The notes under the pieces are model-generated. The model saw only the letters and a program-made list of their open reading frames with translations. It was not told the origin of the DNA and did not search any database. Shown piece after piece: positions 1 to 64,000 of a DNA stretch of 64,000 nucleotides. Source of the stretch: Flavobacteriaceae bacterium. Lineage in GTDB: Bacteria > Bacteroidota > Bacteroidia > Flavobacteriales > Flavobacteriaceae. Numbering within the stretch: position 1 is the first letter of the stretch; the number at the start of each line of letters is the position of its first letter. The DNA is taken from positions 12,231 through 76,230 of the forward strand of contig NZFW01000024.1 of NCBI GenBank assembly GCA_002690805.1, read 5' to 3'. The translations under genes were made by a program, and so were the position numbers.

Positions 1-74
1 TTATAAAGAAGCATTTTTCCTAATTGGCCACCACCTAAAATCCCAAGTTTTTTATTTGTAGAGAAAAAATTCAT
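1..74 (-). CDS. purK: PurK (5-(carboxyamino)imidazole ribonucleotide synthase), N-terminal fragment cut by window edge
   Basis: Reverse strand reads MNFFSTNKKLGILGGGQLGKMLLY, the ATP-grasp PurK N-terminus; divergent from adk. Confidence 0.85.
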   Translation of the reverse strand, partial: MNFFSTNKKLGILGGGQLGKMLLY

Positions 75-160
75 TTGATTTTTATTCAAAAATACGTATA
101 TCTTTTGATGATTCGAAAAATGCTGAACAAATTGGGTATATTTGAAATATTTTTTGGATT

Positions 161-736
161 ATGATTAATGTAATACTATTTGGAAAACCTGGAGCAGGTA
201 AAGGAACTCAGGCAGATTTCTTGAAAAAAAAATTTAATCTAATTCATATATCCACAGGAGATTTATTTCGTAATAATATTAAAAATAAAACTCAACTTGG
301 ACTCTTAGCAAAATCATTCATGGATAAAGGAGACTTAGTTCCAGATGAAGTTACTGTTGACATGTTAAAAGATGAAGTCAATAAAAATAGTGATGTCAGA
401 GGTTTTATTTTTGATGGTTTCCCCAGGACAATATCTCAAGCTCAGGCACTTGATAAGTTTTTAAAGTCAATAAATATGACAATCAATGCAACAATATCTT
501 TAGAGGCTGATGATTATGTTTTAGAGAAAAGATTGATTAAAAGAGGAATGTTGAATGGTCGGTCAGATGATCAAGATATTTCTAAAATTCGTAACAGATT
601 TAAAGAATATAATTTAAAGACTTCCCCATTAAAAAAATATTATGATGATTATGGAAAACTTTATACAATTAGTGGTATTGGATCAATAAACGAAATAAAA
701 AACAAATTAATTAATTTGATAAAAAAAATTAATTAA
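161..736 (+). CDS. adk: Adenylate kinase
   Basis: [11 protein letters not shown]-loop, DGFPRT motif, 191 aa short-LID Bacteroidota form. Confidence 0.97.
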
Positions 737-737
737 A

Positions 738-1736
738 ATGACAGAAGGAAATTTTGTCGATTATGTAAAACTTCATATAAATTCTGGTAATGGTGGTAAA
801 GGATCAATTCATTTACATAGAGAAAAATTTATAACTAAGGGTGGGCCAGATGGTGGAGATGGAGGTAGAGGAGGTCATGTTATAGTTAAAGGAAATTCTA
901 ATCTTTGGACTTTATACAATTTTAAGTTTAAAAGACATTTTTCAGCAGGTCATGGAGAAAATGGAAGTAAAAACAGAAGCTCAGGAGCTCAAGGAGATGA
1001 TGTTTTTATTGAGGTTCCAATTGGCACAGTTATTAAAAATTCAAAAACTAACCAGATTATTTATGAAATTACAGATGAAAACAAGGAATTCATTTTATTA
1101 GAGGGTGGTTTAGGTGGTTTGGGTAATTGGCATTTTAAATCATCTACTCGCCAAACTCCAAGATATGCTCAGCCAGGACAAAAAGGAAAAGAATTAGATG
1201 TAACTTTGGAGCTAAAGGTTTTAGCCGATGTTGGATTGGTTGGATTTCCTAATGCAGGTAAGTCTACATTATTAGCTTCTTTAACAGGAGCTAAACCAAA
1301 AATTGCTAATTATGAATTCACAACCCTCAAGCCTAATTTAGGAATAGTTCCTTATCGTAACTTTAAATCCTTTGTATTAGCTGATATTCCAGGTATAATA
1401 GAGGGTGCAAGTAAAGGCAAAGGATTAGGACATTATTTTTTGAGACATATTGAAAGAAATTCAATACTACTATTTATGATTCCCTGTGATTCAAAAAATG
1501 TCAAAAAGGATTTTAATATTCTAATGTCTGAATTAAAGGAATATAATCCCGAATTATTAGATAAAGATTTTGCAATTGCCATTACAAAATGTGATTTATT
1601 GGATAATGATCTTATTGAGGAATATAGAATTGAAATGAAAAATAATTTTACAAAAACACCTTACTTTCTTATTTCTTCCATCTCCAAATATGGTATTAAT
1701 AGATTAAAAGATGGTCTTTGGAACCTTCTTAATTAA
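738..1736 (+). CDS. obg: GTPase Obg/CgtA
   Basis: Glycine-rich Obg fold ([25 protein letters not shown]), G1 [18 protein letters not shown]. Confidence 0.97.
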
Positions 1737-1774
1737 TATTAATAATATCAATTATGAATAAGTAATACAGACTT

Positions 1775-2686
1775 ATGAAAACCATTCATTTTATATCCTT
1801 AGCTTTCTCTAATTTTAGCTTGATTATCGCATCCATTAAAATTGGTTATGATATATCATTAAGTGAAGAAATAATTTCTGGTTCTCTTAGAGAAAAGCTT
1901 TCAAAAAACAACTTGATTGTTGAAGATGGATGGTTTCCAGATAGAATAACTTCAAAAATTGATTTAATTGTTGTTGATTCTAAATTAAAATTTAATAACC
2001 CTGAACTTTTAAAAGCAAAAAGTATAGGAATAAAAATATTTTCAATAGTTGATTTTATTAATAAAATTGCTGAAAGAAAGACAAAAGTAGTTGTTTACGG
2101 AATTAATGGAAAAAAAACTTTAATTTCAATTATAATGCATGTCTTGGGTTTTCACAATATTGATTTTGACTATTATATTAGTGATAAATATCAAAAAAAT
2201 AAATCAAAAGTCCATCTGACTAAAAATAATGATTTTATCTTAATTGAAGTATCAGAAAATATTTTTAGTGACCTGATTTTTGATTCAAAATTCAATTTTT
2301 TTAAACCTCACATAGCAGTAATTACATCATATTTTTCTCAGAAAATAAACAAGGAGATTTATCACAAAATGTTTAGCAAAAATTATTTGTCATTTATAAA
2401 TAATATTTCACCAGGCGGAAATTTAATATTTAATAAAAATGATATTGAAATTAATGGTTTAATTGAAAATTCAAGTAATGTAATTAAAACCGTAAAACTT
2501 CTTAAACCAAATAGTGTAATTATTAATGATTCTGTTAATTTGGAAATAGATGAGGGTTTATATCCGTTGAAAATAAAAGGTGATTTTAATCTAATTAATA
2601 TTAGTTTTTCAATCTGGGTATGTCAGCTTTTAGGAATATATCACTCTGATTTCTATGATGCTATAGTAAGCTATAAAGATTCTTAA
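1775..2686 (+). CDS. Divergent, truncated Mpl/Mur-ligase-like protein, probably catalytically inactive
   Basis: Aligns by eye with Mpl (HFI..., GWFPDRITSKID, NPELLKAKSIGIKIFS, VVVYGINGKKT, HVLGFHNIDFDY, VHLTKNNDFILIE), but P-loop is GKKT rather than GKTT and the C-terminal ligase domain is missing. Confidence 0.65.
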   Translation: MKTIHFISLAFSNFSLIIASIKIGYDISLSEEIISGSLREKLSKNNLIVEDGWFPDRITSKIDLIVVDSKLKFNNPELLKAKSIGIKIFSIVDFINKIAERKTKVVVYGINGKKTLISIIMHVLGFHNIDFDYYISDKYQKNKSKVHLTKNNDFILIEVSENIFSDLIFDSKFNFFKPHIAVITSYFSQKINKEIYHKMFSKNYLSFINNISPGGNLIFNKNDIEINGLIENSSNVIKTVKLLKPNSVIINDSVNLEIDEGLYPLKIKGDFNLINISFSIWVCQLLGIYHSDFYDAIVSYKDS

Positions 2687-2739
2687 TATATTGGATTGTA
2701 AAAATGTTATTTTAGCTAAATAATAAATTTACCTTCATT

Positions 2740-4038
2740 ATGCTTTTGGTATTTACTCCAAAATTAGCTCCAAGAATTCGATATATTTTCAACCATATTT
2801 TTTATCGTATGCTTAATTTGAAAGTTGAATTCACTAATTCGATTGAGGATTTTGTTGCTTACAATGGCCCAAAACTTAGTTATTCAAATAAGCCATTGGG
2901 TAAAGAGTTATTTTTTTTCTCTTGTCCATTTTTGATTGATCAAGGAATACATAATATTTCTGTAGATGTTTTAATTAAAAAAAAATATCCCATAATATTT
3001 CCTGTTAATCACAAATCTGCAATGGAGTTTGATATTTTTGCTGCGAGCTTTTATTTAATTAGTCGTTATGAAGAATATTTACCTCACTTAAAAGATTCTA
3101 AAGGTCGATTTCAATTACTAGAAAGTATTGCATTTAAAAATAATTTTTTGGATAAACCACTTATTGATATTTGGGTTAACGATCTTAAACTTATCATAAA
3201 TAGTAGGTTTAAAAACTTAATCAAAGAATTATATATGTCCAAAAAAATAATTCCAATATTAGAAGTTTCTGATCCTTATTTGTTTCTTCAAAAATCATTT
3301 GTTTCAACGTTGTTACAGTCTTTTAATTTAATTTGGAATCTTAAATTTAAAACTCTACTATATCAATTCTATGTATTAATTAGAATTTTCAAAGACCCCT
3401 ACATGGAGTATGATTTTTTGATTAAAACATTTAATAAGCATAAAATCAATCTTATAAGTTTTTTTAGATTTACACAACATGCTTCTGATCTTGGTGCAAT
3501 TTCTATATTTAATTATTCTTACAGATTGCTTATAAAAAATATTTCTGATCAAATTCAGTTAAGTTTGTTGGTTTCATTTTTCGGTCAAAAAAATCAAAAA
3601 GTTTTAAAAAGTGAGATGATAAACTTGACAAGATTAACAAATAGAAGCACAAAAAAAGTAAGATTAAATTATGGTATTTTATCTTTATCTGAAGTTTACC
3701 CAAATTTAGTCCAGAATGAAGTAAAAGAGGATTATAGTATGGGATACGCTGATCATATTGGTTATAGAGCAAGCACTTGTGTACCATTTTATTTTTATGA
3801 TTTAATGAATGAAGTGCAAACTCCATTAAAAATATATCCAGTAATTATTACTGAAAATGGCTTAAGAAAATTTTCAAGCAAAAAAGCTTTTTTTGAAATG
3901 AAAAAACATTATCAAATGTCTCCTCTTATTAGTTCTGTTTTTAGCTTCGCATTTTCTCCTAGGATTTTATCAAAATCTCCTGATAATTTACTATGGCGTT
4001 CTTCTTTTTTAGAATATATTAGTGAATATGAAACTTAA
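2740..4038 (+). CDS. Polysaccharide deacetylase-like protein (DUF7033-type N-terminus)
   Basis: Family-typical stretches: FDIFAASFYLISRYEEYLPHLKD.GRF, DIWV, EDYSMGYADHIGYRASTCVPFYFYDL. Confidence 0.7.
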   Translation: MLLVFTPKLAPRIRYIFNHIFYRMLNLKVEFTNSIEDFVAYNGPKLSYSNKPLGKELFFFSCPFLIDQGIHNISVDVLIKKKYPIIFPVNHKSAMEFDIFAASFYLISRYEEYLPHLKDSKGRFQLLESIAFKNNFLDKPLIDIWVNDLKLIINSRFKNLIKELYMSKKIIPILEVSDPYLFLQKSFVSTLLQSFNLIWNLKFKTLLYQFYVLIRIFKDPYMEYDFLIKTFNKHKINLISFFRFTQHASDLGAISIFNYSYRLLIKNISDQIQLSLLVSFFGQKNQKVLKSEMINLTRLTNRSTKKVRLNYGILSLSEVYPNLVQNEVKEDYSMGYADHIGYRASTCVPFYFYDLMNEVQTPLKIYPVIITENGLRKFSSKKAFFEMKKHYQMSPLISSVFSFAFSPRILSKSPDNLLWRSSFLEYISEYET

Positions 4039-4720
4039 AAATATAGTAAATACAATTTTTTTTGATGTCGATCATACCTTGTGGGATTTTGAAAAAAATT
4101 CGGCTCTTACTTTCAATAAAATACTGGATCAGTATGACTTTCCATTTTCAAATAAGGAATTTTTGGACATTTACATTCCAATTAATAAAAAATATTGGGA
4201 TGATTATAGTAAAAGTAAGATTTCTAAAGAAAACCTTAAAATTGGCCGTTTAAAAAAAACTTTTACTGAGTTAAGATTTAAATATTCTGAAAAACTTATA
4301 ATAGAAATCTCAGATTTGTATATAAAAAACTTACCTAAACAAACTTTTTTATTCAATGGTGTTCTGGATATACTTAAATACCTTAAACCCAAATATAAAT
4401 TACACATTATTACAAATGGATTTGAATATGTTCAACAAAAAAAATTGGAGTTCTCGGGGATACGCCATTTTTTTGATAAAATTATTAATTCAGAAAATGC
4501 AGGAGCAAAGAAACCCTCTAATAAAATTTTTAATTATGCTCTTAAATTGACCAATCAAAAATCAGGTAATTGTTTAATGATTGGAGATAATTTTGAAGCT
4601 GATATTATGGGCGCAATTAACATAGGAATGAATGCAATACATTTTAACTCAACTGGAGAGCCTTATCATAATAAATGTCAAATTATATATTGTATCAATG
4701 ATTTAAAACAAATTTTATAA
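4022..4720 (+). CDS. YjjG-family noncanonical pyrimidine nucleotidase (HAD hydrolase)
   Basis: FFDVDHTLWDFEKN (DxDxT), TNGFEYVQQKKL, KPSNKIFNYAL, MIGDNFEADIMGA. Confidence 0.88.
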   Translation: MNMKLKNIVNTIFFDVDHTLWDFEKNSALTFNKILDQYDFPFSNKEFLDIYIPINKKYWDDYSKSKISKENLKIGRLKKTFTELRFKYSEKLIIEISDLYIKNLPKQTFLFNGVLDILKYLKPKYKLHIITNGFEYVQQKKLEFSGIRHFFDKIINSENAGAKKPSNKIFNYALKLTNQKSGNCLMIGDNFEADIMGAINIGMNAIHFNSTGEPYHNKCQIIYCINDLKQIL

Positions 4721-4728
4721 AAAAAAAT

Positions 4729-5055
4729 ATGGATATAACTAATTCTCAAAAAATTGTAGATGAATGGATTTCTAAATATGGAGTCAGATATTTCAATGTT
4801 CTTACTAACATGGCTCAATTGACTGAGGAAGTTGGTGAAGTTGCAAGAATAATTGCAAGAAGATACGGTGAACAAAGTGAAAAAGATGAAGATAAAATTA
4901 AAGATTTGGGAGAAGAGTTGGCTGATGTCATTTTTGTAGTGATTTGTATTGCAAATCAGACAGGCGTTGACCTGCAGAGCGCATTCGACAGTAAACTTAA
5001 AGAAAAGTCAAAAAGAGATGAAATGCGTCATCATCAAAATAAAAAATTAAAATGA
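4729..5055 (+). CDS. MazG-like nucleotide pyrophosphohydrolase
   Basis: LTEEVGEVARIIARRYGEQ...DLGEELADVIFVVICIANQTGVDL: ExxE...ExxD all-alpha NTP-PPase motif. Confidence 0.88.
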   Translation: MDITNSQKIVDEWISKYGVRYFNVLTNMAQLTEEVGEVARIIARRYGEQSEKDEDKIKDLGEELADVIFVVICIANQTGVDLQSAFDSKLKEKSKRDEMRHHQNKKLK

Positions 5056-6278
5056 ATATTCATTTATTTAATAATCCTAATAAAATTTCAGGAAACATAA
5101 ATATTACTGGATCTAAAAGTGTGTCAAACAGACTGCTAATTCTTCAAGCATTGTATCCTAACATTAAATTAAAAAATATTTCAAACTCTGATGACACAAA
5201 TACCTTAAAAAAGGCATTATCATCATCTAATAGTTTAATAAATATAAATCATGCTGGAACAGCCATGAGATTTTTAACTGCTTATTTTGCAATTAAATTA
5301 AAAAAAGAAACAGTATTAACCGGGTCAAAAAGAATGACAGAGCGTCCAATAAAGATTTTAGTTGATGCATTGTTAATGTTGGGTGCAGAAATTAGCTACG
5401 AGGGTGATATGGGTTTTCCTCCTATCAAAATTAAAAATACTATTTCTTCAAATAACTTTATAGAATTATCTTCTTCTACAAGTAGTCAATACATATCATC
5501 TTTAATGTTAATTGCACCAAAAATGTCTGATGGGCTAACTATTCAAATGTCTGGAATAATAACTTCATTACCGTATATTAAAATGACTGTTTCAATATTA
5601 AAAAAATTAGGAATTGATGTAAAATTTAACAATAATAAAATTATTATTGGTAATCAAGAAAGTATTGATTCTAAAACAATTAATATTGAGTCTGATTGGA
5701 GCTCGTCATCCTATTTTTTTAGTATAATAGCTTTGTCAGAAGATTCAGTTTTAAGATTAAACAGATTTAATAAAAATTCATTACAAGGTGATTCTATTTT
5801 GAGGAATATATATGAAAAGCTAGGAGTTTCCTCACATTTTGAAGGTCATACTCTAGTATTAAAAAAAATAAAAAATTTTTATATTCCAGATAACATAACG
5901 ATTAACTTAATTGACTCTCCAGATATAGCACAGACAATTGCTGTAACTTGTTTTGGTTTAGGAATAAGTTGTGATTTGACAGGTCTTCATACATTAAAAA
6001 TAAAAGAAACAGATCGGTTAAAAGCACTAAAAAATGAATTAACAAAGCTTGGTGCCAAAGTTTCAGCAACAAATGAAAGTATTCATATTAAGCCTTCTAG
6101 TCAAGTTTTAAATAATATCAAAATATCTACCTATCAAGATCATAGAATGGCTATGGCTTTTGCTCCTTTAGCTATCAAAACAGCTTTAATAATTGAAGAT
6201 TCAAGTGTTGTAAGCAAATCATATCCTGGCTTTTGGAGCGACCTACAATCAATTGGTTTTCAATATATTATAAAATAA
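5052..6278 (+). CDS. aroA: 3-phosphoshikimate 1-carboxyvinyltransferase (EPSP synthase)
   Basis: GSKSVSNRLLILQAL, NHAGTAMRFLTAYFA, TGSKRMTERPI, KETDRLKAL, YQDHRMAMAF. Confidence 0.96.
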   Translation: MNIHLFNNPNKISGNINITGSKSVSNRLLILQALYPNIKLKNISNSDDTNTLKKALSSSNSLININHAGTAMRFLTAYFAIKLKKETVLTGSKRMTERPIKILVDALLMLGAEISYEGDMGFPPIKIKNTISSNNFIELSSSTSSQYISSLMLIAPKMSDGLTIQMSGIITSLPYIKMTVSILKKLGIDVKFNNNKIIIGNQESIDSKTINIESDWSSSSYFFSIIALSEDSVLRLNRFNKNSLQGDSILRNIYEKLGVSSHFEGHTLVLKKIKNFYIPDNITINLIDSPDIAQTIAVTCFGLGISCDLTGLHTLKIKETDRLKALKNELTKLGAKVSATNESIHIKPSSQVLNNIKISTYQDHRMAMAFAPLAIKTALIIEDSSVVSKSYPGFWSDLQSIGFQYIIK

Positions 6279-6301
6279 TTTAATTAAATTGATTCAATCC
6301 C

Positions 6302-6333
6302 TTGACTTACCCTATATTAGAATAGTATATTTG
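6302..6333 (+). promoter_or_regulatory. Bacteroidota-type promoter for queA
   Basis: TTG (6302-6304) - 21 nt - TATATTTG (6326-6333), matching the -33 TTTG / -7 TAnnTTTG pattern; ATG at 6351. Confidence 0.6.
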
Positions 6334-6350
6334 TTCTCTAAAAAAAACAA

Positions 6351-7400
6351 ATGAAACTATCTGATTTTAATTTCGAACTTCCACAACCTTTGTTAGCTCA
6401 GTACCCCACCGAAGATAGAGATGAATCAAGATTACTAGTTCTAGACAGAAGTAATGGTGATGTTAAACACTTAACTTTTAAGGATATTATAAATTACTTT
6501 GATGAAAATGATGTTCTTGTTCTTAACAATACAAAGGTTTTTCCTGCTAGACTATATGGAAATAAAGAAAAAACTGGAGCTAGAATAGAAGTTTTTTTAT
6601 TGAGAGAGCTTAATACAGAACAACGTCTTTGGGATGTTTTAGTTGATCCAGCAAGAAAAATTAGAATCGGAAATAAATTATATTTTGGTGATGATGAGTC
6701 CCTTGTTGCTGAAGTTATTGATAATACAACTTCACGCGGGAGAACTCTAAGATTTTTATTTGATGGACCTTATGAAGATTTTAGGAAAAAGTTACATGAA
6801 CTTGGTCAAACTCCACTTCCAAAATATATTGACAGGCCAGTAGATAAAAATGATAAGGAAAGGTATCAAACTATTTATGCAAAACACGAGGGTGCAGTTG
6901 CGGCTCCTACCGCAGGACTTCATTTTTCTAAAAACCTTTTAAAACGACTCGAAATTAAGGGCGTAAATATCGCTGAGTTAACTCTTCATGTTGGTTTGGG
7001 AACATTTAATCCAGTTGAGGTTGAGGATCTTTCAAAACACAAAATGGACTCTGAGGAATTAATTATAGATAATCATGCTGTTAGTATAGTGAATGCTGCA
7101 TTAAGAAAAAAAAATCGTATTTGTGCTGTAGGAACAACAGTTATGAGAGGCTTAGAAAGTTCAGTTTCTTCTATTAACACTTTAAAACCCCATGAAGGAT
7201 GGACTCATAAGTTTATTTTTCCCCCTCATAAATTTTCTATTGCAAACAGTATGATTACAAATTTCCATACATCAAAATCAACTCTATTGATGATGGTTTC
7301 AGCTTTTGCAGAGCATGATATGGTTATGAATGCATACAACGAAGCCATAAAGGAAAAATATAGGTTTTATTCTTATGGTGATGCAATGTTGATCATTTAA
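6351..7400 (+). CDS. queA: S-adenosylmethionine:tRNA ribosyltransferase-isomerase
   Basis: [54 protein letters not shown]. Confidence 0.97.
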
Positions 7401-7407
7401 TGAAATA

Positions 7408-8463
7408 ATGAAAAACCCGATAAAAAAGGATATCAGATCTTTATCTTTAGAGCAATTAGAGTCTTTTTTTAATAGTATTGGCGAACAAAGGTTCAGAGCC
7501 AAGCAACTTTACAATTGGCTTTGGAAAAAAAGTATGTTTTCATTTTTGGAAATGACAAATTTACCACTTAAAATTAGACAAATACTGAAAAAAAATTTTG
7601 TAATAAATAAAATTTCAGTTGATTTTCAACAAAAAAGCAAAGATGGAACAATAAAAAATTCTATAAAACTTCACGATGGATATGTTGTTGAGTCGGTTTT
7701 GATTCCAACAGAAAAAAGAACCACAGCATGTGTTTCATCTCAAGTAGGATGCAGTTTGGATTGCAGTTTTTGTGCAACATCTCTTTTAAAAAGAATGAGA
7801 AATCTTAATCCTGATGAAATCTTTGATCAAGTTGTTGCTTTAAATAAACAAAGTCTAGCATACTATAAATTACCATTGACTAACATTGTTTTTATGGGGA
7901 TGGGAGAACCATTAATGAATTATAAAAATGTAAACTTGGCAATAAAAAAAATTATTGAACCACAAGGTCTGGGTATGTCGCCTAAAAGAATAATTCTATC
8001 AACTTCGGGAATTCCAAAAATGATAAAAAAATTAGCAGATGATGATGTTAAATATGGATTAGCCATCTCTTTGCATAGTGCTAATCAATCAATAAGGGAA
8101 CAAATTATGCCTTTTACAAAAAAATTTCCGATTGATGAATTATTAAATTCACTACAATATTGGTATAAAAAAACCAAAAATCCAGTTACGTTTGAGTATG
8201 TTGTCTGGGAGGGTATTAATGATAAAAGCGAAGACATTAATTCCTTAATAGAATTTTGCAGAAAAATACCTTCAAAAGTTAACTTAATTGAGTATAATTC
8301 AATTGGTAATTTAGATTTTATTCAAGCATCTAAATCTAAGGTAATTAATTACAAGAAGGCTTTAGAAAAGGCAAATATAACAGTAACAGTAAGAAGTTCA
8401 AGAGGAGAAGATATCGATGCAGCTTGTGGTCAGCTTGCAAATAAAATCAATGAATCTCTATAA
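7408..8463 (+). CDS. rlmN: 23S rRNA (adenine(2503)-C(2))-methyltransferase RlmN
   Basis: Radical SAM motif SQVGCSLDCSFCATS, FMGMGEPLMNY, AISLHSAN. Confidence 0.96.
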   Translation: MKNPIKKDIRSLSLEQLESFFNSIGEQRFRAKQLYNWLWKKSMFSFLEMTNLPLKIRQILKKNFVINKISVDFQQKSKDGTIKNSIKLHDGYVVESVLIPTEKRTTACVSSQVGCSLDCSFCATSLLKRMRNLNPDEIFDQVVALNKQSLAYYKLPLTNIVFMGMGEPLMNYKNVNLAIKKIIEPQGLGMSPKRIILSTSGIPKMIKKLADDDVKYGLAISLHSANQSIREQIMPFTKKFPIDELLNSLQYWYKKTKNPVTFEYVVWEGINDKSEDINSLIEFCRKIPSKVNLIEYNSIGNLDFIQASKSKVINYKKALEKANITVTVRSSRGEDIDAACGQLANKINESL

Positions 8464-8501
8464 ATCAACAAAAATTCTATTTCAAATATTATATTTGACA
8501 T

Positions 8502-9482
8502 ATGAAAATTATCGAGCAAATTAAATTACCAATTTATAATGAAATGGAATTGTTTGAAAGTAAATTTTCTGACTCTATGGCATCTAGAGTCTCACTTTTA
8601 AATCGTATAACTCATTTTATTGTTAAAAGGAAAGGAAAGCAAATGAGACCAATGTTTGTCTTTCTTTGTGCAAAACTTTTATCAAAGCAAAATAAAGTAA
8701 ACTCAAAAACTTACAGAGGCGCAGCTATTATTGAGTTGATTCATACTGCTACCTTGGTTCATGATGACATTGTTGATGATAGTAGTCAAAGAAGAGGTTT
8801 TTTTTCGATAAATACTTTATGGAAAAATAAAATTGCAGTTTTAGTTGGAGATTATCTTCTTTCCAAGGGATTATTACTTTCTATCGATAATGATGATTTT
8901 GATCTTTTAAAAATAATATCTGTAGCTGTTCGTGATATGAGTCAGGGTGAGCTTTTACAAATTGAAAAATCAAGAAAATTTGATATTACAGAAGATATTT
9001 ATTATGAGATTATAAAGCAAAAAACAGCATCATTATTAGCTGCCTGTTGTGCTCTTGGAGCAAAGTCTGTTGATGACAGTAAAGCTATGGTTAATTGTTT
9101 TCATGAGTTTGGTGAGCATATAGGCATGGCTTTTCAAATTAAAGATGATCTTTTTGACTATGGTGAAACTAAAATTGGTAAGCCCACAGGAATAGATATT
9201 AAAGAAAAAAAAATAACACTACCTCTTATTTTTGCGATTAATAATTGTGATGTTAAAGAGCGAAGATGGTTAATTGACTCAGTAAAAAGAAAGCAAATTG
9301 AAAGAAAAACAATTAAAAAAATAATTGATAAAGTTAATGAGTTAGGCGGGGTAAAGTACGCCAATAAAATGATGCATTCATATAAAAAGAAGGCTTTAGA
9401 TATTTTATTTAGGTTTCCCAAAAACCAGTATAGAGATGCATTAGAATTGATGGCTAATTATGTTGTTGAAAGAAAAGTATAA
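8502..9482 (+). CDS. Polyprenyl synthetase family protein
   Basis: KGKQMRPMFVFL, LIHTATLVHDDIVDDSSQRRG (DDxxD), GMAFQIKDDLFDY. Confidence 0.93.
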   Translation: MKIIEQIKLPIYNEMELFESKFSDSMASRVSLLNRITHFIVKRKGKQMRPMFVFLCAKLLSKQNKVNSKTYRGAAIIELIHTATLVHDDIVDDSSQRRGFFSINTLWKNKIAVLVGDYLLSKGLLLSIDNDDFDLLKIISVAVRDMSQGELLQIEKSRKFDITEDIYYEIIKQKTASLLAACCALGAKSVDDSKAMVNCFHEFGEHIGMAFQIKDDLFDYGETKIGKPTGIDIKEKKITLPLIFAINNCDVKERRWLIDSVKRKQIERKTIKKIIDKVNELGGVKYANKMMHSYKKKALDILFRFPKNQYRDALELMANYVVERKV

Positions 9483-9520
9483 ATGCCTTACTTTTTATAC
9501 ATTTATATAAATTGATTTTT

Positions 9521-11479
9521 GTGATAAATAAAACTACTATTGATCTTGTTTATGAAGCTTCTAGAGTAGAGGAGGTAATTGGTGATTTTGTTGTTTTAAA
9601 GAAATCAGGTGCTAATTTTAAGGGATTGAGCCCCTTTTCAAAAGAAAAAACACCAAGCTTCATGGTTTCTCCAGTCAAACAGATTTGGAAAGATTTTAGT
9701 AGTGGTAAAGGAGGAAACGTTGTTGCTTTTCTGATGGAGCATGAACATTATACATATCCTGAGGCAATACGTTACTTAGCAAAAAAATATTCTATAGAAG
9801 TTGAAGAAACTCAGCAAACTGCCGAACAAAAGTTATTTAATGATGATCGTGAAAGTATGTATCTTCTTTCAAGCTTTGCATCAAGTTTTTTTAAAAATGA
9901 ATTATGGGAAACAAAAGAAGGTAAGTCTATCGGGTATTCATATTTCAAAGAAAGAGGTTTCTCTGATGAAACTATTAATTTTTTCAAGCTTGGATACTCA
10001 CCAGAAAAATCAAACTCATTTTCAAAAGCTGCTCTAAAAAATAGCTATAAACTTGATTTTATGACTAAAACAGGGTTAGTTATTCTCAAGAATGATTCTA
10101 GAGAAAATCTTATTGACCGTTTTAGAGGAAGGGTTATTTTCCCTATAAGAAGTATGTCAGGAAGGGTTCAGGGTTTTGGTGGCAGATCTTTATCAAGTTA
10201 CAAGAAAACAGCAAAATACATTAACTCCCCCGAAAGCGATATATATCATAAAAGTAAAGTTTTATATGGATTATATGAGGCAAAACAATCAATTGCAAAA
10301 GAGGATTTATGCTTTTTAGTTGAAGGCTATACAGATGTAATACAAATGCATCAATCTGGAATTAAGAATATAGTTTCTTCATCTGGAACAGCTTTAACTT
10401 CAGATCAAATCAGACTGATTAAAAGGTTAACATCTAATATCGTTGTATTATTTGATTCTGATCCTGCTGGAATTAGAGCAGCTCTTAGAGGGATTGATTT
10501 AATTCTAGAGCAAGGGATCAACGTAAAAGTTTGTACTTTTCCCGGTGGTGAGGATCCAGACAGTTTTGCTAAAAAAAACTCATTGTCCTCTTTAAAACAA
10601 TTTCTTGATAAAAACTCAAAGGATTTCATTCAATTTAAGTCACAATTATTACTCGAAGATTCAAATAATGACCCGATAAAAAAAACTACCATAGTAAGAG
10701 ATATTATTGAAAGTATATCAAGAATTCCTGATCCCATTAAACAAGAATTTTATTTGAAAAGCTGCTCCGAAACTATGGGAATTAGTGAAGAAGTTTTATT
10801 CAGCTCCTTTGCTCAATATTTAAATAATAAATCTAGAAATAAATCAAAAATTAAACTCACTTCTAATAAAGTATTAGTCAATAAAAATGACAAATCCATT
10901 AAAAATAATGATTCATATAATTTAGAAAAACAAATTATATCTATTCTACTTCAGTATGGACATCTTGATGCCGAGTATGAGGATTTAGTTATTAAAACAA
11001 ATGAAAATGGGGATATTTTAGAAGAATTTGAAAAAATTAAATCAAAAGTTTATGAAAAAATTTTTTTAGACCTTCAGGAGGATGAAATTGAGTTTGCCAA
11101 TCCTATTTTTAGAGAATTATTCACCAAGTTAATATCTGCATATCAAATTAATTCAGATTCTGCAATTAATAAATTAATTTTTTCTGAAAATAAAGAATTA
11201 AGCTCTATGGTAGCAGATTTAATTATGGAGACAGAAAAATATTTTTTACATTCTTGGGAAACAAAAAATATTTTTGTAAAAAGTAAGACTCATGAAATTG
11301 GTCAATTAGTCAGTGAAACCATTTTAGCACTCAGAAAAAACTTAATTAATGAAAAAATCAATGGACTTAAGAAAAATTTGATTATTGAGAGTTCAAATAA
11401 TAATAAATTATTGGAGGATATAATTAATTATAATATGTTAAAGAAAATTGTTTCGAATAAACTTAACAGAGTCTTATAA
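9521..11479 (+). CDS. dnaG: DNA primase DnaG (ORF track starts at 9512; GTG at 9521 preferred)
   Basis: RVEEVIGDFVVLKKSGANFKGLSPFSKEKTPSFMVSP, EGYTDVIQMHQSG, SSSGTALT, VVLFDSDPAG TOPRIM motifs. Zinc-ligand residues absent (see findings). Confidence 0.95.
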   Translation: MINKTTIDLVYEASRVEEVIGDFVVLKKSGANFKGLSPFSKEKTPSFMVSPVKQIWKDFSSGKGGNVVAFLMEHEHYTYPEAIRYLAKKYSIEVEETQQTAEQKLFNDDRESMYLLSSFASSFFKNELWETKEGKSIGYSYFKERGFSDETINFFKLGYSPEKSNSFSKAALKNSYKLDFMTKTGLVILKNDSRENLIDRFRGRVIFPIRSMSGRVQGFGGRSLSSYKKTAKYINSPESDIYHKSKVLYGLYEAKQSIAKEDLCFLVEGYTDVIQMHQSGIKNIVSSSGTALTSDQIRLIKRLTSNIVVLFDSDPAGIRAALRGIDLILEQGINVKVCTFPGGEDPDSFAKKNSLSSLKQFLDKNSKDFIQFKSQLLLEDSNNDPIKKTTIVRDIIESISRIPDPIKQEFYLKSCSETMGISEEVLFSSFAQYLNNKSRNKSKIKLTSNKVLVNKNDKSIKNNDSYNLEKQIISILLQYGHLDAEYEDLVIKTNENGDILEEFEKIKSKVYEKIFLDLQEDEIEFANPIFRELFTKLISAYQINSDSAINKLIFSENKELSSMVADLIMETEKYFLHSWETKNIFVKSKTHEIGQLVSETILALRKNLINEKINGLKKNLIIESSNNNKLLEDIINYNMLKKIVSNKLNRVL

Positions 11480-12259
11480 ATAATTTTTAGGGATTTTACA
11501 GACTGGGATTGGAAGCATTTTATGTTTGTTTTGATTTTGAAGTTTTTCGAATAAATTTTTCAACTGTCTTTCTTTTTCTGTTAAGCTTTTCTCATCTTTT
11601 TTTGTCTCAACTAAATTCATAGCCAGTTCAAGATCAGAATAATTTGCCCCCATTTGTTGTTCATCCGTTCGGCCATCATCCCAAAGCCCGTCAGTGGGTT
11701 TTGCAGTTAAAATATTTTTTGAAATTTTTAAGTATGATGATAAAGAAAATACTTCAGATTTTAAAAGATCAGCTATTGGACTTATGTCAACTCCTCCATC
11801 GCCGTACTTGGTATAAAATCCGACTCCAAAGTCTTCAACTTTGTTGCCTGTTCCAGCAACAATACATTTAAATGAGCTAGCAAAGTAGTATAGAGTGGTC
11901 ATTCTTAGTCGAGCTCTAGTGTTAGCTAAGCCTAACAAGTTTGGTTTTTCATGTAATTCGATCTCTTTTTTAAAAGATTCAAAAACATTAGTTAAGGAAT
12001 GAGTAATTGATTTAACATTTTTATACTTTTTTTTAAGCCATTTCATATGAGCTTTCGATCGTGAAACCTCAGATTCACTTTGGTGAATAGGCATTTCAAC
12101 AACGAATACTGGATAGTTTGTTAGAGCACATAAAGTTGACGTAAGGGCTGAATCTATTCCTCCTGAGATTCCAACAATAAAACCATTCTGCTTTGAATTT
12201 TTTAGATATTTTTTCAACCAATTGACTATGTGATCTTTTACTTTTTCTGGAGATTTCAT
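11474..12259 (-). CDS. nadE: NH3-dependent NAD+ synthetase
   Basis: GFIVGISGGIDSALTS PP-loop, GTGNKVEDFGVGFYTKYGDGGVDISPIADL. Confidence 0.95.
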   Translation of the reverse strand: MKSPEKVKDHIVNWLKKYLKNSKQNGFIVGISGGIDSALTSTLCALTNYPVFVVEMPIHQSESEVSRSKAHMKWLKKKYKNVKSITHSLTNVFESFKKEIELHEKPNLLGLANTRARLRMTTLYYFASSFKCIVAGTGNKVEDFGVGFYTKYGDGGVDISPIADLLKSEVFSLSSYLKISKNILTAKPTDGLWDDGRTDEQQMGANYSDLELAMNLVETKKDEKSLTEKERQLKNLFEKLQNQNKHKMLPIPVCKIPKNYL

Positions 12260-12322
12260 TTAATAATAGTTTTATTGAGTGTAAATTTGTGCAAATATAA
12301 AAATTTGAATCCTAATTTAAGT

Positions 12323-13300
12323 TTGAAAAAGTTTATATATATAAAATTATTTTATGTTTTTCTTGTGATTATTACTGCATGTGATAATATAAAAAATCAT
12401 GAAAAAGAAATTAATTCTATTGATGTTATAATTAGCATTGATCGCTTTGATAGAGTATTTGATTCCTTAAGCAAATCAAATATTATAAATACAAAAAATA
12501 AATACCCTTTTTTCTTTCCAAACAATTTTTCAGATTCATTTTGGTTAAAAAAATCCAATGACACATTATATGATTTATTACAAAATGCTGTAGAAAATAA
12601 ATTCGGAGATTTAGAATTTTTTGAAAGTGAAATCACCAACTTTTTTAAACATTTAAAATATGAATTTCCTAGTATAAAATATCCAAAGGTTTATTCAATA
12701 ATTAACAATGTTGATTATGAAAATAAATTAATACTAGCTGATTCTTTATTAATAATTTCTATCGATTCTTATCTCGGCAACAATAGTTTATATGATGGAA
12801 TCCCATCCTACATAAAGAAAGATATGGATATATCATTTTTATTATCGCATATAGCTGAAAAATATGCTCAAAAACTAATTCCCAATAATGTAGGAAGAGA
12901 TTTTTTGTCTAAAATGATATTTTATGGAAAACAGCTATACTTCAAAGATATTATTATACCAGATAAAAATGATGCAAATAAAATTGGTTATTTACAAGAG
13001 GAAATAAACTGGGTTAATGAAAACGAGTTGTTTATTTGGCAATATATAATTGAAAAACAATTATTATACAGCACTGATCATAGGTTAGACGAAAGATTTT
13101 TATTAAGATCACCATTTTCAAAATTTTATTTAGAGATTGATAATGATTCTCCAGGAAGAATTGGTCAATGGATAGGTTGGCAAATTGTTAGATCTTATTC
13201 AAAAGAATATCCTGATAAAGGATTACAACAGATATTACTAACGCCTGCTAATGAAATATTTAAAAATTCAAAATACAAACCAAAAAAAATATGGCAATAA
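12323..13300 (+). CDS. gldB: Gliding motility lipoprotein GldB (ORF track starts at 12230; TTG at 12323 inferred)
   Basis: Starting at TTG 12323 gives MKKFIYIKLFYVFLVIITAC, a lipoprotein signal; RIGQWIGWQIVRSY and order nadE/gldB/gldC typical of gldB. Confidence 0.85.
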   Translation: MKKFIYIKLFYVFLVIITACDNIKNHEKEINSIDVIISIDRFDRVFDSLSKSNIINTKNKYPFFFPNNFSDSFWLKKSNDTLYDLLQNAVENKFGDLEFFESEITNFFKHLKYEFPSIKYPKVYSIINNVDYENKLILADSLLIISIDSYLGNNSLYDGIPSYIKKDMDISFLLSHIAEKYAQKLIPNNVGRDFLSKMIFYGKQLYFKDIIIPDKNDANKIGYLQEEINWVNENELFIWQYIIEKQLLYSTDHRLDERFLLRSPFSKFYLEIDNDSPGRIGQWIGWQIVRSYSKEYPDKGLQQILLTPANEIFKNSKYKPKKIWQ

Positions 13301-13629
13301 AAAGACAAGCTCCAATTGAAATAAATGTAAGTTTAGACGAAAACAAAATTCCTGAAAAAATAATTTGGTCTGCTCCTGATGGTGGGGTAGAAAATCAAGA
13401 GGCTAAAGCTATGCTTTTATCCTTTTGGGATGGTATTAACAAAGAATCTCTTAGGATGGATTTATGGGTAAAAGAAATGCCAATTGATGAAATGAAATTA
13501 TTTTTTCATCAAAGCTTATTAAGCATGTCCGATTCTTTTTATAAAGCAATTCAAGATGAAAAAATGGCAGCTACTATGAAAGACTTTTGTGAGTATTTTG
13601 CAGAAAAAATGGAATTAAAAAAATTATAA
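13291..13629 (+). CDS. gldC: Gliding motility protein GldC
   Basis: IEINVSLDENKIPEKIIWSAPDGG...KAMLLSFWDG..KESLRMDLWVKEMPIDEMK; overlaps the gldB end. Confidence 0.92.
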   Translation: MAIKRQAPIEINVSLDENKIPEKIIWSAPDGGVENQEAKAMLLSFWDGINKESLRMDLWVKEMPIDEMKLFFHQSLLSMSDSFYKAIQDEKMAATMKDFCEYFAEKMELKKL

Positions 13630-14220
13630 TTCACAATTAATTTTTCCAATATAATTTAAAATTTCTATAAGACCATTTTTTTTTAAAGCAGAGGTGATGA
13701 AGTGGTTTGGTAAAAAACTCCATTGATTGTTCATAATATTAAAATATTGATCAACATGCACTTTTACATTATTAGATTTAATTTTATCTGCTTTTGTAAA
13801 AATTATTGAAAATGGAATTTTTTTTTCACCAAGCCAATACATAAAGTCTAAATCTATTGATTGTGGTTTATGTCTAATATCAATTAAAACAAAAGCGGTG
13901 GCTAATTGTTTTCTTTTTTGAAAGTATTCTGTTATATATTTCTGAAAAACTTTTTTTTTTGTTTTTGAAGTTTTTGCATAACCGTACCCTGGAAGATCAA
14001 CAAGGTGCCAACTTTTATTTATCAAAAAATGGTTGATTAACTGAGTTTTACCTGGTCTTGAGGATGTTTTAGCAAGTTTCTTTTTATTGCATAAAGCATT
14101 AATTAAGGAAGACTTTCCAACATTTGATCTTCCAATAAATGCATAATCTGGGAGGCGATTAATTGGACATTTTTGCACATCAGTATTACTTACTAAAAAT
14201 TGTGAATCTATGATTTGCAT
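13624..14220 (-). CDS. engB: Ribosome biogenesis GTP-binding protein YsxC/EngB
   Basis: YAFIGRSNVGKSSLINAL, SSRPGKTQLINHF, VDLPGYGYAK, TKADK. Confidence 0.95.
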   Translation of the reverse strand: MQIIDSQFLVSNTDVQKCPINRLPDYAFIGRSNVGKSSLINALCNKKKLAKTSSRPGKTQLINHFLINKSWHLVDLPGYGYAKTSKTKKKVFQKYITEYFQKRKQLATAFVLIDIRHKPQSIDLDFMYWLGEKKIPFSIIFTKADKIKSNNVKVHVDQYFNIMNNQWSFLPNHFITSALKKNGLIEILNYIGKINCEL

Positions 14221-14224
14221 GTAA

Positions 14225-14992
14225 TTAGAGACTCATTTTTTTGAGCCAATTTAAAACATTTTTATAAAATTCATTGGGGTGCTCCATCATTGGAGCATGA
14301 CCACATTTATCAATCCAAACAAGGTTTGAATTTGGAAGTAATGAATCAAACTCTTTAGCAACATTTGGAGGAGTAACATTATCTTGCTTTCCCCAAATAA
14401 TTAATGTAGGAGTATTAATATTTGGTAAATCATTTGCCATATTGTGTCTTATTGCACTCTTTGCAATTGTTAATGTTTTGATTAATTTATTACGATCATT
14501 TACGGTCTCAAAAACCTCATCAATAAGTGATTTAGTGGCAATTTTTGGATCATAAAAAACCTCCTCAGTTTTTGTTTTAATGTAATCATAATTACCTCGC
14601 TTCGGATACCCATCTCCCATTGAATTCTCATAAAGGCCCGAGCTTCCAGTTAGAATTAGTCCTAGAACTTTTGATTCAAATAATTTTGTGAAAAGAAGTC
14701 CAATGTGACCTCCAAGAGAATTACCGAGTAAAATAACAGACTCAAGCTTTTTAAAAATTAAAAAGTCATTTAAATAATCAGTAAAAGATTTAACTGTTGT
14801 TTTAATTATGGGTTTGTCATATAATGGTAATATGGGCATAATTATTTTATAACCATTATCAGGAAAAAAAGATATAAAATCATTAAAGTTACTTAGCCCT
14901 CCCATGAGTCCATGGAGAATTATAATTGGTTGACCCTGACCAAATTCAATATATTTAAATGATTCTTCTTCGATAAGGTTTATATGATTCAT
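14225..14992 (-). CDS. Alpha/beta hydrolase
   Basis: ILHGLMGGLSNF, nucleophile elbow GNSLGGH, IIWGKQDNVTPP, CGHAPMMEHP. Confidence 0.9.
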   Translation of the reverse strand: MNHINLIEEESFKYIEFGQGQPIIILHGLMGGLSNFNDFISFFPDNGYKIIMPILPLYDKPIIKTTVKSFTDYLNDFLIFKKLESVILLGNSLGGHIGLLFTKLFESKVLGLILTGSSGLYENSMGDGYPKRGNYDYIKTKTEEVFYDPKIATKSLIDEVFETVNDRNKLIKTLTIAKSAIRHNMANDLPNINTPTLIIWGKQDNVTPPNVAKEFDSLLPNSNLVWIDKCGHAPMMEHPNEFYKNVLNWLKKMSL

Positions 14993-15093
14993 ATTAGAAT
15001 TTATAATCTGACAAATATATTCAAATACTTCCCAATATATAACTTTAATTGAATTTGTGTTTTTTAAAAATTGTTAAAAAAAATAAATAAATA

Positions 15094-15123
15094 GTGGTAT
15101 TTTGTGGTAAAATGTGGTATTTT
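15094..15123 (+). promoter_or_regulatory. Candidate MraZ operator: three GTGGTA boxes with exact 10-bp period
   Basis: GTGGTATTTT|GTGGTAAAAT|GTGGTATTTT at 15094, 15104, 15114, upstream of mraZ (15165) and of a TATATTTG element at 15130-15137. Confidence 0.75.
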
Positions 15124-15164
15124 ATTATTTATATTTGATTAACAACGTTTATAATTTATAAAAA

Positions 15165-15641
15165 ATGAATCATTTCATCGGAACTTTTGAATGTAAAGCA
15201 GACAACAAAGGACGCGTAATGATTCCGGTCTCTCTCAAAAAACAACTAAATCTTGGGGTAAAGGATGACTTTGTGATTAAACGAGCAGTTTTTAATACTT
15301 GCTTAGAGTTATATCCAATGTCAGAATGGATTCTATTGATGGAGAAAATTAATTCATTAAACCGTTTTAATAAAAAAAATATTGATTTCATTAGAAGGTT
15401 TACTGCTGGGGTAAAAATAGTAAATATTGATTCCTCAGGAAGATTACTAATTCCAAGAGATTTGGTTTCACATGTAAAAATCAAGAAGGATGTTGTTCTT
15501 TCTTCTGCAGTTAATATTTTGGAGATATGGGATAAAGTTTTATATGAAAAATCAATTGATGCTGCAACATTTGATTTTGGTTCTTTAGCAGAGGAGGTAA
15601 TGGGAGATAAAACAGAAGATAAAATAGAAGATGTATCATAA
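15165..15641 (+). CDS. mraZ: Division/cell wall cluster transcriptional repressor MraZ
   Basis: GTFECKADNKGRVMIPVSLK, SSGRLLIPRDL; first gene of the dcw cluster. Confidence 0.95.
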   Translation: MNHFIGTFECKADNKGRVMIPVSLKKQLNLGVKDDFVIKRAVFNTCLELYPMSEWILLMEKINSLNRFNKKNIDFIRRFTAGVKIVNIDSSGRLLIPRDLVSHVKIKKDVVLSSAVNILEIWDKVLYEKSIDAATFDFGSLAEEVMGDKTEDKIEDVS

Positions 15642-16533
15642 ACCTGTACTTCTTGAAATGAGTATAGAAGGCTTAGCAATAAAGTCAGACGGAATTTATG
15701 TCGATGTAACATATGGAGGAGGCGGACATAGTAGAGAAATTTTAAAAAAATTATCAAACAAAGGTAAATTGATTGTTTTTGATCATGATTTTGATGCAAT
15801 TTCAAATAAATTAAATGATGATCGTATGACCTTTATCTCTTCTAATTTTAAATACTTAAATAGGTTTCTGAGGTTAAATAATATCGATAGTGTTGATGGA
15901 ATTTTAGCTGATTTTGGTGTTTCATCTCATCAATTTGATTCCAAAGACAGAGGTTTTTCAACCCGATTTGATGGGCCATTAGACATGAGAATGGATAAAT
16001 CTCAAGATTTGTCTGCTGCAGATATTATTAATAATTATTTAATTGAAGATTTATTTAAACTATTTAAAAATTATGGGGAATTAAGAAATTCAAAGCAATT
16101 GGCCGAGGTTATTGGTGTCCATCGGTCAATTGCCCCTATTTTGTCTACAGGTACTCTAAAAAATATAGTTCAAAAAATTCTTCCTCAAAAGTATTTAAAT
16201 AAAACATTAGCTCAAGTTTTTCAAGCGTTAAGAATTGAAGTCAACAAAGAGTTAGATGCCATAAAAGATTTTCTTAGACAAACACCAATTTCTTTGTCAC
16301 CAGGAGGAAGACTGGTTTGCATCTCATATCATTCATTAGAAGATCGATTGGTTAAAAGATTCATCAGGGATGGCAAATTTGAAGGTGAGGTAAAAAAAGA
16401 TTTTTATGGAAATAAAAAGTTGCCCCTAAAAAAAGTTGGAGGATTGCAAACACCTTCTGAAGAAGAAATAATAAATAATATTCGATCCCGAAGTGCAAAA
16501 CTTCGAGTTGCCGAAAGAGTAATAATTAATTAA
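15631..16533 (+). CDS. rsmH: 16S rRNA (cytosine(1402)-N(4))-methyltransferase RsmH
   Basis: VDVTYGGGGHSREIL, DGILADFGVSSHQFD, RGFSTRFDGPLDMRMD, SYHSLEDRLVKRF. Confidence 0.97.
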   Translation: MYHKPVLLEMSIEGLAIKSDGIYVDVTYGGGGHSREILKKLSNKGKLIVFDHDFDAISNKLNDDRMTFISSNFKYLNRFLRLNNIDSVDGILADFGVSSHQFDSKDRGFSTRFDGPLDMRMDKSQDLSAADIINNYLIEDLFKLFKNYGELRNSKQLAEVIGVHRSIAPILSTGTLKNIVQKILPQKYLNKTLAQVFQALRIEVNKELDAIKDFLRQTPISLSPGGRLVCISYHSLEDRLVKRFIRDGKFEGEVKKDFYGNKKLPLKKVGGLQTPSEEEIINNIRSRSAKLRVAERVIIN

Positions 16534-16539
16534 ACAAAA

Positions 16540-16851
16540 ATGATAAAAAAATTAGTTTCTTTTTTAAAAATGGAATTTTTAATTAAAGAAGATTCTTTCA
16601 AAAACTGGAGAATGATTTTGTTTTTTTCAATTCTGGCATTGGTAATGATTTCTAGTGGTCATTCAGCTGATAATAAAATTTTTAAAATAGCAAGTTTAAA
16701 TCAAAACATTAAGGCTTTAAAAAGTGAATTTATTGAACAAAGAAAATTCCTCAGAGACTTAAAAATGGAATCAAATATTATCAAAAAACTTTCAGATAAG
16801 GGTTTAGTTTCTTCTACAAAACAACCTTTTAAAATAGTTATCATAAAATGA
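16540..16851 (+). CDS. ftsL: FtsL-like cell division protein
   Basis: Single TM plus coiled coil (SGHSADNKIFKIASLNQNIKALKSEFIEQRK), between rsmH and ftsI. Confidence 0.85.
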   Translation: MIKKLVSFLKMEFLIKEDSFKNWRMILFFSILALVMISSGHSADNKIFKIASLNQNIKALKSEFIEQRKFLRDLKMESNIIKKLSDKGLVSSTKQPFKIVIIK

Positions 16852-18821
16852 AAAAAAAATATCACAAATTTAATTTACGTTTTTACTCTATTGTGGTTTT
16901 TCTTTTATTAATAGCGATAATATTAAGCTCTAAGCTAATTTATATTCAGGTTGTAGAGGGTGATAAATACAAGAAAATTGCTGAAAAAAGAACATTAAAA
17001 AATGTTATTGTTAAACCTATACCTGGGAATATATATTCTGATGATCAGAGTTTACTTGCAACTTCAGTTGCAAAATACGAATTAAGATGGGATTCCAAAG
17101 TTGTTAATAATAAAGATTTTATTAAAAATAAAGAAAAACTAGCCCATGGTATTTCTAAGATTATTGGCAGCGATTATTTAAAAATTAAAAAAGATTTACA
17201 AAGAGCCAGAGAAGATGATAACCGTTATTGGCTTGTTGGAAAAAATCTAAGCTATTCTGATTATATAGCTATGAAAAAATTACCATTATTTAATCTACCT
17301 TCATTCAAAGGAGGTTTAATTATTCAACAAAATATCATTAGAGAAAGACCTCTGGGTAAAATAGCAGAAAGAACAATAGGTTATGAGCGTCCTGACACTG
17401 ATGGTAGATTTTTTAGAGTAGGTTTAGAAGGAGCATTTAGTAGTTTATTGGAAGGAAAAGAGGGATATAGATTGAAAAGAAAAATAGCTAATGGTAAATG
17501 GAAATCTATTAATGATACAAATGAAAAAGAGCCAAAAGAAGGGTATGATATCCATACTACCTTAAATATAAATTTTCAGGATATAGTTCACAATTCTCTT
17601 TTAGAACAAATGGAAAAATATGAGGCAGAGTATGGAACAGTTATATTAATGGAAGTTAAAACAGGAGCTATAAAAGCTATTTCAAATCTTGGAATTACAT
17701 CTAATAATAAATATTTCGAAAAATTAAATTATGCTGTTGGAACAACACAAGAACCTGGATCTACATTTAAATTAATGAGCATGATAGCTGCATTAGAGGA
17801 TGGCGTAGTAAAACCATCCGACATGATTGATACAGGAAATGGAGAAAGAATTATTTATGGGAAAAAAGTAAAAGACTCAAAAAAAGGTGGGCATGGGTCT
17901 ATATCAGTATCAAAAGTTTTTGAGGTATCTTCAAATACAGGCATAGTAAATATTATATATGATAATTATAATGATAATCCTAAAAAATTCATTGATAGAC
18001 TTTATAATATGGGTATTCATAAACAATTGAATATTCCAATAAAAGGCGAGGGTCGTCCTAAAATCCCATATCCAACAGACAAAGATTGGAGCGGAATTAG
18101 TCTTGCTTGGATGGCTTGGGGTTATGGTGTGTCTTTAACGCCTTTACAGATACTTACATTTTATAATGCAGTAGCTAATAATGGTGAAATGGTAAAACCA
18201 ATTTTTATTGATAAAATTGGCAGGTTGGGAAGACCACCTCATATAAAATATTCTAAAAAAGTCTTAAATCCATCCATATGTTCTAAAGAAACATTGTCAG
18301 CTGTAAAAAAAATGTTACTAAATGTTGTTGATAAAGAATGGGGAACAGCAAATAAAATCAAAGACAAAAATTTTACTATTGCCGGAAAAACAGGAACAGC
18401 ACAAACAGAATATACTAAAAATTCAACAGAATATATTTCGAGTTTTGTTGGGTACTTTCCAGCAGAAAAACCCAAATACTCTTGTATTGTTGTTATAAAT
18501 AAGCCAAATAAAACTAAAGGTTATTATGGAGCTCAAGTTGCTGCTCCTGTATTTAAAAAAATTGCTAAAAAAATTCACTCAGGAATTACCAATGATATTT
18601 ATATACCATTTTCAAATTTAGGATTAACAAAAAAGAAATCATTTGAGAAAAAAGAATCAATGCCAAATCTAATTGGACATGAAGTTATGGATGCTATTGT
18701 TTTTCTTGAAAAAAATAATATAAAAGTTAACGTATTTGGTAAAAGGGGTAAAATTAAAAAACAATCAGTGGTTTCAGGAACTCCATTAAATAAAATAAAA
18801 AGTATAGACCTAAGCTTATGA
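16848..18821 (+). CDS. ftsI: Penicillin-binding protein FtsI/PBP3-like with C-terminal PASTA domain
   Basis: EPGSTFKLMS, SSN, GKTGTAQT; C-terminal PNLIGHEVMDAIVFLEKNNIKVNVFGK PASTA-like. Confidence 0.94.
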   Translation: MKKKYHKFNLRFYSIVVFLLLIAIILSSKLIYIQVVEGDKYKKIAEKRTLKNVIVKPIPGNIYSDDQSLLATSVAKYELRWDSKVVNNKDFIKNKEKLAHGISKIIGSDYLKIKKDLQRAREDDNRYWLVGKNLSYSDYIAMKKLPLFNLPSFKGGLIIQQNIIRERPLGKIAERTIGYERPDTDGRFFRVGLEGAFSSLLEGKEGYRLKRKIANGKWKSINDTNEKEPKEGYDIHTTLNINFQDIVHNSLLEQMEKYEAEYGTVILMEVKTGAIKAISNLGITSNNKYFEKLNYAVGTTQEPGSTFKLMSMIAALEDGVVKPSDMIDTGNGERIIYGKKVKDSKKGGHGSISVSKVFEVSSNTGIVNIIYDNYNDNPKKFIDRLYNMGIHKQLNIPIKGEGRPKIPYPTDKDWSGISLAWMAWGYGVSLTPLQILTFYNAVANNGEMVKPIFIDKIGRLGRPPHIKYSKKVLNPSICSKETLSAVKKMLLNVVDKEWGTANKIKDKNFTIAGKTGTAQTEYTKNSTEYISSFVGYFPAEKPKYSCIVVINKPNKTKGYYGAQVAAPVFKKIAKKIHSGITNDIYIPFSNLGLTKKKSFEKKESMPNLIGHEVMDAIVFLEKNNIKVNVFGKRGKIKKQSVVSGTPLNKIKSIDLSL

Positions 18822-20275
18822 ACCAATCTTTAAAAAATATTTTGTATAAAGTTCAAATACTTGCAATATCGGGTCCTACAGATCAGAAAATATCTAATGT
18901 TGAATTAGATTCGAGAAATATTAAAAAAAATAATTTATTTGTTGCATTACCTGGAATAAATTCTGATGGTCATAATTATATAGAAGACTCCATAAAAAAT
19001 GGGGCAAAAGCAACTGTTTGTTTAAAATTTCCAGATTATTTACATAAAGGTCATACATATATAAAAGTATCAGATGTAAAAAAAGCTTTAACAATTATAT
19101 CTGGAAATTTTTTTGATCATCCATCAAGTAAACTAAAATTAATTGGAATTACTGGTACGAACGGAAAGACAACAATATCTAATCTTTTATTTCAATTGTT
19201 TAATAATCAAAATAGAAAGGCTGGCTTAATTTCAACCATTAATATAAAATATAGTAAAAAAGTAATTCCATCTACTCATACAACTCCCGACATAAATACC
19301 ATCAACTATTTTTTATATAAAATGCTTGAAAAAAAAATCAAATATTGTTTTATTGAAGTTTCATCACATGGTATTTCTCAGGGAAGAATAGAAGGACTTA
19401 ATTTTTATGGTGCTGTTTTTACAAACTTAACTCATGATCATTTAGATTATCATAAAACCTTCAAAAATTATAGAAATACTAAAAAGGCACTTTTTGATGG
19501 ACTCTCTAAGTCAGCATTTTCATTAGTTAATTCTGATGATAAAAATGCAATATTCATGCAACAGAATACATTATCAAAGAAATTCCGATATGGAATAAAT
19601 AATTTTGCAGATTTCAATTTAAAAATACTGGAATGTCAATTTGATGGGATGTTAATTAAAATCGATAATGAAGAGGTTTGGACAAATTTGATAGGAAACT
19701 TCAATGCATCTAATTTATTGGCAGTATACAGTGTTTCAATGCTTCTTGGTTTATCTAAAAGAGAAACTTTAATATGTATTAGTAATTTGAAAAATGTTGC
19801 TGGCAGATTTCAGTCTTTTCAATTTGAAAAAAAAGGGTTGGTTATAATTGATTACGCACATACTCCAAATGCTTTAGAGAATGTTATTGACACGATTAAT
19901 AAAATTAGGACAAAAAACGAGAACCTTATTACAATAATTGGATGTGGAGGAGATAGAGATCAGGAAAAAAGAAAGTTGATGGGAAGAATTGCTTCTGAAA
20001 AAAGTGATAAAGTTATTTTCACTTCAGATAACCCAAGGAATGAAGATCCTAATAATATAATTGATCAAATGAAGGAAGGAGTAATACCGGAGCATTTTCA
20101 TAAGGTTATATCTGTTGTGGAAAGAGAAAAGGCAATTAAAACTTCAAAAGATATTGCTAAAAAATCAGATATTATTTTGATAGCTGGAAAAGGGCATGAA
20201 TTATATCAGGAAATTTCAAACTCTCGAATTCCTTTTGACGACTTTCTGATTGCAAAAAAATATTTTAATAATTAA
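18818..20275 (+). CDS. murE: UDP-N-acetylmuramoyl-L-alanyl-D-glutamate--2,6-diaminopimelate ligase MurE
   Basis: [43 protein letters not shown] (meso-DAP-type motif). Confidence 0.96.
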
Positions 20276-20279
20276 AGAT

Positions 20280-21500
20280 ATGCTTTATTACTTATTTGAG
20301 TTTCTTGACTTTAAATTTCACTTTCCAGGATCTGGATTGTATCAGTTTTTATCGTTTAGAGCAGCAATGGCAATGATTATTTCTTTGTCTTTCTCTTTGG
20401 TGTTTGGACAAAAAATAATTAATTACTTATCCAGGTTACAGATAGGAGAACCAATTAGAGATTTAGGTCTGAAAGGTGAAAAAGAAAAATCAGGAACACC
20501 AACTATGGGAGGCTTAATTATTATCTTTTCTACCATAACCCCTGTAATTTTATTGGCAAAACTAGAAAATATCTATATAATAATTCTTCTTATTACTTCT
20601 TTATGGATGGGTATTATAGGTGGAATTGATGATTATATCAAAGTCTTTAAAAAAAATAAATCAGGTTTACAAGGCCGATTTAAAATTATAGGTCAAGTGA
20701 TTTTAGGGATTTTTATTGGATCTATATTATATTTTCATCCAGATGTAACAGTGAGGCAAGAATTAAAAATAAAGTCTATAAATACTACAAAAATTGAAAA
20801 TGTCTTTTCTGAACCAACCAAATCTTTCGTAACTAATATTCCATTAATAAAGGACAATGCTTTTAGTTATTCAACAATTATTTCTTGGATAGACAAAGAT
20901 TTTATTAATTATACATGGATAATTTTTATTCCTATAGTAATATTTATAATTACAGCTGTTTCTAACGCTGCCAATTTGACTGATGGATTGGATGGATTGT
21001 GTGCTGGTACTTCAGCAATAATTGTTTTTGTGTTAGGTATTTTTTCTTGGTTTTCAGGTAATTTTATTTTTGCTGACTATCTAAACATAATGTTTATACC
21101 TCAAGTCGGTGAAATAACAATTTTTATTGCATCCTTCTTAGGAGCATTAATAGGTTTTTTATGGTTTAACACTTTTCCTGCAAGTATTTTCATGGGAGAT
21201 ACAGGAAGTTTAACTATAGGCGCTATTATTGCTGTAATTGCTTTAATAGTTAGAAAAGAATTATTGATTCCATTATTATGTGGAATATTCTTTATTGAAA
21301 CTCTTTCTGTGTTAATCCAAGTAGCATATTTTAAATTCACAAAAAGAAAAACTGGAAATGGTAAAAGAGTATTCCTTATGTCTCCGATACACCACCATTT
21401 TCAAATTAAGGGTTATCATGAAAGTAAGATAGTTAATCGATTCTGGATTTTAGGAATTCTTTTTGCAATATTAACTATTGTCACATTAAAAATAAGATAA
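20280..21500 (+). CDS. mraY: Phospho-N-acetylmuramoyl-pentapeptide-transferase
   Basis: [46 protein letters not shown]. Confidence 0.96.
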
Positions 21501-22841
21501 ATGAAAGTCAAGTGTCTTATTTTAGGAGGTGGGATAAGTGGTATTGGAACTGCTCAGCTTGCCATAAAGAATGGGTTTGATGTTTTTGTTTCAGACAATG
21601 GATTTTTAAAAGATGAAACAAAAGAAAAGTTTAAGACTTGGGGTGTTTCCTGGGAAGAGAATGTAAAAATATCAAGTTTTTTCCATAATACAGATTGGAT
21701 AATGAAAAGCCCTGGAATTTCAAATAGTTCAGAGTCTGTATTGTATGCAAAAAAATTAGGGATTCCTATTATTTCAGAAATTGAGTTTGCTTCAAGATAT
21801 ACAAATGCTAAAATAATTGGTATTACAGGTACTAATGGAAAGACTACTACTACTGAGTTAACTTATCATATTTTAAAAAATTCTGGATTTAACATAGGTA
21901 TAGCAGGAAATATTGGCAAAAGTTTTGCTCAACAAGTAGCTGAAAATTCTTATGAAATTTATGTTTTAGAATTAAGTAGTTTTCAGTTAGACGATATTGT
22001 TAATTTTTCTCCAGACATTGCAATTATAACAAATATTACTCCAGATCACTTAAATCGATATAACAATAATTTTGATGATTACATCAGTTCTAAATTAAAT
22101 ATATCCTCTAATCAAGATAAAGATCAATTTTTAATTATAAATGCAGATGATCCCATTCTAATGGAAGCAATTGAAAAAACTAAAATAGAAGCTGAAAAAC
22201 ACTATTTCGGCATTAATATGAAAGGAAACTCTACAACTTCATTAAAAAATGAAAGTATAAGGATTACAAATAAAAATAATAACTCTACTATGATTTCAGC
22301 CAAAACTTTTTCTTTAAAAGGAAGACATAATTTATTAAACGCAATGGCAGCTTCAACTGTTGCATCAATATTTAAAATAGATAAAAATAATATTCGTGAA
22401 AGTTTATCAAATTTCAGATGTTTACCTCATCGACTGGAACGTGTATTAACAATTCAAGGTGTTAATTATATAAATGATTCAAAGGCAACAAATATTAATT
22501 CGGTCTTCTATGCACTTGAAACATTAAATACCAAAGTAGTGTGGATTGCAGGTGGAGTTGACAAAGGTAATGACTACGAACAGCTTTTACCTTTGGTTAG
22601 AGAAAAAATTAAAGCCATTATTTGTTTAGGGAAAAACAATAAAAGATTAGTTGAGGCATTTCATGATATAACTGATGTTATAGTTGAAACTCAGTCTATG
22701 AAAGAAGCAGTAAAAATAGCACACAATCTTTCTAAAAAAAAGGAAACAGTTTTATTGTCTCCTGCATGTGCGAGTTTTGATTTATTTGAAAACTTTGAGG
22801 ATCGTGGTAATCAATTTAAAAAAGCGGTGAGAAGTTTATGA
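21501..22841 (+). CDS. murD: UDP-N-acetylmuramoylalanine--D-glutamate ligase
   Basis: [49 protein letters not shown]. Confidence 0.96.
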   Translation: MKVKCLILGGGISGIGTAQLAIKNGFDVFVSDNGFLKDETKEKFKTWGVSWEENVKISSFFHNTDWIMKSPGISNSSESVLYAKKLGIPIISEIEFASRYTNAKIIGITGTNGKTTTTELTYHILKNSGFNIGIAGNIGKSFAQQVAENSYEIYVLELSSFQLDDIVNFSPDIAIITNITPDHLNRYNNNFDDYISSKLNISSNQDKDQFLIINADDPILMEAIEKTKIEAEKHYFGINMKGNSTTSLKNESIRITNKNNNSTMISAKTFSLKGRHNLLNAMAASTVASIFKIDKNNIRESLSNFRCLPHRLERVLTIQGVNYINDSKATNINSVFYALETLNTKVVWIAGGVDKGNDYEQLLPLVREKIKAIICLGKNNKRLVEAFHDITDVIVETQSMKEAVKIAHNLSKKKETVLLSPACASFDLFENFEDRGNQFKKAVRSL

Positions 22842-24037
22842 GTTTAGGATCAGATAAATTATGGATTGAAGGAGATAAGGTTTTATGGTGCATAATAGCT
22901 TTACTTGCTATTTTTTCATTTCTTCCAGTTTTTAGTGCAAGTTCAAATTTAGCTTATGTCCTTGGAAAGGGAACACCTTTGGGGTATTTACTTAAACACT
23001 TTGTGATAATGTCATTGGGGTTCGTTCTTTTATATGCTGTTCATAAAATTCCTTTTTCATTTTTTAAAGGGATTTCAATTTTAATGATGCCAATTGTTTT
23101 TATTTTACTTATTTATACTGCTTCACAAGGAAAAATAATTAGTGGTGCAAATGCAAATAGATGGATTGAAATTCCATTAATTGGATTAAGTTTTCAAACT
23201 TCAACACTAGCTTCAATAATTTTAATGATTTATGTTGCTCATTATCTGTCAAAAACTAATCAAAGTTTTTTAAATTTCAAAAGTTCCTTTTGGTTACTTT
23301 GGATCCCAGTTCTTTCAATTGTCATGTTAATTTTTCCTTCAAATTTTTCAACTGCAGCTATACTTTTTTTCATGATAATTATTCAAATGTTTATCGGAGG
23401 ATACCCAATAAGGCATCTTTTTTATATTTTTATTTCAGGATTTATTATTTCATTAATTTTCTTTTTAAGTGTAAGGTCATTCCCAAATATAATTCCAAAT
23501 AGAGTTGATACGTGGATAAGTAGAATTGATAATTTTCGATCTGGAACTGTTGATGGAAATTACCAAATTGAACGTGCTAAAATTGCTATTGCTTCAGGAG
23601 GTATATATGGCAAAGGAGCAGGGAAAAGTGTAATGAAAAATTTCTTACCACAAAGTTCTTCCGATTTTATATTTTCAATTATAATTGAAGAATATGGAAT
23701 GTTAGGGGGTATAATATTAATTTTTCTTTACATACTTTTACTTTTTAGAATTATTGTCATTGTTCATAAAACTTCTAGTTTGTTTGGTAAACTTTTAGTT
23801 GTTGGTCTAGGTTTTCCAATTATTTTTCAAGCATTTATAAATATTGCAGTTAATGTTCAATTATTACCTGTAACTGGTCAAACACTTCCTTTGTTGAGTA
23901 GTGGAGGTACATCTGCATGGATGACATTTATTTCCTTGGGAGTTATTTTAAGTGTGAGTGCCTCAATTAAAAAAAGTAATCAAGAGAATTCAACAAATAA
24001 TATTAACCCTTTAGTTGTTTTAGGTGAAGACAAATAA
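22838..24037 (+). CDS. ftsW: FtsW/SEDS-family peptidoglycan polymerase
   Basis: FSASSNLAY, GANANRWIEIP, QSSSDFIFSIIIEEYGMLGG, LPLLSSGGTSAWM. Confidence 0.95.
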   Translation: MSLGSDKLWIEGDKVLWCIIALLAIFSFLPVFSASSNLAYVLGKGTPLGYLLKHFVIMSLGFVLLYAVHKIPFSFFKGISILMMPIVFILLIYTASQGKIISGANANRWIEIPLIGLSFQTSTLASIILMIYVAHYLSKTNQSFLNFKSSFWLLWIPVLSIVMLIFPSNFSTAAILFFMIIIQMFIGGYPIRHLFYIFISGFIISLIFFLSVRSFPNIIPNRVDTWISRIDNFRSGTVDGNYQIERAKIAIASGGIYGKGAGKSVMKNFLPQSSSDFIFSIIIEEYGMLGGIILIFLYILLLFRIIVIVHKTSSLFGKLLVVGLGFPIIFQAFINIAVNVQLLPVTGQTLPLLSSGGTSAWMTFISLGVILSVSASIKKSNQENSTNNINPLVVLGEDK

Positions 24038-25118
24038 ATACATTATTTCATGTGGAGGAACTGGAGGGCATATTTTCCCTGCAATATCTATCGCTAATAA
24101 AATTAAAGAAAAAGATCCAAAATCATCCATTTTATTTGTTGGCTCATCTAGTAAAATGGAAATGAGCAAAGTGCCAGAATCAGGATATAAAATTATTGGT
24201 TTACCCATAAAGGGCTTTAATCGTTCATTTCCTTTAAAAAATATTTTTCTTCCATTTAGGATTTTTTATAGTCTTTTAAAATCATTAACAGTCATTTTTA
24301 ATTTTAAGCCTGATGTTGTTATTGGAACCGGAGGTTATGCCAGTGGGCCGATTGTATTTATTTCTCAAATTTTAGGATATCCTACTTTAATTCAAGAACA
24401 AAATTCGTATCCAGGAATAACAAATAAAATTCTTGGAAAGAGGGCAAAAACTATTGCTGTAGCTTATCCGGATATGGAAAAATATTTTATGAAAGAAAAA
24501 ATTGTTCTTACTGGAAATCCAGTAAGAACGGATATTATTAATAGTAAAATAACAAAGTTAGAGTCTAAATTATTTTTCAATTTAGACCCAAAAAAACCTA
24601 CAATTGGTATCATAGGAGGCAGTTTGGGAGCTCTTAAGATCAATCAAATAATTTGCAATAATATTAGTTTTTTAAATAAGAATGGATTTCAAGTGATATG
24701 GCAATGTGGTAAACTTTATTATAAAAGTTATAAAGTCTATGATTGTAATAATATTAAAGTTGTTCCATTCATTAGTAAGATGAATTATTTTTATAAAGCT
24801 ATTGATATATTGATTTCTAGATCTGGTGCTTCAACTATTTCAGAAATCTGCTTAACTGGTACTCCATCAATTCTGATTCCATCTCCAAACGTGGCTGCAA
24901 ACCATCAGTACTTTAATGCAATGGAACTTTATAAAAAACAACTATCCGAAATAATAGAAGAGAAAGATTTAGAAAGAGATTTTAGAAAAATTTTAAAAAG
25001 CTTTTGGCTTAATAATTCTCTGAGAAACAAAATTAAAATTGATTTAAAAAAATTATCTAAACCTAATGCTACTGATAAAATTGTAGAACATATTAAAACA
25101 TATACAATTGAAAAATAA
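24024..25118 (+). CDS. murG: MurG (UDP-GlcNAc transferase), GTG start overlapping ftsW
   Basis: ISCGGTGGHIFPAISIA, GTGGYASGPIVF, QEQNSYPGITNK, GGSLGALKIN, SRSGASTISEI. Confidence 0.96.
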   Translation: MKTNKYIISCGGTGGHIFPAISIANKIKEKDPKSSILFVGSSSKMEMSKVPESGYKIIGLPIKGFNRSFPLKNIFLPFRIFYSLLKSLTVIFNFKPDVVIGTGGYASGPIVFISQILGYPTLIQEQNSYPGITNKILGKRAKTIAVAYPDMEKYFMKEKIVLTGNPVRTDIINSKITKLESKLFFNLDPKKPTIGIIGGSLGALKINQIICNNISFLNKNGFQVIWQCGKLYYKSYKVYDCNNIKVVPFISKMNYFYKAIDILISRSGASTISEICLTGTPSILIPSPNVAANHQYFNAMELYKKQLSEIIEEKDLERDFRKILKSFWLNNSLRNKIKIDLKKLSKPNATDKIVEHIKTYTIEK

Positions 25119-26433
25119 AAAAACATTTTTTCTAATTGGAGTTGGAGGTATTGGAATGTCCTCAATTGCTCAACACCTAATTTTTAAAGGTTATAATGTA
25201 TTTGGCTATGACAGAAGCTCTTCTAGTATAACCGACCTATTAGAAGAAAAGGGAGTGTTGATTACCTTTTCTCATTCGGTTAATTATTTGATTAAAGGGT
25301 ATAAGGTTGATAATATAAAAGTTATTTATTCTGCTGCTATTAAAATTAATCATCCAGTTTTTAAGTTTTTTATTGATAGAGGATGTGTCCCAATAAAACG
25401 ATCTGTTTTTTTGGCATCACTAGTTAATGAAACTGAATCTTTTGCAGTTGCAGGTACTCATGGAAAAACAACAACTAGTGCAATTCTAACTCATATTTTT
25501 AAAAAAACAGATACTTCTTTTTCCTCATTTGTTGGAGGAGTTATGCTTCCAGATAAGACAAATTATATACATAATGGATTTGATAAAACTATAGTTGAAG
25601 CCGATGAATTTGACAGATCATTTTTAAATCTTAAGCCGCATTTTGCATGCATTACTTCTATTGATGCAGATCATTTAGATATTTATAAGAATCATGGTCA
25701 GCTCAAAGAGGCATTCATTGACTTTTCTAAAAAAGTTCAAAATAAACTAATACTTCATCATTCGATACCAATTGATGGAATTTCATACGGATTAAATACT
25801 AACGCTGATTATGAATTTAAAAATATTAATCAAACAAAAGATGGATATTTTGTTGACCTTAAAACCCCTAATGAATATGTTTCAAAGATTTTTTGTAAAG
25901 TTTTGGGAAAATATAATTTAGAAAATATGTTGGCTGCACTTGCTTTGGCTGATCAGTCAGGCAAACCTTTAGTTAAAATTATTCAATCTTTGGGTTCTTT
26001 TCATGGTATTTTGAGAAGAATGAATAGCTATAATTTAGATGGTAAAATAATTATTGATGATTATGCTCATCACCCTACAGAAATTGCTTCTGTCCACAAA
26101 GCTTTAAGAGAAAAATATCCAGATTCATTTATTGAAGCTGTTTTTCAGCCTCATTTATTTTCAAGAACAAGAGATTTTATGAATGATTTTGCTTATCAAT
26201 TATCAAAATTTGATAGTGTTAAATTGATGAAAATTTATCCAGCAAGAGAAGCTCCAATTAAAGGAATTAATAGTGAAAAAATTCTTAAAAAAATCACTAC
26301 AAAAGCTTCATTATTAGAAAGGAAAAATTTTAATAAAAATTTGGATTTAACTAAAGCTGATGTGATTGCTATTTTGGGAGCAGGAAGTATTGGAAATAAT
26401 ATCAGTGAATACATAAAAGAAAAGTTAGTTTAA
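25108..26433 (+). CDS. murC: UDP-N-acetylmuramate--L-alanine ligase, TTG start
   Basis: FLIGVGGIGMSSIAQHL, AGTHGKTTTSAIL, EADEFDRSFL, DDYAHHPTEI. Confidence 0.96.
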   Translation: MKNKKTFFLIGVGGIGMSSIAQHLIFKGYNVFGYDRSSSSITDLLEEKGVLITFSHSVNYLIKGYKVDNIKVIYSAAIKINHPVFKFFIDRGCVPIKRSVFLASLVNETESFAVAGTHGKTTTSAILTHIFKKTDTSFSSFVGGVMLPDKTNYIHNGFDKTIVEADEFDRSFLNLKPHFACITSIDADHLDIYKNHGQLKEAFIDFSKKVQNKLILHHSIPIDGISYGLNTNADYEFKNINQTKDGYFVDLKTPNEYVSKIFCKVLGKYNLENMLAALALADQSGKPLVKIIQSLGSFHGILRRMNSYNLDGKIIIDDYAHHPTEIASVHKALREKYPDSFIEAVFQPHLFSRTRDFMNDFAYQLSKFDSVKLMKIYPAREAPIKGINSEKILKKITTKASLLERKNFNKNLDLTKADVIAILGAGSIGNNISEYIKEKLV

Positions 26434-27137
26434 TGATAAATGATAAGTTATTTTTTGGATTAAGCACTGTTTTTTTGATATCAGTAATATCAATTTCCCA
26501 TGTTCAATTTTTCAATAGTAACGAACAAAAATCAAATATTTTATTTGAAATTGATAAATCAAAATTTTTGAGTGAATCTCTAGTTAATAAATTGTTAAAA
26601 CAAAAGATTGGCAATAAAGAAAAACAATCAAATCTTAAACTAGATTTGAATAGTATTGAGAATTTTTTGGAGAAAACACCCGAAATTCATAATGCTGAGG
26701 TTTTTCTGAATACTAATAAAAATATTAATGTTAAAATTTTAGAAACTTCTCCGATATTAAGAATTGAAAATAATGGGTTTTATATAGATTCTTTTGGTGT
26801 TAAGATACCTCTTTCAAATAATTATGTTGCTAAAGTTCCAATTTTTAGTGGAGTTTTTAGAGAGTATATGATTAATGACTTGGTAGGATTGTCTAAGAAT
26901 CTAATTAATGACAATTATTTGAAAGATGAATTTGTTGAAGTATGGGATGAAAAAGAAGGTTATGCTATGAGACTCCGAAATTTTGATTTTGAAGTTTTTG
27001 TAGGTAGAGTAAAGAATATGAATAATAAAATACAGAAATTGAAAGGCTTTTGTGCTTATACGATTGAGAATAAGTTTAAAAAACAACCTAAAAGAATTGA
27101 TTTGACAATCTCAGATCAAATTGTTTCAACAAACTAA
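26433..27137 (+). CDS. ftsQ: Cell division protein FtsQ/DivIB
   Basis: N-terminal TM, POTRA-like IENFLEKTPEIHNAEVF, position between murC and ftsA. Confidence 0.88.
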   Translation: MINDKLFFGLSTVFLISVISISHVQFFNSNEQKSNILFEIDKSKFLSESLVNKLLKQKIGNKEKQSNLKLDLNSIENFLEKTPEIHNAEVFLNTNKNINVKILETSPILRIENNGFYIDSFGVKIPLSNNYVAKVPIFSGVFREYMINDLVGLSKNLINDNYLKDEFVEVWDEKEGYAMRLRNFDFEVFVGRVKNMNNKIQKLKGFCAYTIENKFKKQPKRIDLTISDQIVSTN

Positions 27138-27142
27138 AGAAA

Positions 27143-28459
27143 ATGGATAAAAATACTTCAGTAGGATTAGATATTGGTACAACAAAAATTGTTGCTATGG
27201 TTGGTGTTAAAAATGAATTTGACAAAGTTGAGGTTTTAGGAGTTGGAAAGTCGGAGAGTATTGGTGTCCATAGAGGAGTTGTTAATAATATTACACAAAC
27301 AATTCAATCAATAATTAAAGCAGTTGAGGAAGCAAAAGTTGCATCGGGATCTGAAATAGAGGAGGTTGTAGTTGGTATTGCCGGCCAGCATATCAGAAGC
27401 TTGCAGCATAGTGACTATATAACAAGAGATAGCCCGGAAAAAGTTATTAATGAAAATGATATTGAAAGACTAATTCAACAAGTTTATAAGTTAGTTATGT
27501 TACCAGGTGAAGAAATTATACATGTTCTTCCACAAGAATATAAAGTCGATGGACAAGCAGAAATTAAAGAGCCAATTGGTATGTATGGAGGAAGGCTTGA
27601 GGCTAACTTTCATGTAGTTGTTGGACAAGTTTCATCGATTAGAAATATTGGAAGATGTATAAAAAGTTCTGGTTTAAAAATGGCAAATATAACACTAGAA
27701 CCCCTTGCTTCATCAAATGCAGTTTTAAGTATTGATGAAAAGGAGGCTGGTGTAGCTTTAATTGATATTGGAGGAGGAACAACAGATTTGGCAATTTTTA
27801 AAGATGGAATAATAAGACATACTGCCGTAATACCTTTTGGAGGAAATGTAATTACTGAGGATATTAAAGAAGGATGTTCTATCATTGAAAAGCAAGCAGA
27901 ACTTTTAAAAATTAAATTTGGTTCTGCATGGCCAGGGGAAAATAAGGATACTGAAATTGTTTCTATTCCAGGTCTTAGAGGTCGAGATCCAAAAGAAATT
28001 TCTCTTAAAACTTTATCAAAAATTATTAATGCCAGAATAGTTGAGATTATAGAGCAAGTTTTTCTTGAAATTAAAAATTACGGACATAGTGAACAAAAAA
28101 ATAAACTTATAGCAGGGATTGTTCTTACTGGAGGAGGAAGTCAACTAAAACATCTTAAACAACTAGTTGAATATATAACAGGAATGGATACCAGAATTGG
28201 ATATCCTGGAGAACATTTAGCTGGAGATTCAAATAAAAATACAAGTCCAATGTTTTCAACTGCAGTTGGACTATTAATGAATGCACTTGATGATATAAAC
28301 TACTCAAAAGATGAAGAAAATAGTAAAGGAGATTTTGATGAAAACCAACCACTTAGCGCAGAAAATAATAGTGAAATAAAAATAGATAAATCGATTTCCA
28401 AAAAGTCAATTTTTGATAAATGGGTCGAAAAGTTTAAAGATTTTTTAGACAATGCATAA
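27143..28459 (+). CDS. ftsA: Cell division protein FtsA
   Basis: SVGLDIGTTKIVAMVG, LIDIGGGTTDLAIFKDG, GIVLTGGGSQLKHL. Confidence 0.97.
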   Translation: MDKNTSVGLDIGTTKIVAMVGVKNEFDKVEVLGVGKSESIGVHRGVVNNITQTIQSIIKAVEEAKVASGSEIEEVVVGIAGQHIRSLQHSDYITRDSPEKVINENDIERLIQQVYKLVMLPGEEIIHVLPQEYKVDGQAEIKEPIGMYGGRLEANFHVVVGQVSSIRNIGRCIKSSGLKMANITLEPLASSNAVLSIDEKEAGVALIDIGGGTTDLAIFKDGIIRHTAVIPFGGNVITEDIKEGCSIIEKQAELLKIKFGSAWPGENKDTEIVSIPGLRGRDPKEISLKTLSKIINARIVEIIEQVFLEIKNYGHSEQKNKLIAGIVLTGGGSQLKHLKQLVEYITGMDTRIGYPGEHLAGDSNKNTSPMFSTAVGLLMNALDDINYSKDEENSKGDFDENQPLSAENNSEIKIDKSISKKSIFDKWVEKFKDFLDNA

Positions 28460-28473
28460 TTTAATTAATACTC

Positions 28474-30327
28474 ATGGATAGAGAAAATAGCACAAATTTT
28501 AGTTTTGATTTGCCAAAAAATAAAAGTAATCTAATAAAAGTTATAGGAGTCGGAGGAGGAGGAAGTAATGCAATCAATTATATGTTCAAACAGGGAATTA
28601 ATGGAGTTGATTTTGTTGTATGTAATACAGACGCTCAAGCTTTGAATGAAAGTCCTGTTCCGATTAAAATTCAATTAGGTGCAAGCTTAACTGAAGGTTT
28701 AGGTGCAGGAGCAAACCCTGATGTTGGAGCTGAAGCTGCTCAAGAAAGTTATGAGGATATTAAAAGTCTTTTGAACACTCAGACTAAAATGATTTTTATC
28801 ACAGCTGGTATGGGAGGTGGAACTGGAACAGGAGCTGCTCCAATAATTGCACGAATGGCAAAAGAACTAGATATTTTAACTGTTGGAATTGTTACTATGC
28901 CCTTTCAATTTGAAGGAAAAATAAGAATAGACCAAGCTCAAAAAGGATTAGAAAAAATAAAATCAGAAGTTGATTCTTTAGTAGTTATAAATAATAATAA
29001 ATTGAGGGAGGTATTCGGAAATCTTGGATTTAAAGCAGGGTTTTCAAAGGCCGATGAGGTTCTGTCAAAAGCAGCTAGGGGAATTGCTGAGGTCATAACT
29101 CATCACTACACACAAAATATTGATCTTAAAGATGCTAAAACTGTTCTATCAAATAGTGGATCTGCAATAATGGGTTCTGGAACAGCAAGTGGGACAAACA
29201 GAGCACAGGAGGCAATTATTAAAGCATTAGATTCTCCGTTATTAAATGATAATAAAATAACTGGCAGTAAAAATGTATTATTACTAATAGTATCTGGGTC
29301 AGAAGAAATAACAATTGATGAAATTGGAGAGATTAATGACTACATTCAATCTGAAGCTGGAAATAATACAAATATTATTATGGGTGTAGGCGAAGATGAA
29401 GAATTAGAGAATGAAATATCAGTTACTATTATTGCAACTGGGTTCAATATAGATCAACAAAATGAGATAGTTAATACAGAAACAAAAAAAGTAATTCATA
29501 CCCTCGAGGAGGATCAAAAAATGGAACATATTCTTATTTCAAATGATGAAAAAAAAGTTCTAAATTCAATAGATAGTTCTGAAGAGTTAAAGTATGAAAT
29601 ATCAATTGAAAACAGCACGGATAATAAAAGATTCAATTTGCTTATCACAGATGAAATTAGAGATATAGATGTTATATTTGAAGAGGTTAATTACGATAAT
29701 ACTATTACAAAAGATGTCATGAAAACTTCCGAATTAGAATTTGTCACTGATGATAATATCATAGATGAATTTGAGGGAGATTTCATAATTAATGAGTTGT
29801 CCCAGGAGGTTCAAGACATAGAAGTTATAGAGGAAGAGTTAATAGACGCTGATAAAGAAAATCAAATAACTTTTGATTTCGGAATACCAAATAGTAGAAT
29901 AGAAAGCATAGATAGTAAATTAACAAATTTAAATAATTCTGATGTTGATATAAATAAAGATGAGATATTTATTGATTCAGATAAAAGTCAGTTTTCAGAA
30001 CTATTTAATATTGAAGTTAATGACCCCGAAGTAGTTAATCCTAAAAAAACTAATGAAGAAAACCCTTTTGATAAAACATTAAGTGAAACCGCATCAATAG
30101 AAAATAAAAAAAGAATGGTTCAATTGAAAAAATTTAATTATTCTTTTAAAAACAATTTAAATAAAATTGATGACTTAGAAAAAGAGCCAGCATATAAAAG
30201 ACATGGCTTGAAACTAGATCAAGAGGATAATACTTCAAATGAAACAAAATTAATTATTGAAACTGATGATAATGATGAGATTCAATTAAAGTCCAATAAT
30301 TCTTTTTTACATGATAACGTTGATTAA
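28474..30327 (+). CDS. ftsZ: Cell division protein FtsZ with long acidic C-terminal linker
   Basis: [29 protein letters not shown]-terminal [11 protein letters not shown] and [10 protein letters not shown]. Confidence 0.98.
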
Positions 30328-30345
30328 ATTTGTAAAAATAAGAAC

Positions 30346-30792
30346 ATGTCATTAGAGAATAATATTTCAATTAAAATTAAAGAGGCTATGAAGTCAAAAG
30401 ATGTTCTTCGACTTGAGGCCTTAAGGGCAATTAAAACTTCTTTACTCTTATTAAAAACTGAGGACAGAAATAAAGAGGTTTCTGAGTCAGATGAAGTTTT
30501 AATGCTTCAAAAGTTGGTTAAGCAAAGAAAGGAAAGTGCGGCAATTTATAGAAAACAAAATAGAGTTGATTTAGCTGAGCCTGAGGAAGCTCAAGCAGGA
30601 GTAATTTCAGAATTTCTTCCAGAACAATTATCTGAATCAGAAATTGAAAAAATTGTGATCGAAACAATTAATAAAATTAGTGCTCAAGGAATGAAAGATA
30701 TGGGTAAAGTGATGGGAGTTCTGTCAGGAAAATTAGCTGGAAAAGCCGATGGAAAAACAATTTCTAGTATAGTTAGGCAAAAACTTTCATAA
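30346..30792 (+). CDS. GatB/YqeY domain-containing protein
   Basis: IKIKEAMKSKDVLRLEALRAIKTSLLL, RKESAAIYRKQNR, GKVMGVLSGKLAGKADGK. Confidence 0.93.
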   Translation: MSLENNISIKIKEAMKSKDVLRLEALRAIKTSLLLLKTEDRNKEVSESDEVLMLQKLVKQRKESAAIYRKQNRVDLAEPEEAQAGVISEFLPEQLSESEIEKIVIETINKISAQGMKDMGKVMGVLSGKLAGKADGKTISSIVRQKLS

Positions 30793-30804
30793 TATATTTA
30801 TGAT

Positions 30805-30878
30805 GGCCCAGTAGTTCAACTGGATAGAATATCAGATTTCGGCTCTGAGGGTTAGGGGTTCGAATCCTCTCTGGGTCA
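30805..30878 (+). tRNA. tRNA-Arg (anticodon TCG), CCA not encoded
   Basis: GGCCCAG/CTGGGTC acceptor, GTTC/GAAT D-stem, TCAGA-TTTCGGC-TCTGA anticodon arm, AGGGG-TTCGAAT-CCTCT T-arm. Confidence 0.93.
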
Positions 30879-30946
30879 CAATTTCAAAGAAATATTTATA
30901 GAGTTTTTTAATTATGTTTACATCCACTTTATTAGTAAAAATAAAT

Positions 30947-31159
30947 TTAGGGCAGATCAAATAAGTCTTCTACTTTACAACCAAGTGTTTTTGCGATTTT
31001 TAATGCTAAAACTGTTGATGGAACATATATTCCATTTTCAATGGCATTAATACTCTTTCTTGATACCTCTGCAGCAACAGATAAATCCTGTTGAGTTAAA
31101 TTTGCAGATTTTCTAAATTCTTGTAAATTATTTATAAGTTTTTTATGATTTTTCCCCAA
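30947..31159 (-). CDS. Small XRE/Cro-CI HTH transcriptional regulator
   Basis: LQEFRKSANLTQQDLSVAAEVSRKSINAIENGIYVPSTVLALKIAKTLGCKVEDLFDL. Confidence 0.92.
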   Translation of the reverse strand: MGKNHKKLINNLQEFRKSANLTQQDLSVAAEVSRKSINAIENGIYVPSTVLALKIAKTLGCKVEDLFDLP

Positions 31160-31162
31160 AAC

Positions 31163-31558
31163 CTACTTTTTTTCAAAATCATCAACAGCATCGGTTAGTT
31201 CTTTACCTGTATTGGGATAAAGGTATCCTGCTATCAAAGTTCCAATACCTATTAAACAAACTAAAGCCCCAACACCTTTTAAAATTTGACCAATTGCTAA
31301 ATATCCAAATAGATAGAGCCCAAGACCTACAAAAATTGTAATAACTCCATTTCTACGATAATCAATGGGTTCTTTTTTTCTTTCTTCAAAAATTTTAAGT
31401 AATTCTTCAATTTTATCAGAATTATCTAAATTTTTTGATATTTCTAGTACAGTTTCTCTTTTATCTTTTCCTTCATAATAAAGCCAGATAAATACAGCAA
31501 CTGGTATTATGATTCCTGTAATCATCCCGAAAATTGGTATTATAATATTTTGATCCAT
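31163..31558 (-). CDS. Two-span membrane protein (DUF6249-like), co-transcribed with XRE regulator
   Basis: N-terminal TM, linker KIEELLKIFEERKKEPIDYRRNGVITIFVGLGLYLFGYLA, second TM; 3-nt gap to XRE start. Confidence 0.7.
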   Translation of the reverse strand: MDQNIIIPIFGMITGIIIPVAVFIWLYYEGKDKRETVLEISKNLDNSDKIEELLKIFEERKKEPIDYRRNGVITIFVGLGLYLFGYLAIGQILKGVGALVCLIGIGTLIAGYLYPNTGKELTDAVDDFEKK

Positions 31559-31565
31559 AATTTAT

Positions 31566-31629
31566 ATTTTATAATGTAACGCAAACTTAACATAATTTAT
31601 AATGATAAGCAAACGTTACATTATAAAAT
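31566..31629. repeat. 16-bp perfect inverted repeat (31566-31581 / 31614-31629)
   Basis: ATTTTATAATGTAACG ... CGTTACATTATAAAAT with a 32-nt interior. Confidence 0.9.
31582..31613 (-). promoter_or_regulatory. Bacteroidota-type promoter enclosed by the inverted repeat
   Basis: Minus strand: TTTG (31613-31610) - 20 nt - TAAGTTTG (31589-31582); start codon at 31558. Confidence 0.7.
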
Positions 31630-31636
31630 TTAATCT

Positions 31637-31657
31637 ATTAATGTATTTTACATTAAT
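31637..31657. repeat. Palindrome ATTAATGTA-TTT-TACATTAAT
   Basis: 9-bp perfect arms with 3-nt spacer, between the YwaF-like stop and the promoter above. Confidence 0.8.
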
Positions 31658-31662
31658 GATAT

Positions 31663-32361
31663 TTATTTGGTTTTAGAATATAAAACTTTAGTAAAAAGAA
31701 GGTATGTTATTCCAAAAAGGATAAAAATTATCATATTAAGATAAATCAAATACATAGGCCACTCTCCAATAATTAATGGATTCTTCACATTTGGGGGCTC
31801 GTTGACATACATATAATTAGATTTTAAGAATCGATTTATGGGAATTAAAATAATCATAAGAAGATCTAAAAAAATCAATGTCCTAAGCCAAGAAAGTTTT
31901 CTAAGTTTATAGTTTAAGTAATAAAAAAGATATAGTGGAATGAGAATAATTAGTCCATGACTTAGGTAATAAATCATATATTCTAAATTACTTCCATCGT
32001 AATCATTTATTTGAGGTGTCAATATTGCAACGATACCTCCCAAAACACCTCCATAAAAATTAAACTCAAATAATTTTTTATTTTTAGTAATGAATAATAT
32101 AAAAATGCAGATTAGACTATTGATACTGCACAAGTGAAGAGGTAAGTGCTCCTTGAGACTCCATTGACCAGACTCTATATTTCCATAATGAGATACAATT
32201 GTGACTATTAATAAACAAAAACTTAAAGTTTTAGCAATAATTAAGTTTTGTTTTACACTAAAAAATTTTCCAATAAATAAAAATAAAGAAATAGAAAAAA
32301 ATGATATCAAAAAATTTCTAGTCCATTCAAAAGATAAAAATTCAATAAAATACTCTCTCAT
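31663..32361 (-). CDS. TIGR02206/YwaF-like membrane protein
   Basis: Multi-TM; EHLPLHLCSINSLICIF, FYGGVLGGIVAILTPQ, HGLIILIPLYLF. Confidence 0.75.
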   Translation of the reverse strand: MREYFIEFLSFEWTRNFLISFFSISLFLFIGKFFSVKQNLIIAKTLSFCLLIVTIVSHYGNIESGQWSLKEHLPLHLCSINSLICIFILFITKNKKLFEFNFYGGVLGGIVAILTPQINDYDGSNLEYMIYYLSHGLIILIPLYLFYYLNYKLRKLSWLRTLIFLDLLMIILIPINRFLKSNYMYVNEPPNVKNPLIIGEWPMYLIYLNMIIFILFGITYLLFTKVLYSKTK

Positions 32362-32407
32362 TTTTAAATATAATAATAAATGAATTCAGAGTAGTATAAT
32401 CTTATTT

Positions 32408-33064
32408 TTAATTAGTGATTGATTTTAAATTAGAAATTGTTTCTAAGGGGTTATTGGATTTAAATACAAAGCTTCCAGCAACTAACACATCAGCTCCATT
32501 TTCAATTAATTTTTCAGCATTTTTATCAGTAACTCCCCCATCAATCTCGATAAGTGCTTTACTTTCCTTAGAATCAATAAGCTGTTTAAGTTCTTGTGTT
32601 TTCTTAAATGTATTTGTAATAAATTTCTGTCCACCAAAACCAGGATTAACGCTCATTAAACAAACTAAATCAATATCTTCAATTATTGAATCTAAAACTG
32701 ATACTGGAGTGTGAGGGTTTAGAGCAACACCTGCTTTCATATTATTATTTTTAATTTCTTGAATTGTTCTGTGAAGATGATTACATACTTCGAAATGAAC
32801 GGTTAAGTATTTTGCATTTAAAGCAGCAAATGTTTTAATATAGCGGTCTGGATTAACAATCATTAGATGGACATCAAGCGGTTTATTAGCAGAAGAATTT
32901 ATAGATTTTAATACTGGCATTCCAAATGAAATATTTGGAACAAAAACCCCATCCATAATATCTATATGAAACCAATCAGCATCACTTTTATTAATCATCT
33001 TGCAGTCACGCTCTAAATTACCAAAATCAGCCGCTAGAATTGATGGTGCAATAAGCTTTTTCAT
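32408..33064 (-). CDS. rpe: Ribulose-phosphate 3-epimerase (ORF track starts at 33079; ATG at 33064 preferred)
   Basis: IAPSILAADFGNLERD, WFHIDIMDGVFVPNISFG, LDVHLMI, SVNPGFGGQKF. Confidence 0.95.
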   Translation of the reverse strand: MKKLIAPSILAADFGNLERDCKMINKSDADWFHIDIMDGVFVPNISFGMPVLKSINSSANKPLDVHLMIVNPDRYIKTFAALNAKYLTVHFEVCNHLHRTIQEIKNNNMKAGVALNPHTPVSVLDSIIEDIDLVCLMSVNPGFGGQKFITNTFKKTQELKQLIDSKESKALIEIDGGVTDKNAEKLIENGADVLVAGSFVFKSNNPLETISNLKSITN

Positions 33065-33071
33065 AGACCTT

Positions 33072-33935
33072 CTATCCAAGATATGTTTTAAGTATTTTAC
33101 TTCTGGATGTATGTTTTAGTCTTCTTATGGCTTTCTCTTTTATTTGACGAACTCTTTCTCGTGTCAAATCAAAAGTTTCTCCTATTTCTTCAAGTGTCAT
33201 AGCATGTTGATTTCCTAAGCCGAAATATAGTCGTACAACGTCTGCCTCTCGAGGGGTCAGTGTTTCTAGGGCTCTTTCAATTTCTGTCCTAAGAGATTCA
33301 TGTAAAAGTGTCCTATCAGGGTTAGGGGATTCACCTATATTTAAAACATCATATAAATTAGAATCTTCACCCTCAACCAAAGGAGCGTCCATTGAAACGT
33401 GACGTCCTGAATTTTTTAGTGATTCTTTTACATCATTAATGGTCATATCTAACTCTTTAGCAATTTCTTCAGGAGATGGTTGGCGTTCATGAGCTTGTTC
33501 TAAAAAAGCATATGTTTTATTAATTTTGTTTATAGAACCAATTTTATTTAATGGTAATCGAACGATTCTTGATTGTTCAGCCAAGGCTTGGAGGATAGAT
33601 TGACGAATCCACCAGACAGCATAAGAGATAAATTTAAAACCTCTAGTTTCATCAAATCTTTGAGCTGCTTTAATTAAACCCAAGTTACCTTCATTAATTA
33701 AATCTGGAAGCGTTAATCCTTGATTTTGATATTGCTTTGCAACTGATACCACAAAGCGTAAATTTGCCTTTGTTAATTTTTCAAGAGCAACTTGATCTCC
33801 TGATTTAATTCTTTGAGCCAATTCAACCTCTTCTTCAGCCGTAATTAAATCAACTTTACCAATTTCTTGTAAATACTTGTCTAAAGATGCTGTTTCTCTA
33901 TTGGTTACTTGTTTGGTAATTTTTAATTGTCTCAT
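33072..33935 (-). CDS. rpoD: Primary sigma factor RpoD/SigA, short Bacteroidota form
   Basis: [65 protein letters not shown]; lacks region 1.1. Confidence 0.96.
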
Positions 33936-34000
33936 ATTTCATTTGATGTTACAACTTTTATACGTAGTTAAAACAAAAAGGTTTCATTTCTTTACAAAAA

Positions 34001-34026
34001 AAAACCTCCGTTGATTGGAGGTTTTT
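34001..34026 (-). terminator. Rho-independent terminator after pnp
   Basis: AACCTCC-GTTGATT-GGAGGTT hairpin; minus-strand T-run follows. Confidence 0.8.
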
Positions 34027-34049
34027 ATAATTGAGATTAATTATTTGGG

Positions 34050-36179
34050 TTAATCTTTTCTTTGGGGACGCTCCAAAAGAGCTTTTCTAGAAACTTTTTC
34101 TTTTCTTGTTCTTGGATCAACTCCAAAATATTTTACATCTAATTGATCACCTAATTTAAGAACATCATTAACATTTTCTGTTCTTTCCCATGCTATTTCA
34201 CTAATATGGAGTAGAACTTCATTTCCTGGAGCTTCATCATATTCAACTACTGCCCCAAAATCTAAAATCTTAATTACCTTGACACTATATGTTTTACCTT
34301 TTTCAGGCTTAAACAATAAAGATTCAATTTTTGCTATAACAGAATCAATGCCTTCCTTATCTGTTCCAAGAATTTCGACAATACCTTCTTCAGTTTCAGG
34401 ATCTTCATTTATTACAATAGTACACCCTGTAACTTTTTGAAGTTCCTGAATTACTTTTCCTCCAGGACCTATAAATGGACCAATAAACTCGTTAGGTATT
34501 CTTCTCGTTACCATTTTTGGAGAATGCGATTTAACTTCTTTATTAGGACTTTGAATTGTTTCACTTATTTTATCTAAGATATGTAGCCTTCCTTCTTTAG
34601 CCTGCTTAAGTGCTTTAACTAAAATTTCATATGAAAGACCTTTAATTTTAATATCCATTTGACATGCAGTTATTCCTTCAGATGTACCAGTAACTTTAAA
34701 ATCCATATCACCGAGATGATCTTCGTCCCCTAAAATATCACTTAAAACAGAGTATCTATCTCCATCAGATATTAAACCCATTGCTATTCCTGAAACTGGT
34801 CTTTTAATCTGAATACCAGCATCCATTAAAGCCATAGTTCCAGAACATACTGTTGCCATTGAAGAAGATCCATTTGATTCCAAAACTTCACTTACAACTC
34901 TGACTGTGTATGGACAATTATCAGGAATCATTCCTTTCAAACCTCTTTGAGCGAGGTTTCCATGTCCTACCTCCCGTCTTGATGTACCTCTTAATGGTCT
35001 AGCTTCACCTGTGCAAAAAGGTGGAAAATTATAATGTAAATAAAATGTTTCTTCTCCCTCATAGGAAGGCATATCAATTTTGTTTGCTTCTCTAGACGTC
35101 CCGAGTGTAACTGTTGCTAAAGCTTGAGTTTCACCTCTGGAAAAAATTGAAGAACCATGCGTAGATGGAAGATAGTCTACTTCACACCAGATTGGTCTTA
35201 TTTCGTCTGTTTTTCTTCCATCTAATCTAATTCCTTCACTCAGAGTAAGTTCTCTTATCGCTTCCTTTTGAGTTTTATTAAAATACTTATCAATTAAATT
35301 AGAATATTTATCAATCTCTTCTTCTTCAAAAGAGTTCATCAATTCTTCTTTTAAACTATTGAATGAACTACTTCTTTCACTTTTAGAAAATCCATTTTTG
35401 GCAATCTCATAACACTTGTCATAAGCAAAATCATTAATTTTTTTCTCTAATTCTTGATTTTCTTCGGACTTCTCGTATTCTCGTATTTTTTTTCTTCCGA
35501 CTAAATCAGCTAATCTATTCTGAGCTTTAATTTGATCTTTAATAGATTCATGAGCAAATTTTATAGCATCAGCCATTTCTTCTTCACTACATTCATCCAT
35601 TTCACCCTCAACCATCATAACTGAGTCTTCGGAGGCTCCAACCATAATATCAATATCTGAACTTTCTAATTGAGCTCTGGAAGGATTTATAATAAATTTT
35701 CCATCTAACCTCGAGACTCTAGCTTCTGATATTGGGCATTCAAATGGAAAATCACTTAATTGAATTGCTGCAGATGCAGCAAGTCCGGCTAAAGAGTCAG
35801 GCATAACGTCATCATCATGTGACATCAGCTGAATCATGACCTGGACTTCAGAATGATAATCTTTTGGGAACAATGGTCTTAAAACTCTATCTACTATTCT
35901 CATTGTTAGAATCTCTCCATCGCTTGGCCTTGCTTCTCTTTTGAAAAATCCACCAGGATACCTACCTGCTGCTGCAAATTTTTCTCTATAATCCACTGTA
36001 AGAGGTAAAAAATCAACATTACTTGATTCATAATTTGAAACAACTGTACACAATAACATTGCTTTGCCCATTTGAACAACTACTGATCCATGAGCTTGTT
36101 TTGCGAGCTTTCCAGTCTCTAGTGATATGATTCTTCCATCAGGAAGTTTTATTTCTTCTTTAAATACTTTTGGTTTCAT
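34050..36179 (-). CDS. pnp: Polyribonucleotide nucleotidyltransferase
   Basis: [56 protein letters not shown]-terminal S1 domain. Confidence 0.97.
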
Positions 36180-36256
36180 TTTTCATTATTTATGTTAAAC
36201 TGTTGTGTGTTTGGCAACTAATGAAAAACTCAGGTTTCTAAGCATTCAGATTTTAG

Positions 36257-36526
36257 TTATTTTCGAATACCTAATTCTTTTATAATAGAACGATACCTTT
36301 CAATATCATTTGATTTTAGATAATTTAGAAGACTTTTTCTTTTACCTACTAATCCAACAAGGGACCTTTCGGTATTAAAATCTTTTCTATTATTTTTTAA
36401 ATGTTCGGATAAATGATTAATTCGGTATGAAAAAAGGGCTATTTGACCTTCTGTAGAACCTGTATCTGATTTTGATTTCCCATACTTTTTGAAAATCTTT
36501 TCTTTTATTTCTTTAGATAAATACAT
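36257..36526 (-). CDS. rpsO: 30S ribosomal protein S15
   Basis: DTGSTEGQIALFSYRINHLSEHLKNNRKD. Confidence 0.97.
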   Translation of the reverse strand: MYLSKEIKEKIFKKYGKSKSDTGSTEGQIALFSYRINHLSEHLKNNRKDFNTERSLVGLVGKRKSLLNYLKSNDIERYRSIIKELGIRK

Positions 36527-36615
36527 GCCAATATTTTAAAAATGATTCTTATGTAATAATAATTTCGGACAAATATAAGCGTTTTTAACAAGTAGAGCCT
36601 TAGATTTTAAATTTC

Positions 36616-37470
36616 TTATCTAATTTTTTGATTTAGAATTAAATCAATGTACTTATTAATTTGGTTTTTAAGATCACTTCTATGAACTATGAAATCTAAA
36701 AATCCTTTTTCTTTCAAAAACTCACTTGTTTGGAAGCCATCTGGAAGATCTTTTCCAGTTGTGTCTTTTACAACTCGAGGTCCAGCAAATGCTATTAGTG
36801 CTCTAGGTTCGGCAATATTAATATCACCTAACATTGCGAAAGATGCAGTGGTGCCTCCAGTTGTTGGATCAGTACATAAAGAAATATATGGTAGTTTAGC
36901 CTCTGCTAATTGTGCAAGTTTTGCAGATGTTTTTGCCATTTGCATGAGAGATGTTGCAGACTCCATCATTCTGGCTCCTCCAGATTTTGATATTATTAGT
37001 AGTGGATGAGAATTCTCAATGCAGTAACTGACTGCTCTTGAAATTTTTTCACCCACAACAGACCCCATTGAACCTCCAATAAATGAAAAATCCATACAAC
37101 AAACCACAATCTCATTACCCTTTGATTTTCCTACTGCTGTTCTGATTGCATCATTAAGATTAGTTTTCTTCTGAGCAATTTTAATTCTTTCTTTATATGT
37201 TTTGTTATCTATAAAATTTAAAAAGTCCTTTGATTTAATATTTTTATCTAGTTCGATAAAGGTTTTATCATCAAAAATTATTTCGAAATATTCTTTACTT
37301 CCTATATGGACATGATAATCATCTTCAGGGCTAACAAAAAAATTATCTGCTAATTCTTGAGTCTCTATAATTTTTCCCGAGGGAGTTTTATACCATAACC
37401 CCTTTGGAATATCTTTTTTTTCTTCGGTTTTAGTAAGAATTCCTTTTTCACTTCTTTTAAACCAACTCAT
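36616..37470 (-). CDS. accD: Acetyl-CoA carboxylase carboxyltransferase subunit beta
   Basis: [46 protein letters not shown]-terminal zinc ribbon lacks cysteines (see findings). Confidence 0.95.
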
Positions 37471-37482
37471 AATTTTATATAT

Positions 37483-38553
37483 TTAATCTAATGTATTAAG
37501 ATTATTCAAATCTTCAAAGGCTTTAGTTAAACGTTTATTGAATGTCTCTTCTCCTAATCTTAACCATTTTCTTGGATCATAATATTTTTTATTTGGTTCG
37601 TTGTCATCATCGGGGTTTCCAATTTGAGAACTAATATATTTGTAATTATCATTCATATAGTCTCTGATTCCCTCCGTAAAAGCGTACTGTAAATCAGTAT
37701 CAATATTCATCTTAATAACACCGTATTCAATAGCTTCGTTAATATCTTTTTTTGAAGATCCGGATCCACCATGAAAAACAAAATCAACAGTGTTAGGTGA
37801 AAGTTTATATTTTGATGAAATATATTCCTGTGAATTTTTAAGTATTTTAGGTGTAAGTTTAACATTTCCTGGCTTATACACACCATGGACATTCCCAAAA
37901 GCAGCTGCAATTGTAAATTGTGGACTTATTTTATTTAACTCTTTAAAGGCATATGCTACTTCTTCAGGCTGGGTGTAAAGCTTTGAAATATCCACATCGC
38001 TATTATCAACACCGTCTTCTTCACCTCCAGTTATTCCAAGCTCTATTTCTAGGGTCATACCCAGGGGTTTCATCCTTTTAAGGTATGATTTACATATTTC
38101 TATATTTTCTGCTAAAGGTTCTTCAGATAAGTCAATCATGTGGGAGCTAAATAATGAATGGCCATTTTTTTTGTAAAAATCCTCACTTGCTTCTAACAGA
38201 CCATCAATCCAGGGAAGAAGATTTTTAGAGCAATGGTCAGTATGGAGAATGACATATGTTTTGTAATACTTTGCCAATTCATGAACATGTTTTGCACCAG
38301 CTGTTGCTCCTGCAATTGCAGCTTTTTGATCGATATTTGAAAGACCTTTTCCAGCATTAAAGCTTGAACCTCCGTTTGAAAATTGAATGATCACAGGACT
38401 ATTTAGCTTGGAAGCTGTTTCTAAGACTGAATTTATTGAATTTGAACCAATAACATTAACTGCAGGAATAGCAAATTTCCTTGACTTAGCTAACTTAAAA
38501 ACTTCTTGAACATTGGTGCCTGTTACAACTCCTGGGGGAAAAGATAAACTCAT
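37483..38553 (-). CDS. fbaA: Class II fructose-bisphosphate aldolase
   Basis: VILHTDHCSKNLLPWIDGL, AAAFGNVHGVYKPGNV, FVFHGGSGSSKKDI, MNIDTDLQYAF. Confidence 0.96.
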   Translation of the reverse strand: MSLSFPPGVVTGTNVQEVFKLAKSRKFAIPAVNVIGSNSINSVLETASKLNSPVIIQFSNGGSSFNAGKGLSNIDQKAAIAGATAGAKHVHELAKYYKTYVILHTDHCSKNLLPWIDGLLEASEDFYKKNGHSLFSSHMIDLSEEPLAENIEICKSYLKRMKPLGMTLEIELGITGGEEDGVDNSDVDISKLYTQPEEVAYAFKELNKISPQFTIAAAFGNVHGVYKPGNVKLTPKILKNSQEYISSKYKLSPNTVDFVFHGGSGSSKKDINEAIEYGVIKMNIDTDLQYAFTEGIRDYMNDNYKYISSQIGNPDDDNEPNKKYYDPRKWLRLGEETFNKRLTKAFEDLNNLNTLD

Positions 38554-38583
38554 TATTTTTTTGCGTAAAATTAAAAATTTAAA

Positions 38584-41127
38584 TTAGAATGGATAGTTAA
38601 TTCCTATATTAAATACAGCTTGCTTAAGAGAAAATTCACTGAGCCATCTTTTTTGTTTTTCAAGAGAAGGATTATAAGTTTTAAACGCAGTATCAAATCT
38701 AAAAATAAAAAAATTAAGATCGTACCTAATACCAAAGCCAGACCCGATGGCGATTTCGCTTAAATCGGAAATACTATCAAAGGATGCTTCAGGATCATTA
38801 ACATTGTCTGAAATATTCCAAATATTTCCAGCGTCAATAAAAAAAGCTCCCTTTATAGGACCAATTAGTGGAAATCTATATTCTAAATTTGAGGATATTT
38901 TCAGGTTTGCTTCATTAAACTCATTTGAATTTTTTGTTATGCCAGGGCCAAGCTTATATGCTTTCCAGGCTCTATTGTCATTTGCTCCACCTGCAAAATA
39001 TGATCTAGAAAATGGAATATTGTTTGAGTTTCCAGTTGGTAAAGCTAATCCGCCAAAAAATCTAAATGCAATAAGTCGATCTCTACCGGTTTGAAAGTGT
39101 TTTATGTAATCAATCTCAGTTTTAAAGTATTGCGACGGAGACACACCATTTATTACATATTGGCCAAATTCATTTTGTTTTGAGGTTAATTTAAGTATTG
39201 AATTAAGAAAACTTCCTACCCATTCCACTTTCCATTTTAATTGGAAAAAGTCTTCATCAGTCAAATCTTCTTGACTATTTTTATTAAAGCTTAATGAAGA
39301 TCCTAAAATTAAATTGTTAACAGTTAATCTATTTTGTCGTTCTCTAATACTATTTATTTGTTCTATTTCATTGCTGTCATCTATTGTTAAGCTTCCATTT
39401 TGTACCTTTTCAATAAAAACATTAGCTCCCTCTGGTATTGTAAGATTCCCATCAATTCCAAAAAACTGATTTTCCAACAAGCTATTCTTCGCAAAAATAT
39501 TAAGCCTATCGTAAGAATTTCTGTAAACATTAAAATAATTTTCAATATTTTTATTATTTACAAATTCTAAATCAATGAGTTTAAAAATAATTTTTTTGGA
39601 TTTTTTTGGATTCCACTGATATTCATAACTGGTTCCAAAATATTGTTTATCCAGTCCAATGTTTTCTTGAAGTGTTGTTCCTATTGTTAACTGAGTAATA
39701 GGATTCATTTCCCTGGGGATTAATTTTAGTTTTTGAATTGGAATGGGAAAAATAATTTTAGGAAACTTAATCTTTATATCAGCTCCAAGTTCAAACAAGT
39801 TAAAAAACCTATCATTCCTCACAGCTGAATTTCTTGATGCTCCAAGAGTGCTTTTAATCCTTAAGTCTAAAATTTCTGTCCCTTTGAAAACATTTCTTAT
39901 TCCGTTATTTATTCCAAACCCCATACCAATGTTTTGAATATTAGAATGAGAAATATCCAAATCTATACCTAGTGAAAACCTTTCTTTTGGTGTTAAAAAG
40001 ACTGAGGAGGTCAATGTGCTGTCTGAGGTTTTTTGATATGAAATACTAGGATACTTAAAGTTTCTTAAAGAGTTAAAATATTTATATGTCAAGGCACGAT
40101 CTTTATCACTGTACCAATCATCTTTCTTTACAAAAATAGGATCAGTTATAGATTTTGGTCTATATTTTAATTTACCATTTGAAATAATCTCAAAATCTTT
40201 ATAAGAGGTTTTAAATTTTTTTTGGTCACTAGTGTTCTCATTTATAGATTCAATAAAAACTTTTATTTTATCAATTTTAAATCTTTTATATGAAATTTCT
40301 TTGAGACTATCTTTAATTCTTTTTTGGATAGGATTAATTTCCAGAATCACATCAATATTTTTATCCATTCCACTACTGTCAATTTTTGCTATAAATTGAA
40401 CACTATTTTGTTGAAAATTATAAACTCCATTATTTCTGAACATTTCAATTATTCTTTTTCTTTCGTTTTCAATATTTTCAATTTTAAATGGTTCTCCTGG
40501 CTTGAGGTAACTTTTAGATTTATTTGAAACAAATAAATCCTTTAGATCTTTGGATTTAATTTTTTGTTCAAAAAGACTAATTATATAAGGTTGATTTAAA
40601 TTTATATTATAATTAACCTCTTTCTTTTTTTGTCCAACACTAATTATTTCATAATTAGATTGAACATCAAAAAAGCCATCATTTTTAAAGTATTGTTCAA
40701 TTCTTCTTATATTATTATTAATTAATAAACTATCAATTAAAATTGGGGGTTCTCCATTTTTTTTGAGCCATGAGTTAAATTGGATATAATATTTTTCAAG
40801 TTGATAAACTTGTTTTGAGGACATCAAATTAATAGTCCTACTTTTTCTTTTAGCTTTTTTATTTAACCATTTTCTAAACTCTTTTTTGGGAAATTCTTTT
40901 GCCCAATGGTTTAATTGCATTTTAATTGGAAACCCAAAAAAAGAACTGTTTGATTTATTTAAAATTAATTGTTTTATTGGATGATTTTGATTTTCCTCAC
41001 CATCAATATATAATTTATTTTCTGTTAACAGAAACTTCCCATCACTCACAAACTTTTCACTAGCACATCCACAACACAATAGTAATATGAGAAGTATATT
41101 ATGTATTTTTGTAGAACTAAAATTCAA
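38584..41127 (-). CDS. BamA/TamA-family outer membrane protein, lipoprotein-like N-terminus
   Basis: Signal ILLILLLCCGCASEK, POTRA-like repeats, C-terminal barrel FRFFGGLALPTGNSNNIPFSRSYFAGGANDNRAWKAYKLGPG, FGIRYDLNFFIFRFD. Confidence 0.9.
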   Translation of the reverse strand: MNFSSTKIHNILLILLLCCGCASEKFVSDGKFLLTENKLYIDGEENQNHPIKQLILNKSNSSFFGFPIKMQLNHWAKEFPKKEFRKWLNKKAKRKSRTINLMSSKQVYQLEKYYIQFNSWLKKNGEPPILIDSLLINNNIRRIEQYFKNDGFFDVQSNYEIISVGQKKKEVNYNINLNQPYIISLFEQKIKSKDLKDLFVSNKSKSYLKPGEPFKIENIENERKRIIEMFRNNGVYNFQQNSVQFIAKIDSSGMDKNIDVILEINPIQKRIKDSLKEISYKRFKIDKIKVFIESINENTSDQKKFKTSYKDFEIISNGKLKYRPKSITDPIFVKKDDWYSDKDRALTYKYFNSLRNFKYPSISYQKTSDSTLTSSVFLTPKERFSLGIDLDISHSNIQNIGMGFGINNGIRNVFKGTEILDLRIKSTLGASRNSAVRNDRFFNLFELGADIKIKFPKIIFPIPIQKLKLIPREMNPITQLTIGTTLQENIGLDKQYFGTSYEYQWNPKKSKKIIFKLIDLEFVNNKNIENYFNVYRNSYDRLNIFAKNSLLENQFFGIDGNLTIPEGANVFIEKVQNGSLTIDDSNEIEQINSIRERQNRLTVNNLILGSSLSFNKNSQEDLTDEDFFQLKWKVEWVGSFLNSILKLTSKQNEFGQYVINGVSPSQYFKTEIDYIKHFQTGRDRLIAFRFFGGLALPTGNSNNIPFSRSYFAGGANDNRAWKAYKLGPGITKNSNEFNEANLKISSNLEYRFPLIGPIKGAFFIDAGNIWNISDNVNDPEASFDSISDLSEIAIGSGFGIRYDLNFFIFRFDTAFKTYNPSLEKQKRWLSEFSLKQAVFNIGINYPF

Positions 41128-41164
41128 GCTTAATTAATTTATTAATCAAAAGTACATTATTTGA

Positions 41165-41890
41165 ATGGTTACCAAAAGTCTGCTTAATCAAATAAAAAAT
41201 TTAAAAAATAAGAAATATCGAAATGAGACTAGACTTTTTGTCGCTGAAGGAAAAAAGTTAGTATATGATTTATATAAATCCAAAATTAAATGTATCACTA
41301 TTTTGACAACTCATAATACTAAGCTTTTTCCATTTCAAAAAGTTGAAAAAAGTCAGATGAAAAAAATATCATACTTAAAGACTCCAAGCTCATATTTGGG
41401 AGTCTTTAAAATTCCAGAGTTCACTTTTGATATTCGTAATATAAACAATTCAATAATAGCTCTAGATGGTATTACTGATCCCGGAAATCTTGGTACAATA
41501 ATAAGAACTTGCGATTGGTTTGGAATTACAGATATAATTTGTAGTAAAAATAGTGTAGACTGTTTCAATTCAAAAGTTGTTCAGTCCTCAATGGGATCAA
41601 TTGCAAATGTAAAATGTCATTATATAGACCTAGCAAAATTTTTAAAAACAACTAAATTTAGCAAATGTGCTGTTAGTTTAGAGGGGAAATCTTTATACAA
41701 GTCAAGTTTGACTGATAATTCTATTTTTATTTTTGGAAGTGAGTCAAAAGGAATCTCGTTAGAGGTTAGAGAAGAAATTATGAAATCAATAACAATTCCC
41801 AAAAGCAAAACTAATCAATCAATTGATAGTTTAAATTTAGCTTCATCTGTTGCTGTAGTTCTGAGTGAAAAGCTTAGACAGTCTAGATAG
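41165..41890 (+). CDS. TrmH/SpoU-family RNA 2'-O-methyltransferase
   Basis: ALDGITDPGNLGTIIRTCDWFGI, FGSESKGIS, IPKSKTNQSIDSLNLASSVAVVL. Confidence 0.93.
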   Translation: MVTKSLLNQIKNLKNKKYRNETRLFVAEGKKLVYDLYKSKIKCITILTTHNTKLFPFQKVEKSQMKKISYLKTPSSYLGVFKIPEFTFDIRNINNSIIALDGITDPGNLGTIIRTCDWFGITDIICSKNSVDCFNSKVVQSSMGSIANVKCHYIDLAKFLKTTKFSKCAVSLEGKSLYKSSLTDNSIFIFGSESKGISLEVREEIMKSITIPKSKTNQSIDSLNLASSVAVVLSEKLRQSR

Positions 41891-42625
41891 CTATTCAAAT
41901 GTAAAATTTAACACAAAACCTCGTGTAAACATTTTTTTAATATTACTTGTCCAAGGACTATTTTCATTAAAGTCAGGAATTAGTTCGTTTTGTGTAGAAA
42001 AAATACCTCTAATTGATGGAGAAAATTTAAAATAATACAAGTAAAAATCAAATCCTAAACCCAATTCATAATTAATATTTTTTGAGACTGTTCTAAAAAC
42101 ATTGCTAAGGTTATCATCTGTACTATTTGAATTACTTGATAAATTATAGTCCATAGAAAAACCAAAAGTTAAATAAGGTTTAAAATTATTTATCCTTTTT
42201 GCACTCATTTTAATTAATAAAGGTATGTGTATATATGTAGATTTAATTTCTCTTTTTAAATTATTACTCTCAAAAATAGGTAAGTCAGGATACATTAAAT
42301 TTCTTTGTGTGTAAATAAGTCCTGGTTCAATTCTTAAATTGAAAAACTTATTTATTCTTAGGTCACCAATTAGTCCAACATTGAAACCAGTATTGGATTC
42401 TACCGCCAAATCAGTATATTTATCAACTACATAGTAGTCCCTATTATATTCAAATTTGTAATCATAAGAATTAACTCCAACGAAATACCCATAATGAAGA
42501 GTCTTTTCATCAAAATTTGGAAGATTAATTATTCTTTCCCTAACTGTGGGATATTGAGCTTTAACTAAATTAATTAAGGTAAAAAAATACAATAAAGTAA
42601 AATAAGATAAATTGATTTTGTTCAC
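41891..42625 (-). CDS. porT: PorT/SprT-like beta-barrel protein (type IX secretion/gliding)
   Basis: LHYGYFVGVNSYDYKF, NLRIEPGLIYTQRNL, KSTYIHIPLLIKMSAKR, YLTFGFSMDYNL; adjacent to trmH and BamA-like gene. Confidence 0.85.
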   Translation of the reverse strand: MNKINLSYFTLLYFFTLINLVKAQYPTVRERIINLPNFDEKTLHYGYFVGVNSYDYKFEYNRDYYVVDKYTDLAVESNTGFNVGLIGDLRINKFFNLRIEPGLIYTQRNLMYPDLPIFESNNLKREIKSTYIHIPLLIKMSAKRINNFKPYLTFGFSMDYNLSSNSNSTDDNLSNVFRTVSKNINYELGLGFDFYLYYFKFSPSIRGIFSTQNELIPDFNENSPWTSNIKKMFTRGFVLNFTFE

Positions 42626-42815
42626 TTTTATTATTTACAAGTCTTAGAGTATTTAACCTTTTTTTTGTCAAAATATTGTTGAACAGTAATATTATCTATA
42701 TCAAAACCATAACTTTTCGTTTAGAAAATATCTAATATTTAATTTCATATCGCTTTTAAATTCAATAATGATTTTTTGAATTTGTATATTTACAAAAATT
42801 TTTTGCAACTAAAGC

Positions 42816-44168
42816 ATGAAAATAGTTATAGCTGGTGCTGGAGAGGTTGGATTTCATCTTGCCAAACTACTCTCATTAGAATCTTTAGACATAACACTTC
42901 TAGATCTAGATAAAGAGCGTCTTCAGTATGCTGAGGGTCATCTAGATATAAAAACAATTAAAGGTGATTGTATTTCTATTTCATTATTAGAGGAGGCGCA
43001 TGTTGGCAGTTCTGATTTGTTAATAGCAGTAACTTCTGAGGAGACAACAAATCTAGTTGTTGCTGCATTATCAAAGCAACTAGGATGTAAAAAAACTATT
43101 GCGAGAATTTCAACCTCAGAGTTTTTAAAAAAAAATGAATCAATTAATTTTAGTAGTTTAGGTGTTGATGAACTTATTTCTCCTGAATTATTGGCCTCTG
43201 AAGAAATAATTCAGTTACTCGATCAATCTGCTTTTTTTAATAACCATAAGTTTGATGATGGTGCTTTAACATTGATAGGAACAACTTTAGATATTAGCGC
43301 ACCTTTTGTAGGAAAAACAGTTATGGAGGCAGCTACGGTATTTCAAGATATTCATTTTATGCCCATTGCAATTCAAAGAAAGAGCGGAAGTAAGCTTTCA
43401 ATAATTCCTAGGGGTGATACTATTTTCAATGAAGGTGATAATGTTTTTTTTATAACGTTAAAAGAGGGTGTTGAAGAAATTTATAAATTAATAGGAAAGA
43501 CTAAAACTTCTATTAAAAATATCATGATTCTGGGTGGAGGCAGAGTAGCCTTTAATATTGCAAAAAAAATAAGCACCAAAAAAAATAATGTATCATTAGT
43601 CGAACAAGACAATCAAAGAGCCCTTGAATTAGCTGATAAACTTCCAAATGTTATGGTCATTAAGGGAGATGGAACAAACCTTGAATTACTTGAAGAAGAA
43701 AATTTAAATTCAATGGATGCTTTTATATCTGTAACAGGTGATTCTGAAACTAATATAATGTCATGTTTAATGGCAAATTCAAAAGGAATAGGAAAAACTG
43801 TTGCTCTTGTAGAAAACATGGACTATTTTAAATTATCTCATTCAATTGGAATAGATAATCTAATTAATAAAAAACTTTTAACTGCCAATGCAATTTTCAG
43901 ATATATAAGACGTGGAGATGTGGTTGAAATGACAACAATAAACAACTTGGATGTTGAGATCCTTGAATTTTTAGTTCATGAAAACTCTAAGGTTTCAAAT
44001 GTAAAAATCAAGAATTTAGATTTTCCTAGAAGTGCTATTATTGGTGGTGTTATAAAAAACAACAAAGGAATAATAGCACTTGGAGATTATATAATTTCAC
44101 CAAATGATAGAGTAGTTGTTTGTTGTTTACCTGATGCTGTAGAAAAAGTTGAAAGTTTATTCTCTTAA
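42816..44168 (+). CDS. trkA: Trk system potassium transporter TrkA
   Basis: Two RCK domains: KIVIAGAGEVGFHLAKLLS, IMILGGGRVAFNIAKKIS. Confidence 0.96.
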   Translation: MKIVIAGAGEVGFHLAKLLSLESLDITLLDLDKERLQYAEGHLDIKTIKGDCISISLLEEAHVGSSDLLIAVTSEETTNLVVAALSKQLGCKKTIARISTSEFLKKNESINFSSLGVDELISPELLASEEIIQLLDQSAFFNNHKFDDGALTLIGTTLDISAPFVGKTVMEAATVFQDIHFMPIAIQRKSGSKLSIIPRGDTIFNEGDNVFFITLKEGVEEIYKLIGKTKTSIKNIMILGGGRVAFNIAKKISTKKNNVSLVEQDNQRALELADKLPNVMVIKGDGTNLELLEEENLNSMDAFISVTGDSETNIMSCLMANSKGIGKTVALVENMDYFKLSHSIGIDNLINKKLLTANAIFRYIRRGDVVEMTTINNLDVEILEFLVHENSKVSNVKIKNLDFPRSAIIGGVIKNNKGIIALGDYIISPNDRVVVCCLPDAVEKVESLFS

Positions 44169-44170
44169 TC

Positions 44171-45667
44171 ATGAATAGAATAAACTTTCAAATAATTTTT
44201 TACTTAATGGGGGTTTTACTTATGTTTAATGGAGGATTTATGTTTTTGACTTCCATGGTAAGTTTAATTCTGAATGATGGGATTACTAAAGAAATCTTTT
44301 TATCTGGATTAATTGTTTTTATTTTCGGTTTAATATTAATTTTAATATATAGGAATCATGAAAAACGTATTCAAAAAAAAGAAGGATATCTGATAGTCAC
44401 TTTAGGGTGGATTTTGATGATTTTTTCAGGAATGTTACCTTATTTATTTACACAAACAATCCCACAAATTTCTTTTGCTTTTTTTGAGACTACTTCTGGG
44501 TACACAGCTACAGGATCAACAATTCTTAATGATATTGAAAGTCTTCCTAAAAGTATTATTTTTTGGAGAAGTATGACACATTGGATTGGAGGTATGGGAA
44601 TAATTGTTCTGACAATTGCAATTCTACCCTTATTGGGAGTTGGGGGAATGCAATTATTTAGTGCGGAGTCTCCAGGTCCTAATAGTGATAAACTTCACCC
44701 TAGGATTACAGATACAGCCAAAAGATTATGGTATATATATGTGGGGCTTACTATTGCAGAAACTATTTTACTTAATATAGCTGGGATGAGTTTTTTTGAT
44801 GCAATTAACAATTCAATGAGTACAATTGCAACAGGAGGGTTTTCTACTAAAAACATGAGTATTGCTTACTGGAATCATACTCCGATAATTCAATATATAA
44901 TAATATTTTTTATGTTTATTTCTGGAGCAAATTTTGTTTTGAGCTATTTTGCTCTCACTGGAAAAATTCAAAAATTTTTAAAAGATGAAGAATTTAAAAC
45001 ATATTTTATTTTCATTTTAATTTCAGTAATACTTGTTTCACTGATATTATTTAACCAAGTAGATTTGACAAAATCAACTTTTGATCATCCTCAAGTTTAT
45101 GGAAAATTTGAGAGTGTTATAAGACATTCTCTTTTTCAAGTTGTTGCTGTGATTACTACTACAGGACTTGTCACTGGAGACTTTGCTGGATGGACTCCTT
45201 TTTTAACTATGTTTTTTTTCGGACTAATGTTTGTTGGAGGTTCAGCGGGCTCCACATCAGGTGGGATTAAAATTGTAAGACATTTACTCATGATAAAGAG
45301 TGGTGTTTTGGAATTTAAAAGATCTCTTCATCCAAGTGCAATAGTTAGAACTCGTTTTAACGGGTCAATTCTAGATCAAAATATTATTTACAATATTTCA
45401 GGTTTTTTTATTTTATATATGTTGCTTTTTGCATTAGGAGCTTTAGTTTTTAGCTACTTGGGTTTAGATTTTAAATCAGCTTTTGGAGTTTCTGCTGCAA
45501 GTTTAGGTAATGTAGGTCCAGCTATTGGTGAATTTGGTCCTTCATTTAATTATGCACATTTACCAAATGTTGGTAAGTGGTGGGCTTCATTTCTTATGTT
45601 ATTGGGTAGACTAGAATTATTTACAGTATTAATTCTTCTAACACCATTTTTCTGGAAGAAAAACTAG
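44171..45667 (+). CDS. trkH: TrkH-family potassium uptake protein
   Basis: TTSGYTATGSTIL, IGGMGIIVLTIAILPLLGVGGMQLF, STIATGGFSTK, GGSAGSTSGGIKIVR. Confidence 0.96.
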   Translation: MNRINFQIIFYLMGVLLMFNGGFMFLTSMVSLILNDGITKEIFLSGLIVFIFGLILILIYRNHEKRIQKKEGYLIVTLGWILMIFSGMLPYLFTQTIPQISFAFFETTSGYTATGSTILNDIESLPKSIIFWRSMTHWIGGMGIIVLTIAILPLLGVGGMQLFSAESPGPNSDKLHPRITDTAKRLWYIYVGLTIAETILLNIAGMSFFDAINNSMSTIATGGFSTKNMSIAYWNHTPIIQYIIIFFMFISGANFVLSYFALTGKIQKFLKDEEFKTYFIFILISVILVSLILFNQVDLTKSTFDHPQVYGKFESVIRHSLFQVVAVITTTGLVTGDFAGWTPFLTMFFFGLMFVGGSAGSTSGGIKIVRHLLMIKSGVLEFKRSLHPSAIVRTRFNGSILDQNIIYNISGFFILYMLLFALGALVFSYLGLDFKSAFGVSAASLGNVGPAIGEFGPSFNYAHLPNVGKWWASFLMLLGRLELFTVLILLTPFFWKKN

Positions 45668-46947
45668 AAATTATATTTTTCTTTCCATAATTTTTTTAAA
45701 TGTTTTCGAACAGCATTTTCTCTTTGATTATTACCAGGATCATAAAAATTTAGATTTTTTATTTCTTTTGGTAAATATTCTTGTGAACTAAAACTATTAT
45801 TGTAATCATGAGAGTATTCATAGTTTTTTCCATGCCCTAAATCTTTTAATAGTTTTGTAGGTGCATTTCTTAGATGAAGAGGAATACTTAGGTTCCCTGT
45901 ATCTTTTACTGTTTCTTGGGCCATATTAATTGCATTGTAGCAACTATTACTTTTTATGGAAGTTGCAAGATATATTACACACTGACTTAAAATTATTCTT
46001 GCCTCTGGGAGACCAATAATATTAATTGACTCAAAAGTTGACTGTGCTATTAATAATGCATTAGGGTTTGCATTTCCAATATCTTCTGCAGCAAGAACAA
46101 TTAACCTTCTTCCAATGAACTTGATATCTTCTCCCGCTTCAATCATTCTAGCAAGCCAATATGTCGCTGCATTTGGATCACTTCCTCTAATTGATTTTAT
46201 AAATGCAGAAATAAGATCATATTGAATATCACCTCCTTTGTCGAACATTAACATATTTGATTGAATAATTTCAATCACTTTGTCATTAGAAATTTTAATT
46301 GCTTTTGAATTATCAAGGACACTAATAACCAATTCAAGTATTGATAGTAGTTTTCTCGCATCCCCACCCGATAGTCTCAATAATGCTTCATCCTCTTTAA
46401 TAGTAATATTTTTCTTAGAAAGAATTGCATCTTCACTTATTGCTTTTGAAATAATTTCTCTTAGTGATTCGACGGGTAAAGGTTCTAAAATAAACACTTG
46501 ACACCTTGATAATAATGCATTAATAACTTCAAAACTAGGATTTTCTGTTGTTGCTCCAATTAAAGTGATAGTACCTTTTTCAACTGCTCCTAGTAGTGCA
46601 TCTTGTTGAGATTTATTAAATCGATGTATCTCATCTATAAATAGAATAGGGTTTTGCTTTGTAAATAATTCACCTCTGTTTTTAGACTTTTCAATTATTT
46701 CTCTAATATCTTTTACACCTGCATTAATTGCTGAAATCTGATAAAACGGTCTTTTTTGAATTTTAGAGAGTAGTTCTGCAAGTGTAGTTTTTCCGGTACC
46801 AGGGGGTCCCCATAATATCATAGAAGGTATTAATCCACTTTTAATTATATTTTTCAAAGTTCCCTTAGGGCCAAGTAATTTGGTTTGTCCCACATAACTA
46901 TCCAGTTTTTTTGGACGCATTCTTTCTGCTAGTGGAGTATTATTCAT
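45664..46947 (-). CDS. rarA: Replication-associated recombination protein A (ORF track starts at 46989; ATG at 46947 preferred)
   Basis: PLAERMRPKKLDSYVGQ, SMILWGPPGTGKTTLAEL, FIDEIHRFNKSQQDALL, TTENPSFEV. Start at 46947 removes the overlap with rlmB. Confidence 0.93.
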   Translation of the reverse strand: MNNTPLAERMRPKKLDSYVGQTKLLGPKGTLKNIIKSGLIPSMILWGPPGTGKTTLAELLSKIQKRPFYQISAINAGVKDIREIIEKSKNRGELFTKQNPILFIDEIHRFNKSQQDALLGAVEKGTITLIGATTENPSFEVINALLSRCQVFILEPLPVESLREIISKAISEDAILSKKNITIKEDEALLRLSGGDARKLLSILELVISVLDNSKAIKISNDKVIEIIQSNMLMFDKGGDIQYDLISAFIKSIRGSDPNAATYWLARMIEAGEDIKFIGRRLIVLAAEDIGNANPNALLIAQSTFESINIIGLPEARIILSQCVIYLATSIKSNSCYNAINMAQETVKDTGNLSIPLHLRNAPTKLLKDLGHGKNYEYSHDYNNSFSSQEYLPKEIKNLNFYDPGNNQRENAVRKHLKKLWKEKYNF

Positions 46948-46954
46948 ATAATAT

Positions 46955-47689
46955 TTATTGGTGTTGTCTAATCTTCTCATATAGAACAATTCCGCAAGCT
47001 ACTGAAACATTTAAAGAATCAATCTTTTCTTCCATTGGGATTTTAATAGCTATATCACATAATTTAAACAAGCTCTTTTGTATTCCTTTTTCTTCTGAAC
47101 CAATTATTAATGCTGTAGCATTTTTAATTTTCGTATCAAATAGGTTTTGGGTGGCCTTTTCACTTAAAGCAATTACCTGTATGTCATATGACTTTAATAG
47201 AAATAGCGCATCTTTTAAATGATTAACTCTTGAGATAGGAACTGAGAAAGCTCCTCCAGAAGAGGTTTTTATTGAAGTATCATTAATTGGTGCACTTCCT
47301 GTTTGAGGGATTATAACCCCATTTACTCCTGTTGCAGCACATGATCTTAAAATAGCTCCTACATTTCTTGGATCCGTTATTCCATCAAGTAAAATAAATG
47401 TGGGATTTTTTGATTTTTTGTATGAATCTTCAATCATCTTTTCAATCTCTATAAATTCAATTTGGGATATAATTGCAACTGCGCCTTGATGATTTTTATT
47501 TCTAAACCTATCTAATCTTTCTTTTGGAACATATGAATGTGAAATGTTTTTTTCTCTGATTGATTGTTCGAGCCTCTGAAAGAGTGATCCCTTACTTCCC
47601 TTTAATAACCATACTTTTTCAATATTTTTTTTAGAAATGATTGCTTCTAGAATTGAATGAAGACCATAAATTTCTATTTTTTTATCCAT
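46955..47689 (-). CDS. rlmB: 23S rRNA (guanosine(2251)-2'-O)-methyltransferase RlmB
   Basis: IYGLHSILEAI, LLDGITDPRNVGAILRSCAATGV, IGSEEKGIQKSLFKLCD, IPMEEKIDSLNVSVACGIVLYE. Confidence 0.94.
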   Translation of the reverse strand: MDKKIEIYGLHSILEAIISKKNIEKVWLLKGSKGSLFQRLEQSIREKNISHSYVPKERLDRFRNKNHQGAVAIISQIEFIEIEKMIEDSYKKSKNPTFILLDGITDPRNVGAILRSCAATGVNGVIIPQTGSAPINDTSIKTSSGGAFSVPISRVNHLKDALFLLKSYDIQVIALSEKATQNLFDTKIKNATALIIGSEEKGIQKSLFKLCDIAIKIPMEEKIDSLNVSVACGIVLYEKIRQHQ

Positions 47690-47723
47690 CTAGTAAAAAT
47701 AGTTTTTTATTTAAGTTTTGTAT

Positions 47724-47758
47724 AAAAAAAAAAGGAGATCATTTGATCTCCTTTTTTT
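47724..47758. terminator. Terminator after the SusC/D/lipoprotein operon
   Basis: AAAGGAGATC-ATTT-GATCTCCTTT flanked by A- and T-runs. Confidence 0.85.
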
Positions 47759-47775
47759 AGCATATGGTTTATCAA

Positions 47776-48606
47776 TTATGGACAAACACTTAATACTTTA
47801 ACACCTGCTCCAGGATTAGTTTCTGAAATAGCTACTTGATCTGCTCCACCATTATTAAAAGTAATAGTGTAAGTTACTTCACTGTCCCAATCACCACTTA
47901 CGTATGCGAATGACATTGAAGTAGCACCAGCAGGTACTGTAACTGTTTGAGATCCATTTGCTCCGGAAGGAAGACCAACGGTTTGTGCAACACCATCAAT
48001 AGTTACAGTGATTGATGCTCCATTCCAACCATCTCCCCATGAATCTATCATGTCGATAGTGTAGTCTCCAGCAACTGCACCAGTAGGTATACACTTAATA
48101 GTCATATTATAGATATAAGGTGACTTAAAGTACGAACCTGTTAGTGAACTTGCTGCATCCTTTGCAGTATAACTTCTACCATCAGTTAAATTTAACTGAA
48201 GACGAATATTGATTACATCTCCACCAGTATATTGACTACTAGAAAGACCTAAGGCTGCTATTGATTCTCCAAGAGTAACCGTTAATTGATGTCTAGGTAG
48301 TCCTGTTGGACCGACAGCGAAGTCAGCTGTTGTTAATGTTCTTAATAAGACTTCTGTTCCACTATTAAGCGCAACATAAACTTGAACATCTTGCATTAAT
48401 GCACCGTTTTGTTCATCATGCTCCTCAATTTCAACTGTAAAGATTGAAGTTGAAGGTGCAAAGAAGTTATAGTCTCCTGTTGGATTCCAACCTCTTAAAA
48501 CTGCACCAGTAACATAATTGTCAAGTACATCGTTTATTGTTGTATCAGGTTCTTGACAAGAAACTGTTACTAACAATAAACTAAATAAAGTTATAATTTT
48601 TTTCAT
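47776..48606 (-). CDS. SusE/F-like lipoprotein with C-terminal DSWGDGWNG domain
   Basis: Lipobox LLVTVSC; DYTIDMIDSWGDGWNGASITVTIDG; third gene after SusC and SusD. Confidence 0.72.
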   Translation of the reverse strand: MKKIITLFSLLLVTVSCQEPDTTINDVLDNYVTGAVLRGWNPTGDYNFFAPSTSIFTVEIEEHDEQNGALMQDVQVYVALNSGTEVLLRTLTTADFAVGPTGLPRHQLTVTLGESIAALGLSSSQYTGGDVINIRLQLNLTDGRSYTAKDAASSLTGSYFKSPYIYNMTIKCIPTGAVAGDYTIDMIDSWGDGWNGASITVTIDGVAQTVGLPSGANGSQTVTVPAGATSMSFAYVSGDWDSEVTYTITFNNGGADQVAISETNPGAGVKVLSVCP

Positions 48607-48617
48607 GTTTATATTTT

Positions 48618-50201
48618 TTATTTAAGATTAGGGCTTTGAGTATTCCAAAATACTTTTCCAGTCAAATCACTTTTTTGACTAGCATTTGAATTTCTAGCAG
48701 TATAGTTATTTGGATACCACATTGAAACTGGGAATGCTCCTGGGTTTGGTTCAATATTTGGTTGAAGATCTGTAGGGAAACCAGTACGTCTGTATGCATT
48801 ATATGCATCTGTACCATTACCCCATAGAGCTATCCAAAATTGTTTTGCCCACATATTTCCTTTTTCTGTAGTGCTTGCATTAGTCCATGCTGAAGTAAAT
48901 TCTTGAACATACTGTGCAGAATCTATAGCGGGTGAACCAGCAAATCCTGAAACTTTACTCATAGAATCACCAATTCCAGCTAACATTTCTGTTGTAGCTG
49001 CTGCTGTTCCAACACCTGCAACTTCTGCATTCATAAAGTGCATCCATGAAGAAAGCATTATTGGAGTAATACCTGCACCTCCTGCACCTGCTCCATTTTT
49101 CTGTGAAGCAAAACTACGATCATCGTATTTACCTCCAGCTGGATATACTCCATGAAGTGTTCTTTGGAAACCATCTGGTGGAATACCATTATCATTTCCA
49201 TGATCACGTCCCCAATAACCTCCACCTGGTGAACAGAAAACTTCTCCAGAAGGATAAGGGTTAAAGTATCCTGGTAGTCCACACTCTAGAACTTCTTCAT
49301 CGGCTTCGTATCCATCAAACCCAGGAACACCCTGAACTTGTCTGTAGAAGTAATAAAATATTCTAGGATCAGAAACACCATTAACACCATTTTTCATTGT
49401 ATTCATAAGCCAGTTAGACATGTATGACCCTCCACCTGTAGGAGTATAGCTACTTCTGTAGTATGGATGACGAGTGTCTGGTTGAGCTGGGTTTGTTCCC
49501 CAAGAAAATTGGAAATCATCAGCTGGATCAGAAATATAGTTAGATATTCCATTGTAAGCTGAAGTATTACCAGTATTCAAATAAGCCTTTTTCTTAAGAC
49601 TATTTGCAGCTTTTATCCATTTAGATCCGTCTCCTCCGTAGAAGAAGTCATTTGCGGGCGCTCCTCCACCAGTCGTGAAGTTAGCTATCGCAGCATCTAA
49701 TTTTGCAATTGCGTGAGCATATACATCTGCACCTGCAGAAGCATTTGGATTAAGTACACCGTTGTTAGCATCAAGTGCTTCCGCCTGTGGTACATCACCA
49801 AAATAATCTACTAGAGTTAAATATATGTAAGCTTCCATAACTTCACCCATTCCTAATGCATATGGACGTTCTGCTGCCAACTCATTCATTAATCTAATAT
49901 CTTCTAACATACCTTGGTATGCAGATGACCATCGACCATCAAAAGAGTTTGGAGAATATACGTTAGCATAAGTTCTTCCACTCATATATGTAATTCGTGT
50001 AAGATTTGAACCAACACTTCCAAAGCTGTTGGCCCATCCTGCGAAATCTTCTTGAATAGCATTCAAGAAAAAGTCTGCACTTGCTTGACTTGGGTCTAGC
50101 GCGTTAGGGTTCACTGTAAGATCTAAATCTGCGGTCTCACAAGAACTTAACACAAGAAGACTTCCAAGGCAAGTTGCGAAAAATTTATTCATTGATTTCA
50201 T
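48618..50201 (-). CDS. SusD/RagB-like nutrient-binding lipoprotein (ORF track starts at 50219; ATG at 50201 or 50192 plausible)
   Basis: MNKFFATCLGSLLVLSSCE lipobox, VNPNALDPSQASADFFLNAIQ, EAYIYLTLVDYFGDVP, KWIKAANSLKKKAYLN. Confidence 0.9.
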   Translation of the reverse strand: MKSMNKFFATCLGSLLVLSSCETADLDLTVNPNALDPSQASADFFLNAIQEDFAGWANSFGSVGSNLTRITYMSGRTYANVYSPNSFDGRWSSAYQGMLEDIRLMNELAAERPYALGMGEVMEAYIYLTLVDYFGDVPQAEALDANNGVLNPNASAGADVYAHAIAKLDAAIANFTTGGGAPANDFFYGGDGSKWIKAANSLKKKAYLNTGNTSAYNGISNYISDPADDFQFSWGTNPAQPDTRHPYYRSSYTPTGGGSYMSNWLMNTMKNGVNGVSDPRIFYYFYRQVQGVPGFDGYEADEEVLECGLPGYFNPYPSGEVFCSPGGGYWGRDHGNDNGIPPDGFQRTLHGVYPAGGKYDDRSFASQKNGAGAGGAGITPIMLSSWMHFMNAEVAGVGTAAATTEMLAGIGDSMSKVSGFAGSPAIDSAQYVQEFTSAWTNASTTEKGNMWAKQFWIALWGNGTDAYNAYRRTGFPTDLQPNIEPNPGAFPVSMWYPNNYTARNSNASQKSDLTGKVFWNTQSPNLK

Positions 50202-50222
50202 GATTATATTGTTTTTCATTAT

Positions 50223-53200
50223 TTAAAAAGTAAGTTTCAAACTAGCTCCGTATCTTCTAGCACTAGGACCATTCAAATAGTCAAATCCTCGTCCGTTACC
50301 TACCCCTGTACCCGCGATATTCGGATCAAAGTTTACTCCTTCTGGAGTGTTATAAGCATTGTACCAAAGGTTATAACCTGAAGCAGTTAAGCTTATACCA
50401 CCAAAAGGTGTTTTATCTATAAGTGATTGTGGCATATCGTAAGTAAGAGAAATCTCACCTAGTCTCCATACACTTCCATCATAAATTTGAAGTTCATCAG
50501 GACCATACAATACATTACTAAAGTAGAAAGTAGAGTTATTGATCTGTCTAGTATTTACTTCGCCAGCTGAATTAACCCCTGGTAAAATAAATGAAAGTTC
50601 ACGATCTAGTGTATCATTTGTTAATCCACGACCAAGCATTGTTGCCACAGTCATAGAATAAATGTCTCCACCATTTACATGGTTGATCAAGAAGTTAAAA
50701 GAAAAGTTCTTGTATGATATACTATTACTAATATTAAGTAAGAAGTTTGGATTAGCATCACCAATTATGTTTGTACCAAATGTGGTATCATAACTACCTT
50801 GGTTATTAACTAATCTTCCACCTGCATCAGTTGTAGTGATTTTTGATCCAACAATTGCACCTAAAGATTCACCTACTCTTGCTACGTTTCCTAAATTACT
50901 AAAACCAGAATAAACAATTTCTTCTGTATCTAGACCAAGGTCAGTAACAATTGACTCATTTGCAGAGTAATTAATGAATGCAGACCAATTTAAATCTTGA
51001 CCTCTTAGCACATCAATCCCAAGATCAACTTCAACACCTTTGTTCTCTATCTCACCAATGTTAGTTTGAGTAGAAGAGTAACCTGTTGATGGATCTAAAG
51101 GACGAGTAATGATTAAATCATTTGTCTTTTTATTATAAACAGATAAATCTAAACTTAATCTACTGTCTAAAAATCTACCTTCAATACCAAATTCTATCTC
51201 GCTAATAGTCTCTGGTTTTAAATTAGGATTACCTAATCTTGATCCAGATGTATTAGAAATAACTTGACCACCTGCATCTGTTAAGAAATCTTGTGTATCA
51301 AGAGTTAAAGTAGCAGATATTGGATATCCAAACGGGAAGTTAGCTGAAGTTCCGTAACTAGCACGAACTTTCAATAAATTCAACATATCACTCTTAATTT
51401 CCGGGAATGCCGAAGTTGGGAGGAATGATACACTGGCAGATGGATATGTTATTGAACGATTATCCATTGACAAGTTAGATACCCAGTCCTGACGAGCAGA
51501 TAATGTTAGGTATGCATAACGTTGATAGTCAAAAGAAGCTTGTCCATACAAACCTTTAATGTTTCTAGCTTCGTAATATTGAATTTCATCTTGTTGTTCG
51601 TAATTGAAATGACGAAGAACTCCATAGACTTGCTGTCCAATAGAACGAGTTCCATTTCTGTCATAAACGTCACCACGAGTTGTATATCCTATAGTGAAGT
51701 CTGCACCAATTTCCCCAAACTTATAGCTACCTGCTATTGAAAGGTTATGGTCATTAATTTGCTTTCTATTATTCCAAGTTTCATAAATACCATTTTGGTT
51801 GATTAAAGAACCAGTCTTACCACCCTTATTGGCATAGTTTACATTGTTTTCAGAATAAACATCCAGTCCGTAACGGTAGGATACATTTAAGTTATCATTA
51901 ATATTATATGAAATATTTGCTCCACCAAATACACGATCAACCAACTGAGTGTTAGCAGCATTTTTGGTTGTCCAAATTGGATTCTGTATACCATTATTAT
52001 TTCTATAGTAAAGTGATCCATTGGTTACTGGATTCGTGTCTGGTAATCCAATTAAGTCTACAGAACGAGGTGTGTAAAATACATTTGCAAATACAGAAGC
52101 ACCTTCACCACCAACATTAGATCCATATCCAGCAGCAACTGGAGGAGATTTAAAGTTAGTTTGTGAATAATTTAAAGTTCCATTAATTGTAAATCCATTT
52201 GATAATTGAGCACGACCTCCAAAACTTAAAGTGTTTCTACGTAGTGAGTTCTCACGAGTAAATCCTTTGTCTTCAAGGTTTCCATAATTAATATTATAAG
52301 AAATTTTACCATCATCACTAGCTCCACGTAAGTTCATGTTTGTGGAAGCAGTATGACCTGTTACAAAAAAGCCTCCAACACTATCGTAAGGTTGCCATTT
52401 GTATTCAGAAGTTTGGTTAAGACCTATAAGTTCTAATATTTCATATGTTCCTGTTGCTCTACTTTGAGTAACGTATGGATGTTTTAAATAACCTCTTGTT
52501 ACACTTTGTCCAGCATTAGGACCAATCAGGGAAGAATCCCATGATCCAGATCCATTAATAGAACTTTGTCCACCCCATCCTGCAGGACCACCTTCATCGA
52601 AGCTAGGACCCCAGTTAGAGAAGAACCATCCGAAAGATTGGTCAAAACCATTACCGTATTGCATTTGGTAGTCTGGTTGTGACGCAAGTTCTACATTAAA
52701 ATATGATGTATTAACTGTTATTTCAGTTTTTTTAGCGCCTGATCCGGCAGTACTTCCTGATTTAGTTGTAATCAATATTACACCATTACGTCCTTGCGTA
52801 CCGTACAAGTTAGATGCAGCAAGACCTTTTAAAACATTTACACTCTCGATATTGTTTGGATCGATGTCAAGGAATCTTGAAGATCCACTATTACCATCCA
52901 CAAAACTACCTTGTGCATTTGTATCGCTTGCGAAAGGAACACCATCCACTATGAACAAGGGTTGGTTACCTTGACTAAATGTGTTAAATCCACGAATTAC
53001 GATACTAGTTCCAGATCCTGAAACTCCAGAGGCATTAGTAATTTGAACCCCGGAAGCTTTCCCAGCTAGTACACGTCCAATATCTCCTTCTGCACGTTGC
53101 TCAAGTTGATCTGACTCAACTTCAGAGACAGCATAACCTAAAGCTTGCTTCTCACGCTTAATACCTAGAGATGTTACTATAACTTCTTCTAATTCATTTC

Positions 53201-53483
53201 CTTGAGCTAGTGATACATTTATTTGATCATCTGCACCAACAGTAATTGCTGAGGTTTCATAACCAACAAAACTATATTCAAGAACAGAGCCTTCTGCAAC
53301 TTCTATGGAATAATTACCATCGAAATCTGTAGAGACACCATTACTGGTACCTTGCTCAAGTACTGTAGCTCCTGGGAGCGGCATACCTTGGTCATCAGAG
53401 ACCACACCTGTGATAGTTTTTTGAGCGAGCGCAACTTGCGTCACAAGTAAACTAACCATCAACAGTCTTAATAAGCTTTTCAT
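50223..53483 (-). CDS. SusC/RagA-family TonB-linked outer membrane protein
   Basis: CarboxypepD_reg-like ITGVVSDDQGMPLPGATV, plug PLFIVDGVPF, VNVLKGLAASNLYGTQGRNGVILITTKSG, C-terminal barrel. Confidence 0.95.
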   Translation of the reverse strand: MKSLLRLLMVSLLVTQVALAQKTITGVVSDDQGMPLPGATVLEQGTSNGVSTDFDGNYSIEVAEGSVLEYSFVGYETSAITVGADDQINVSLAQGNELEEVIVTSLGIKREKQALGYAVSEVESDQLEQRAEGDIGRVLAGKASGVQITNASGVSGSGTSIVIRGFNTFSQGNQPLFIVDGVPFASDTNAQGSFVDGNSGSSRFLDIDPNNIESVNVLKGLAASNLYGTQGRNGVILITTKSGSTAGSGAKKTEITVNTSYFNVELASQPDYQMQYGNGFDQSFGWFFSNWGPSFDEGGPAGWGGQSSINGSGSWDSSLIGPNAGQSVTRGYLKHPYVTQSRATGTYEILELIGLNQTSEYKWQPYDSVGGFFVTGHTASTNMNLRGASDDGKISYNINYGNLEDKGFTRENSLRRNTLSFGGRAQLSNGFTINGTLNYSQTNFKSPPVAAGYGSNVGGEGASVFANVFYTPRSVDLIGLPDTNPVTNGSLYYRNNNGIQNPIWTTKNAANTQLVDRVFGGANISYNINDNLNVSYRYGLDVYSENNVNYANKGGKTGSLINQNGIYETWNNRKQINDHNLSIAGSYKFGEIGADFTIGYTTRGDVYDRNGTRSIGQQVYGVLRHFNYEQQDEIQYYEARNIKGLYGQASFDYQRYAYLTLSARQDWVSNLSMDNRSITYPSASVSFLPTSAFPEIKSDMLNLLKVRASYGTSANFPFGYPISATLTLDTQDFLTDAGGQVISNTSGSRLGNPNLKPETISEIEFGIEGRFLDSRLSLDLSVYNKKTNDLIITRPLDPSTGYSSTQTNIGEIENKGVEVDLGIDVLRGQDLNWSAFINYSANESIVTDLGLDTEEIVYSGFSNLGNVARVGESLGAIVGSKITTTDAGGRLVNNQGSYDTTFGTNIIGDANPNFLLNISNSISYKNFSFNFLINHVNGGDIYSMTVATMLGRGLTNDTLDRELSFILPGVNSAGEVNTRQINNSTFYFSNVLYGPDELQIYDGSVWRLGEISLTYDMPQSLIDKTPFGGISLTASGYNLWYNAYNTPEGVNFDPNIAGTGVGNGRGFDYLNGPSARRYGASLKLTF

Positions 53484-53531
53484 ACTTTCATTTTTGATTA
53501 ATTAATAATTTGTTTAAAAAAAATTTGGCTA

Positions 53532-53563
53532 TAAATATAGTTCAAATGTTAAGAAAAACCAAA
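53532..53563 (-). promoter_or_regulatory. Putative promoter of the SusC operon
   Basis: Minus strand TTTG - 20 nt - TATATTTA (one mismatch to TAnnTTTG). Confidence 0.5.
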
Positions 53564-53617
53564 AATTCTTAATTTTCCTTTATTTAAAAACTAAAAATAT
53601 GTTAACCTAAAAATATT

Positions 53618-54358
53618 TTAGAGTGAATTAATATAATTAAAGATTTTCTTTAAACCTTCCGAAGTTTTTAATTTCACATCATTATTCTTAATGAAACTTC
53701 TCACTTTAGACCCGTTTTCTCCACTAATCTTTATCAAATTAGATTTACTTGTTTTAAGTGGCAAAGGGGTCTCGCCATTTAAACTATAATAATAGTTAAT
53801 ATCATCAACAAATCTAGCAGGAAAAGATCTATCTAGAGATGTTCTTGCTTCGACAGCTTTCATATACATTTTTTTTCTTTTTAGATAAAGCGAGTAGTTC
53901 CCATCAACAATAACAATTAGATAACCAATGATAGGATAATTTGACTCCTTTAAGCGATGAGGAAGGAGTCTGTATTCTTCATTATCAATTATAGCATTTA
54001 CTTTTGCGCTTTTTAAAAGAATTTCTTCAGCGTCTACCTGAGAAACACTTTTTCCCATTTCAATTTCATCGTTAGCAGCATTGTATCTTAAATAAGCTTT
54101 TTCTTTTAGTTCTTCCCCAAAATAAATAACAGTTGATGATTGAAAATTTTTATTAAAATAATATGAACCTTTTACGTCTTTGGGCGTTTCTGCTTTCCTT
54201 GCTTTTCGGTTGGTTAAATCTGTCATTGCATTCATTAGTCTTGAATCTGTTCGATCAAAAACTCCCGCAGGCCCATTTGATGCAGATGGCAATGCCTGAG
54301 AAAATAAAAAATTAAAATTTACGATTGTAAAAAAGGAAATAAAAAAAATCTTGCGCAT
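53618..54358 (-). CDS. Exported protein of unknown function
   Basis: Signal-peptide-like MRKIFFISFFTIVNFNFLFSQA; complete 246-aa ORF; no family recognised. Confidence 0.6.
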   Translation of the reverse strand: MRKIFFISFFTIVNFNFLFSQALPSASNGPAGVFDRTDSRLMNAMTDLTNRKARKAETPKDVKGSYYFNKNFQSSTVIYFGEELKEKAYLRYNAANDEIEMGKSVSQVDAEEILLKSAKVNAIIDNEEYRLLPHRLKESNYPIIGYLIVIVDGNYSLYLKRKKMYMKAVEARTSLDRSFPARFVDDINYYYSLNGETPLPLKTSKSNLIKISGENGSKVRSFIKNNDVKLKTSEGLKKIFNYINSL

Positions 54359-54595
54359 ATTTGTTTATTTGAAAGCCGTAAAATTAAAAATTAAATTTTA
54401 TTTACTTATTATAATTTAGACTTCTTTTAAGGTTTTTTAAGTCAATCCAGAATAAAAATTATTAAATAAACAAATACAATAAATTTGTATGATAAGTAAC
54501 TAGGACAAAATGACCTTTAGTTTTGATAATTAATATCAAATGTTTTACATAAAGCCATAAAATATTATTTTTTTTAAAAAAACAGCGATTTTGGA

Positions 54596-54626
54596 TTTGA
54601 AAGACAAAAAAAATATTCTACATTTG
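54596..54626 (+). promoter_or_regulatory. Promoter of the str/S10/spc ribosomal operon
   Basis: TTTG (54596-54599) - 19 nt - TACATTTG (54619-54626); rpsL ATG at 54673. Confidence 0.7.
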
Positions 54627-54672
54627 CACGCCCAAAAAGGGGATTTCAATAATTAAAATTGATTTATCAAGT

Positions 54673-55047
54673 ATGCCAACTATTGCACAATTAGTAAGAA
54701 AAGGGAGAGTAACAAATGCTAGAAAAAGTAAGTCAGCTGCTCTTGAATCTAGTCCACAGCGGCGAGGAGTCTGTACCAGAGTTTACACCACAACACCCAA
54801 AAAACCTAATTCAGCCATGCGTAAAGTCGCACGTGTTAGATTAACTAATGGCAAAGAAGTAAATGCCTACATTCCGGGAGAAGGTCACAACCTTCAGGAA
54901 CATTCGATCGTTTTAGTTCGTGGAGGAAGAGTAAAAGATTTGCCTGGAGTCCGCTATCACATTGTTCGTGGTGCTCTTGATACTGCTGGAGTTGAAGGGC
55001 GACTTCAAAGGAGATCTAAATATGGAGCAAAAAGACCAAAAAAATAA
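54673..55047 (+). CDS. rpsL: 30S ribosomal protein S12
   Basis: [46 protein letters not shown]. Confidence 0.98.
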
Positions 55048-55071
55048 TTAAAATTTTTTCAAAAATTCATC

Positions 55072-55551
55072 ATGAGAAAAAGAGAAGCCAAAAAACGACC
55101 ATTACTCCCAGATCCCAAATTTAAGGAACAATTAGTAACTCGTTTTGTTAATAATCTTATGTGGGATGGAAAAAAGTCTACAGCCTTTAAAATATTTTAC
55201 GACGCTATTGACATAATAGATGAACGCAAGCAAGAAGATGACGAAAAAACTGCACTAGATATATGGAAAGATGCCCTTTCTAACGTTATGCCTCATGTTG
55301 AGGTTAGAAGCAGAAGAGTTGGGGGTGCAACATTTCAAATACCAATGCAAATTCGTGCTGATAGAAAAGTTTCATTAGCAATGAAATGGCTTATAAGTTA
55401 TTCCAGAAAAAGAAATGAAAAGTCAATGGCTCTTAGGCTTGCAAATGAATGTATTGCTGCAGCCAAAGAAGAAGGAGCTGCTGTAAAGAAAAGAGTTGAT
55501 ACTCACAAAATGGCTGAAGCTAACAAAGCCTTTTCTCATTTTAGATTTTAA
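55072..55551 (+). CDS. rpsG: 30S ribosomal protein S7
   Basis: MRKREAKKRPLLPDPKF, VEVRSRRVGGATFQIP. Confidence 0.98.
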   Translation: MRKREAKKRPLLPDPKFKEQLVTRFVNNLMWDGKKSTAFKIFYDAIDIIDERKQEDDEKTALDIWKDALSNVMPHVEVRSRRVGGATFQIPMQIRADRKVSLAMKWLISYSRKRNEKSMALRLANECIAAAKEEGAAVKKRVDTHKMAEANKAFSHFRF

Positions 55552-55562
55552 ATTTAACATAA

Positions 55563-57689
55563 ATGTCAAGAGATTTAAAATATACACGTAATATAGGAAT
55601 TGCTGCTCACATTGATGCTGGTAAAACCACAACTACTGAGCGTATTCTTTTTTACACAGGAGTTAGTCACAAAATTGGAGAAGTTCATGATGGTGCAGCT
55701 ACTATGGACTGGATGGAGCAGGAACAAGAACGTGGAATAACAATTACCTCTGCCGCTACTACTTGTAAATGGTCTTTTCCTACTGAACAAGGAAAACCAA
55801 CTACAGAAGCAAAAGACTATCATTTTAATATTATTGATACTCCAGGCCACGTAGATTTTACAGTTGAAGTAAACCGATCTTTAAGAGTTCTTGATGGATT
55901 GGTTTTTTTGTTTTCAGCAGTTGACGGTGTTGAACCACAATCAGAGACTAATTGGCGTTTGGCCGATAATTATAAAGTCCCTCGAATAGGATTTGTCAAT
56001 AAAATGGATAGACAGGGATCTAATTTTTTAGGAGTATGTAAACAGGTCAAAGACATGCTTAAGTCAAATGCGGTTCCGATTGTTCTCAATATAGGTGATG
56101 AAGATAATTTTAAGGGAATTGTTGATCTAGTAAAAAATCGAGCTATTGTCTGGCATGACGATAATTATGGATCAACATTTGATGTTGTTGATATTCCTGA
56201 AGACCTAAAAGATGAAGCTGATGCTCTACGAAATCAATTAATTGAGGCAGTTGCTGAGTATGACGAGGTTTTATTAGAGAAGTTTTTTGATGATCCAGAT
56301 TCCATTACAGAGGATGAAGTTCACAATGCATTAAGAGCTGCAACACAAGACATTAGTATCATTCCCATGGTCTGTGGTTCCTCATTTAAAAATAAAGGAG
56401 TTCAATTTTTATTAGATGCTGTATGCAGATATTTACCTTCTCCTGAGGATAAGGAAGCAATAGTTGGTACTGATCCTAAGTCAGATTTAGAAATTGCAAG
56501 AAAACCTAGTACAAAAGAACCATTTTCAGCACTAGCATTCAAAATTGCTACAGATCCATATGTTGGACGTTTAGCTTTTTTTCGTGTATACTCCGGTAAT
56601 TTAAATGCTGGATCATATGTTCTTAATAACAGATCTGGAAATAAGGAGAGAATTTCACGTATTTACCAAATGCATTCCAACAAGCAAAATGCTATTGACA
56701 TAATTGAAGCTGGTGATATTGGTGCTGCAGTTGGTTTTAAAGATATTAAAACAGGAGATACTCTTTCAAATGAAAAATTTCCAATCATTTTGGAAAGTAT
56801 GGATTTCCCGGATCCCGTAATAGGTATTGCAGTCGAACCCAAAACTAAGGCAGATGTTGATAAATTAGGAATGTCTCTTGCAAAGTTAGCTGAGGAGGAC
56901 CCAACTTTTCAGGTCAAATCTGATGAAGCTTCTGGTCAAACCATTATTTCTGGTATGGGAGAGCTTCATTTAGATATTATAATTGATCGCCTTCGTCGTG
57001 AGTTTAAAGTTGAAGTCAATCAAGGACAACCTCAAGTTGAATACAAGGAATCATTAACAACAAAAGCTCAGCATAGAGAAATTTATAAAAAGCAATCAGG
57101 AGGTAGAGGAAAATTTGCAGATATTGTTTTTGATATTGAGCCTGCTGAAGACGGAAAATCAGGACTTGAGTTTATTAATTTGATAAAAGGTGGTAATGTG
57201 CCAAAAGAATATATTCCTTCTGTTGAAAAAGGATTTAAAATGTCAATGAGTAATGGTCCTTTGGCTGGATTCGAGGTTGATTCAATGAAAATTACATTAA
57301 AAGATGGATCTTTTCATGCAGTCGACTCAGATTCTCTGTCATTTGAGTTAGCAGCTAAATTAGGATTCAAAGCTGCAGCAAAAGCTGCAAAAGCAGTAAT
57401 TATGGAACCTATTATGAAGCTTGAAGTTTTGACACCTGAAGAGAATATGGGTGATATAGTAGGAGATTTAAATCGTCGTCGAGAACAGGTTAACTCAATG
57501 GATGATCGAGCGGGATCTAAAGTTGTAAAAGCAGAAGTTCCTCTTTCCGAAATGTTTGGATATGTAACTTCTTTAAGAACACTCTCTTCAGGAAGAGCAA
57601 CCTCAACCATGGAATTTTCTCATTATGCTGAAACTCCATCAAACATATCAGAAAAAGTTATTGCTGATGTTAAAGGGAACAATATTTAA
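55563..57689 (+). CDS. fusA: Elongation factor G
   Basis: [41 protein letters not shown]. Confidence 0.98.
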
Positions 57690-57698
57690 TATTAAAAG

Positions 57699-58004
57699 AT
57701 GAGTCAAAAAATTAGAATAAAGTTAAAATCGTATGACCACAATTTAGTAGACAAATCTGCTGATAAAATTGTTAAGACCGTAAAAACAACTGGAGCTGTT
57801 GTAACAGGTCCGATTCCACTTCCAACACACAAAAAAATTTTTACTGTTCTTCGCTCGCCTCATGTTAACAAAAAATCACGTGAACAATTCAAATTGTGTT
57901 ACAATAAACGTTTGCTAGATATTTACAGTTCATCATCAAAAACAATTGATGCTCTAATGAAACTCGAATTACCTAGTGGTGTTGAAGTTGAAATAAAAGT
58001 TTAA
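57699..58004 (+). CDS. rpsJ: 30S ribosomal protein S10
   Basis: [49 protein letters not shown]. Confidence 0.98.
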
Positions 58005-58022
58005 ATAAATATTATAGTAATC

Positions 58023-58640
58023 ATGTCTGGATTAATTGGAAAAAAAGTTGGAATGACATCCTTGTTTGATGCAAATGGAAAAAACATTCCATGTACCGTT
58101 ATCGAAGCGGGTCCTTGTGTGGTTACCCAGGTCAGAACTAAAAATATTGACGGGTATGAAGCTCTTCAATTAGGTTTCGATGACAAAAGTGAGAAAAACA
58201 GTTCTAAAGCTGCGATTGGTCATTTTAAAAATGCTAATGCTGTTGTCAAACGTAAACTCTTTGAATTCAAAAATTTTAGTAAAGAATATAAATTGGGTGA
58301 CCAGATAAGTGTTGATCATTTTATTGAAGGTGAGTTTGTTGATATCTCGGGTATATCAAAAGGAAAAGGATTTCAAGGCGTTGTAAAGCGCCACGGGTTT
58401 GCAGGAGTCGGACAAGCTACACATGGACAGCATAATCGTTTAAGAGCCCCTGGTTCAATTGGAGCTGCATCATATCCAGCTCGTGTTTTTAAAGGTATGA
58501 GAATGGCAGGACAAACAGGAAATAAGTCTGTTAAAGTACAAAACCTTAGAGTACTCAAAGTTGTCTTAGAGAAAAATATTTTAGTAGTTAAAGGATGTGT
58601 CCCCGGGCACAATAATTCGTATTTAATAATTAGCAAATAA
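58023..58640 (+). CDS. rplC: 50S ribosomal protein L3
   Basis: [46 protein letters not shown]. Confidence 0.98.
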
Positions 58641-59272
58641 TGGAGATAGCTGTTTTAAATATTAAAGGAAAAGATACCGGAAGAAAAGCAAAGCTTAATC
58701 CTTCAGTATTTGGTATTGAGCCGAACGATCATGCAATATATCTTGATGTCAAACAACATCTAGCCAATAAGCGACAAGGCACTCACAAATCAAAAGAACG
58801 GGCAGATATTGTTGGTTCAACTAGAAAGATAAAAAAACAAAAAGGAACTGGAACTGCAAGAGCAGGTAGTATTAAAAACCCATTATTTAGAGGAGGGGGA
58901 AGAATATTTGGTCCTACTCCTAGAGATTATAGTCAAAAAGTTAACAAAAAAGTTAAACGATTGGCAAGAAAATCGGCATTAAGTAAAAAAGCTAAAAACA
59001 AAGAGATAATTATTTTAGAAGATTTTAAATTTGACACCCCTAAAACAAGTATTTTTTTAAAAGTGTTAAAGTCCCTAAATGTCGATACTAAAAAATCATT
59101 GCTAGTATTAGGAGAGCAAAATAAAAATGTATATTTGTCATCGCGTAATTTAAAAAAATCAAAAGTTATAATTAACTCAGAATTAAATACTTACGCCATT
59201 TCAAATGCTAGTAATTTAATTTTAACAGAAGGTGCAATTAGTGAATTAGAATTAATTTTGAACAAAGTTTAA
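58640..59272 (+). CDS. rplD: 50S ribosomal protein L4
   Basis: [33 protein letters not shown]. Confidence 0.98.
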
Positions 59273-59276
59273 ATTT

Positions 59277-59567
59277 ATGAGTATTTTAATTAAACCAATT
59301 ATTACTGAAAAAGCAACTGCAGATAGCGAGTTAAATAATCGTTACACTTTTCTAGTTGATGTAAAAGCCAATAAAGTTGAAATTAAAAAAGCTGTTGAAA
59401 GTTATTATGATGTTAATGTATCCAAAGTTAGAACTCTGAATTATGGGCCAGAAAGAAAAACAAAGTATACTAAAACTGGAATACAACATGGTAAAACTAA
59501 TGCTCTAAAAAAAGCTATAGTTCAACTAATAGAAGGTGATGTAATCGATTTTTACAATAATTTATAA
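59277..59567 (+). CDS. rplW: 50S ribosomal protein L23
   Basis: [33 protein letters not shown]. Confidence 0.97.
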
Positions 59568-59578
59568 TATTTGGAGAT

Positions 59579-60403
59579 ATGTCAGTAAGAAAATTAAAAC
59601 CGGTAACACCTGCTCAAAGATTTACAATAGTAAATGGCTTTGATGCTATTACTACTGATAAACCAGAAAAAAGTTTACTTGAGCCTCAAAAGAGAAGTGG
59701 CGGTAGAAACAATAAAGGAAAAATGACTATTCGATACAAAGGTGGAGGCCACAAAAGACGCTATCGAGTCATTGACTTCAAAAGAAATAAATTTGATATA
59801 CCCGCGACAGTAAAATCTATTGAATACGATCCTAATCGAAGCTCTTTTATTGCACTTTTGGAATATAAAGACGGTGAGAAAAGATATATCATTGCCCAAA
59901 GTGGATTAAAAGTTGGGCAAAAAGTTTCTTCCGGAGAAAAATCATCAGCTGATGTGGGTAATTCTTTACCTCTTTCAAAAATACCACTTGGTACAATTAT
60001 TTCATGTATAGAACTTCAACCTAAAAAAGGAGCAGTAATTGCTAGAAGTGCTGGAGCATTTGCTCAATTAATGGCAAGAGAGGGTAAATTTGCTTCAATT
60101 AAAATGCCCTCAGGGGAAACTAGATTAATCCAAACATTATGTTTGGCAACCATAGGTTCTGTGTCAAATTCGGATCATCAGCTTCTAGTTGCAGGAAAAG
60201 CGGGAAGATCACGTTGGTTAGGACGTCGTCCAAGAACAAGACCTGTTGCAATGAACCCTGTCGATCATCCTATGGGTGGTGGTGAAGGCCGTGCATCAGG
60301 TGGGCATCCTAGGTCAAGAAATGGGATCCCTGCTAAAGGATTCCGAACACGATCAAAAACTAAAGCAAGTAATAAATTTATAATAGAGCGAAGAAAAAAA
60401 TAA
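59579..60403 (+). CDS. rplB: 50S ribosomal protein L2
   Basis: [50 protein letters not shown]. Confidence 0.98.
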
Positions 60404-60406
60404 ATT

Positions 60407-60685
60407 ATGTCACGTTCACTAAAAAAAGGTCCATTTGTTCATCATAGTTTAAATGCTAAGATCAACACTAATATTGAGAAAAATAAAAAAACAGTTATTA
60501 AGACTTGGTCTCGTGCATCTTTAATAACACCAGATTTTGTTGGACAAACTATTGGAGTACATAATGGTAAGACACACATACCTGTTTACATTACAGAGAA
60601 TATGGTAGGACATAAGTTAGGTGAATTTTCTCCAACTCGTTCATTTCGTGGGCATGCTGGTGCCAAAAATAAAGGAAAAAAATAA
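60407..60685 (+). CDS. rpsS: 30S ribosomal protein S19
   Basis: [37 protein letters not shown]. Confidence 0.98.
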
Positions 60686-60691
60686 AGCACC

Positions 60692-61096
60692 ATGGGAAAT
60701 CGAAAAAGAAAAAGTGCCGAGCTCAGCAAAGAAAGTAAAAGAAAATTTTCTTTTGCAAAATTAAATAATTGCCCTACTTCCCCACGCAAAATGAGACTTG
60801 TAGCAGATCAGGTAAGGGGTGAAAGTATCGAAAAAGCTCTTTCCATTCTTAAATTTAGTCCTAAAGAGGCATCTAAAAGACTTGAAAAACTTCTGTTATC
60901 AGCAGTATCAAATTGGCAATCAAAAAATGAAAATAGTGATGTTGAAAATGCGAATCTTTTTATTCGTGAAGTTAAGGTAGACAGCGGAAGTATGCTCAAA
61001 AGATTACGTCCAGCCCCACAGGGACGTGCGCACAGAATTAGAAAACGATCAAATCATGTAACCCTTATTTTGGGTTCAAATAATAATGAAGATTAA
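60692..61096 (+). CDS. rplV: 50S ribosomal protein L22
   Basis: NCPTSPRKMRLVADQVRG, VKVDSGSMLKRLRPAPQGRAHRIRKRSNHVTL. Confidence 0.97.
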   Translation: MGNRKRKSAELSKESKRKFSFAKLNNCPTSPRKMRLVADQVRGESIEKALSILKFSPKEASKRLEKLLLSAVSNWQSKNENSDVENANLFIREVKVDSGSMLKRLRPAPQGRAHRIRKRSNHVTLILGSNNNED

Positions 61097-61099
61097 ATT

Positions 61100-61825
61100 A
61101 TGGGACAAAAAACAAATCCTATTGGAAATCGCCTGGGAATCATAAGAGGATGGGACTCTAATTGGTACGGAGGAAAAGATTATGGTGATAAGCTAGCAGA
61201 GGACGACAAAATAAGACGTTATATTTATGCTAGATTATCTAAAGCAAGTGTGTCTAATGTTATAATAGAAAGAACTTTAAAATTAATTACTGTAACTATT
61301 ACCACAGCTCGACCCGGTATTATTATCGGTAAAGCTGGACAAGAAGTAGATAAATTAAAAGAGGAGCTAAAGAAAATAACTGCTAAGGATATTCAAATTA
61401 ACATCCATGAGATAAAAAGACCTGAGCTCGATGCTAAGCTTGTTGCTACAAGTATTGCAAGACAGATTGAAAACCGTATTTCATATCGAAGAGCCATTAA
61501 AATGTCTATTGCCTCATCAATTAGAATGAATGCAGAGGGAATTAAAGTACAAATCTCAGGTCGGTTAAATGGAGCTGAGATGGCAAGAAGTGAGTCATAT
61601 AAAGAAGGGCGCATACCTCTATCAACCTTTAGAGCTGATATTGATTATGCTCTTGTTGAAGCTCACACTACATATGGCCGTTTAGGTATTAAGGTTTGGA
61701 TTATGAAAGGAGAAGTATATGGAAAGAGAGAATTATCTCCACTTATTGGTATGCAAAAAAAATCAGGTATAAATTCAAAAAATAATAAATCCAATGGACG
61801 TCAACAGCGTCGAGGAAGAAAATAA
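61100..61825 (+). CDS. rpsC: 30S ribosomal protein S3
   Basis: [42 protein letters not shown] domain. Confidence 0.98.
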
Positions 61826-61843
61826 TTTTCAATCACTGGGATC

Positions 61844-62278
61844 ATGTTACAACCTAAAAGAACAAAATTTCGTAAGGCACAAAAAGGAAGAATGAAGGGT
61901 TTTTCTCAAAGAGGAAATCAGTTATCTAATGGAATGTTTGGTATTAAGTCAACTGATTCCCACTTTATAACCTCTAGACAAATTGAAGCTGCAAGAATTG
62001 CAGCCACTCGTTACATGAAAAGAGAAGGCCAATTATGGATCAAAATTTTTCCTGACAAACCCATTACAAAAAAACCATTAGAAGTTAGAATGGGAAAGGG
62101 TAAAGGTGCTCCTGAATATTTTGTAGCTGTTGTTAAGCCTGGAAGAATAATGTTTGAAGTTGCAGGAGTCTCTTTAGATGTTGCAAAAGAAGCGCTAAGG
62201 CTTGCTGCACAAAAGCTTCCTGTTAGAACTAAATTTATCATAGCAAGAGATTATGAATCAAAAACTGATGAAAGATGA
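61844..62278 (+). CDS. rplP: 50S ribosomal protein L16
   Basis: [43 protein letters not shown]. Confidence 0.98.
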
Positions 62279-62460
62279 AACAAACTGAAATAGAAAAACT
62301 CTCATTAGAAGATATAACTGATAAACTTGAGGAGTTTAAAAAAAAATTAAGTGACTTGAGAATGTCACACTCAATTTCACCACTTGAAAATCCAATACAA
62401 ATAAGGGATGTTCGAAGGATAGTTTCACGTTTATTAACAGCAAAAAATGCAAACAAATAA
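62275..62460 (+). CDS. rpmC: 50S ribosomal protein L29
   Basis: [45 protein letters not shown]. Confidence 0.95.
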
Positions 62461-62479
62461 ATATATTAAGTTATAAATT

Positions 62480-62737
62480 ATGGAAAGCAGAAATCTCAGA
62501 AAAGAAAGAATCGGTGTTGTAACTAGCAATAAAATGGAAAAATCTATTATTGTTTCTGAAGTAAAGAGAACCAAACATCCAATGTATGGAAAGTATGTTC
62601 TAAAAACTAAAAAGTATACAGCTCATGATGAGATGAACGATTGTAAAATAGGTGATACAGTTAAAATAATGGAAACACGTCCATTAAGTAAATCAAAAAA
62701 TTGGAGATTAGTAGAAATAATAGAAAGAGCAAAATAA
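62480..62737 (+). CDS. rpsQ: 30S ribosomal protein S17
   Basis: [50 protein letters not shown]. Confidence 0.97.
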
Positions 62738-62738
62738 A

Positions 62739-63107
62739 ATGTTACAACAAGAATCAAGACTTAAGGTTGCTGATAATACCGGAGCTAAGGAAGTTCTAAC
62801 AATTAGAGTTCTAGGTGGAACAAAAAGACGTTATGCATCTGTTGGAGATAAAATTGTTATTAGTGTAAAAGATGCAACTCCTGCAGGAACAGTCAAAAAA
62901 GGTCAAGTATCAACAGCTGTAGTGGTTAGAACTACAAAGGAAATCAGAAGGCCTGATGGATCATATATTCGTTTTGACGATAACGCTTGTGTTCTTTTAA
63001 GTGAAACTGGTGAAATGAGAGGGACTAGAGTTTTTGGTCCAGTTGCTCGTGAGTTAAGAGATAGACAGTTTATGAAAATCGTTTCATTAGCACCTGAGGT
63101 GTTATAA
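62739..63107 (+). CDS. rplN: 50S ribosomal protein L14
   Basis: [40 protein letters not shown]. Confidence 0.98.
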
Positions 63108-63116
63108 ATTTATACA

Positions 63117-63428
63117 ATGAAAAAATTTAAAATAAGAAAAGGAGATAATGTGAGAGTTATAGCTGGAGCTCAAAAAGGAAATGAAGGAAAAGTCATAAAA
63201 ATTGTTTCAGGTTCTAATAGGGTAATCGTTGAAGGTATTAATTTAGTTAAAAAACATACTAAACCAAATGCTCAGAGTCCTCAGGGAGGTATTGTTGAAA
63301 AGGAAGCATCGATAGATATTTCTAATATTTCAATTGTCACCTCTGATGGTAAAACATCCAGAATAGGTTATCGAATTGAAGATGATAAAAAAAATCGTTA
63401 TTCAAAGAAATCTAACGAAATCATATAA
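63117..63428 (+). CDS. rplX: 50S ribosomal protein L24
   Basis: [40 protein letters not shown]. Confidence 0.97.
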
Positions 63429-63430
63429 TT

Positions 63431-63982
63431 ATGAGTTATCAACCCAGGTTAAAAAAGGAATATAAAGAGAGAATAATGAATACTCTTAAACAAGAGTATA
63501 GTTATTCTAATATAATGGAGGTTCCAAGGTTAAAAAAAATAGTTTTAAGTAAAGGTGTTGGTGCAGCTGTTTCCGACAAAAAACTTATTGATTATGCAGT
63601 TGATGAATTAACTCAAATTACCGGTCAAAAGGCTGTCGCTACAATCTCAAAAAAAGATGTTGCTTCTTTTAAATTGAGAAAAGGTATGCCTATTGGGACT
63701 AAAGTAACTCTTCGCGGTGAAAGAATGTATGAATTTTTAGATAGGCTTGTAACTGTTGCATTACCTAGAGTTCGTGACTTTCAAGGAGTAAAATCAACTG
63801 GTTTTGATGGTCGTGGAAATTATAATCTAGGTGTAACTGAACAAATTATATTTCCTGAAATAGATATCGATAAAGTTAATAAAATTGGAGGAATGGATAT
63901 AACATTTGTTACAAACGCAAAAACAGATAAAGAAGCAAAATCATTATTGAACGAACTAGGCTTACCCTTTAAAAAGAATTAA
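63431..63982 (+). CDS. rplE: 50S ribosomal protein L5
   Basis: [57 protein letters not shown]. Confidence 0.97.
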
Positions 63983-63983
63983 T

Positions 63984-64000
63984 ATGGCAAAAGAATCAAT
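63984..64000 (+). CDS. rpsN: 30S ribosomal protein S14, first codons only (cut by window edge)
   Basis: ATG GCA AAA GAA TCA = MAKES, directly after rplE as in spc operons. Confidence 0.7.

Follow-up and report, generated by a model that had tools for sequence, protein, structure and literature searches.

An operon encoding a DUF6249 membrane protein followed by a 70-aa XRE protein is preceded by a promoter whose two elements are each overlapped by an 18-bp near-palindrome, and it is very probable that dimers of the XRE protein occupy these two predicted operators (O1 and O2) and thereby obstruct the promoter, resulting in negative autoregulation of the operon. In the proposed mechanism one XRE dimer would sit on each near-palindrome, the general form of which is TGTWAC-sTTTGC-GTWACA; the dimer at O1 would cover the -33 element, while that at O2 would cover the -7 element together with the start site, and the bound protein would exclude RNA polymerase, thereby keeping expression of the operon low and self-limited. 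We infer the binding itself, its sign (repression) and the dimer stoichiometry from sequence comparisons. Autorepression by the operon's XRE protein, which was also the proposal of the initial annotation, is well supported by the presence of the sites in 75 of 81 loci, always ahead of a DUF6249-XRE pair, by their overlap with both promoter elements, by their absence elsewhere in the genomes searched and by the covariation of recognition helix and half-site among paralogs. The finding is sound, testable and backed by strong conservation, although its general kind is already known.

Both genes are on the minus strand of the window (the whole stretch of 64,000 nucleotides analysed here, from a marine Flavobacteriaceae bacterium). 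The product of the first gene (31163..31558, 131 aa) scores 50.9 bits against the DUF6249 family profile (PF19762), above the curated cut-off of 33. It had initially been described as a two-span membrane protein; instead, both hydropathy and AlphaFold2 predict three membrane helices, with the AlphaFold2 helices encompassing residues 3-42, 65-89 and 91-113 in a model of moderate quality (mean pLDDT 76.8, pTM 0.46). The second gene (30947..31159) starts with a TTG codon 3 nt past the DUF6249 stop codon and encodes the repressor candidate, a short protein that is covered over its whole length by an HTH_3 domain (PF01381, 51.9 bits, residues 12-66) with the recognition helix SRKSINAIENG. Its closest relative of solved structure is CylR2 (phmmer, residues 8-68, E 5e-12). 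This two-gene organization, a membrane protein and then a 70-aa XRE protein, was correctly recognized at the outset and is strongly conserved: when the window is taken together with 80 loci encoding relatives of the membrane protein, recovered in one genome-collection search, the XRE gene is found behind the DUF6249 gene in 79 of the 81 loci, the other two stopping at a contig edge, and the helix SRKSINA is invariant across 78 aligned XRE proteins. The gene upstream of the operon (31663-32361, minus strand) codes for an integral membrane acyltransferase-like protein of the TMEM164/TIGR02206 type (149 bits), and about 70 nt separate the stop codon of the XRE gene from the end of a convergent tRNA-Arg (TCG) gene (30805-30879, plus strand).

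Upstream of the operon, the minus strand has a TTTG (31613-31610) separated by 20 nt from TAAGTTTG (31589-31582), in accordance with the Bacteroidota sigma-A promoter, which is characterized by a TTTG at -33 (PMC6847099), a spacer of about 20 nt and a TAnnTTTG at -7 (PMC6847099, PMC9723704). These elements exactly fill the interval between the two arms of a 16-bp inverted repeat, just as had been claimed, and the further copy of CATTATAAA reported in the spacer is likewise present. In F. johnsoniae transcription starts 4-5 nt after the -7 element (PMC6847099); the same distance would place the predicted start at 31576..31577 on the minus strand and give a leader of about 19 nt. The TA and TTTG of the promoter are retained in nearly all relatives, with the -7 element across the 75 loci possessing the T in 74, the A in 74 and the TTT in all 75. 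The TTTG is directly preceded by a G in 61 of the 75 O2 sites. Promoters of F. johnsoniae hardly ever have a G in this position (PMC6847099), and the present promoter may accordingly be a weak one.

Alignment of the upstream regions of the 80 related loci, which were scanned for the site pair, recovered the two 18-bp near-palindromes in 74 of them in addition to the window, with counts of this kind over related loci overstating their independence. Both sites are seen in Flavobacteriaceae, Cryomorphaceae, Crocinitomicaceae, Cyclobacteriaceae and Balneolaceae. The predicted operator O1, TGTAAC-GTTTGC-TTATCA (31603..31620, minus strand), contains the -33 element in its core and combines a strong outer half, TGTAAC, with a weaker inner half; its consensus over the 75 loci is TGTAAC-sTTTrC-kTnnCA, with positions 3-6 and 17 being invariant. 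The predicted operator O2, TGTTAA-GTTTGC-GTTACA (31575..31592, minus strand; consensus TGTTAm-sTTTGC-GTTACA over the same loci), contains the TTTG of the -7 element in its core and covers the predicted transcription start with its outer half GTTACA. Most columns of the sites carry 1.3-2.0 bits of information as against 0.4-1.3 bits in the columns of the spacer (44 distinct rows with 28-bp spacing), and in some relatives the sites are fully palindromic, e.g. GTAAC-CTTTAT-GTTAC and TGTTAC-CTTTGC-GTTACA in L057. The six loci without the full pair lie at a contig edge, are mutated or have no site directly upstream: L029, L058 and L080 begin at a contig edge, the first of these still having CGTTACATTAA ahead of its start; in L061 the upstream region is degraded and the start codon changed; and no site was found directly upstream in L023 and L052, the latter being preceded by an apparent second DUF6249 gene.

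Two features of this alignment point to a superposition of promoter and operator. Position 4 is a T in 74 of the 75 O2 sites as opposed to an A in all 75 O1 sites, and this T is the base that the TAnnTTTG motif needs, an A in its place being predicted to break the -7 element. Further, the core of O1 has an intact TTTG in 54 of the 55 loci with a spacing of 27-28 bp between the sites versus 5 of the 20 with other spacings (Fisher p ~1e-10, or 4e-10 on distinct sequences, with related loci being non-independent). Away from the 27-28 bp spacing the G of this TTTG is usually lost while O1 stays (15 of 20 loci); the last G thus tracks the promoter, and the TGTAAC end is kept at any spacing. As the two parts of O1 behave differently in this regard, we read them as the result of two constraints overlapping on the same bases, one imposed by RNA polymerase and the other by a DNA-binding protein. 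The centre-to-centre distance between O1 and O2, 28 bp in 47 loci, ranges from 24 to 32 bp, i.e. over most of a helical turn, which makes a rigid complex of two dimers unlikely and does not support the cooperativity that was originally part of the autorepression proposal.

The retention of O1 in those loci where the G of its TTTG has been lost also implies that this site might be valued apart from the -33 element, which, along with the unequal inner halves of O1 and O2, would be consistent with an XRE protein acting both ways, such as by activation through O1 and, at higher concentration, repression through O2. However, in most loci O1 overlies the -33 element instead of preceding it, as is typical of repressor sites, and such a dual action appears unlikely. 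Simple repression by the operon's own XRE protein also has to be weighed against the binding of O1 and O2 by some other regulator, global or a paralogous XRE protein, with the operon's own XRE acting elsewhere. The same genome indeed codes for further CylR2-like XRE proteins, and the SRQ-type sites of such paralogs, TGTAAAGTTTACTTTACA, are similar to O1 and O2. Many of these paralogs, which possess an SRQ helix, are encoded behind one or two TGTAAA-N6-TTTACA dyads: A/T dyads are present in 18 of 33 SRQ loci (the other 15 being without one) and C/G dyads in 0 of 33, whereas the SRKS loci have C/G dyads in 46 of 81 and A/G dyads in 19 of 81. Shuffling would yield fewer than 0.5 locus for each of these counts, the paralog comparison being one of 33 loci in AT-rich genomes. 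Given that the helix (SRKS versus SRQ) and the half-site (TGTAAC versus TGTAAA) change together, the operon's own XRE protein is the likely binder of O1 and O2. A Lys for a Gln opposite a G:C for an A:T is the usual recognition chemistry, and this might be what distinguishes SRKS from SRQ. The invariance of the SRKS helix alongside the C/G half-site, the A/T sites that the SRQ paralogs have for themselves, and the recovery of the site, in the own genome and 14 relatives, at this operon alone, with which it moves amid changing neighbors, render the involvement of another regulator quite improbable.

The inverted repeat that first drew attention to this region is genuine, with its arms, ATTTTATAATGTAACG (31566-31581) and CGTTACATTATAAAAT (31614-31629), being perfect reverse complements of 16 bp placed 32 nt apart. 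It is the longest among the perfect inverted repeats with a gap of up to 60 nt in the window, and none of 60 shuffled versions of the window (first-order Markov) contained one of this length. Nevertheless, the arms as such are not the binding unit they were taken to be: in each of them TGTAAC/GTTACA alone is conserved, and this forms the outer half of one 18-bp operator, such that just TGTAACG of the left arm (31575-31581, plus strand) falls in O2 and just CGTTACA of the right arm (31614-31620, plus strand) falls in O1. Accordingly, the alignment of relatives that had been suggested as a check on the arms upheld this part, whereas their outer AT-rich bases vary, and the 16-bp match is therefore partly a local accident atop a conserved core of 6-7 bp. 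A second palindrome, ATTAATGTA-TTT-TACATTAAT (31637..31657), does exist with the 9-3-9 structure ascribed to it, but it is ordinary in the window, which has about ten other palindromes with perfect arms of at least 9, and it did not turn up ahead of the operon in relatives; hence it was rejected as an additional site and is judged to lie outside the system. A promoter between inverted repeats is the anatomy of invertible Bacteroidota promoters, as in the Bacteroides capsule loci, and the layout observed here in a Bacteroidota genome would in principle fit a phase-variable promoter that a recombinase flips between the repeats. However, the promoter faces the operon in all 75 site pairs, on which account we dismiss this as extremely unlikely; moreover, the enclosed segment is merely about 32 bp, no recombinase was recognized among the shared neighbors and the arms are unconserved outside TGTAAC/GTTACA. 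A role for the self-pairing capacity of the 16-bp repeat in an RNA or DNA secondary structure (hairpin or attenuator) is scarcely credible, as most of the repeat precedes the predicted start and is expected to remain untranscribed, the site sequence rather than the arm pairing is conserved, with the outer arm bases varying freely, and Rfam matched the neighboring tRNA alone, on which an RNA element was rejected.

The operon with its predicted sites also appears to be self-sufficient. No further site within one mismatch was found in the same genome, a 1.38-Mb draft (74% complete) searched by pattern, in which a target might have been missed, and in 14 relatives the sites within one mismatch were those of the module alone. 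Weaker matches in these 14 relatives, some of which are SRQ-type sites, are about as common as those of a reversed-pattern control; a wider regulon was thus rejected, with none emerging above this control in the own genome or the 14 relatives. The gene pair alone is common to the loci, any other neighbor being present in at most 13 of the 81, and since the neighboring genes differ while the pair persists, DUF6249-XRE and the putative operators constitute a self-contained module. Among 100 genomes searched, 5 have a match to the membrane protein, one of these being the own genome. The distribution of the module is patchy, given that the composite site was recovered in just the own genome among 396 genomes across the phylum. 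Outside the flavobacteria, two Balneolaceae loci (L068 and L071) carry the same operon and operators, which suggests transfer of the whole module. In a genome of the same genus (locus L005, genome G005) both operators are intact, whereas the DUF6249 gene is truncated and lacks its start codon, and its surroundings yielded no XRE protein carrying the usual recognition helix; it looks like a decaying copy. A phage origin was rejected, as IMG/VR yielded no relative.

With respect to the membrane protein, DUF6249 genes from several families elsewhere in the class (L168-L174) have a gene for an ECF-type sigma factor in their vicinity, at a distance of up to about 1.5 kb in the six loci scanned by Pfam. 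These neighborhoods resemble the present one in placing the same membrane family near a transcription regulator and differ in that the partner is a sigma factor instead of an XRE repressor candidate. As the family recurs beside transcription regulators, a sensing role for DUF6249 at the membrane is plausible. More speculatively, DUF6249 might sense something at the membrane and thereupon cause release of the XRE protein from its sites. The CylR1/CylR2 pair described below lends this coupling some plausibility by analogy, and we consider the step, the weakest of the mechanism, conceivable but somewhat doubtful. The same tentative standing applies to the closed loop as a whole, in which a membrane signal would lead DUF6249 to bind or release the XRE protein, with the operon's own promoter being the sole target of the latter. 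If true, the cell would tune the amount of the membrane protein in a single step and without a phosphorelay, using a switch that marine Bacteroidota and Balneolaceae have come to share by its spread. PADLOC gave no hit for DUF6249 and matched the XRE protein only with generic HTH models; a toxin-antitoxin or defence role was rejected, as no toxin or defence component known to this resource matched DUF6249. In the open-access literature searched, nothing was found on DUF6249 with an XRE protein or on this operator, the one paper to name DUF6249 being a plant-genomics study. DUF6249, an uncharacterized membrane family, gains a concrete regulatory context, and a directly testable pair of promoter and operators is defined, in which the operator and Bacteroidota promoter codes share the same bases. 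The two helix types, SRKS with TGTAAC and SRQ with TGTAAA, offer a natural specificity pair for XRE recognition, and the module suggests a compact part, made up of a regulator and its operators, for use in a phylum poor in such tools.

The above architecture is reminiscent of two other systems. The SRQ-type XRE operons of Flavobacteriaceae (e.g. L041, L123, L124 and L091) combine a membrane protein with a CylR2-like XRE protein, and the clear cases among them likewise have the XRE gene in last position and are preceded by a tandem pair of 18-bp sites. They differ in their half-site (TGTAAA), helix (SRQ) and membrane partners, as well as in the spacing of the sites (about 20-42 bp), which are not centred on both promoter elements. 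One of them (L091) is a second membrane-protein/XRE operon in the own genome (contig C26, ~3847-3897), with an SRQTI-type XRE protein and the site pair TGTACAGTTTACTTAACA and TGTAAAGTTAACTTAACG, 33 bp apart. In Enterococcus faecalis, CylR1, a small membrane protein with three predicted membrane helices, is encoded together with the repressor CylR2, upon which it has been proposed, though not proven, to act (PMC3709268). Common to both cases are a small stand-alone XRE protein that sits, or here is predicted to sit, on a promoter, a repressor in CylR2 and a candidate repressor here, and a co-encoded membrane protein with three helices, which in the present operon are predicted by hydropathy and AlphaFold2. 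However, CylR2 controls a divergent toxin operon, whereas the operon's own promoter is the sole target found here, with no other site within one mismatch in the own genome and 14 relatives, and with variable neighbors. As no effector target was found, full membership in a CylR1/CylR2 system is not claimed, DUF6249 being assigned by Pfam; rather, the operon would work like the CylR2 class, but by means of two sites, O1 and O2, which coincide with the -33 and the -7 element, respectively, of a Bacteroidota promoter.
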